NCBI GenBank assembly: GCA_001780035.1
Contig: MFEY01000007.1
Span: 395,146-431,540, forward strand
Direction of reading: 5' to 3'
DNA from: Candidatus Doudnabacteria bacterium RIFCSPHIGHO2_12_FULL_48_16
Lineage (GTDB): Bacteria; Patescibacteriota; Doudnabacteria; UBA920; O2-02-FULL-48-8
Length of the DNA stretch: 36,395 nt
Below the pieces are notes generated by a model. The model saw only the letters and a program-made list of their open reading frames with translations, made no database searches and was not told where the DNA came from. Positions within the stretch are counted from its first letter, which is position 1. Each line of letters starts with the position of its first letter. A program made the translations under genes and the position numbers. This document shows positions 1 through 36,395 of this stretch, one piece after another.

Positions 1-2
1 AT

Positions 3-722
3 TTGGCGGCCTTCTACCGGATTAAGGAAAAAGTTCTGATCGACCAATACGAGAAAGAACGCGGATTCAATCACGCCCCGGTCGCAGCCAAAACCGGAGG
101 ATATAAATTATCTTTCACTCCCCGCAATCTGATTATTGGTAGCAGTTTGTTGATTCTGATTTTGGCGGTTGGATTTATCGGCAATCAAATTCGATCAGTT
201 CTGGCTCCGCCGTTTTTGGAAGTTAGCGAGCCGGCGGGCGATTTGGCGATTTCCGGCAACAGTATCGTGATTTCCGGCCGGGGGGAGATTGGCGCCCAGC
301 TACTTATCAACAACCAGCCGTCACGGCTTGATGCCAACGGGCGATTTACCGAAACCTTGATTTTAGGCCCCGGTTTGAATGTAATTGAGATTGTGGAGCG
401 CAATAAATTTGGCAAAGTCAGCACCAAGACCCGGCAAGTGACCGCGCAATTGCCCAATACCGCACCTTCGGCGCAAGCGGCGGTCAATTTGACAGTCAAT
501 ATCGGCCCGGGCAACGCCTGGGTATATTTGGAGGCGGACGGCCTGGTCGTCGAACGCGGCACAATGCTCGCCGGCTCATCGAAAAACGTCTCAGCCAAGA
601 ACCAAATTATTCTAACCTCGGCCAATGCGGGCTCGACGCAAGTTATTTATAACGGAAAAGATTTGGGCAAACTGGGCCGCGAAGGCGAAGTGGTGCGCAA
701 CGTTGAATTCTCATCCCAATAA
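3..722 (+). CDS. RodZ-like / helix-turn-helix family membrane protein, C-terminal part (truncated at window edge)
   Basis: Open from the window start; one TM segment (LIIGSSLLILILAVGFIG) followed by a beta-rich extracellular region ending in a DUF4115-like segment (VYLEADGLVVERGTMLAGSSKNVSAKNQIILTSANAGSTQVIYNGKDLGKLG). Confidence 0.7.
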   Translation: MAAFYRIKEKVLIDQYEKERGFNHAPVAAKTGGYKLSFTPRNLIIGSSLLILILAVGFIGNQIRSVLAPPFLEVSEPAGDLAISGNSIVISGRGEIGAQLLINNQPSRLDANGRFTETLILGPGLNVIEIVERNKFGKVSTKTRQVTAQLPNTAPSAQAAVNLTVNIGPGNAWVYLEADGLVVERGTMLAGSSKNVSAKNQIILTSANAGSTQVIYNGKDLGKLGREGEVVRNVEFSSQ

Positions 723-757
723 AGGTATAATCAAAATAATTAAACAAATAAAATTTT

Positions 758-1792
758 ATGGCTAAAGTTTCCAATAAAGCCAGCGGCAGCAACCTCGAAG
801 AAGTTCTCAATTCAATTCGGGATAAATTCGGTGAGGGTTCAATCATGACTTTGAAAAAAGCGACCACAATGAATGTTGAAGTTATTCCGACCGGATGTCT
901 GTCGCTCGATTTGGCGCTGGGTGCCGGTGGAATTCCCAAGGGCCGCATTATAGAAATCTACGGGCCGGAAGCTTCGGGCAAAACAACCTTGGCCATGCAC
1001 ATCATTGCGGAAGCGCAAAAGACCGGCGGCGTCGCCGCGTTTGTGGATGCCGAGCATGCGCTGGATCCGGATCGCGCCAAAGCGGTCGGCGTAAAAATTG
1101 ACAAGCTTTTGATCTCCCAGCCGGACAACGGCGAGCAGGCGCTCGACATTGTGGAGTCGTTGGTGCGATCTAACAGCGTTGGCATCATCGTCGTTGATTC
1201 GGTCGCCGCATTGACGCCCCGCGCTGAGATCGAAGGCGAGATGGGCGATTCCCACATGGGCTTGCACGCCCGACTGATGAGCCAGGCTTTGCGCAAACTG
1301 ACCGCGATCATTTCCAAATCCAACTGCACCGTTATTTTTATCAACCAGATCCGGATGAAGATCGGCGTGATGTTCGGCAATCCGGAAACGACTACCGGCG
1401 GCCAGGCCCTGAAATTTTATTCTTCGGTCCGGATCGAAGTCCGGAAAATCGCTCAGATCAAACAAGGGGACAATATCGTCGGCAACCGGGTCAAGGCCAA
1501 GATCGTGAAAAATAAAGTGGCGGCTCCGTTTAAGACTACGGAGTTCGACATCATGTTTGGCGAAGGCGGGATTTCGTTTATCGGTGACCTGCTCGATACG
1601 GGAGTGTCGTCAGCCGTTGTGGCCAAAACCGGCAACACTTATGGTTTCGGCGACGTGAAACTGGGCGTCGGCCGGGAAAATGCTAAAACCTTCCTCAAGG
1701 ATAATCCCAAAGTCGCCTCGGAAATCGAAAAAGTGGTCCGGAAGAAAGCCAAGGAGGTGGATTTGACCCTGACCCCGGCTGGTCCGGCTTAA
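758..1792 (+). CDS. recA: Recombinase RecA
   Basis: Full-length 344 aa; [19 protein letters not shown] Walker [58 protein letters not shown]. Confidence 0.98.
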
Positions 1793-1900
1793 AAAATGTG
1801 AATAACCTGCCTGCCCGCAGGTAGGCTCCCACCTTTTCGACAGAAAAAAATTAAAATTTGCTAATAATTTTATATATTTGATCCACTAGGGGGCGGAAAA

Positions 1901-1929
1901 TTGACACGGGAGCAATTTTCTGCTAAAAT
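1901..1929 (+). promoter_or_regulatory. Sigma70-type promoter for intergenic RNA candidate
   Basis: TTGACA (1901-1906), 17-nt spacer, TAAAAT (1924-1929). Confidence 0.7.
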
Positions 1930-1934
1930 AGGTA

Positions 1935-2400
1935 TAGACCTGCCGAGCGGCAGGCAGGACATTTAAAACTTGAAGCAAGACAGACAGCGGAGAAAGCTGA
2001 ATGCTTAAAATCTTGAGCATTTTGTGTTCTCCACTATTCGTCATAGCTGTTCTAACCCAGCTACCTGTAAAACAAAAACAAAAAAAGTTTGTATAAAATA
2101 AAACAAATACAAAACAAAAAGTTTGCGTTAGGTGAGCAATCACCATAAGAACAGTGCAGAACAACTCTTATAAAGTGGTTAGGTATATAAGCGTAATTCG
2201 GTCTCTACATACGAATGTTGGCCTCTGCTCCAGGCTTGAAGGATTAATCCATTTGATTCTTGAAGCCTGTGAGCGGAGACGAGCTTCAGTAGAAGCCGCC
2301 GCAGGGCGGACGCGCTACATTATTATTTATACATGAGCGGACTGTCCGCTCTGCAATCCTTAAACGATTCGCAGAGCCTTCCTGAATAGGGGCTTTTTTT
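1935..2400 (+). ncRNA. Putative structured non-coding RNA (~465 nt), family not identified
   Basis: No convincing ORF; consensus promoter upstream and intrinsic terminator downstream; serial hairpins including 1989-2032, 2044-2063, GGTGA-GCAA-TCACC (2131-2144, GNRA loop), 2145-2171, long stem 2223-2278, CCGCC-GCAG-GGCGG (2296-2309), GAGCGGA-CTG-TCCGCTC (2335-2351). Confidence 0.6.
2375..2400 (+). terminator. Intrinsic terminator of the intergenic RNA
   Basis: AGCC TT CCT GAAT AGG GGCT followed by a T run. Confidence 0.7.
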
Positions 2401-2481
2401 GTTGGTAAAAATTTTGTATACTTATATCAACGGGCTGACTATAAAATAGTAATTATTAACTAATCATTACTTCTAACCGGG

Positions 2482-2835
2482 ATGAATAAACAACTACTCG
2501 AAGAGAACAAGGCCAAGCTGTTGGCCGAGCAGAAAAAGCTTAAGCAATTGTTGGGGCACGAGAGCACGGCGGACTCGGAATTTCCAGGCGGCTATAAGCC
2601 GAAGTTTGACGAAGCCGGAAGCGAGCAGACCGAGAACGCGTCCGAGATCGAACAGTTCGGCAATGACTTGGCCGTGACCGAAGATTTATCCGGTCGGCTC
2701 CATCAAGTCAGTGCCGCTTTGGCGAGAATCGAAAACGGCAGCTACGGCAAGTGTATGGTCGGCGGGGATGAAATCGGCGAAGACCGATTGCGCGCGGAAC
2801 CGGCCGCTGAAACTTGCATCAACCACAGTAACTAA
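2482..2835 (+). CDS. TraR/DksA-family protein with degenerate zinc finger
   Basis: Coiled-coil N-terminus followed by ARIENGSYGKCMVGGDEIGEDRLRAEPAAETCINHSN, the DksA/TraR C-terminal pattern. Confidence 0.8.
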   Translation: MNKQLLEENKAKLLAEQKKLKQLLGHESTADSEFPGGYKPKFDEAGSEQTENASEIEQFGNDLAVTEDLSGRLHQVSAALARIENGSYGKCMVGGDEIGEDRLRAEPAAETCINHSN

Positions 2836-3251
2836 TGCACAAGAAAATTTTTTTATTAATTTTGATCGATCAAATCACGAAGCTGGGTTTCTGGTCTCGT
2901 GATTTTTTCTTGGGCCCGGTTCATATCCATTCCGTCCGGAATTCTGGCTTGGCGCTGTCACTTGACTTCGGCTTGCTGCCAAACCTGATCGTCATCATCG
3001 CGGCCCTGGTTTTTTTTATTTATTATTACTTTCGCCATCATTCGGAATGGGGTTGGGCAACGGTGATGATGTTTGCCTTGATTTTCGCCGGCGCGATTTC
3101 CAATTTGGGCGACCGACTGTATTTGGGATACGTGCGGGATTTTATCGATCTCGGTTGGGGCTTTACGTTTAACCTCGCCGACCTCTGGTTGGCGTTCGGC
3201 CTAGTCGGGCTGCTGTTTCTGCAAAGCGATTCAAAACAGGATATAATATAG
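2835..3251 (+). CDS. lspA: Lipoprotein signal peptidase (signal peptidase II)
   Basis: DQITK near N-terminus, VRNSGLALSL, AGAISNLGDRLYLGYVRDFIDLGW, FNLADLWL; 4 TM segments. Confidence 0.88.
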   Translation: MHKKIFLLILIDQITKLGFWSRDFFLGPVHIHSVRNSGLALSLDFGLLPNLIVIIAALVFFIYYYFRHHSEWGWATVMMFALIFAGAISNLGDRLYLGYVRDFIDLGWGFTFNLADLWLAFGLVGLLFLQSDSKQDII

Positions 3252-3361
3252 ATATTCATCCCGTTAGAAATTTTACATAGCCAAATGCCACAAAAAGTTA
3301 TATTTAACGGGTTGATTATAACGCTATATAATTAAGCAAACTAATCATTATTTCTAACGGG

Positions 3362-4111
3362 ATGAAACAAGTCTTAGGGATAGACGTGGGGGGGACCAAA
3401 GTGGCATCCGGGCTGGTGGCAGAGGGCTGCCAAGTTAGTGATTTTCGGATCGAATCCACATCCCAAGCTGATTTAGTCGGCCAGCTAGGCAAGTTGATCG
3501 GTTCCTACCAGGGCTTTGAGGGGATCGGTTTGGGCTTGCCGGGCCAGGTATTGGCCGATGGCCGCGTGACCAAGTTGCCGAATATTGAAAGTTTTGGCGA
3601 AACTTCTCTGAGACAGGCGCTGGAAGATCAGTTCCACCTGCCGGTTCATGTTATGAATGACGCCAAAGCCTTCGCATTGGCCGAAGCTACCTTTGGGGCC
3701 GGGCAGGGTTACCGAACCGTGGTCGGGCTGATTTTGGGCACCGGTACCGGCGCCGGCCTGGTCATCGACAAGCAGCTGCATCTGGGCAAAGATGGCATTG
3801 CCGGGGAATTCGACCATGTTATGTGGCTGGACGGGAAATTATTTCGGGACCAGGTCAAATTGCAAAAACCCTTCAACCGGATTGAAGAAGCGTGCCAATA
3901 TTTAAGAACAATTTTAAGCCTGGTTGTGCTGGGCTATAATCCTGATATTATTGTTTTGGGTGGCGGCTGGAGCAATATGCCCGGCCTGCAGGCCCAAGCG
4001 CAAGAATTTTTGACCAATGTTGGCGGCTACCAGAATCAGACTCCGGTGGTTATGCATCAGCTGGATCATCCCGGCATCATCGGCGCGGCCCTGCCGCTAC
4101 TCCGACGCTAG
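3362..4111 (+). CDS. ROK-family sugar kinase-like protein
   Basis: GIDVGGTKVASGLV, GLGLPGQV, NDAKAFALAEATFGAGQGY, ILGTGTGAGLVID, PDIIVLGGGWS; the usual CxCGxxGC zinc motif is absent. Confidence 0.85.
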   Translation: MKQVLGIDVGGTKVASGLVAEGCQVSDFRIESTSQADLVGQLGKLIGSYQGFEGIGLGLPGQVLADGRVTKLPNIESFGETSLRQALEDQFHLPVHVMNDAKAFALAEATFGAGQGYRTVVGLILGTGTGAGLVIDKQLHLGKDGIAGEFDHVMWLDGKLFRDQVKLQKPFNRIEEACQYLRTILSLVVLGYNPDIIVLGGGWSNMPGLQAQAQEFLTNVGGYQNQTPVVMHQLDHPGIIGAALPLLRR

Positions 4112-4140
4112 CGGTCGGAGCCCCGACTGAAACGTCGGGG
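4100..4140. repeat. Two adjacent palindromes, CTCCGAC..GTCGGAG and CCCCGAC..GTCGGGG
   Basis: 4100-4106/4114-4120 and 4121-4127/4134-4140 are perfect 7-bp arms; the ROK stop codon (4109-4111) lies in the first loop. Confidence 0.8.
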
Positions 4141-4212
4141 TTGAAAAACCAAGCAACCGAGAATATAATATTGCGATGGGGCCTGTAGCTCAGCGGTAGA
4201 GCAGATGTCTTA

Positions 4213-4348
4213 CCCGCCTGCCACGCCGTGTCAATTTCATGGGCCTGTAGCTCAGTTGGTCAGAGCAAGTGTCTTATACACACTGGGTCGAAGGTTCGAG
4301 TCCTTCCAGGCCCACCATGAAAACTATTCAATTGGCATGGCGGGCAGG
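4213..4348. repeat. Imperfect inverted repeat bounding the tRNA insert
   Basis: CCCGCCTGCCACGCC (from 4213) pairs with GGCATGGCGGGCAGG (to 4348) with two mismatches. Confidence 0.75.
4241..4317 (+). tRNA. tRNA-Ile(UAU), complete, located inside the insert of the interrupted tRNA
   Basis: Full cloverleaf: GGGCCTG/CAGGCCC, GCTC/GAGC, AGTGT-CTTATAC-ACACT, GAAGG-TTCGAGT-CCTTC, encoded CCA; anticodon TAT at 4275-4277. Confidence 0.9.
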
Positions 4349-4407
4349 TACACATCGGGTCCTAGGTTCGAATCCTAGCAGGCCCACCAAATATAATTTT
4401 ATGAATA

Positions 4408-4425
4408 AAGAGCCGAAAGGCTTTT
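4408..4425 (+). terminator. Intrinsic terminator after tRNA locus
   Basis: AGCC-GAAA-GGCT followed by TTTTTTGTTTT. Confidence 0.6.
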
Positions 4426-4527
4426 TTGTTTTGTCACAGGCGCCACTTTATGCTATTTTACTATGAACACTCGAGTAGTGTTTTGAACAGTAAAAAAGAG
4501 GATACATCCCTTCCACACGAGGTGCGC

Positions 4528-5598
4528 ATGTTGTCTAGTGAACGGTTTGTCGTATACGGCGGCACGGGCTATCATCATTTCGATAGCCGAGTGCTGGAGC
4601 ACGTTAACAAGGCCACCGGTCTGGATCTCGATTTCAGCCACATCAAGCACAGCATGTGGACGGATTCGGAGCCAGGGTTCCGATTTGCGAGGCCGGAGAA
4701 AATCAAGGACCGGCACGTGATCGTGTTTTCCTGCCCCATCACGGCCAAGCTGTATGTCCAACTGCAGGACATCGTGGTGGCTGCTCACCATCAGTATGAC
4801 GCGGCATCAGTGACCGTGGTGATGAGTTTTCTGCGCAGCAGACGGATGGACCATCCGGAGAAGACCAAAGAAATCTCGCGGCTGCAGCAGTTCATGCTGC
4901 TCCTGAAGTTCTGGGGCGCTGATCGACTCGTCCTGTGCGAACCGCACAACATCGCAAATACTCAACAGTTTTGCGATCAGGCGGGACTGGAACTCTTCGT
5001 GGGTGACCCGACCCGTCTGTTCGCCAACGCCATCATGGGTTTGGTTCAGACGCTGGGCCAGGAGAACGTCGTGGTCTATTCACCTGACTTCGGTTCAGGT
5101 GGTCGGGCCATGAATCTGGCTCGAGCAATCGGCGCAGGAGTCGTAGCTTCGCCCAAACGTCGTCTCAACGGTCGCGTCGAGGCGTTCGCCGATGACCCGA
5201 CTTTTCTCGCTCGCTTCAAGGCGACCTATGGTGACGACATTCCGGTTTCCTGCAATATGTCGGACGTTGCCGACAAGCATGTGCTGATGCGGGAGGACGA
5301 GGTCGCTTCCGGAAGCACGGCGAACAAGACGGTCGGAAATCTCAAGGCCGCCGGGGCGAAAGGGGTTCATCTTCTTGCGACCCATCCGGTCTGCACTTGG
5401 GGCTGGAAGAACGTGCTTCTGCCGGATGAAGAGGGGGAGGCGCCGCCTTTCACCAGCATCTGGTTCGGCAACACCCGGCCGCGAGGGTTCGGCGAAACCG
5501 AATACGAGGGCTCAACCGGCGGCGAGATCACGACCGTTGACATGTCGCCGATCGTGGCGGAGACTCTGATTCGGGCGATGGAAGGGATTAAGGATTAG
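4528..5598 (+). CDS. Ribose-phosphate pyrophosphokinase (PRPP synthetase)-like protein, divergent
   Basis: VVYSPDFGSGGRAMNLARAIGAGVVASPKRR and VLMREDEVASGSTANKTVGNLKAAGAKGVHLLATHPV match the PRPP-binding architecture; start chosen at 4528, preceded by GAGGTG. Confidence 0.75.
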   Translation: MLSSERFVVYGGTGYHHFDSRVLEHVNKATGLDLDFSHIKHSMWTDSEPGFRFARPEKIKDRHVIVFSCPITAKLYVQLQDIVVAAHHQYDAASVTVVMSFLRSRRMDHPEKTKEISRLQQFMLLLKFWGADRLVLCEPHNIANTQQFCDQAGLELFVGDPTRLFANAIMGLVQTLGQENVVVYSPDFGSGGRAMNLARAIGAGVVASPKRRLNGRVEAFADDPTFLARFKATYGDDIPVSCNMSDVADKHVLMREDEVASGSTANKTVGNLKAAGAKGVHLLATHPVCTWGWKNVLLPDEEGEAPPFTSIWFGNTRPRGFGETEYEGSTGGEITTVDMSPIVAETLIRAMEGIKD

Positions 5599-5606
5599 GT
5601 GCGCGC

Positions 5607-5648
5607 AGGCGGCCGGCTGCTTTCGTTTGAGCAGTCGGCCGTTTTTTT
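5607..5648 (+). terminator. Intrinsic terminator
   Basis: CGGCCGGCTGCT...AGCAGTCGGCCG followed by TTTTTTT. Confidence 0.85.
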
Positions 5649-5713
5649 GTATGTAAATAATAAACTTGTGGATATTTTTTAAAAATGTCTTTTAATCCGT
5701 ATATTTTAAGCCC

Positions 5714-5742
5714 TTGACATTAGGTGAACGATCGTATACCAT
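5714..5742 (+). promoter_or_regulatory. lexA promoter with overlapping dyad operator candidate
   Basis: TTGACA (5714-5719), 17 nt, TACCAT; GGTGAACGATCGTATACC (5723-5740) has dyad GGTNNACGATCGTNNACC inside the spacer. Confidence 0.6.
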
Positions 5743-5864
5743 ATATTCATGGATGGTAAATCCCCACACCAAAAATGCGGTGTGGGGATGAAAACGAAGG
5801 AGTCGGTGAGCTAGGAAGCCGCCCCGAAACTTACTAACTCCTTCGAAAACCTCCACTAACCTTT

Positions 5865-6479
5865 ATGAATGAACTGACCCCTAAGCAAAAACAATTATTG
5901 GATTTATTGACCCATGAAATTCAAGATAAGGGACTTCCTCCGTCTTTTTCGGAGATTGCCCGCAACCTCCGCCTTAAATCTAAAAACGGAGTGGCAAAAC
6001 TGCTCCGGATTCTGGAAGATAAAGGATATATACGCCGCTCCGGCAAGGCCCGGGGCATCGAAGTCCTAAATCCAGAAGGGGAGCCGATTGGGCTGGGCAC
6101 GATTAGCCTGCCGCTGCTGGGCCGGATTACGGCCGGGTTGCCAATGTTGGCCGAGGAACAGATCGAAGATTGGTTGAATTTGCCGGCCAGCCTGGTTCGA
6201 GGCCGTAAGGATGTATTCCTGCTTCGGGTGCAGGGCATGAGCATGAAGGACGCGGGGATCCTCAACGGCGATCTGGTCATCGTCAAGCAGCAAAAAATTG
6301 CGGACGTCAACGACATCGTGGTTGCTTTACTGGAAGACGAGGCTACCGTGAAAAGATTAGTTAAGAAAGACAATAAATTCTTTTTGAAAGCTGAAAATAA
6401 GGATTATCCAAATATATACCCTGAGCATGAGTGGTCGATCCAGGGGAAGGTAATCGGAGTAATTAGGAGGCTTGAGTAA
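5865..6479 (+). CDS. lexA: LexA repressor
   Basis: MNELTPKQKQLLDLLTHEIQDKGLPPSFSEIARNLRLKS..., VQGMSMKDAGILNGDLVIV (catalytic Ser), AVTVKRL-like EATVKRLVKK (catalytic Lys). Confidence 0.95.
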   Translation: MNELTPKQKQLLDLLTHEIQDKGLPPSFSEIARNLRLKSKNGVAKLLRILEDKGYIRRSGKARGIEVLNPEGEPIGLGTISLPLLGRITAGLPMLAEEQIEDWLNLPASLVRGRKDVFLLRVQGMSMKDAGILNGDLVIVKQQKIADVNDIVVALLEDEATVKRLVKKDNKFFLKAENKDYPNIYPEHEWSIQGKVIGVIRRLE

Positions 6480-6480
6480 T

Positions 6481-6663
6481 ATGAGCGAATTTGAGAAACA
6501 AAAATACACGATCATTAGCCAGCTTAAAGGGCTGTGCGCCCACTGCGCCAATGAAGTGCATCATTCCTGCCGACTTCAGTCGATCGTGACTGAACTGGCA
6601 ACCCTGTCCGGAGTCCCGCTGATTGTCAACGACCGATTCAATGGATTGTTAATACATAAATAA
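6481..6663 (+). CDS. Small conserved-looking protein with CAHC motif
   Basis: 60 aa ORF directly after lexA with AGGAGG upstream; MSEFEKQKYTIISQLKGLCAHCANEVHHSCRLQS. Confidence 0.45.
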   Translation: MSEFEKQKYTIISQLKGLCAHCANEVHHSCRLQSIVTELATLSGVPLIVNDRFNGLLIHK

Positions 6664-6678
6664 TTTCGGGAGAGGCAT

Positions 6679-6915
6679 ATGCAAGAATTTGCACCAGCAC
6701 TTTTCTCAACTCGTGTGACGAATGGGGCGCGAACTTTCTTCGTGGATGTAAAGTCTGCCAAGAATAACAAACCCTATTTGAAAATCACAGAATCTTCCAT
6801 CAGCAAGGAAGGCGAGAAAAAGAAAACCTATATGACCGTGTTCGAAAATGAAATCAATGATTTCAAGCAAGCGATCGAACAGGCCGTCGGGTTTGTAAGC
6901 GCCCAAAGTAAATAA
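6679..6915 (+). CDS. PUR-alpha-like nucleic-acid binding protein (DUF3276 type)
   Basis: FSTRVTNGARTFFVDVKSAKNNKPYLKITESSISKEGEKKKTYMTVFENEINDFKQAIEQAVGFV; SD-like GGGAGAGG upstream. Confidence 0.7.
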   Translation: MQEFAPALFSTRVTNGARTFFVDVKSAKNNKPYLKITESSISKEGEKKKTYMTVFENEINDFKQAIEQAVGFVSAQSK

Positions 6916-6918
6916 CAC

Positions 6919-6951
6919 AAAGCCCTGACGATCTTAGCCAGGGCTTTGTTA
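6919..6951 (+). terminator. Intrinsic terminator
   Basis: CAAAGCCCTG / CAGGGCTTTG perfect 10-bp stem. Confidence 0.75.
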
Positions 6952-6961
6952 AATTAATTTT

Positions 6962-7381
6962 ATGAATTACATAGGAACAATACTTGAGGAAAGCTTATCT
7001 GATAAGTCAGTTCTGAAAGAAGTTAAAATTTTAAAACAAAAAGTTGAGCCAGTTAGTGAAAAGAGCAAAACACCGTGGGTGACTAAATGGACCCACGATT
7101 ATGTAGAGATTGCTGAAGGACAAGCTGACGAGATAGCTCATAAATTAAGCCAAGCGATTGAGTTTGAGCACGAAAGTTCCTGGTATGCGGATTATTTAAA
7201 TAATCAGACGCACTATATTATTTTTAAAAATAAAGTTTTTAAAATTGATCGCGGTAGTAAAGAACAATATGATGCGGCCTTTGACTATGGTTTATCAGTC
7301 GGGATTCCGGAATATCAACTAATAACATTTGAGAGTCAAAAACAAATAGAAGGAAGACGGAAGGCCAAATATGACCAGTAA
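6962..7381 (+). CDS. Hypothetical protein
   Basis: 139 aa intact ORF overlapping the start of comM. Confidence 0.55.
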   Translation: MNYIGTILEESLSDKSVLKEVKILKQKVEPVSEKSKTPWVTKWTHDYVEIAEGQADEIAHKLSQAIEFEHESSWYADYLNNQTHYIIFKNKVFKIDRGSKEQYDAAFDYGLSVGIPEYQLITFESQKQIEGRRKAKYDQ

Positions 7382-8891
7382 AATTTATTCGGCGGCATTG
7401 GTGGGTTTATCTGCTACGCCGATCGAAGTGGAGGTGGATCTCGCTTCCGGTCTGCCGGCAACCATTGTGGTCGGCTTGCCTGACACTGCGGTGCAGGAAG
7501 CGCGGGTCCGGGTCAAATCCGCGATACGTAATTCTAATTCTATTTTCCCTCGTAATAAAGTTTATATTAACTTAGCGCCGGCAGATGTGCCCAAAGCCGG
7601 CACACATTACGACCTGCCGATTGCGATTTCCGTGCTGTTGAATTCGGGCCAGATTTTTTTTGAGCCGGCCGGAAAAATGTTTTTGGGCGAATTGGCTCTC
7701 GACGGAAACATCCGGCCGGTGACCGGGGTTTTGCCCATAGCTCTGATGGCCAAGGAGCGGGGATTTAAGAAATTATTTATCCCGAAAGAAAACAGCAGCG
7801 AAGGGAGCCTGGTTTCCGGAATTGAGATTATCCCGGTTAAAAGTTTATACGAAGTTATCGGCTATCTCCAAAATCTGATTAAGATTGAGCCCGTCAAAAT
7901 CATGGACTGGCAAAAAGTTCTAAAAAGCCCGGAAACTTCATTTGACATGAAATTAATCAAGGGCCAGGAAGCGGCCAAGCGCGCTCTGGAAATTGCCGCC
8001 GCCGGCGGGCATAACCTACTGCTGTCGGGTCCCCCGGGAACCGGCAAAACATTATTGGCCCGTGCCTTGCCTTCCATCCTGCCCAAGCTGACCGTGGATG
8101 AGGTTTTAGAGATTACCAAAATTTACAGCGTCGCCGGTCTGCTGAATTTGAATAAAAATTTAGTTACAGCCCGGCCCTTTCGAAGTCCCCATCATACCAC
8201 TTCGGGTGTCGCTTTGGTCGGCGGCGGGAGCAATCCGAAACCCGGAGAAATTTCATTGTCTCATCGTGGGGTTTTGTTTTTGGACGAATTTCCGGAATTT
8301 ACCCGGGCGGCACTGGAAAATTTAAGGCAGCCTTTGGAAGATGGGGTAGTGACGGTGGCGCGGGCCGCGGCAACCGTGACGTTTCCCGCACAGTTTACTT
8401 TGGTCGCCGCCCAGAATCCTTGCCCCTGCGGATATTATTCGGATCCGACCAAGGCCTGCATCTGCACCCCCTCGCAGATTATGAAGTATCAAAAGAAGAT
8501 CTCCGGCCCGCTCCTCGATCGGATAGATCTGCATGTGGAGGTCGGCCGCATTGAATACGAGAAACTCTCTTCTGACAGCAATGCGGAATCTTCGGATGAA
8601 ATCCAAAAACGCGCACAAGCGGCCCGGGACATCCAGACGGCGAGGTTTGGCAAATCATTTAATATTAAAACCAATTCTGAAATGGGTATCAAAGAGATCC
8701 GGGAGTTTTGCGGCCTGGATAAGCCGGAGCAGGATTTCATGAAAGCGGCGGTAGTCAAAATGTATTTATCCGCCCGATCGTATCACCGGATGCTGAAACT
8801 GGCGCGCACGATTGCGGATTTGGCTGGTGAGACCAAGATAACAGTTAATCATTTGGCCGAAGCTTTACAATATAGACCCCGGGTCGAATAA
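7371..8891 (+). CDS. comM: YifB/ComM family Mg-chelatase-like AAA ATPase
   Basis: SGPPGTGKTLLARALPSILP, RPFRSPHHTTSGVALVGGG, HRGVLFLDEFPEF, NPCPCGYY. Confidence 0.95.
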   Translation: MTSKIYSAALVGLSATPIEVEVDLASGLPATIVVGLPDTAVQEARVRVKSAIRNSNSIFPRNKVYINLAPADVPKAGTHYDLPIAISVLLNSGQIFFEPAGKMFLGELALDGNIRPVTGVLPIALMAKERGFKKLFIPKENSSEGSLVSGIEIIPVKSLYEVIGYLQNLIKIEPVKIMDWQKVLKSPETSFDMKLIKGQEAAKRALEIAAAGGHNLLLSGPPGTGKTLLARALPSILPKLTVDEVLEITKIYSVAGLLNLNKNLVTARPFRSPHHTTSGVALVGGGSNPKPGEISLSHRGVLFLDEFPEFTRAALENLRQPLEDGVVTVARAAATVTFPAQFTLVAAQNPCPCGYYSDPTKACICTPSQIMKYQKKISGPLLDRIDLHVEVGRIEYEKLSSDSNAESSDEIQKRAQAARDIQTARFGKSFNIKTNSEMGIKEIREFCGLDKPEQDFMKAAVVKMYLSARSYHRMLKLARTIADLAGETKITVNHLAEALQYRPRVE

Positions 8892-8910
8892 GCGTTATAA
8901 TATTCGGGCT

Positions 8911-9777
8911 ATGAAAAAAGTCCGAAAAGCTATAATCCCCGCGGCTGGTTTTGGCACCCGATTTTTACCCGCCACGAAAGCCCAACCTAAAGAAATGCTG
9001 CCGATTGTCGACAAGCCGGTGATTCAGTATGTCGTGGAACAAGCAGTCGCGGCCGGAATCGAGCAAATTATTATTGTAACCGGCTGGCATAAACGTGCGA
9101 TTGAAGATCATTTCGATCGGCATTTTGAATTGGAAGCGCATTTGGAAAAAGGAGGCAAAACTGTCGAGCTGGCTGAAATTCGCAAAATTTCCGAACTGGC
9201 AGATTTTGTGTATGTGAGGCAAAAGGAGCCATTGGGAAACGGCCACGCTGTGCTAATGGCTAAAGATGTGATTGGTGATGAGCCGTTTGTGGTGATGTGG
9301 GGCGATGAATTTTTTTATGGCCAACCTCCGGCGATCAAGCAGCTGATCGAAGCTTACGAACAATATAACAGTCCGGTGATTGCCGGCGTTCGGGTCGCAG
9401 AACAGGATGTCAGCCGATACGGCATCGCGGATGTGACTTTGGTTAAGGATAATGTTTATAAAATCAACCGAATCGTAGAAAAGCCGGAGGTGGGCCAGGC
9501 CCCGTCCAATTTAGCCACCCATGGCAACTATCTTTTAACGCCAGATATTTTTGAAATTTTAGAAACGATGCCGGCGAGCCGCGGTGAAATTTGGTTATCC
9601 GGAGCTATTGATCGCTTGATTCAAAAACGAGACGTCTATACGGTGGAACTGAAAAACAATATATATTATGATTGCGGCAGTAAGCTGAATTATTTAAAAG
9701 CCGTGGTAGATTTCGGCTTACAGCATGACGATTTACGCGCTAAGTTTGCTGAATATTTGAGAAACCTGAAAGTTTAA
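8911..9777 (+). CDS. galU: UTP-glucose-1-phosphate uridylyltransferase
   Basis: KAIIPAAGFGTRFLPATKAQPKEMLPIVDKPVIQYVVEQAV; IVEKPE; GNYLLTPDIFEIL. Confidence 0.95.
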   Translation: MKKVRKAIIPAAGFGTRFLPATKAQPKEMLPIVDKPVIQYVVEQAVAAGIEQIIIVTGWHKRAIEDHFDRHFELEAHLEKGGKTVELAEIRKISELADFVYVRQKEPLGNGHAVLMAKDVIGDEPFVVMWGDEFFYGQPPAIKQLIEAYEQYNSPVIAGVRVAEQDVSRYGIADVTLVKDNVYKINRIVEKPEVGQAPSNLATHGNYLLTPDIFEILETMPASRGEIWLSGAIDRLIQKRDVYTVELKNNIYYDCGSKLNYLKAVVDFGLQHDDLRAKFAEYLRNLKV

Positions 9778-9845
9778 AAATTATTGCGTTTGTGGTAGAA
9801 TAACGGGGCTTGTACTAAGCTTTAGAGAAACCAAACGAAACTAAA

Positions 9846-11171
9846 ATGGAAAAAAAGTATTATATTTTAGGCGGGATACTGGCGGTGCTTTTAATCATCG
9901 CCGGAATTTTATTTTTTTCCGCCGGATCAAAACCCACGCCGAATAACTCGGGCGGGAGTAATTCCGGCCAAACCCAGTTGACCTGGTGGAAAACTTTTGA
10001 AGACACACAAAACGTCCAGGATCTAATCAGCGATTATCAGACGGCTCATCAGAACGTCAGCATTACGTTCGTTAAAAAAAATGTGCAGACGTATGAGCAG
10101 GAGCTAGTGGATGCTCTGGCCTCAGGCCAAGGCCCGGACATCTTCAGCATCCATAACGACTGGCTGCCCAAGCATGCGGATAAAATCGGACCAATGCCGT
10201 CCGCTATGATGAGCATACGCACTTATAACAATAATTTTGTTGACGTCGCGTCCAGCGATTTTATCAAGGACGGCAAAGTTTACGCCGTTCCGCTTTCGGT
10301 CGACGTCTTAGCTCTTTATTACAACAAAGATCTGCTGAACTCGGCCGGCATTTCCACTCCGCCGACCACCTGGCCAGAACTGGTCAGCGATATTCAAAAA
10401 TTAACCAAAACCAGCAGCGGTGGATTTACCCGATCCGGCATTGCCATGGGGACGTCGACCAACGTTAATCGGGCCGTTGATATTTTGAGTTTGCTGATGC
10501 TGCAAAACGGCACGCAATTTTATTCGCAGGATCAGCAAGCCGCCACGTTTAATCAATCGATCACTGACCCTAAAAGCACCAGCGGCTCATTTAATCCCGG
10601 TTCAACCGCCCTGGCTTTTTATACCCAGTTCGCCAATCCGGCCAAAACTTCCTACACTTGGAATTCGCAGTCGGATTTCAGCCTTGATGCGTTTACGCAA
10701 GGCAAGGTCGCCATGATGATCAATTATTCATACATGGAACCGATGATCCGGGCCCGGGCGCCCAATTTAAATTGGGCTGTCGCGGCCATTCCCCAAGTGT
10801 CGGAAGACGCAATCAGAATTAACTTCGCCAATTATTGGGGTGAGACCGTTTCCAAATCTTCCAAACAGCAGGCCGCAGCTTGGGATTTTCTGAACTTCAT
10901 CACGCAAAAAGCGGAACTGACCAAATACTATGCCAAACACAAGCTCGTCTCTTCCCGCAAGGACATGCTGCCGGATCAGTATGCGGATACGGAAATCGGC
11001 GTGTTCGCCGAATCCGCTCCAAATGCCCGCAGCATTTACAAGCATGACGCCAATGTTTTTGAGGGCGTATTTACCAAAATGATTGACGATGTGGTTCTCC
11101 GCAGTTTCCCGCCGGATACGGCCATTAGTAACGCCGTGCAACAAATTAATCTGAATTTGCGACAGCCATAG
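9846..11171 (+). CDS. Extracellular solute-binding protein (sugar ABC type), N-terminally TM-anchored
   Basis: N-terminal TM; QTQLTWWKTFEDTQNVQDLISDYQ...GQGPDIFSIHNDW...VAMMINYSYMEP; no lipobox Cys seen. Confidence 0.85.
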   Translation: MEKKYYILGGILAVLLIIAGILFFSAGSKPTPNNSGGSNSGQTQLTWWKTFEDTQNVQDLISDYQTAHQNVSITFVKKNVQTYEQELVDALASGQGPDIFSIHNDWLPKHADKIGPMPSAMMSIRTYNNNFVDVASSDFIKDGKVYAVPLSVDVLALYYNKDLLNSAGISTPPTTWPELVSDIQKLTKTSSGGFTRSGIAMGTSTNVNRAVDILSLLMLQNGTQFYSQDQQAATFNQSITDPKSTSGSFNPGSTALAFYTQFANPAKTSYTWNSQSDFSLDAFTQGKVAMMINYSYMEPMIRARAPNLNWAVAAIPQVSEDAIRINFANYWGETVSKSSKQQAAAWDFLNFITQKAELTKYYAKHKLVSSRKDMLPDQYADTEIGVFAESAPNARSIYKHDANVFEGVFTKMIDDVVLRSFPPDTAISNAVQQINLNLRQP

Positions 11172-11197
11172 AGTTGTGGCATAATAAACTTGATTTA

Positions 11198-11238
11198 GCC
11201 CTCACCCCCGGCCCTTCTCCCGAGGTGGGAGAGGGGAG
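11198..11238. repeat. Palindromic repeat, LTPGPSP-coding type
   Basis: CCCTCACCCCCGGCCCTTCTCCCGAGGTGGGAGAGGGGAG, translating as ALTPGPSPEVGEGS in the short ORF 11174-11374. Confidence 0.55.
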
Positions 11239-11264
11239 TTCAAATCTGAAGAAACTCAGATCCA

Positions 11265-11690
11265 ATGAAAGCAAAAAAACAATTTATATCGGCCGCCATG
11301 ATCGCCCTGATCTTGGGCGGAGTTGCCCTGACTTCCCCGGCCCAAGCGGCTTTGGTCAATTGCGGGCAGTATGACAGCAGCGGCAAAATCAACGAGTGCA
11401 CCATTGGCGATTTGATCCTAACGGTCGTCAACATTATCAATTTTCTGTTGGCCTGGAGCTGGCTGGTGGCCCTGCTGTTTATCTTCTGGGCCGGTTGGGG
11501 GATGGTTAATTCCGGAGGAAACGAGGAAGCGATTGCCGAGGCCAAAACCACTTTAAGCAATGCGATTATCGGGTTTGCCCTGGTTATGATGGCCTTTCTG
11601 CTCATTAACGCTATCGTTTCGATTCTGACCGGCAATGATCTTGGCTATGCAGATTCATTAAAAGACGCTTTTGGCATAATTAAGCCATGA
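11265..11690 (+). CDS. T4SS pilin-like (TrbC/VirB2-type) membrane protein
   Basis: Signal-like N-terminus, two hydrophobic helices, NEEAIAEAKTTLSNAIIGFALVMMAFLLINAIVSIL. Confidence 0.7.
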   Translation: MKAKKQFISAAMIALILGGVALTSPAQAALVNCGQYDSSGKINECTIGDLILTVVNIINFLLAWSWLVALLFIFWAGWGMVNSGGNEEAIAEAKTTLSNAIIGFALVMMAFLLINAIVSILTGNDLGYADSLKDAFGIIKP

Positions 11691-12355
11691 AAAAAATTCT
11701 AGCCATTCTGTTTCTTATCACTGTCACTTTATTTTTGCCCTTCTTTTCTCAGGCAAATTTTGCCGATTGCATTCAGAATGCGGGTAGCAGCACACAATTA
11801 TGCGATCCGCTGATCACCGGAACCGAAACCGATAGCGGCGTGGAGGTGGCTCTAAGCTACGCGGCAAAGACCTTGGGCTTGCTAATGGGATTAACCGTAA
11901 TTACGTTCGTGGTTTTTTCCGGATTCCGGATGATCATGGCCCAAGGCAATACCGAGGAACTGGAGCGAGCCAAGGCCGCTTTGCAATGGAGCCTTTTGGG
12001 TTTTATTCTTAGCACCTTGGCATTCGTGATTGTGGTGGCAATTCAAAAATACATCGGAGTGAATGACAACTTGTCGGAAAACGGAACGTTTCAAAATCCT
12101 TTAAGCAGCGGCACGTTGGGTGAGCTAATGATAAAAATGATGACCGGCTTTCTGGAAATTTCTGGGACGCTGGCGTTGCTGATGATTGTCATTTCCGGTT
12201 TTCGCTACATTACGTCCCAAGGCAACGATGAGCAGACTGAAAAAGCCAAAACCAGCTTGCAGTGGGCAGTCATCGGCTTGGCCATTGCGCTCTTGGCCTA
12301 TGTCATCGTTGCCGCCACCGCGGCTTTATTTAGTAACCCGCCAACCACCCCATAA
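11687..12355 (+). CDS. Tandem (double) T4SS pilin-like membrane protein
   Basis: Two copies of the motif: FSGFRMIMAQGNTEELERAKAALQWSLLGFILSTLAFVIVV and ISGFRYITSQGNDEQTEKAKTSLQWAVIGLAIALLAYVIV. Confidence 0.7.
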   Translation: MKKILAILFLITVTLFLPFFSQANFADCIQNAGSSTQLCDPLITGTETDSGVEVALSYAAKTLGLLMGLTVITFVVFSGFRMIMAQGNTEELERAKAALQWSLLGFILSTLAFVIVVAIQKYIGVNDNLSENGTFQNPLSSGTLGELMIKMMTGFLEISGTLALLMIVISGFRYITSQGNDEQTEKAKTSLQWAVIGLAIALLAYVIVAATAALFSNPPTTP

Positions 12356-12359
12356 ATTT

Positions 12360-12716
12360 ATGAAAAAACTATCGACCCTTGTTCTGTCTATGGTTCTGAC
12401 TTTTTTGGTTGCCCGCCCTGCGCTTGCGGTGACAGTGACCAATCCCGATGCCAATTATTTTTTGAGCTTTACCGACAATAGCTTTAAGGGTATATTGGTT
12501 TTCTTCGTAACGAAAATTTTTCTGCCGTTTGCCGGGACAATCGCAATTTTATTCATCATTGTCGGAGGTTACCAGTATATGACTGCCGGCGTGAATGAGG
12601 AATTGGCAGAACAAGGCAAAAAGACCCTGCGCAATGCGGTTATCGGCTTGGCAATCATTATTCTCTCCTATCTGATCGTCAATGCCATTATTACCGCTTT
12701 GGCCAGCAGTTCTTAA
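12360..12716 (+). CDS. T4SS pilin-like membrane protein
   Basis: VGGYQYMTAGVNEELAEQGKKTLRNAVIGLAIIILSYLIVNAI; start set at 12360 (MKKLSTLVLSMVL signal). Confidence 0.7.
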   Translation: MKKLSTLVLSMVLTFLVARPALAVTVTNPDANYFLSFTDNSFKGILVFFVTKIFLPFAGTIAILFIIVGGYQYMTAGVNEELAEQGKKTLRNAVIGLAIIILSYLIVNAIITALASSS

Positions 12717-12787
12717 AGGTCGATAAAGAACATTTGACTCCGCAGTTATTAATATTTTATAATTAAACAAATTAAACGTAACCAAAT

Positions 12788-13162
12788 ATGAAGAAACAAA
12801 TTTCATGGGTGAAAGTCGCTCAAATCTCAGCAATTGTGCTGACTTTCGTGTTCGCTTTGACCCCGGTGGCTTTTGCGCAGTTCCAAACGCCAAGCGCCGG
12901 CGGCACAGGTTTGCCCAATGACACCTCGGTGTCCGGGTTTATTCTTAAGATTATCAACATCGCCTTGGCCGTGGCTGGCTTGATTGCGGTATTGTTCCTG
13001 ATCATCGGCGGTTTCCGCTACATCACTTCTGCCGGCAACGAAGAGACGGCCGAACAAGCGAAGAAGATTATTACCAACGCCATCATTGGTATCGTGATTA
13101 TCATTCTGTCCTTCGTCATCGTCCGCGTTATCTCCAACGCTCTGACCACCAACCAAGTTTAA
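12788..13162 (+). CDS. T4SS pilin-like membrane protein
   Basis: IGGFRYITSAGNEETAEQAKKIITNAIIGIVIIILSFVIVRVI. Confidence 0.7.
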   Translation: MKKQISWVKVAQISAIVLTFVFALTPVAFAQFQTPSAGGTGLPNDTSVSGFILKIINIALAVAGLIAVLFLIIGGFRYITSAGNEETAEQAKKIITNAIIGIVIIILSFVIVRVISNALTTNQV

Positions 13163-13181
13163 GACCTTAAAATCTTAAATT

Positions 13182-13574
13182 ATGAAAATAAATAAATTCG
13201 TAAAAGCAGGCTTGGTAGCGCTCTTTGTTGTGGCTTTGCTGGTTCAATTTGCGCCCACAGTTTTGGCAACAATTAGCGACACGGTTCGCCCGGATTCGAC
13301 GATTGGCACTTATTTACCAGGTTCCGCCACCACTGACTTTAAGGGTTTTGTTTCGGAGCTGATTATCAAGGTTCTGCTGCCGGTTGCGGCCACGATCGCG
13401 GTTCTGTTCATCATCATCGGCGGTTACCAGTATATCTTCTCGGGCGCCAATGAAGAATTGGCGGAGACCGGCAAAAAGACTCTACAAAATGCCATTATTG
13501 GGTTGATCATTATTATCTTGTCCTACGTTATCATCAACGTCATTATCAGTATTATTGGCAATTCAACGACCTAA
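13182..13574 (+). CDS. T4SS pilin-like membrane protein
   Basis: IGGYQYIFSGANEELAETGKKTLQNAIIGLIIIILSYVIINVI. Confidence 0.7.
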   Translation: MKINKFVKAGLVALFVVALLVQFAPTVLATISDTVRPDSTIGTYLPGSATTDFKGFVSELIIKVLLPVAATIAVLFIIIGGYQYIFSGANEELAETGKKTLQNAIIGLIIIILSYVIINVIISIIGNSTT

Positions 13575-13580
13575 ATTGTT

Positions 13581-13617
13581 TTAAAATCCCGCCTCTCGCG
13601 AGAGGCGGGATTTTAAT
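13581..13617 (+). terminator. Intrinsic terminator (palindromic)
   Basis: AAAATCCCGCCTCTCGCGAGAGGCGGGATTTTA. Confidence 0.8.
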
Positions 13618-13767
13618 TTTGCCCAAATCCAGCAATACAACTTCGGTGCTTTGGTTTTTAATGGTTTTTGAAATAAAAAATTTAATGATAGATTATATTT
13701 AAATATCACTTTAGACCGATCGACACTTTATGATATAATTAACATTTATTGATGTTGATATACTGGG

Positions 13768-13813
13768 CAAAAAGAAAAAGGCGCGCGGGATCTGGTATCC
13801 ACGTCGCGCCCCT
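13768..13813 (-). terminator. Probable minus-strand terminator of the GC-rich module
   Basis: On the minus strand GGGCGCG...CGCGCGCC followed by TTTTTCTTTTT. Confidence 0.5.
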
Positions 13814-13871
13814 ATCTCTATTCTTCTTCGTCCTCCTAAGTTTTTTCTGTGACCCCGGCCCGCCCCCCGCG

Positions 13872-14510
13872 CTAGCTGATCGGCACGACCGCCTGATGCG
13901 GGTGGGCGTTGCAGGCGGCCACGGCCTGCGCGTCGCCCGGGAACTTCTCGAAGCCGTAACCCTGATTCCGGTTGCTGTTGCCGCCGAAATCCTGGTTATT
14001 GCTCTTGATGGGGCCCCAGATCGTGAACCCGTTGGTCCAGAGCTGAGCCTCGTAGTCGGCCGAGCAGACGGCGAACGTAAACCCCGTCTGCATCGGGCTG
14101 CTGCACTCCGCGCCGTGGCAGAGCCGGGCGATGAGTGCGCGGTAGTTGCCCGGGCCGTTGTCGCTGCGGCCGCCTTCCTGCGGATCTTGCAGCACGGTTT
14201 TTTTGTCTTTGTGTTCTCTGGGTAGGCCCGACGGATAGATCCCGTCGGCCCACGAACACTCAGACGTATTCGACCGGCTGCAGATTGTATCCGCCTGGTG
14301 GACGCGGACCAAGGTCGGCGCCTCGATGACGAAGTAGGTTCGCCAGGCGCTCTGGTCCGCGTAGACGATGCCCTCCGGTTCGACCGCCACCACTGGCACG
14401 AGCGACGTATGCCCGACCCAGTAGAGAACCAGCAGGAGCCCGACGATGTACAGGAACCGCAAGACGTTCTTGAGGTTCCACTTGCTCTTCTTGTCGGTTG
14501 TGCTGCTCAT
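13872..14510 (-). CDS. Unknown single-TM protein with Cys-rich ectodomain
   Basis: MSSTTDKKSKWNLKNVLRFLYIVGLLLVLYWVG TM anchor; GGAGAAGG upstream of ATG; pattern RALIARLCHGAEC...FTFAVCSADYEAQLWTNGFTIWG. Confidence 0.65.
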   Translation of the reverse strand: MSSTTDKKSKWNLKNVLRFLYIVGLLLVLYWVGHTSLVPVVAVEPEGIVYADQSAWRTYFVIEAPTLVRVHQADTICSRSNTSECSWADGIYPSGLPREHKDKKTVLQDPQEGGRSDNGPGNYRALIARLCHGAECSSPMQTGFTFAVCSADYEAQLWTNGFTIWGPIKSNNQDFGGNSNRNQGYGFEKFPGDAQAVAACNAHPHQAVVPIS

Positions 14511-14519
14511 TGCCTTCTC

Positions 14520-16121
14520 CTAATTATGATTGGGTTTGAACAGCAGCACGCCGACCCAGATGACGATCACGAACATGACGATCTGCGGGAACGTAATGTG
14601 CGTGATGTCGAAGCTCCACGAACTCAGCCCGGCCGCATTGACCTGGCCGATTCCGGGAGGCACGCAGCCCGACAGCTGATTGTGACAGGCTCGGTTCCAG
14701 TCCACAACCAAGCGCTTGAGCTGCCAGACGATGCCGACATACGGGCAGATCAGCACCAGGAGTGTTGCCCACACCGCGGCGGGTTTGCTCCAGTGCTGCC
14801 AGCTCTTCCACCAGCTGTGGCGCGCTACCGGCTCTCCGTCTTCGCCGGTTTCCGTCTTGTCGCCGTTGGTTGCGAACATCACGATGATGCCCGCCACCAC
14901 GGCCGGCAGAACCGGATACGGATAGTCGGTCAGCCCGGCGACGGCTTCGTAGATCATGAGCACGACCCAGAAGTAGCCGCAGAACGTCCCGAACCAGCGG
15001 AACCAGTCGAACTTCAGCTCGCGATGCGAGATCAGCCACTGGATTCCGAGGAGGAACACGAACGGCAGGAGCCCCAGGAACCACCAGATCGGAAAGACGA
15101 GCAGGAACAAAATCGCGTTCAGCTCGCAGTTCACAATGGTCCACAGGATGTCATACGCCTTCTTGATCGCCAGGAATTTCCACTTGAAGTCCGGGTCGAG
15201 GCCGAAGGACGTATCGGCCTCGCCGTCGGCGTTTCTCGTCCGATGCACGCGCACGCCGTCGCCGGCCAACCGGGCCAGATTCAGAGCCACATCTGCTTCG
15301 ACCAGCAGCGTCAGCGCGTTGAGTGCCGGCACGTCGCCGATCGGACCCAGATGCAGTCGCTGCCAGCCAGCCGCGGCCGCATTCCACCGCACCCGGACCA
15401 GGAACACCAGGCCGAGCAGGGGGAAGTAGAGGAGCGCGAGCGCGAAGATGAGGATCTTGCCCGGATACAGACCGGGGAACCGCAGCGTCGAGGCGGCGAG
15501 CGCCACCAGGAACACGGCGATCGAGATCAGCACCGTGGCACCCGCCATGTAGCCGAGATCTTCCGCCGCTTCCGCGTGCCAATCAGCGATCGGCGCCGCG
15601 TTGTTGGTGACAAGTCCCCACGCGGTTCGCAGGCCGTTTTTGACCTTGACGATCGCGTAATCCGACTCCTGCCGGAGGCAGAAGCGCTGCGAGGCGGCGT
15701 AGCGAGTCCGTCGCGCGTTGTCGGGGATCGAGGCGATGTGGATCAAGTGGATTCGCACCGCTTCTTCGCCTGCCGCGCGTTCGGCCGCTTCGAGACCGGC
15801 CGTCATTTCCCACCACGACTTGATGCAGTCTGCCAGTTGGTTGATGCCGAGCGACGGCAACCACTGCTCATTGAGGGCCTTGCGCACGCCCGCGGTCAGC
15901 TTGGCTGTGTTTCGGGCAAAGGCGGCTTCGTCGCGCTTCCGTTTCTGGAAGCTCGGCGCATGCGCCCGCCCGGCCGTGTCGAGAATGCCGGTTGTCGAGT
16001 CGGCGGTGCCGCGAACCGCGCGGTAGATCGAGATCCCCACGAATTCGCTGGCGATTTCCATCGCGAAGTGGAGGAGGAGTGAGAGCAAGCTCATCACTTT
16101 CCCCGGTTGCTGTGTGATCAT
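14520..16121 (-). CDS. Unknown polytopic membrane protein (533 aa)
   Basis: Multiple strongly hydrophobic segments (ATVLISIAVFLVALAAS, ILIFALALLYFPLLGLVFLVRV, LNAILFLLVFPIWWFLGLLPFVFLL, IVMFVIVIWVGVLLF); SD TAGGAG before ATG. Confidence 0.7.
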   Translation of the reverse strand: MITQQPGKVMSLLSLLLHFAMEIASEFVGISIYRAVRGTADSTTGILDTAGRAHAPSFQKRKRDEAAFARNTAKLTAGVRKALNEQWLPSLGINQLADCIKSWWEMTAGLEAAERAAGEEAVRIHLIHIASIPDNARRTRYAASQRFCLRQESDYAIVKVKNGLRTAWGLVTNNAAPIADWHAEAAEDLGYMAGATVLISIAVFLVALAASTLRFPGLYPGKILIFALALLYFPLLGLVFLVRVRWNAAAAGWQRLHLGPIGDVPALNALTLLVEADVALNLARLAGDGVRVHRTRNADGEADTSFGLDPDFKWKFLAIKKAYDILWTIVNCELNAILFLLVFPIWWFLGLLPFVFLLGIQWLISHRELKFDWFRWFGTFCGYFWVVLMIYEAVAGLTDYPYPVLPAVVAGIIVMFATNGDKTETGEDGEPVARHSWWKSWQHWSKPAAVWATLLVLICPYVGIVWQLKRLVVDWNRACHNQLSGCVPPGIGQVNAAGLSSWSFDITHITFPQIVMFVIVIWVGVLLFKPNHN

Positions 16122-16130
16122 TGTGCACTC

Positions 16131-16775
16131 CTATTTCGCGAATTGAGCGACGGCTTCCTGGCCGTTCTCGAGGATGAATCGGAACGTGGCGACGATCGGG
16201 GCGAACCGAACGAAGCCAGTCAGGATGCCGTTGGCCGGGGTTTCGAGCTGGCCCACGAGCGGAGTCTTGTTCTGATCGAGCAGCTGATAGTGATAGCCGT
16301 TCGTGCAGGTGGCCCGAAACCGTCGCCCTTTGTAGACGCCACCCTCGCGGGTGATGATGGTGACCGCAAAGTCACCGTCGGCGTCCGGATCCATCGAGGC
16401 TTCCGCCTCGATGTCCGGCGGTTTGTCCTTGGCGTCCGGTTTGTCTTTCTTCGCGACGACCGGCGCCAGACCGAACACATCCCACGGAATCTCGACCTCG
16501 TCATACTCCTTCGTTCCCGCCCGCTGGATCTTAACCTTGAAGGCTTTGGATCGATCGGGCTTGACCGAGTAGGTTTCCGTCACGTCATCGGTGGCATCGA
16601 TCATGCCGAGCGGCACGTCTTGCACGAAGACTTTGACGGGGATGGGCGTGGCCGGGTTGTCGTGGTTGTGCCTGATCTTCACCGGGATATCGAACTTATC
16701 AGCCGCAGTGGCTGACGGGTTGATCGCCCTGGCGTCGACAGACACGCTGATTTTCAGATCGTGAACTTTCGCCAT
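16131..16775 (-). CDS. Unknown soluble beta-rich protein, first gene of GC-rich module
   Basis: MAKVHDLKISVSVDARAINPSATAADKFDIPVKIRHNHDNPATPIPVKV...; GGGAGGAG SD before ATG at 16775. Confidence 0.65.
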   Translation of the reverse strand: MAKVHDLKISVSVDARAINPSATAADKFDIPVKIRHNHDNPATPIPVKVFVQDVPLGMIDATDDVTETYSVKPDRSKAFKVKIQRAGTKEYDEVEIPWDVFGLAPVVAKKDKPDAKDKPPDIEAEASMDPDADGDFAVTIITREGGVYKGRRFRATCTNGYHYQLLDQNKTPLVGQLETPANGILTGFVRFAPIVATFRFILENGQEAVAQFAK

Positions 16776-16945
16776 CTGCTCTCCTCCCAAACTGGCCGCG
16801 CGTAGCGCGGGAAACCGAAACCTAACCTCAACTAAACTTGAGACACTGAAACAAAATCCTAATTCGGATGTAAAAGTGCGGATCCCGCAAAAGCGGGATG
16901 CCATCAGGTTCTATCCGGGAGGATAGGGCGTCATGATGACCTGAT

Positions 16946-16974
16946 ATATTAGCACTTTTTGGCGATTTTGTCAA
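16946..16974 (-). promoter_or_regulatory. Consensus sigma70 promoter for the GC-rich minus-strand module
   Basis: Minus strand TTGACA (16974-16969), 17-nt spacer, TAATAT (16951-16946). Confidence 0.8.
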
Positions 16975-17009
16975 GACGGCAGGATTCTTGCTAGAATTCA
17001 AAGAGATTA

Positions 17010-17429
17010 GCGGATTAACGAATTACGGATTATGAAATATACTAAATTTGAAGAATTGCCAATTTGGCAAGAATCTTTAAAACTGACAAAGATAATTTAT
17101 GATTTATCCGGCAACCCGAAGTGGAACAAAGATTTCAAGCTCCGAGACCAGATTCGGGGTGCAATAATTTCGGTCAGTTCTTGCGTAGTGGAAGGATTTG
17201 AGAAAAATAATAACAATGAGTTTATTAGATTTCTTCGGATGTCGAAAGGGTCAGTTGGAGAAGTTCGGAACCAATTGCGTATTGGGTTAGAAATAGGCTA
17301 TATTACACAAATAGAGTTTGATGATATCAATCAAAAGCTTAAAAAATTAGGCAGCGATATTGGCGGACTCATAGTGTATCTAGATAACTTCCGTAGGGGT
17401 CAAAAATAATCCGTTAATTCGTAATCCGC
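17010..17429. repeat. ~24-nt inverted repeats flanking the four-helix-bundle ORF
   Basis: GCGGATTAACGAATTACGGATTAT (17010-17033) versus reverse complement of 17406-17429, GCGGATTACGAATTAACGGATTAT. Confidence 0.8.
17032..17409 (+). CDS. Four helix bundle protein (S23/IVP family)
   Basis: KFEELPIWQESLKLTKIIYDLS...FKLRDQIRGAIISVSSCVVEGFEKNNNNEFIRFLRMSKGSVGEVRNQLRIGLEIGYI. Confidence 0.88.
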   Translation: MKYTKFEELPIWQESLKLTKIIYDLSGNPKWNKDFKLRDQIRGAIISVSSCVVEGFEKNNNNEFIRFLRMSKGSVGEVRNQLRIGLEIGYITQIEFDDINQKLKKLGSDIGGLIVYLDNFRRGQK

Positions 17430-17450
17430 AATTGAGTTTAATTTTTTTAG

Positions 17451-17537
17451 GCCGACGTGGCGAAATTGGCAAACGCACTGGGTTTAGGACCCAGCGCTCG
17501 AAAGAGCTTGTCGGTTCAAGTCCGACCGTCGGCACCA
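17451..17537 (+). tRNA. tRNA-Leu(UAG)
   Basis: Type II cloverleaf: GCCGACG/CGTCGGC, CTGGG-TTTAGGA-CCCAG, long variable arm, TCGGT TCAAGTC CGACC-type T arm, CCA. Confidence 0.95.
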
Positions 17538-17620
17538 AATAGTGCGTGTAATTTATAGGTTGACTACGCGTTTTAAATTCAGTAAAATTAGTAGGCATTA
17601 ACGGAAGCTTTTGGAACCAG

Positions 17621-19507
17621 ATGAATAGATTTATTCGCAACTTATTGATTATTTTGGGCATCTTCCTCGTCGTGGCCGGAATTTTTTCCTTTGTGGGCAC
17701 GGACAGCAAATCCACGACGAACGTTTCGGTTTCCGTCATCGCCGAGGAAGTCAATTCCAATCAAGTCGATCGGATCGAAGTGTCCGAAGACGAACTGACC
17801 GTGCACCTCAAAGATGGCAGCGTCCAAACTTCAAATAAAGAACATGAGATTGCCCTGTCCGAAACTTTGAAAAATTACGGCGTGGACCAAGCCAAGCTCA
17901 AAGACATTAAGATTGAAGTCAAGGGCAGCTCATCCTCTTCATTTATTTTTTCCACACTCCTGCCGTTTATTCTGCCTTTCCTTTTGATCGCGGGCTTTAT
18001 CTGGTTTTTGATGCGGCAAGTTTCAGGCTCGAACAACCGGGCCATGTCGTTTGGCCAATCCGGCGCTAAATTGATGGATGAATCCGATCGCAAGCGCCGG
18101 GTGACATTTGCGGATGTCGCTGGCATCCGGGAAGCGAAAGAAGAATTGAAAGAGATTGTGGAATTTTTGCGCTTTCCACAAAAGTTTTTTTCACTCGGGG
18201 CCAAAATCCCCAGGGGCGTGCTGTTGCTGGGCCCGCCGGGGGTGGGCAAGACTTTGGTGGCCCGCGCCGTGGCCGGCGAAGCCAACGTGCCGTTTTTTCA
18301 TATTTCGGGATCGGAATTCGTGGAAATGTTCGTCGGCGTCGGGGCATCCCGCGTGCGCGATTTGTTTAAAAAAGCCAAACGAAATTCCCCCTGCATTGTG
18401 TTTATCGATGAAATCGACGCCGTCGGCCGCCAGCGGGGCGCGGGCTTGGGCGGTTCTCACGACGAGCGTGAGCAGACCCTCAATCAAATTTTGGTGGAAA
18501 TGGACGGATTCGAATCCGATAGCAACGTTATCGTAGTTGCCGCCACCAACCGGCCGGACGTGCTGGATCCGGCGCTGTTGCGGCCTGGGCGGTTTGACCG
18601 CCAGGTCGTGCTCGATTTGCCAGACATCAGAGACCGCGAACAGATCCTCCAAGTGCACACTAAATCCAAACCCCTGGCCAAAAACGTCAATTTGCGCGCG
18701 TTGGCCGAGCGGACCCCGGGTTTTTCGGGCGCTGATTTGGCCAACCTGATGAACGAAGGCGCCATTCTGGCCGCCCGCAAAAATCTGAAGGAAGTTGGAC
18801 AGGATGAACTTTTGACCGCGATTGAAAAAGTTATGCTGGGCCCGGAGCGCAAAAGCCACCTCTTGAGCACGCGGGAAAAGGAAATTGCCGCCTGGCATGA
18901 GGCCGGCCACGCATTGGTCGCTACCGTCCTTAAGGAAGCGGATCCGGTGCATAAGGTTTCCATCGTCTCTCGCGGCCGTGCCGCCGGCTACACCATGAAG
19001 TTGCCGATTGAAGACAAAAATTTGCATTCTAAATCGGAATTTTTGGCCGATTTGGCCGTATCCTTGGGCGGCTACGCCACCGAAAAAATAATTTTCAACG
19101 AATTAACCACCGGCGCTTCCAATGATCTGAAAGTCGCCACGAATCTGGCCCGCAAACTGGTTACCGCTTACGGTATGTCCGAGACCTTGGGCCCGATGAC
19201 GTTTGGCGAAAGCCATGACATGATTTTCTTGGGTCGGGAAATTTCCGAACATAAGAATTATTCGGAAAAAGTCGCTGCCAAAATTGACGAGGAAGTCTCC
19301 GGATTCATTGAAAGGGCGTTCAAGACCGCCAGTGACGTTCTGAAAAAATACCGCAAGCATTTGCGGCTGGTGGCGCTGAAATTGATTGAAAAAGAAACTT
19401 TGGAGCGGGACGAATTTGAAGCGCTGGTGGCGGACATCATTCCGGAGCACAAATTGGCCAAAAATGTTCTGACCCCGCAGGTGGCGGATTTACCCGCAGC
19501 CGTTTAA
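17621..19507 (+). CDS. ftsH: ATP-dependent zinc metalloprotease FtsH
   Basis: [68 protein letters not shown]. Confidence 0.97.
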
Positions 19508-19509
19508 CA

Positions 19510-20370
19510 ATGTTTCCTTATCGTAAAATAATCGAGCAGGCCTGGTTGGTCACAAAAAAGAACAAATTTTTGTGGGCTTACGGCCTGCTTTTGTTCTTGG
19601 GCCAGGCGTTCAATGTATCTTACAGCGTTTCGAGCCAAACGCAAGAACGCTGGAGAGGCCAGTTCAATAATTTATTCGATCATGAATGGCTGGTTTGGGG
19701 GCTGATCGCATTGTCCGCTTTGTGGCTGCTGATTTATTTTAGAGCTCGCGCCGGGATTATTCTGGCAGTCAAATCCCTGCTTGATCGGGAACCGGTTCAG
19801 CCGTTGGCACCGTTTTATTTGGGCCGGTTTTTTGTCGGCCGGATGCTAGGCCTGACCATTATTTTACAGCTGGGATCCCTGATTTTGGGCCTGCTTGTTT
19901 CCACGCCGGTGATCTATCTTTTCTCTAAGGGCCTGGATAATCGGGCGATGATCCTGGGCTTGTTGGCTTTGTTGATAATTTTACCGTTTATTTTTTTGAT
20001 CGTATATTTAAATATTTTGGGCTCGTTGTTCGTGGTTTTTTACAATCTCCCGTTGCGAGCAAGTCTGGCCGCGGCTGGCAGCTTGATTGGCTCAGTTTGG
20101 CGCAAGCTTTTAGCCATCGGGCTGATGGTCTTGGGCCTTCGAATTTTGGTTCTGGCTGTGGCCGCCGCCGTTAGCGCGCCATTTGTGATTTTCGTCAAAA
20201 TGCCGTATTATTTACCTGTTGTCTTGGCTGCAATTATTTTTTTAGCAGTCGGGGCTGTGTTCACCAGCTTTGAGCAGGCTGTCTGGGTCCGGATGTTTAC
20301 TGAGTTGGTTAAGCCGCAAAAAACCGAAGAGCGGGAAGAATCGGAAGTGGTGCCGGAGACAATAGTTTAA
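19510..20370 (+). CDS. Polytopic membrane protein of unknown function
   Basis: 286 aa with about 6 TM segments, 2 nt after ftsH stop. Confidence 0.65.
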   Translation: MFPYRKIIEQAWLVTKKNKFLWAYGLLLFLGQAFNVSYSVSSQTQERWRGQFNNLFDHEWLVWGLIALSALWLLIYFRARAGIILAVKSLLDREPVQPLAPFYLGRFFVGRMLGLTIILQLGSLILGLLVSTPVIYLFSKGLDNRAMILGLLALLIILPFIFLIVYLNILGSLFVVFYNLPLRASLAAAGSLIGSVWRKLLAIGLMVLGLRILVLAVAAAVSAPFVIFVKMPYYLPVVLAAIIFLAVGAVFTSFEQAVWVRMFTELVKPQKTEEREESEVVPETIV

Positions 20371-20400
20371 GATCAGCAGCTTAACAACCAGTTCCATCGC

Positions 20401-20475
20401 GGACGGTTAGCTCAGTGGTAGAGCATCTCTTTGACGTAGAGAGGGTCGCTGGTTCGATCCCAGCACCGTCCACCA
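20401..20475 (+). tRNA. tRNA-Val(GAC)
   Basis: GGACGGT/ACCGTCC, TCTCT-TTGACGT-AGAGA, GCTGG-TTCGATC-CCAGC, CCA. Confidence 0.95.
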
Positions 20476-20556
20476 AAAATAATTAATAAAATCACAGCCA
20501 GCAAATCACAAATTAGAATGTTTGTGGCTTGGTGCTTGGGATTTGGAATTTCACCC

Positions 20557-21240
20557 ATGGATCTTACAAACTTAGAGACCAAAATCAAAGTCCAATTCAA
20601 AGACCGCAACCTGCTGCAATCCGCGCTGACCCACCGGTCATACCTTAATGAAAATAGGAAATGGCCGTTGGCACATAACGAACGCCTGGAATTTTTGGGC
20701 GATGCGGTTTTGGAATTGATTACCACGGAATATTTATATCGAAATTTCCCCAACCCGGAAGGCGAGCTGACCAATCTTCGTTCGGCATTGGTTAACTATA
20801 AAATGCTTTCCGAAATCGCTTCTGAACTCGGCCTCGATAACTATATTTTGCTTTCCAAAGGAGAGGCCAAAGATACGGGACGCGCCCGTCAGGTGATTCT
20901 GGCTAATGCCATGGAGGCGTTGATCGGCGCGATGTATATGGATTCCGGATTTGAAGTCACCCGCGGATTTATCACGGAATTTGTGATTCAGCAACTGGAG
21001 AAAATATTAAGTGATGGCAAGGTTCTCGATCCAAAAAGCAAATTTCAGGAATTGACTCAGGAAAAATTGGGTGTGACACCGAATTATAAAGTTTTGGCCG
21101 AGTGGGGACCGGATCACAACAAAAATTTTGAAGTTGGCGTATTCGTCAATGATCGCCAAATTGCGAGCGGGGTGGGTTCCTCTAAGCAGGAAGGGGAGAT
21201 TGCCGCCGCTGAAAACGGGCTGAAAGTTTCGGATTTGTAA
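20557..21240 (+). CDS. rnc: Ribonuclease III
   Basis: ERLEFLGDAVLELITTEYLY, ANAMEALIGAMYMDSGF, C-terminal dsRBD. Confidence 0.95.
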   Translation: MDLTNLETKIKVQFKDRNLLQSALTHRSYLNENRKWPLAHNERLEFLGDAVLELITTEYLYRNFPNPEGELTNLRSALVNYKMLSEIASELGLDNYILLSKGEAKDTGRARQVILANAMEALIGAMYMDSGFEVTRGFITEFVIQQLEKILSDGKVLDPKSKFQELTQEKLGVTPNYKVLAEWGPDHNKNFEVGVFVNDRQIASGVGSSKQEGEIAAAENGLKVSDL

Positions 21241-21278
21241 ATCAGAATTTAAAAGCAAAAAGTCAAAAAATCCTCTAA

Positions 21279-23411
21279 ATGTATTTAAAACGCCTCGAAT
21301 TACAGGGATTCAAATCATTTGCTCATAAAACCGTCTTGGATTTCGACCCCGGTATGACGGCCGTGGTCGGCCCCAACGGCTCGGGCAAGTCCAATGTCGC
21401 GGACAGTTTGCGTTGGGTCATGGGTGAACAGTCGCTCAAAATGTTGCGCGGCAAAAAATCCGAAGATGTGATTTTTGCCGGTTCCGACAAAAAATCCAAA
21501 TTGTCGATGGCCGAGGTGGCTTTGACTTTTGACAATAAGGATCGCAGAATTCCCTTGGAATATGGCGAAGTGGTCATCACGCGGCGCTTGTTCCGCAACG
21601 GCGAGTCCGAGTATTTGATGAACAATCAGCGCGTCCGGCTCCTCGACGTGGTTGATGCGCTGTTGCGTTCGGGTTTTGGCGCTTCCAATTATGCGGTCAT
21701 CGGTCAGGGCACTATCGATCAAATGATTATGGCTGGCCCGGCGGAAGTAAAAAATTTAGTCGAAGAGGCTTCGGGAGTTAAGCCATACTATTTAAAGCGC
21801 GAGAAAACTTTGCGCCGGCTGGAGCAGACCGAAGAAAATTTGTCCAAAGTCTCGGCGCTCCTTATGGAGATCGAACCCCGCCTGAAATCCTTGCGCCGGC
21901 AGGCCAAACGGATGGAAGAGCGGGAAGCGATTGCTTCGGAATTGATTGGTTTGCAACTGCAGCACTTCGGCCAGCAATTTTACGTTTTGGAAACCGAGTT
22001 GGGGATCGTCACCGATAAATTTAACCAAAAAATCCGAGTTATCAAAAAATTAGAGATAGAAATTTCCGCGTTCCAAACAACTTTGGAAAAAGAGGAAAAA
22101 CAGACCGAACGATCCGATAATTTTTTGGATGAATTGGAGAAAAAATTGAAAAATTTGGAAGACCGCAAGATTGCCTTGCTCGAACAATTGGCCGAAATTA
22201 AAGGCAAGCTCAAAGTTGAATCGCCGGTGACGAAGAATTTTTCTGAATTTCAGCAATCCTTCGAAGCGATCTTGGAGACATTGCGAGCCGACAATATCGG
22301 CGAGGTGAAGCAAAAATTAAGGGACCTGGTGCTGGTGTTTGGCGAATCCAAAAACGGGGAGTTGATAAAACAGCAGCAGGAACTGTCAGTCTTGATTGAC
22401 CAAATTGTTGCGGAAACCAATGAGCAGAAACGGGTGAAAATCCAGTTGCTGCTCGAAGAGAAGCAGAAAAAAAACTTCTTGACCGCAGAAGAGAAGAAAT
22501 TCCGGGTTAAAAATGCCGAACTCGGCCAGGTCAAAGATGAGCTTAACTCCATTTTGGTCGACAAAACCCGAATCGATACCCGCCTGGAAGCTTTGAACCA
22601 CGAAGCGCGCCAAGCTCTCGGATCAAAATTTGATGATTTGACCCCGCACAAGAGAGCCGATGGTTCAGTTGACGTGAACCGTATTTCCAAACTCAAGCAT
22701 CAACTGGAATTGGCCGGCGGTGTCGATGAGGCAACGATTCTTGAATATAAAGAAACCGAGGAGAGGTTTGGCTACCTCTCGGCCCAATCGCAAGATTTGA
22801 GCCAGGCGGTTGTTGATCTGCGGAGTGTCATTGAGGAATTGGATCTGATTATCAAAAAACAGTTTGACGAGGCCTTCAATCAAATTTCGGAAAAATTTGT
22901 CGAATATTTCCGGATTTTATTCAACGGCGGACAGGCCAAGATGTCGTTGCTTAAAGCGGATACGGAATCGGCAGAAGGTATGGCCGAGCTGGAGGACGAG
23001 GCCGAAAAAACTGATCATATTGATGGAGTCAAGCAAAAAAAAGCCGCGTCGCAGATTGTCGGCATCGAAATCAGAGCGACGCCGCCCGGCAAAAAGCTGG
23101 CTACGATCGCCGCCCTTTCGGGCGGAGAGCGGGCCTTGACCGCCATCGCCATGCTTTGCAGTATGCTTGCTTGTTATCCATCGCCGTTTGTAGTTTTGGA
23201 TGAAGTGGATGCGGCTTTGGATGAAGCCAACTCAATCCGGTTTGCTAAAATTTTAGGGACCCTGGCCCACCAAACCCAATTTATCACCATCACCCACAAT
23301 CGCGAGACCATGCGGCAGGCGCACACTCTCTACGGCGTGACCATGGGGGATGACGGGATTTCAAAAATTTTGTCCTTGAAACTGGAGAAGGCCGAGGAGT
23401 TGGTTAAATGA
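21279..23411 (+). CDS. smc: SMC-family ATPase, short (710 aa), no recognisable hinge
   Basis: N-terminal FKSFAHKTVLDFDPGMTAVVGPNGSGKSNVADSLRWVMGEQS; C-terminal LSGGERALTAIAMLCSM, FVVLDEVDAALDEAN. Confidence 0.88.
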   Translation: MYLKRLELQGFKSFAHKTVLDFDPGMTAVVGPNGSGKSNVADSLRWVMGEQSLKMLRGKKSEDVIFAGSDKKSKLSMAEVALTFDNKDRRIPLEYGEVVITRRLFRNGESEYLMNNQRVRLLDVVDALLRSGFGASNYAVIGQGTIDQMIMAGPAEVKNLVEEASGVKPYYLKREKTLRRLEQTEENLSKVSALLMEIEPRLKSLRRQAKRMEEREAIASELIGLQLQHFGQQFYVLETELGIVTDKFNQKIRVIKKLEIEISAFQTTLEKEEKQTERSDNFLDELEKKLKNLEDRKIALLEQLAEIKGKLKVESPVTKNFSEFQQSFEAILETLRADNIGEVKQKLRDLVLVFGESKNGELIKQQQELSVLIDQIVAETNEQKRVKIQLLLEEKQKKNFLTAEEKKFRVKNAELGQVKDELNSILVDKTRIDTRLEALNHEARQALGSKFDDLTPHKRADGSVDVNRISKLKHQLELAGGVDEATILEYKETEERFGYLSAQSQDLSQAVVDLRSVIEELDLIIKKQFDEAFNQISEKFVEYFRILFNGGQAKMSLLKADTESAEGMAELEDEAEKTDHIDGVKQKKAASQIVGIEIRATPPGKKLATIAALSGGERALTAIAMLCSMLACYPSPFVVLDEVDAALDEANSIRFAKILGTLAHQTQFITITHNRETMRQAHTLYGVTMGDDGISKILSLKLEKAEELVK

Positions 23412-24016
23412 TAGAAAATATTTTGGCGGCCGTGACTCATTTTATTACCCAGACCATTTCGGCCTTGGGATACACGGGAGTGGTTTTGCTGATGGCCATT
23501 GAATCTGCTGCAATCCCGTTGCCGTCCGAGATCATTATGCCGTTTGCCGGATTTTTGGCTCTGGCCGGCCGATTTAATTTATTAGCCCTGGCTCTGGCCG
23601 GGGCGATTGGCTCAACCTTCGGTTCCTGGGTGACGTATGGTCTGGGATTTTACGGCGGCCGGCCCCTAGTTCGCCGATTTGGCCGGTTTGTGTTGCTGTC
23701 GGAAAAAGATCTGGATCTGACGGAACGATTTTTTCAAAGATTCGGCAATGCTTCGACGTTTATTGGCCGGCTTCTGCCGGTCGTGCGAACTTTCATTTCG
23801 ATTCCGGCCGGAATCGGCAAGGCACCGCTGCTTGAGTTTACGATTTATTCCTTCCTCGGCTCATTTATCTGGTCTTATTTGTTGGCCTGGGTGGGATTCA
23901 AGCTCGGGGAACATTGGAAAGACCTGGAAATATATTTTAGGAGATTCGATACTTTGATTTTGGTTTTATTGCTTTTGGCTTTAGCTTATGCTATAAAAAG
24001 GCATATTAAGAAATAA
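23408..24016 (+). CDS. DedA family membrane protein
   Basis: IESAAIPLPSEIIMPFAGFLA, GSWVTYGLGFYGGRPLVRRFG, FIGRLLPVVRTFISIPAGIG. Confidence 0.92.
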   Translation: MIENILAAVTHFITQTISALGYTGVVLLMAIESAAIPLPSEIIMPFAGFLALAGRFNLLALALAGAIGSTFGSWVTYGLGFYGGRPLVRRFGRFVLLSEKDLDLTERFFQRFGNASTFIGRLLPVVRTFISIPAGIGKAPLLEFTIYSFLGSFIWSYLLAWVGFKLGEHWKDLEIYFRRFDTLILVLLLLALAYAIKRHIKK

Positions 24017-24020
24017 TTTT

Positions 24021-24617
24021 ATGGTATTGGAATTTTATCGTCACCACGAAATTCTGCCGATTAGCCCTGAAGACAAAGCCCGGTTTATTCAGGATTATAA
24101 GAATAACAAAAAAGCGGATTTGATCACGGCTGCGGCCTTTGCCCGAGACAATGCCGTCTCTTATCGAAATTTTAAGGTCGGCGCCGCGATCATGAGCAAA
24201 GAGCCAAACCAAGCGTCCGGCGAGTATAGTATTTATTCAGGCCATAATTATAAACCGGAACCGGCAGAGCAGGAGGGTATAGCGAAACGCTGCGCGGAAA
24301 AGATGGCCTTAGAGCAAGCCTTGGCCAATCATACCAATTTTATACCTGCGATTATCAGTGTTTCTGATAAAATTTCCACTGGCAGCGATAGCCAGGCTCA
24401 TGATGCTCTTCATCCCTGCAATGAATGCCGCGCCATGATCCGGCAGTTAAAGAAAGAGGGCTTGCTTAGCGGCGAGAGCATAATTTGCAATGTTAATGAT
24501 TCCCGCCTCGGCCGGGATGGTAATTGGGCCGAAGAAGAAAGAACCGTCGATGAGCTGCTCAGTTTATATTCGGGAGAAGAAACTTCGGAAGAAAACCAGA
24601 TTGCCGCTGCGGCATAA
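24021..24617 (+). CDS. Cytidine deaminase-like protein
   Basis: RCAEKMALEQAL and HPCNECRAMIRQL (CAE ... PCxxC zinc site). Confidence 0.75.
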   Translation: MVLEFYRHHEILPISPEDKARFIQDYKNNKKADLITAAAFARDNAVSYRNFKVGAAIMSKEPNQASGEYSIYSGHNYKPEPAEQEGIAKRCAEKMALEQALANHTNFIPAIISVSDKISTGSDSQAHDALHPCNECRAMIRQLKKEGLLSGESIICNVNDSRLGRDGNWAEEERTVDELLSLYSGEETSEENQIAAAA

Positions 24618-24676
24618 GGAGTTGACCGGGGAACCTGCTTTTGTTATACTAGGCAAGCTAATTATTTAATTACTCA

Positions 24677-25033
24677 ATGTTAACCATTCGATTACAACGC
24701 ACCGGCACCAAGAATAAATCGGCCTTTCGCATTGTTTTGACTGAAGCGCATCGCGCCGCGTCCAAAAAAGTTTTGGAAGTTCTCGGCCACTACAATCCGC
24801 GCCTCAAGCAATTCGGGATCAAGGATGCCGAAAAACTCAACTACTGGCTCGGCAAACATGTTTCTGTCTCCCCAACCGTTTATAATTTGTTGGTGGATAA
24901 AAAAATCGTCAGCGGGAAAAAAGTCAAAGCCTGGCAACCCAAGAAGAAAGAAGGGGAGCCAGCTCCGACGAGCGAAGCTGTCGGAGCTCCAACCTCGGCT
25001 GAACCGAGCGTCGGAGTTGAAGCCCAGGCTTAA
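24677..25033 (+). CDS. rpsP: 30S ribosomal protein S16 with palindrome-encoded C-terminal tail
   Basis: MLTIRLQRTGTKNKSAFRIVLTEAHRAASKKVLEVLGHYNPR; KLNYWLGKHVSVSPTVYNLL. Confidence 0.95.
   Translation: MLTIRLQRTGTKNKSAFRIVLTEAHRAASKKVLEVLGHYNPRLKQFGIKDAEKLNYWLGKHVSVSPTVYNLLVDKKIVSGKKVKAWQPKKKEGEPAPTSEAVGAPTSAEPSVGVEAQA
24961..25016. repeat. Two palindromes forming the S16 coding tail
   Basis: AGCTCCGAC/GTCGGAGCT (24961-24969/24980-24988) and CTCC..CTCGG/CCGAG..GGAG (24987-25016). Confidence 0.75.
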
Positions 25034-25084
25034 TTTTGCTACACTAATCGTGTAAATACTGATCGGCAGGTTTTGGTCGAAATC

Positions 25085-25111
25085 GGCCCGCCTTCGTTAA
25101 AACTACGGCGG
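25085..25111. repeat. Intergenic copy of CGGCCCGCCTYCG..CGGCGG palindromic element
   Basis: GGCCCGCCTTCGTTAAAACTACGGCGG, closely matching 27281-27309. Confidence 0.7.
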
Positions 25112-25161
25112 CCAAGCCGTAATCAGAGCTCTTTAATACCAATTAACTGATATACCGACAT

Positions 25162-25497
25162 ATGGCAATGGAACAAGATCAGGAATTTGTGGAATATCTC
25201 GTCAAAGCACTGGTTGATCATCCGACGGATGTGAAGACCGAGCGGACTGTTGATGAAATGGGAGTATTGATTACTCTGCACCTCAATCCCGAAGACATGG
25301 GCCAGGTGATCGGACGCCAGGGACAGACAGCCAAATCCATCCGCACTTTGCTGCGCGTGGTCGGGGCCAAACGAAAGTCCCGCGTGAATCTCAAGATTCA
25401 TGAACCGGAGGGTTCAACCCGAGGCCGCCGCGAACCATCAGCGCCTTCGTCTCAGGGTCACGATATAGCGTCTGACATCGACGAGTTTAAGCTCTAA
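25162..25497 (+). CDS. khpA: KH-domain RNA-binding protein
   Basis: EFVEYLVKALVDHP, HLNPEDMGQVIGRQGQTAKSIRTLLRVVGAK. Confidence 0.9.
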   Translation: MAMEQDQEFVEYLVKALVDHPTDVKTERTVDEMGVLITLHLNPEDMGQVIGRQGQTAKSIRTLLRVVGAKRKSRVNLKIHEPEGSTRGRREPSAPSSQGHDIASDIDEFKL

Positions 25498-25498
25498 A

Positions 25499-25530
25499 AA
25501 TAAAACCCCCGCCAGCGGCGGGGGTTTTGA
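25499..25530 (+). terminator. Intrinsic terminator
   Basis: AAAACCCCCGCC-AGC-GGCGGGGGTTTT. Confidence 0.8.
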
Positions 25531-25534
25531 AATC

Positions 25535-26215
25535 ATGAAGTTCATCATTTTAACTTTATTTCCGGAAGCTTTCCAATCTTACTTCAACGTAAGCTTGATT
25601 CAGCGCGCGTTAGCCAAGAAATTTATTCAAATCGAGATCCATAACCTGCGCGACTGGGGCGAAGGCGCGCACAAAGTCGTGGACCTTCGGCCGTATGGTG
25701 GGGGAGCGGGCATGGTGCTACGCGTTGACATCATTGCCAATGCTTTAAAATCTCTGAAGATAAAAAAAGGGAAAAAGAGCCAGGCCATCGCGCTCATGAC
25801 CCCGCAAGGAAAAACTTTTAATCAGACTGCAGCGCGCAATTTATCCAAGCTGAAAACTTTGGCTTTAATCTGCGGCCGGTATGAAGGGTTTGATGAACGA
25901 GTGCGCGATTTGGTGGATATCGAAATCTCACTTGGTGACTTTGTTTTAACTGGTGGCGAAGTCCCAGCACTGGCCATTGTTGACGCCGTGGCTCGTTTGG
26001 TCCCGGGAGTAGTAGGCAAAAGCGAATCTCTGGTTCAGGAAAGTTTCAGCGAAGCCATGCTCGAGTACCCTCAATACACCCGACCGGAAATTTTTAACCG
26101 CAAAAAAGTCCCAAAAGTTTTATTGTCTGGCAATCATGCAAAAATTAACGCGTGGCGAGCTAGTGAAGCTTTGAAACGTACCAAGAAACGCCGGCCGGAT
26201 TTACTCAAAAAATAA
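25535..26215 (+). CDS. trmD: tRNA (guanine-N1)-methyltransferase
   Basis: RPYGGGAGMVLRVD, ICGRYEGFDERVRDLVDIEISLGDFVLTGGEVPAL, YPQYTRPEIF. Confidence 0.97.
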   Translation: MKFIILTLFPEAFQSYFNVSLIQRALAKKFIQIEIHNLRDWGEGAHKVVDLRPYGGGAGMVLRVDIIANALKSLKIKKGKKSQAIALMTPQGKTFNQTAARNLSKLKTLALICGRYEGFDERVRDLVDIEISLGDFVLTGGEVPALAIVDAVARLVPGVVGKSESLVQESFSEAMLEYPQYTRPEIFNRKKVPKVLLSGNHAKINAWRASEALKRTKKRRPDLLKK

Positions 26216-26217
26216 CT

Positions 26218-26532
26218 ATGATTAGCCCAAGCCAGGAAGAATTTCTCGCCGACCAGCCGGACAAAATTATTACAGTTATGCCTTTTGATCCTAAGGCGAG
26301 GGAGGCAGGTATTGCATTGGTTAGACAACTTCAGGAGAAACTACCTCAGGTAGAAATTATTTTTGGAGGTTCTACTCCCCTGGGAATATCGGGTCAGAAT
26401 GATCTTGATGTTAATATTTTATCGACTCCCGAAGAATACGAGAAAATAAAACTGCCGTATGGGGAGCAGGACTATAAAACCTACATGAGAAAGAAATACG
26501 AATTTTTTAATAGAATTTTAGGGTTAGAATAA
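26218..26532 (+). CDS. Short nucleotidyltransferase-fold-like protein
   Basis: IIFGGSTPLGISGQNDLDVNIL resembles the GS-x-DxD NTase core; 104 aa. Confidence 0.5.
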   Translation: MISPSQEEFLADQPDKIITVMPFDPKAREAGIALVRQLQEKLPQVEIIFGGSTPLGISGQNDLDVNILSTPEEYEKIKLPYGEQDYKTYMRKKYEFFNRILGLE

Positions 26533-27453
26533 ATGTTAAATTTTACTGCAGAAAATAAAGAGCGCCTCGATAAATTTTTAGCCGGACAGATTCCGGCAGT
26601 TTCGCGCGGCAAAGTTCAGAAAGCCATCAAAGACGGCAGGGTTTTGGTTAATGGCAAAAAAATTATCGAAACAGATTTTTCGCTCCATGCCAATGACCAA
26701 GTGGAATTGGCGGAATTTGAAAAAGAAGAATTGAAACCCTCGAACATTGATTTGAAAGTAGTTTATGAAAACGACGATGTGGCTGTAATTGATAAACCGG
26801 CTGGATTGGTGGTGCATCCGGGCGCTGGCAACACAGAGGATACTTTGGCCCAAGCCTTGATGACGCGATATCCGGGAATAGAAAAAGTCGGCGATCCGCA
26901 CCGGCCGGGCATTGTGCACCGCCTGGACGAAGACACTTCGGGCTTAATTTTAATTGCGAAAAACCAACCAGCGCTGGAATTTTTGAAACAGCAGTTTCAA
27001 GATCGAACTGTCGAGAAAGAGTATTTAGCCCTGGTGCACGGAGTGCCGGTGAAACGCCATGAGATAATCAACGTGCCATTAGAAAAAGTCCCGCTGAAGC
27101 AAAAAATGCGGGTTGGCAGCGGCAAAGAGGCGATTACCGAGTATTTTGTGAAGACCTCTGACCCATCTGGACAATTCTCGCTAATTCGTGTAAAATTGCA
27201 CACAGGTCGCACTCATCAGATTCGGGCGCATCTGGCCCATATCGGACATCCAATTTTAGGGGATAAGATATATGGTGATCGGCCCGCCTCCGCTAAAGCT
27301 TCGGCGGGCAGGCAATTCCTCCATGCGCATCGATTGAAATTCCAGCTTATCGACGGCACCTGGCTGGAGCTTGAATCGGAATTGCCAGTAGAATTGAGAG
27401 AAGTTTTAAGTAAACTTAATATCGCAATTCCGAATTTATTTCGGAATCTCTAA
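26533..27453 (+). CDS. RluD-type pseudouridine synthase
   Basis: S4 domain, PAGLVVHPGAG, RPGIVHRLDEDTSGLILIAKN, LHTGRTHQIRAHLAHIGHPILGD. Confidence 0.95.
   Translation: MLNFTAENKERLDKFLAGQIPAVSRGKVQKAIKDGRVLVNGKKIIETDFSLHANDQVELAEFEKEELKPSNIDLKVVYENDDVAVIDKPAGLVVHPGAGNTEDTLAQALMTRYPGIEKVGDPHRPGIVHRLDEDTSGLILIAKNQPALEFLKQQFQDRTVEKEYLALVHGVPVKRHEIINVPLEKVPLKQKMRVGSGKEAITEYFVKTSDPSGQFSLIRVKLHTGRTHQIRAHLAHIGHPILGDKIYGDRPASAKASAGRQFLHAHRLKFQLIDGTWLELESELPVELREVLSKLNIAIPNLFRNL
27281..27309. repeat. Palindromic element inserted in frame in the pseudouridine synthase gene
   Basis: GGCCCGCCTCCGCTAAAGCTTCGGCGGGC encodes RPASAKASAGR; stem GCCCGCC/GGCGGGC. Confidence 0.8.
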
Positions 27454-27490
27454 CTGAGATCCTGAAACAAGTTCAGGATTGCCCGAAACT

Positions 27491-27832
27491 ATGCATATCA
27501 AAAATTTTAGAGAAGAACAACTCAAGCAAGTCCCGGTGCTCAAAGCCGGCTATATTGTACGCGTCCACCAAAAAATCACTGATATTTCTCCGGATGGCAA
27601 AGAAAAGCAGCGCGTCCAGGTATTCGAAGGCCAGGTTATCGGCACTCGCGGCGGCAAAGCCATCAATGGCACGGTGACGGTCCGCAAGATTTCTTCCGGC
27701 ATCGGCGTTGAGAGAATTTTCCCGATCCATTCCCCGAATGTCGAAAAAATCGAAGTGATCAAGGCGACCCCGGCCCGCAAGACCAAGCTTTATTACACCC
27801 GAACCGGCCAGGAAGCCAAGGTTAGGGAATAG
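27491..27832 (+). CDS. rplS: 50S ribosomal protein L19
   Basis: PVLKAGYIVRVHQKI, RVQVFEGQVIGTRGG, GIGVERIFPIHSPNVEKIEV. Confidence 0.96.
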   Translation: MHIKNFREEQLKQVPVLKAGYIVRVHQKITDISPDGKEKQRVQVFEGQVIGTRGGKAINGTVTVRKISSGIGVERIFPIHSPNVEKIEVIKATPARKTKLYYTRTGQEAKVRE

Positions 27833-27854
27833 TATTTAGTATAAAGTATAAAGA

Positions 27855-27882
27855 GAAACCGCCAGAAATGGCGGTTTTTTAT
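27855..27882 (+). terminator. Intrinsic terminator
   Basis: AACCGCCA-GAAA-TGGCGGTT followed by TTTT. Confidence 0.85.
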
Positions 27883-28047
27883 ATTATACATTTTTGACCG
27901 GCCGAGCCCAAAATGAAGAATATCAAATTTATGCTTGTAGCAGATATTGCTCGGCCGAAGAACAAATAGCAAAATTAAAAACTGGACTCGATGGGTTAAG
28001 AGAACAGGATTAAAATTTTTTCCCGTCTCGAGTTAGGCGGTTTTAGT

Positions 28048-28076
28048 TTGACAAAACCCTTTGGGGAGGGTATATA
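28048..28076 (+). promoter_or_regulatory. Consensus sigma70 promoter
   Basis: TTGACA (28048-28053), 17 nt, TATATA (28071-28076). Confidence 0.7.
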
Positions 28077-28103
28077 TGAGTGTAAGTAATTAAGTGAAAT
28101 ATT

Positions 28104-28490
28104 ATGCTAACAGAAGATAAGGAAGATGGGATTCCTCAAGATGCTAAGGATTGGAAAGCTCCGGCCGAGCCTAATGACGAAGATCAAAGGTCAAAATTTA
28201 ACCTCGCTGGATTTAATAAAACAGGTGAGCACAAAATCGTAGAGACCTCGATGTCTATTAGGGCAGAACAATTAACCGCTGATATTGAGCGCTTAGAAGC
28301 CGAAGAGCAAGCATTTGAACAGATGGTTGCGGGAATGGATGACGAACAACTTAAAGCAGCAGTTGAAAAGACGTCTCAAGATTCCAGAGCTGTGGCTCTC
28401 GAACGAGCGGCAGTCGAAAAAAGATTCATGAATCTTAGTGCAAAAAATGCGATGCTTGAACATGAAGTTCACAAGCGTAGTAAAAAATAA
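28104..28490 (+). CDS. Hypothetical coiled-coil protein
   Basis: 128 aa ORF between promoter (28048) and terminator (28507). Confidence 0.55.
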   Translation: MLTEDKEDGIPQDAKDWKAPAEPNDEDQRSKFNLAGFNKTGEHKIVETSMSIRAEQLTADIERLEAEEQAFEQMVAGMDDEQLKAAVEKTSQDSRAVALERAAVEKRFMNLSAKNAMLEHEVHKRSKK

Positions 28491-28506
28491 TCCATTTAAA
28501 TATAAC

Positions 28507-28533
28507 AAACCCGCCTAATTGGCGAGTTTTTTA
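28507..28533 (+). terminator. Intrinsic terminator
   Basis: AACCCGCC-TAATT-GGCGAGTT + T run. Confidence 0.7.
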
Positions 28534-28631
28534 ATATAGAGATAACTCTAGAGTAAACTCAGGAGTTTTTCGATGTTGATTCCTTCGGGATTGATTTCAG
28601 TAAAATCAATTATGGTTTCCCACATAAGTTA

Positions 28632-28841
28632 TTATTTTACTGAGACTTTGCGTTCAAGTACGTCCACTCGTCGTTCAAGGTCTTTAACCTCAAACTTAAA
28701 AGCAACATTATCAAATTTTAGTGTTAGATCTTCTAAATCTTGCTTGGTTGCCAAAGTTTTAAGATCTTCTTTGGTGGCCATGTCTTCGAATCCTTTGGCC
28801 ATCATTCGTGCCAGCTCTTCATTTGTGACTTTTTTTGACAT
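28632..28841 (-). CDS. Hypothetical small coiled-coil protein
   Basis: MSKKVTNEELARMMAKGFEDMATKEDLKTLATKQDLEDL...; heptad-like pattern. Confidence 0.55.
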   Translation of the reverse strand: MSKKVTNEELARMMAKGFEDMATKEDLKTLATKQDLEDLTLKFDNVAFKFEVKDLERRVDVLERKVSVK

Positions 28842-28909
28842 TTTATGCCCTTTTCCGCCACCGTTAATTTAGGGATTTAATCATAATCCGATAAAATTCC
28901 TTTGTCAAC

Positions 28910-29494
28910 CTAAATCAATTTTAGAACGCTCCACCAAGCGGCGATGTAATCGGTCCGCTTGTTTTGGTATTTGAGGTAATAGGCATGCTCCCAGACATCC
29001 AGACCAAGCAGGGGCTGGAGGCCCGTCATGATCGGCGCATCTTGCATTCCCAGGTTTTTGATTTCCAGTTTGGAAGTCTGGCCGTTGCGGACGAGCCACG
29101 TCCAGCCCGAGCCGAAGAGCTTGGTGGCGGAATCAGTGAACTGTTTTTTGAATTCATCGACTGAACCGAAGGTTGAGGTGATTTCTTTGACGAGCAGTTC
29201 ATCTTTTTGGTTGGCGGGATCCAGATATTTCCAGAAGAGAGAGTGGTTGAAATGGCCCCCGCCGTGGTTTCGGATGGCCGTGCGGTCAGCTTCGTCGACT
29301 TTCAGTGTACTTAAGTTCAAAAGCAGTTCGTCCAGGGGACGACCGACCAGGTCCGGATATTTTTCTACGGCCGCATTGAGCTTATCGACATAAGCTTGGT
29401 GATGCTTGGTGTAATGGATCTCCATAGTCTTAGCATCGATATGCGGCTCTAAGGCATCGTAACCATAGTTTAATTTGGGCAGTTCGTGTTTCAT
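28910..29494 (-). CDS. Superoxide dismutase (Fe/Mn)
   Basis: MKHELPKLNYGYDALEPHIDAKTMEIHYTKHHQAYVDKLNAAVE; GSGWTWLV; DVWEHAYYLKYQNKRTDYI. Confidence 0.96.
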   Translation of the reverse strand: MKHELPKLNYGYDALEPHIDAKTMEIHYTKHHQAYVDKLNAAVEKYPDLVGRPLDELLLNLSTLKVDEADRTAIRNHGGGHFNHSLFWKYLDPANQKDELLVKEITSTFGSVDEFKKQFTDSATKLFGSGWTWLVRNGQTSKLEIKNLGMQDAPIMTGLQPLLGLDVWEHAYYLKYQNKRTDYIAAWWSVLKLI

Positions 29495-29539
29495 AAAGGG
29501 TTGATTGTTAATGGTCGATAGTTTAAGAATAGTGGGAAG

Positions 29540-29567
29540 TTGACACGGTGTCAATTTGTGGTATAGT
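29540..29567 (+). promoter_or_regulatory. Promoter upstream of rny with perfect dyad over the -35
   Basis: TTGACACGGTGTCAA (29540-29554) perfect odd palindrome; 16-nt spacer to TATAGT (29562-29567). Confidence 0.6.
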
Positions 29568-29763
29568 GAGATCAGCTGAATAAGCTATTGAACAAGTATT
29601 TTACTGGTTGATTGCGTCTGGAATTCATGAAGAACCAATTGGTGTCCAATTATACTTCGAAATTTTTACCTCTTTCTTTTAACGAAAGAGTTTTGTAATT
29701 TGATACCAAAAATGCAAGTTCTTTACTAGAGATGCAATCCAAACAGTTTGGAAAGGTTTTGTT

Positions 29764-31278
29764 ATGTCCATTGAAATAATTATCGGCATCACGGTGGGCT
29801 TGGTGGCCGGATATTTTGTCCGCAAAGTCCAAATCGCGAGCAAAGTGAACTCGATCGAGGCGAAAGTCGCCCGAGTTGAAGAGGAAGCAAAAAATAAAGA
29901 AAAAGAAATTCTACTCGAAGCCAAATCGAAGGCTTTGGAGATTGTGGAAGAGGGCAAAAAGAGCGAAGCGGAATTCCGCAACCAGATTTTGAAAGTCGAA
30001 GATCGTTTGAGCAAAAAAGAAGCCGATCTGGAACGTCGCTTGGGCGAGGCTGATAAATCCAAAGAAGATTTATCAAACAAAAAGCTGGAAGCGGATAAAA
30101 TCAAAGAACAACTGCAGGAACTCAAACAACAGCAGTCCGACAAGCTGCAAAAGATTTCGGGCCTGACCATCGATGAGGCCAAGAAAGTTTTATTGGAAGC
30201 CACGGAAAAGAGCGTGAAAGAAGAGCTGGTATCTTTAACGCATAAGCTTTTGAGCCAAACACGCGAAGATGCAGATCGCAAAGCGCGCGACATTGTGTCC
30301 TTGGCAATTCAGCGCTGCGCTTCCGAAGTGACGAGCGAGACAACCACGACCGCGGTGACGCTGCCAAGCGAGGATATGAAAGGCCGGATTATCGGCAAAG
30401 AAGGCCGAAACATCAAAACCTTTGAACAGATGCTGGGCGTCGAAGTGATCGTCGATGATACGCCGGACGCGGTTATTATTTCCGGTTTCAATTCCGTGCG
30501 CCGCCATATCGCCAAACTGGCTTTGGAAAATTTGATCAAAGACGGACGCATCCATCCGGCCAAAATCGAAGAAGCCACGGAAAAAGCCAAAAAGGAAATT
30601 TCCGAAATGATCCGCGAGGCCGGAGAAGCGGCGGTTTATGAATTGGGGATTGCGGATTTTCCGCCGAAGCTGGTTCAGCTGATCGGCCGCCTCAAATTCC
30701 GCACCAGTTACGGCCAAAACGTGCTCAAGCATTCTGTGGAAATGGCTAAGCTGGCCGCGCTGATGGCCGCCGAAGTGGGCGCTGACGTTCAGACCGTCAA
30801 AAAAGGCGCCCTGCTCCATGACGTGGGCAAAGCGCTGGATCAGGACATGGAAGGCACGCACGTTGAAATCGGCAAGCAAATCGCCAAAAAATTCAATTTG
30901 CCAGAAAAAATCGTGAACGCGATCGAAGCGCATCATGGCGATGTCGAATACACTTCGATTGAAGCGGCCATCGTGGATGCGGCGGACAATATTTCCGGAT
31001 CCCGCCCGGGCGCCCGCCGCGACACTTACGAAAACTACGTCAAGCGCCTGGAAGAGCTCGAAACTCTGGCTTCCGGGTTTGAGGGCGTGGAAAAAGTTTA
31101 TGCCATCCAGGCTGGTCGGGAAATCCGGGTCTTTGTTTCGCCAGCCAAAGTCGATGACTGGGGCGCGACCAAGCTGGCCCGGGAAATTGCCAACAAGATC
31201 GAACAGGATTTGAAATATCCGGGTGAAATCCGGGTCATGGTTATGCGCGAAACCAGGGTCATTGAGTACGCCAGGTAA
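29764..31278 (+). CDS. rny: Ribonuclease Y
   Basis: N-terminal TM + coiled coil, GRIIGKEGRNIKTFEQMLGVEVIVDDTPDAVIISGFN (KH), LLHDVGKALD (HD). Confidence 0.97.
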   Translation: MSIEIIIGITVGLVAGYFVRKVQIASKVNSIEAKVARVEEEAKNKEKEILLEAKSKALEIVEEGKKSEAEFRNQILKVEDRLSKKEADLERRLGEADKSKEDLSNKKLEADKIKEQLQELKQQQSDKLQKISGLTIDEAKKVLLEATEKSVKEELVSLTHKLLSQTREDADRKARDIVSLAIQRCASEVTSETTTTAVTLPSEDMKGRIIGKEGRNIKTFEQMLGVEVIVDDTPDAVIISGFNSVRRHIAKLALENLIKDGRIHPAKIEEATEKAKKEISEMIREAGEAAVYELGIADFPPKLVQLIGRLKFRTSYGQNVLKHSVEMAKLAALMAAEVGADVQTVKKGALLHDVGKALDQDMEGTHVEIGKQIAKKFNLPEKIVNAIEAHHGDVEYTSIEAAIVDAADNISGSRPGARRDTYENYVKRLEELETLASGFEGVEKVYAIQAGREIRVFVSPAKVDDWGATKLAREIANKIEQDLKYPGEIRVMVMRETRVIEYAR

Positions 31279-31348
31279 TTAGCGGTCAGCGGACAGCGTT
31301 CAGGGTGGAGTTCTGAACGCTCAACGCTGCACGCTCTACGCTATTTTT

Positions 31349-32167
31349 ATGTTAAAAATTATTTTCTTTGGCGACATTACCGGCGAACCGGGCCGGAAAG
31401 CCATCAAGCAAAATTTACCGGCTTTGATCAAATCGGAACAACCCGATCTGGTTTTGGCCAATGTCGAAAATCTGGCGCATGGCAAAGGGGTAACGGTAAA
31501 AACTTTGGAAGAGTTGATCAATGCCGGCGTTGGCGGGTTTACCGGCGGCAACCATGTTTTCTCCAAGCGGGAATTTTCCGACGCCGCTTTAATCAAATAT
31601 GCGGATCGCGTGGCCCGGCCAGCCAACATCCCGCCGACCTATGCCGGGTCGAGCGCCGTCAAACTCAAAACCGCCAAAGGCGTGGTGCTGTTGGGGAACT
31701 TTTTGGGCCAGGTTTTTATGGAGAAGCAGTTCCACGAACCTATCGGTTCACCGTTTGCCGCAGTTGAAGATTGGCTGGCTCAAAACCAAAGCCCGGAGGT
31801 TGTGGCGACTTTGATTGATTTCCACGCCGAAGCCACGAGCGAGAAAGTGGCCATGGGCTATTTTCTGTCGGGCAAGGTTTCAGCCCTTGTCGGCACCCAC
31901 ACTCATATCCCCACGGCCGATGCTAAAATTTTACCCGAAGGCACGGCCTATATTACGGATGTCGGGATGTGCGGCGCGGCCGGATCGATCCTCGGGGTCA
32001 AAAAGGAGCTGTCCCTGGAGCGGTTTTTGACCCAGGCCCATGTCGCCTTTGATATTCCCGAGGATGCTTCTAGAGCCGAATTAAGTTATGTTATCATTAT
32101 GGTGGATGAATTGACGGGTAAGTCAACAGAGATCAAAGCAATACACGAGATTGTGAAATTAAAATAA
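31349..32167 (+). CDS. ymdB: YmdB-type metallophosphoesterase
   Basis: FFGDITGEPGRKAIKQNLP, NVENLAHGKGVT, GGNHVFSKRE, VGTHTHIPTADAKILP, YITDVGMCGA. Confidence 0.92.
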   Translation: MLKIIFFGDITGEPGRKAIKQNLPALIKSEQPDLVLANVENLAHGKGVTVKTLEELINAGVGGFTGGNHVFSKREFSDAALIKYADRVARPANIPPTYAGSSAVKLKTAKGVVLLGNFLGQVFMEKQFHEPIGSPFAAVEDWLAQNQSPEVVATLIDFHAEATSEKVAMGYFLSGKVSALVGTHTHIPTADAKILPEGTAYITDVGMCGAAGSILGVKKELSLERFLTQAHVAFDIPEDASRAELSYVIIMVDELTGKSTEIKAIHEIVKLK

Positions 32168-32201
32168 TAACTTTTCGTAACCGTTCGTAATTCGTAAAAA
32201 T

Positions 32202-32762
32202 ATGGCTAACAATTTTGTCTTTGATCCCTCCATGAAATTTACTGATCCGGAAAAAATTCTGTTTGCGGCCGGTTTGGGTGCCGGCCAAAGTTTGGCTGAT
32301 TTCGGATCAGGGAGCGGATTTTTTTCCCTCGCTGCCGCCAAAATCGTCGGGGAGCAGGGCGCGGTTTATCCGGTGGACATTTTGGAATCGGCGCTCAATC
32401 ATATCGCCGCCGAAGCCCGCATGAAAAATCTCCGCAACATCAAAACATTCCGCGCGGATTTGGAACAGCCCGAGGCGCTGACGGATATTCCGGTCGGCTC
32501 GGTCGATGCGGTTCTGTTTTCCAACATTGCGCATCAGATTAAAAATCGGGCCAATTTGTTTGCGGAAGCTTACCGCGTGGTCAAAACCGGAGGCAAGCTT
32601 CTGATCATTGATTGGAATGCCCAGCCTAGCCCGATCGGGCCGGTAGCGGCTGAGCGCATATCTGAGGGCGAAGTGCAGGCGCTGGCAGCGAAAGCCAACT
32701 TCAAGCCCGCCGGCAATTTGCCAGTTGATATTTATCATTATGGTTTGATGTATATAAAATAA
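32202..32762 (+). CDS. Class I SAM-dependent methyltransferase
   Basis: SLADFGSGSGFFSLAAAKIVGEQGAVYPVDI; NIAHQIKNRANLFAEAYRVVKTGGKLLIIDW. Confidence 0.88.
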   Translation: MANNFVFDPSMKFTDPEKILFAAGLGAGQSLADFGSGSGFFSLAAAKIVGEQGAVYPVDILESALNHIAAEARMKNLRNIKTFRADLEQPEALTDIPVGSVDAVLFSNIAHQIKNRANLFAEAYRVVKTGGKLLIIDWNAQPSPIGPVAAERISEGEVQALAAKANFKPAGNLPVDIYHYGLMYIK

Positions 32763-32763
32763 T

Positions 32764-33165
32764 ATGTTTGATCAGATTAACAATTACTACTTCTGGTTCA
32801 GCCAACCCGCTGCCGCTTTTTCGCCCGAGGATAAATTTTTGCTCATTAAATTTGCTTCAACCTTCGGCGTGGGCTTGATATTGTGGATCATCTCGACGCA
32901 GGTTAAGGATTCGGTTATCCGAAAACTGCTTATGCGGTTTGTGCGCCTGAGTTTGACCATTGGTGCCAGCGGCCTGTTCTGGGTCGGTCTGCGCTTTGAA
33001 AACACGCCAATTTTCAGCTTGCGATATTGGGCCGGATTAATTTTATTGATCGGTCTGGTCTGGCTTCTGTTTATTTTTAAATATTTGATTTGGCAATTTC
33101 GCAAGGATCGGACAGAGATGCGTCGCGAGCAGCTAAAGAATAAATATTTACCCAATAAAAAATGA
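32764..33165 (+). CDS. Small membrane protein of unknown function
   Basis: 133 aa with about 3 TM segments; overlaps yraN start. Confidence 0.6.
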   Translation: MFDQINNYYFWFSQPAAAFSPEDKFLLIKFASTFGVGLILWIISTQVKDSVIRKLLMRFVRLSLTIGASGLFWVGLRFENTPIFSLRYWAGLILLIGLVWLLFIFKYLIWQFRKDRTEMRREQLKNKYLPNKK

Positions 33166-33533
33166 AATCGTTGGGTCAGATTGGCGAAGAGTTGGTTGCC
33201 GATCATTATCGCAAATTGGGTTTTAAGGTCCTGGCTAAAAATTATGTCTTCCGCCGCGGCACCCAAATTGGGGAGATTGATCTGGTGGTGGCGCGGGATC
33301 AAGAATTGGTTTTTGTGGAAGTGAAGACTAGACGCAACGAAGCATTTGGCTCAGCCTTAGAGGCGGTTGATAGTTACAAACAGCGAAAATTGATCGCGAC
33401 GGCTAAACTTTATTTGCTGCAAAATCCGGAGTATGACGGATTTGATTACCGGATTGACGTGGCTACGGTCGATATTGACAACCAGGAAAACCCTGTTATA
33501 ATACTTATGAATGTTATTGAAGATCTTGATTAA
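33162..33533 (+). CDS. yraN: YraN/UPF0102 family endonuclease-like protein
   Basis: GEELVADHYRKLGFKVLAKNYVFRRGTQIGEIDLVVARDQELVFVEVKTRR. Confidence 0.92.
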   Translation: MKSLGQIGEELVADHYRKLGFKVLAKNYVFRRGTQIGEIDLVVARDQELVFVEVKTRRNEAFGSALEAVDSYKQRKLIATAKLYLLQNPEYDGFDYRIDVATVDIDNQENPVIILMNVIEDLD

Positions 33534-33583
33534 ACGAGCATTAAGCTCGTTTTTTTAGTCACCGGAATTAATTAAGCAAAACA

Positions 33584-34726
33584 ATGAACGAAGCATTTGA
33601 ACAAGCCTTAAACCAACTGGCAGAAGAAAAGGATATTAACAAGGAAGAGCTCCTCAAAATGATTGAGGCATCTTTGGCCGCGGCATTCCGCAAAGATTAC
33701 GGCAAGAAAGACCAGAATATTGTGGTTGAATTTATGCCCGAGACCATGGGGACGAAAGTTTACGACGTAAAAAAAATCGTGGAAGAAGTAGTGGACCCAA
33801 TGAAAGAATGGACTCTTGAGCAGGGTAAGGAACATAAGAAATCCGCCAAGATCGGGGATGAAATTCGAATGGATATTACGCCCAAAGCCGGCGCGAAATT
33901 TGGCCGGATCGCGGCTCAGACCGCCAAGCAGGTCATTGTCCAAAAAATCCGGGAGGCTGAACGAGGCGTGCTGTTTACCGATTTCAAGGCGAAAGAACGC
34001 CAGCTGGTCTCCGGCATGGTCCAGCGATTGGAAGGCGATACCGTGCTGGTGGATTTGGGCAAGACCACCGGCGTGTTGTTCCCATCCGAACAAATCAAAG
34101 GTGAGAAATATTTAGTTGGCGCGCGGGTCAAAGTTTTGATTTTGCATGTTGAACCGACAGCCAAGGGGCCGAAGATCACTCTCTCTCGCAGCCATCCCGA
34201 TGTCGTGCGTCGCCTGTTTGAACTGGAAGTGCCGGAAATTTTTAACGGGATTGTGGAAATCAAGGCGGTGGCCCGGGAAGCCGGTTCGCGCACCAAGATC
34301 GGCGTTTGGTCCCTGCAAGAAGGGGTCGACCCGATCGGTGCCTGTGTCGGCCAGCGGGGGAGCCGCGTCCAGGTGGTTATGGGCGAATTAAACGGCGAGA
34401 AAATTGACATCATTTCCTGGGCCGAAGATGCGGTGAAGTTTATCGCCAATGCCTTGTCGCCGGCCAAAATTTTGAACGTGACTTTGAAGGAAGAAACCAA
34501 AGAAGCAAAAGTCGGCGTCTTGTCGGATCAGTTGTCATTGGCCATCGGCAAAGCCGGCCAGAACGTCCGGTTGGCCGCGCGCTTAACCGGCTGGAAGATT
34601 GACATTGCGGAAGAGAAAATTCCGGGCAGCGAGCCGGAAACCAAAAAAGAAGAAGAGGCCGGCACGGAAGAATTAAATCCGGAGGCGATCCCCGCAGAAG
34701 GAGAAGCAAAGAATGAAAGCGAATAA
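33584..34726 (+). CDS. nusA: Transcription termination/antitermination factor NusA
   Basis: S1 and two KH domains; [71 protein letters not shown]. Confidence 0.97.
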
Positions 34727-35309
34727 TCCCCAAATGCCTTTGGTTCCAATGGTTGTCGAGAAATCTGCGTTCGGTGAACGGGCTTTTGACATTTATTCGA
34801 GATTGCTCAAAGAGCGGATTATTTTCTTGGGCGAAGGGATTGATGATCACGTCGCCAACCTGGTCATCGCGCAATTGCTGTTTTTGGAAGCCGAAGACCC
34901 GAAGAAAGAAATCAAGCTTTATATCAATTCCCCCGGTGGCTCGGTCACAGCAGCTTTGGCCATTTACGACACTATGCAATATGTTAAACCCGATGTGGCC
35001 ACGGTCTGTATCGGCCAGGCGGCCTCGGCTGCGGCGGTACTGCTGACCGCCGGTTGCCCGGGCAAGCGTTCATCCTTGCCGAATGCGCGCATGATGATCC
35101 ACCAGGTTATGGGCGGGGCGGAAGGGCAGGTTCGGGATGTTGAAATTCAAACTAAAGAAATGCTGCGGATCAAACACCAGGTCAATAATATTTTAGTCAA
35201 GCATACCGGCCAGACCCTAAAGAAAATCGAAACGGATACGGATCGGGATTTCTTTATGACTCCCGAAGAGGCGAAAATTTACGGCTTGATTGACAAAGTC
35301 ATCAATTAA
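34713..35309 (+). CDS. clpP: ATP-dependent Clp protease proteolytic subunit
   Basis: [70 protein letters not shown]. Confidence 0.97.
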
Positions 35310-35321
35310 ATAAAATAATGA

Positions 35322-35375
35322 ACGGCACGGGAATCTTGCGAACACACACAGTGTTCAAAAGATATCACGTGCCGT
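35322..35375. repeat. Long hairpin between convergent clpP and receiver-domain gene
   Basis: ACGGCACG (35322-35329)/CGTGCCGT (35368-35375), inner GAACAC/GTGTTC. Confidence 0.6.
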
Positions 35376-35402
35376 CTTGGTATTTGACCGGAACCCCCGC
35401 TG

Positions 35403-35738
35403 TCATTGCGTAACGGCTCTAAGCTTCGCCTGCAGGGCATCCAAGGTGAACGGTTTCTGCAGGAACGCTATGTCGCCCAGATCGGCGGGCCTCCGTCCCG
35501 AGATCAGCAACACCTTCTGTTCTGGCTGGTCGCGGCGCAGCTGCCTGAGCCAATCGCGGCCGGCATGCAAGTGCGGGCAGCTGTTGTCCGAGATCACCCA
35601 GTCGAATGATCCGGCGGCGTATTCCTGCCGTCCCGCCTCGACGCTGACTGCGACCCGGACTTGGTGGCCTATTTCCGTCAGCATGCGCTCCAGCATATAT
35701 CGGATTGCTCGGTCATTGTCGACGATCAATATGGTCAA
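35403..35738 (-). CDS. Stand-alone response-regulator receiver domain protein
   Basis: MTILIVDNDRAIRYMLERMLTEIGHQVRVA...DWVISDNSCPHLHAG...LLISGR...FLQKPFTLDAL; TTG start with GGGGG upstream. Confidence 0.8.
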   Translation of the reverse strand: MTILIVDNDRAIRYMLERMLTEIGHQVRVAVSVEAGRQEYAAGSFDWVISDNSCPHLHAGRDWLRQLRRDQPEQKVLLISGRRPADLGDIAFLQKPFTLDALQAKLRAVTQ

Positions 35739-35849
35739 CTTGAACCCCCTTAAGTTTTTTGCTCTGATACCAAGTTTATCGACGCTTGTAAGTCATCCTC
35801 CTCAAAATCCGCCCTCGCGGATACCCAAATATATCAGGAACCCCATGAC

Positions 35850-35878
35850 TTGACAATAGCGGCCAATAGGCCTATAAT
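35850..35878 (+). promoter_or_regulatory. Perfect consensus sigma70 promoter upstream of 16S rRNA
   Basis: TTGACA (35850-35855), 17 nt, TATAAT (35873-35878). Confidence 0.85.
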
Positions 35879-36007
35879 TTATTTACCATTAAAAACCTAA
35901 TAAAGGAGCCCCCAAAAAACACTTTGTTTTTAGAGCCAATTTCTTTTCCGCCAGAGGCGGATCCCGCTTCGCGGGAGATCCCACCGGACTATAAAGGGAT
36001 ATCAGGA

Positions 36008-36030
36008 AACACGAACAGCTCGTGTTTTTT
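36008..36030 (+). terminator. Intrinsic terminator-like hairpin in 16S leader
   Basis: AACACGA-ACAGC-TCGTGTT followed by TTTT. Confidence 0.65.
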
Positions 36031-36074
36031 ACATGCTAAAGGCTTTAGTGGCGCACTTTCCCAACTGAACAAGA

Positions 36075-36095
36075 CTCCGACGTAAAAAGTCGGAG
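36075..36095. repeat. CTCCGAC..GTCGGAG palindrome in 16S leader
   Basis: CTCCGAC-GTAAAAA-GTCGGAG. Confidence 0.7.
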
Positions 36096-36317
36096 CAAGT
36101 AAACTAATTTGTAACTAGTTTATTGAGAATAAGACTTCGTCAATATACTTTGATACTTTCCGTCCCGCCGTTGGCGGGACACAGGTTTTGCAAATGACCT
36201 GAACTAAAAAATATTTGCGCCAGCAATAGACACAGACTGTCGCGGACAGAAAAACGGACTAACGCGGAATTTGTTTTCCGAATTAGTCCGCGTAAAGTCT
36301 GTCACAGTCGAGTGTTA

Positions 36318-36395
<78 letters not shown>

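Follow-up and report, generated by a model that had tools for sequence, protein, structure and literature searches.

A tRNA-Ile(UAU) gene nested in the anticodon loop of its cognate suggests in-place tRNA gene replacement in Doudnabacteria

We asked why a bacterial tRNA gene should be split in its anticodon loop by a hairpin that itself carries a complete tRNA gene of the same specificity. The evolution of tRNA genes is usually attributed to mutation, duplication, transfer and loss. The arrangement lies in a stretch of 36,395 nucleotides from Candidatus Doudnabacteria bacterium RIFCSPHIGHO2_12_FULL_48_16, hereafter the window, which ends at the contig end with the start of a 16S rRNA gene (36316-36395, Rfam). 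Its genome (G000) comprises 925 kb in 9 contigs, with 46 tRNAs in our inventory. Direct reading of 4179-4389 reveals a tRNA-Ile(UAU) gene in two perfect halves with a 136-nt hairpin insert between them, an arrangement that we call a nest. A preliminary description of this DNA had reported the outer halves and an intact inner tRNA-Ile(UAU), and direct reading, ARAGORN and Rfam all bear this out. The features of the locus are as follows.

3362..4111, + strand: ROK-family gene (Pfam PF00480, 124 bits), the upstream marker of the orthologous locus
4141..4169, + strand: sigma-70-like promoter TTGAAA-17-TATAAT upstream of the outer 5' half, 11/12 consensus positions
4179..4212, + strand: outer tRNA-Ile(UAU) 5' half (acceptor GGGCCTG, D-arm, anticodon-stem strand GATGT, CTTA)
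4213-4348, + strand: insert, 136 nt (direct reading)
4213..4227, + strand: left hairpin arm CCCGCCTGCCACGCC (direct reading, joined-flank analysis)
4228..4240, + strand: left spacer (direct reading)
4241..4317, + strand: inner intact tRNA-Ile(UAU) (ARAGORN; Rfam tRNA, 74.3 bits)
4318..4333, + strand: right spacer (direct reading)
4334..4348, + strand: right hairpin arm GGCATGGCGGGCAGG (direct reading, joined-flank analysis)
4349..4389, + strand: outer tRNA-Ile(UAU) 3' half (TAC, ACATC, variable GGGTC, T-arm, CAGGCCC, ACCA)
4407..4426, + strand: terminator-like hairpin 3' of the nest (1 found, 0.5 expected by chance)

Every stem of the outer tRNA is paired in the window (acceptor 7/7, D 4/4, anticodon stem 5/5, T 5/5), the T-arm reading CTAGG TTCGAAT CCTAG, and the joined flanks give a tRNA-Ile(UAU) in ARAGORN with the loop CTTA^TAC. 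The arms CCCGCCTGCCACGCC and GGCATGGCGGGCAGG pair except for two C.A mismatches and one T.G wobble, and the 214-nt nest folds 5.2 sd below dinucleotide shuffles. The nest is presumably transcribed, and the promoter at 4141..4169 probably drives the inner tRNA too.

Comparison with related genomes (G002, G004, G005 and G008-G011) places the window's nest among other states of the same locus. The same nest is present in G002, a family member of G000, and in record MFER01000011.1 of Candidatus Doudnabacteria. The locus from lspA/ROK to the downstream genes is common to G000, G004, G005 and G008 to G011, as far as the compared DNA reaches, and the ROK orthologue stands directly upstream of tRNA-Ile(UAU) in G004, G008 and G011. 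Behind its orthologous ROK gene, G004 encodes an uninterrupted tRNA-Ile(UAU), an empty site, with TATAAT retained upstream. This gene matches the window's outer halves at 28/28 positions of the 5' interior and 38/41 of the 3' half, against 56/69 for the inner tRNA. It has exactly the loop implied by the junction CTTA^...^TAC, as the preliminary description had proposed; the alternative raised there, a junction shifted by one nucleotide to give UAC (Val), is unsupported, and we reject it for the outer tRNA since the empty site reads UAU. In G005 the inner tRNA is the same as the window's at 77/77 positions, with an unrecognisable outer 5' half and a broken 3' half. G008 and G011 hold other types of tRNA-Ile(UAU) together with a 3' relic of the old gene ending GCGCGCACCA, and no such relic was seen at the tRNA-Ile(UAU) locus of G009 or G010. 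Aligned in this way, the orthologous loci form a series that runs from an intact gene (G004) through a fresh nest (window) and decayed halves (G005) to a 3' relic only (G008, G011).

A tree of the flanking genes, built without one discordant gene, groups G000, G004 and G008 (support 1.0). As the newcomers in G000 and G008 differ, this small clade implies at least two replacements. Protein identity over 83 proteins is 67% between G000 and G004, versus 60% between G000 and G005. The gene at window 8911-9777 is discordant and places G000 with G005 (77%, compared with 57% to G004), a sign that recombination may have occurred close to the tRNA locus.

The window's nest is one of several in its genome. 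Scanning all 46 tRNA genes of G000 for complementary flanking arms and cognate halves identified four more.

G000 C6:8985: Ile-GAU nest, decayed or interrupted cognate outer tRNA
G000 C6:9574: Ala-UGC nest, decayed or interrupted cognate outer tRNA
G000 C7:363358: Cys-GCA nest, decayed or interrupted cognate outer tRNA
G000 C7:270393: Leu-CAG nest, decayed or interrupted cognate outer tRNA

At least 5 of the 46 tRNA genes in this one 0.9-Mb genome are therefore affected, and one-sided relics adjoin the Pro-CGG, Gln-UUG and His tRNA genes. The Ala and Leu nests have common arms, CCCCGCACTAA.../...TTAGTGCGGGG, found nowhere else in G000. For Cys, G004 again supplies an uninterrupted gene, which matches the outer halves in G000 at 30/30 and 39/41 positions.

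Beyond these relatives, we collected 51 distinct hairpin-borne tRNAs, mostly from Patescibacteria and with inner tRNAs of ten amino acids, from one pattern scan over 85,462 species genomes and two smaller samples. The large scan, which demanded an outer T-arm, returned 41 stretches, largely from Patescibacteria and in a few cases from Bacteroidota and Ignavibacteriales. The smaller samples, which overlap and made no such demand, returned 8 hits in 50 genomes and 14 in 384, and a reversed-pattern control gave no hits in either. All 17 places from the samples that left the outer gene free lie in or beside tRNA halves or relics; 15 occupy the anticodon loop, and the other 2 are D-loop cases in tRNA-Leu. 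Because the counts derive from one arm sequence and the Ala and Leu nests in G000 carry other arms, they are lower bounds. Four pattern hits in viral contigs included no clear nest.

The outer gene usually matches its guest. The amino acid of the inner tRNA is the best match for outer 3' halves in 37/41 strong cases and for outer 5' halves in 28/31, where 14% would be expected. At 26/49 loci a tRNA results when the flanks are joined, usually one with the same isoacceptor identity. Intact junctions are mostly clean and show no duplicated target bases; bases are missing from a few (L157, L191). One core arm is found repeatedly in different phyla, and for each isoacceptor the insertion site is constant across distant phyla: 35^36 in Ile, Arg, Gly and Thr, 34^35 in Trp and Glu, and 37^38 in Val. 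A rule placing the insertion immediately 5' of the loop's last pyrimidine holds for most loop types and fails for Glu and for the window's CTTATAC, and we do not propose it. A general preference of palindromes for hairpin loops was likewise set aside as weak (4/25, with 5.7% expected).

The anatomy, recurrence, cognate match, preferred site, clean junctions, empty sites and decay stages observed here would best be explained, with a probability of roughly 0.6, by a hairpin-bounded cognate tRNA that enters the loop of a resident tRNA gene and takes over its role while the old gene decays. The unit would consist of a left arm, a complete tRNA and a right arm, about 100-180 nt in all, with arms that may be recognised by an enzyme, and it would enter a resident gene of the same amino-acid specificity at the anticodon loop. 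Insertion would break the resident, and the carried tRNA, using the resident's promoter, would replace it and presumably function alone. We reasoned that such an event would be viable only if the carried tRNA were cognate, and would then be irreversible, so that cognate nests would accumulate and other insertions be lost. This ratchet, an argument from selection, would account for the cognate match without a guide, as well as for the decay series and the presence of several nests per genome. The outer halves would decay, often gaining further palindromes, and end as a 3' or 5' relic; the window, its outer halves still perfect, would represent a recent replacement.

The tRNA inventory indicates what is at stake at this locus. 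No annotated tRNA of G000 other than the inner tRNA-Ile(UAU) reads AUA; the genome has only two CAU tRNAs and a weak match to TilS (19.7 bits, against a cut-off of 93.6), so loss of the inner tRNA should be lethal. Among 31 outer tRNAs that were parsed (a few parses being imperfect), about half have every stem paired, and the rest are broken, with mismatches, lost 5' halves, palindromes in the D or T loop, or changed anticodons. Where the insert is kept, the two exons still pair in the window and have lost complementarity in G005 and roughly half of the other nests. Mutated halves in orthologues were what the preliminary description had named as evidence against a working intron, and that reading is disfavoured; of the alternatives raised there, an inserted palindromic element that inactivated the outer tRNA is the favoured one.

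One aspect of the window fits this reading poorly. Both strands of its outer acceptor have changed, in a matched way, from the ancestral GCGCGCG, and relaxed decay would not predict such a change, or outer halves that remain perfect, unless gene conversion were involved. No other observation hints as strongly as the matched change at a possible constraint on the outer tRNA, and for this reason we retain splicing as a rival. Both tRNAs would then be functional: RNase P and 3' processing would free the inner one, and an undescribed activity would cut the arm helix and join the outer halves. Joining gives exact, fully paired tRNAs in roughly half of the parsed cases, those of the window and G002 among them, which would suit such an activity, as would acceptor stems that differ between inner and outer tRNA in 21/23 nests with both still paired. 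We nevertheless consider it unlikely, as nests persist with clearly broken outer genes (G005, G010, lost 5' halves, D- and T-loop palindromes), outer anticodons have changed in L165 and L175, and the cognate match of inner and outer goes unexplained. Rfam searches of the window and of 4100-4460 gave only tRNA and weak sub-threshold matches, in agreement with the earlier remark that no group I or II core was visible, and we reject such introns. The splicing endonuclease EndA (PF01974) and the ligase RtcB (PF01139) were not found in 11 genomes in which controls were positive, and we reject archaeal-type splicing machinery on that basis. By inspection, the window junctions lack a bulge-helix-bulge, there being no pair of 3-nt bulges; instead, an internal loop of 4 and 3 nt leads into an arm helix with single mismatches.

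A further rival, which we judge slightly less probable than splicing, dispenses with a mobile unit: a resident or transferred cognate would be copied into its own loop by local duplication or illegitimate recombination, for instance through template switching at palindromes, and gene conversion would follow. Inner and outer bodies are identical or nearly so in G002, L181, L192 and the Cys and Ala nests of G000, and the layering of nests L188 and L191 requires local recombination. Many nests, the window's included, nevertheless pair clearly different cognate lineages; the same arms flank different tRNAs (Ala, Leu) in G000; and both the core arm and the loop site per isoacceptor hold across phyla. 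Even where the bodies are alike, the acceptor stems differ and are compensated. Over 23 nests, acceptor identity between inner and outer is 60% (56% between unrelated cognates) and anticodon-stem identity is 69% (47% between unrelated cognates). Selection against cross-pairing of nested halves, combined with gene conversion of the bodies, may explain the acceptor differences; the window shows the opposite pattern, its bodies differing and its acceptors identical. The idea that the nests are assembly or binning artefacts, or chance palindromes between tandem tRNAs, is hardly credible. Most examples do come from metagenome-assembled genomes, but the architecture repeats in numerous assemblies that are unrelated to one another, some of them from named isolates (Aestuariivivens, L170 and L188), making misassembly unlikely, and locus synteny is conserved in seven related genomes. 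Recurrence with zero reversed-pattern hits, together with the cognate match, excludes chance.

If cognate tRNAs do replace residents in place, a means of insertion is needed, and we found no transposase or integrase tied to the nest arms. The insert ends have no direct repeats (attL/attR), the joined flanks being an exact tRNA with no duplicated bases. The Y1 transposase domain PF01797 occurs in 27/50 genomes of the class and was not found in G000, G002 or G005. The exact window arm pair occurs several times as a dispersed palindrome in G003, G029 and G035 and never as a dispersed plain palindrome in G000, G002 or G005. We therefore reject RAYT mobilisation as the sole cause. For one arm pair, a plain palindrome without a tRNA inside a tRNA gene, a conceivable intermediate, was found in 0/384 genomes.

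Several known systems resemble the nests in part. Group I introns occur in bacterial tRNA anticodon loops, and the nests share with them a clean insertion there without target duplication; however, the nests lack an Rfam ribozyme core, their insert is mostly tRNA, and their outer halves decay in relatives. Integrative elements that attach at tRNA genes encode an integrase and, through direct repeats, rebuild part of the gene they enter. Like them, nests are directed at tRNA genes and a working tRNA remains afterwards, but what nests bring is a whole second tRNA, with neither direct repeats nor a gene. In archaeal tRNA introns and the split tRNAs of Nanoarchaeum, the halves are separated at the anticodon loop and have GC-rich complementary arms. 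Nests show the same parting of halves with flanking GC-rich complementary arms, but have no bulge-helix-bulge by inspection and no EndA or RtcB that we could find, and they hold a cognate tRNA between the halves (archaeal introns and split tRNAs are reviewed in PMC4033280). Among bacterial palindromic mini-elements are REP/RAYT (PMC3733652), and Rickettsia palindromic elements are short imperfect palindromes that can sit inside genes (PMC3767692). Both resemble the nest arms in being short and imperfect, and both are dispersed, as arms similar to those of the nest are in some relatives; as far as these accounts describe them, neither carries tRNAs or occupies cognate tRNA genes, and REP/RAYT further differ in their Y1 transposase, not found in G000.

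Our search of the open-access literature returned no account of bacterial tRNA-in-tRNA nests, which is not proof of absence. Judged by sequence, the arrangement looks like a recurrent, undescribed form of in-place tRNA gene replacement, in which essential single-copy genes appear to have been swapped, repeatedly and in many phyla, by a cognate gene landing inside. More specifically, and only tentatively, Patescibacteria might have an undescribed homing of tRNA genes to cognate loops, or an undescribed splicing free of EndA and RtcB that yields two cognate tRNAs. The nests point to an insertion activity that prefers tRNA loops, and relatives can be compared stage by stage, which opens the replacement of an essential RNA gene to direct study. 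They also indicate that tRNA annotation in Patescibacteria misses layered relics.

Some layouts are more elaborate. L188 (Aestuariivivens sediminis) is a four-layer tRNA-Arg(CCU) nest with a D-loop insertion, D-loop Arg-CCU nesting is also present in the likewise cultivable A. insulae, and L191, also multi-layered, has two extra tRNA-Ala(CGC) 5' halves. The C4:6960 region of G005 contains an outer tRNA-Trp relic with a tRNA-less palindrome at CTC^CAAA, and the inner tRNA-Trp lies on a second hairpin further 3'.

Other repeated sequences also adjoin tRNA genes. A leader of about 100 nt, GAGTCGCAG...GAGAACAATTTTTT...CTGCGACGA, immediately precedes several tRNAs and other genes (G004 C1:193592-193694 and about 15 similar places); Rfam named only tRNAs in the G004 leader regions. 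A different element of about 110-120 nt, with the core GGGCAG...CTGCCC, lies 3' of several G004 tRNAs. Sites of this element are as follows.

G004 C1:193374-193496
G004 C1:580100-580221
G004 C1:659253-659358
G004 C1:559904-560013
G004 C1:177180-177256
G000 C4:135164-135260

Its left end is the reverse complement of the adjoining tRNA's T-arm, and its right side repeats the tRNA's 3' end as far as CCA. One copy that lies apart from tRNAs shows direct repeats of about 20 bp.

Follow-up and report, generated by a model that had tools for sequence, protein, structure and literature searches.

Three GC-rich minus-strand genes in a genome of Candidatus Doudnabacteria are quite plausibly this genome's version of an accessory operon specific to the lineage (A-B-C, usually followed by D), which occupies a fixed site in these bacteria and makes a complex of the cell envelope. 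The genes lie within a 36,395-nucleotide stretch of contig MFEY01000007.1 (hereafter the window), in a genome, G000, of 925 kb in 9 contigs. A GC-rich minus-strand operon occupies this site, which lies between a T4SS-pilin array and tRNA-Leu/ftsH, in every one of the 12 informative genomes of the GTDB family. Members of the CPR are believed to live on other cells or at their expense, but not many of the structures by which they make contact have been described; a fixed, fast-diverging operon of membrane and secreted proteins that is present or absent at a clean site provides a list of candidate surface genes for one lineage.

Genes of the window operon and their surroundings

The window contains three minus-strand ORFs, P0001, P0002 and P0003, each preceded by a good Shine-Dalgarno sequence (SD). 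P0001 (16131-16775) occupies the position of gene A in the relatives and encodes a soluble, β-rich protein of 214 aa. P0002 (14520-16121; gene B1-B2) encodes 533 aa, with a soluble N-terminal region followed by hydrophobic segments, 7 predicted overall according to the simple hydropathy scan that was used for the TM segments of all operon proteins. The product of P0003 (13872-14510; gene C) comprises 212 aa, with a single TM segment followed by a Cys-containing ectodomain. Codon-position GC identifies P0002 (0.61/0.44/0.84) and P0003 (0.56/0.46/0.86) as coding, as it does a longer ORF in the gene A frame (16131-16904; 0.59/0.42/0.73), whereas the plus-strand ORF at 14298-16082 (594 aa; 0.85/0.43/0.61) is an apparent shadow of the minus-strand genes. 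These data bear out an earlier note on this DNA, which had described a unit of three ORFs, each with a good SD, opposite in strand to its neighbours. The length of about 214 aa that it gave for the first product agrees with the strong SD at that start (GGGAGGAG, 16781-16788, minus strand, read from the sequence), although an in-frame upstream ATG would allow 257 aa. The terminator that it had reported can be read by eye as a probable intrinsic terminator (GGCGCG...CGCGCC-TTTTTC, 13810-13775, minus strand), but is absent from the results of a scan limited to 8-nt loops.

On the left, the site is bordered by a conserved plus-strand array of T4SS_pilin genes (PF18895; 11265-13574), four paralogues that adjoin an extracellular solute-binding protein gene (9846-11171). 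To the right lie a plus-strand gene for a 23S rRNA-intervening sequence protein (PF05635; 17032-17409), the conserved border tRNA-Leu (TAG; 17451-17537, plus strand) and ftsH (17621-19507). The PF05635 gene stands alone beside tRNA-Leu, outside any rRNA, and has a close homologue at the same place in G008. As a separate observation, the 16S rRNA genes of the family seem to be interrupted by large insertions, with 16S spans of up to 3.1 kb; examples are G000:C1:14-4074, where the matches are split into several pieces, G001:C11:1887-5013 (L207) and G004:C9:22268-24233 (L206). The CPR-like character that the earlier note had ascribed to the flanking genes fits the genome, which belongs to the CPR. 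It had also recognised no family among the three products, and P0001-P0003 indeed gave no match in Pfam, PHROGs, NCBIfam, PADLOC or PDB sequences. In the literature searched, whose coverage was partial, the operon is not described.

A fixed site within Doudnabacteria

The arrangement of pilin array, tRNA-Leu and ftsH is syntenic widely across the order. The window operon lies between the array and tRNA-Leu(TAG)/ftsH, minus relative to both, as do the operons of the family as a whole, counted over 12 genomes of which one (G002) has its interval cut by a contig end. Minus-strand genes fill an interval of 2.4-11.7 kb in each of the 12 family genomes and at 5 loci that do not belong to the family. 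A further 18 Doudnabacteria loci have an effectively empty site, with an interval of 62-370 bp and an intact pilin array, and in 2 more the interval is about 0.8 kb and holds one short gene. These loci come from two collections that overlap, some loci being the same contigs, and gene starts in the relatives were chosen from codon statistics and SDs.

Profile searches with C matched 10 of the 14 family genomes and none in the rest of the order at E <= 1e-3; L090, a Doudnabacteria locus outside the set from which the C profile was built, has a C homologue at E 7e-5. Against 379 genomes of the phylum, the C profile retrieved the family, one weak TM/coil match (G036) and nothing more. Within the order, D occurs in the family only. 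Scans for close relatives of P0002 in genome contigs, viral contigs, phages and plasmids returned no match, and a phylum search with the concatenated proteins yielded merely 3 marginal matches (E 0.002-0.009). One of these, L003, was rejected as a long TM protein that reads as glycosyltransferase-like. Genome, viral, phage, plasmid and phylum searches thus revealed no relative of the operon outside Doudnabacteria, to which the system appears restricted as far as sequence can see.

At the island edge in G012, G004 and G013, the opposite strand carries a related-looking GC-rich gene of 467-537 aa that has a THxxxHxDE-like motif (L026 13971-15374, L027 10833-12446 and L032 14329-15843, with ftsH read on the plus strand). 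The G012 copy has no Pfam match.

Operon layout and homology of the products

Loci read frame by frame show a recurrent order within the family: A, B1 (helical), B2 (polytopic), C (single-TM) and D (secreted). Gene A of the relatives encodes a soluble, β-rich protein whose N-terminus is often cold-shock-like or basic and RG/K-rich. The cold-shock-like domain gives weak Pfam matches in G008 and G001 and is visible by eye in G006, G011, G123 and G326; the basic tail is found in G012, G004, G003, G013, L085 and L090. Gene A of the window has neither. Where most relatives have separate genes B1 and B2, the window has the single 533-aa gene, so that the two are apparently fused in P0002. The D protein of the relatives is secreted, with a weak STN match and a Tyr/Gly-rich middle. 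In the other family genomes that include the left border the site has a readable D gene, whereas the window operon lacks it (none in G000 at E <= 1e-3). The three-gene module of the earlier note therefore recurs as an operon of the same layout, with the qualification that P0002 corresponds to two genes elsewhere and that D is missing here.

Homology across genera is proven by jackknifed sequence profiles for two of the genes. For C, 9 of 11 members score far above shuffles; P0003 reaches 70.8 bits against 7.8 for the best shuffle, and it is 44% identical to a G008 protein over 168 columns. All ten members of D are supported. The corresponding profiles of A, B1 and B2 give partial signal among the relatives, and the window copies are not significant; the assignment of window A and B accordingly rests on order, strand, site and topology. 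Co-conservation, which the earlier note had proposed as a check, is thus seen by sequence for the third gene, but the first and second escape detection. Neighbouring genes appear to be fused in three genomes: B1 with B2 in the window, A with TM segments in G003, and B2 with C in G009, where the C profile scores 9.6 bits against 1.1 for the best shuffle. These apparent fusions count as suggestive evidence for a complex.

Compared with solved-structure sequences, the C and D profiles gave matches at chance level only. The C-terminal pattern of the C relatives (ALIGR...PFxIG...G.L...VN...NTGGY) resembles what we take to be the LecA-type galactose-binding β-sandwich, PF07828. Neither the C profile nor the C sequence matched PF07828, and no PDB lectin chain was found at E up to 10; a LecA-like identity failed every sequence test and is kept merely as a lead.

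Promoter and structured leader

The promoter TTGACA-N17-TAATAT reported by the earlier note was recovered by a sequence scan at 16974-16946 (minus strand; TGCTAATAT), with an extended -10 TG. The same promoter type (TTGACA...TGCTAnnAT) stands before gene A at 3 sister loci and at almost every family locus examined, and across 14 genomes the class has about 80 matches against 1 for the reversed pattern. It recurs at two further loci (L172, pos 581, and L173, pos 599; G000:C7:70080 and 79598), one of which is identical over 29 bases; the two share with each other the transcript start ATATAGTTCGTAGC and lead into GC-rich phosphoglycerate-mutase-like genes. In several genera the class also stands before a conserved secreted-protein gene (L174, L180, L181 and L183), whose leaders carry a boxA-like GCTCTTT/GTTCTTTA and look like a shared regulatory leader.

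Between promoter and gene A lies a 5' leader of 165 nt (16776-16940, minus strand), which folds with an MFE of -68.2 kcal/mol (z -5.4, 0/200 shuffles) and substantiates the structured leader described previously. Orthologous leaders of 94-271 nt likewise form structures much more stable than those of dinucleotide shuffles (combined p about 1e-11), and the structured leader is conserved. One hairpin of the window leader (CUAUCCUCCCGGAUAG, 16911-16926, minus strand) contains the anti-SD CCUCCC, which pairs with the SD of A in the MFE structure; a second one is ATCCCGC-TTTT-GCGGGAT (16882-16899, minus strand). The pairing probability between the SD and the 5' leader is 1.00 in the window against 0.38 in shuffles (p 0.01). 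Across the family the combined p for SD sequestration is 0.04, with a strong signal limited to G000 and G012, and sequestration was rejected as a family-wide rule. An Rfam search of the leader gave no match.

The window leader also includes a putative boxA-like element (GCACTTTTACAT, 16868-16879, minus strand), which matches 9 of the 12 positions of GCTCTTTAACAA (p 0.01), the sequence that we take to be the E. coli boxA consensus and used for scoring. Scored in the same way over 12 orthologous leaders, the motif has a combined p of 1.7e-9. The family's rrn leaders show no clear boxA equivalent. The leader may act through Nus factors or through occlusion of the SD; for a Nus role we go no further than to infer it, because the window copy matches at 9/12 and the rrn leaders have no clear boxA. 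The promoter and leader shared across the family make this regulation testable by reporter.

Rapid divergence and a possible envelope complex

Within the family, the mean pairwise identity of A, B1, B2, C and D is about 0.20, compared with 0.79 for FtsH and 0.60 for the neighbouring solute-binding protein (SBP); promoter and folded leader have persisted through this divergence of the proteins. Distances between C proteins correlate with those of SBP (r 0.53, p 0.0004) and FtsH (r 0.30, p 0.03). Together with the fixed site, this points to an operon that has long been resident and has changed rapidly, not to one that arrived recently. The outward-facing parts and the low identity of these proteins relative to FtsH (about 20% versus about 79%) suggest diversifying selection at the cell surface, imposed perhaps by host cells, rivals or phages; low constraint would also give fast divergence.

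From the layout, the apparent fusions and the rate of change, we infer an envelope complex that faces a changing partner. The operon would be transcribed as a unit from a strong promoter of the extended -10 type, and a folded leader able to hide the SD of gene A would adjust its expression. The A product would serve as a cytoplasmic adaptor of nucleic-acid-binding type, as the cold-shock-like or basic N-termini and β domains of the relatives suggest. B would span the membrane and dock A to it, C would display its β-rich ectodomain outside, and D, where present, would be secreted. In its most specific form, an undescribed complex confined to Doudnabacteria in which an RNA/DNA-binding adaptor, a membrane protein and an ectodomain are joined and the conserved folded leader controls translation or antitermination, the proposal is tentative. 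Judged by sequence, several features count against a single system: window A and B are not detectably homologous to those of the relatives, window A has no CSD or basic tail, and D is absent. Because homology of A and B went undetected, the statement that all loci carry the same system is based on gene C, order, site and strand. If the proposal is true, the operon would be a candidate for the way in which these ultrasmall bacteria make contact with hosts, rivals or phages, or pass nucleic acids through their envelope.

Defence and pilus functions as alternatives

The operon could instead form a conflict or defence island of fast-changing anti-phage or stress systems, in which A binds foreign or damaged RNA or DNA and the membrane proteins act as effectors. 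We consider this unlikely, though the strongest of the alternatives. It draws on the presence or absence of the operon at one site, on the CSD/OB-type match in A, for which one weak match is S1CSD-TOTE-2, and on TerY-P-type genes that precede the core operon on the same strand in G001 and G011. Both genomes have a Zn-ribbon Ser/Thr kinase and a vWA protein there, and by reading the G001 cassette also has PP2C-like and FHA-like proteins; in G001 (L024 8352-13113, with ftsH on the plus strand) Zn-ribbon kinase, FHA-like, vWA and PP2C-like genes stand in a row before the core operon. TerY-P triads are known to accompany restriction and stress systems (PMC11090510, PMC4978471), and the upstream genes of G001 and G011 keep a defence or stress role open. 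However, such genes occur in 2 of the 12 genomes only, the window proteins have no PADLOC match, no nuclease, helicase or NTPase was recognised in the core operon, and C follows the host phylogeny, unlike typical defence genes.

Less probable still is an accessory function in the adjacent T4SS-like pilus, in which B would act as a channel like VirB6 and C as a bitopic protein like VirB8. The pilin array adjoins the operon at every locus, and a polytopic and bitopic pair recalls inner-membrane T4SS subunits in topology. Yet neither VirB6 nor VirB8 gave a Pfam family match, the operon is on the opposite strand from the pilins, and the array is intact in the 18 loci without an operon; since the pilins persist there, they do not need it.

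Base composition and origin

The operon has a GC content of about 0.62-0.64 against 0.46-0.49 in its surroundings, and its GC3 of 0.73-0.86 places it in the top few per cent of the 431-kb contig (mean 0.555, sd 0.11). The difference in base composition from the flanks that the earlier note had pointed out therefore holds, also against the contig. Its hint that base composition marks a foreign origin is not supported. A recently acquired foreign island would account for the GC3 and has a tRNA gene adjacent to it, but in 12 of 12 family genomes this site has a GC-rich operon on the same strand, with interval GC exceeding flank GC by 0.064 to 0.137, and no relative was found outside Doudnabacteria. 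No recombinase-like gene was recognised in the unit, no long flanking repeats were seen, and the operon lies 5' of the tRNA. As every family member shows the GC excess and C distances follow those of SBP and FtsH, we regard recent acquisition as highly improbable. An abrupt GC shift in a CPR genome is not necessarily a sign of recent gene transfer. Loci outside the family show less interval GC excess or none (-0.002 to +0.076), and island GC shows no correlation with flank GC (r 0.22, n 16).

Of the 449 genes called on contig C7 of G000, about 16 stand out as GC-rich (GC3 > 0.72), in a genome of 49% GC; most are isolated and several are secreted or unknown (for example 272519-273355, 79749-80369 and 9711-10088). 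Among the contig genes, the TTGACA-TGnTA promoter precedes 2 of the 16 GC-rich genes and 10 of the other 433 (p 0.06), and we claim no association. These isolated genes, and the undetected homology of window A and B, would suit a chance gathering of unrelated GC-rich orphan genes at a permissive site with no functional system, the least probable reading of all, given that C and D are proven families and that order, strand, promoter and leader are shared.

Comparison with known systems

The operon partly resembles several known systems. As in the VirB6/VirB8 arrangement, a polytopic protein and a bitopic ectodomain protein are encoded next to VirB2-like pilins; unlike it, the operon has no family match, runs on the opposite strand and is dispensed with in loci that retain the pilins. 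The CoCoNuT-associated TerY-P triad (STK, PP2C and vWA) is absent from the window operon and is present in full or in part upstream in G001 and G011, and CSD and Ig-like domains are found in either context, whereas the core A-B-C-D has no recognised kinase, phosphatase, vWA, GTPase or nuclease.

Control by boxA ahead of non-rRNA genes is known (PMC5725501). The operon differs from boxA/Nus-factor leaders, such as those of rrn and the suhB 5' UTR, in the 9/12 match of the window copy and in the rrn leaders of its own family, which show no clear boxA; it resembles them in its structured leader with a putative boxA-like motif before the start codon.
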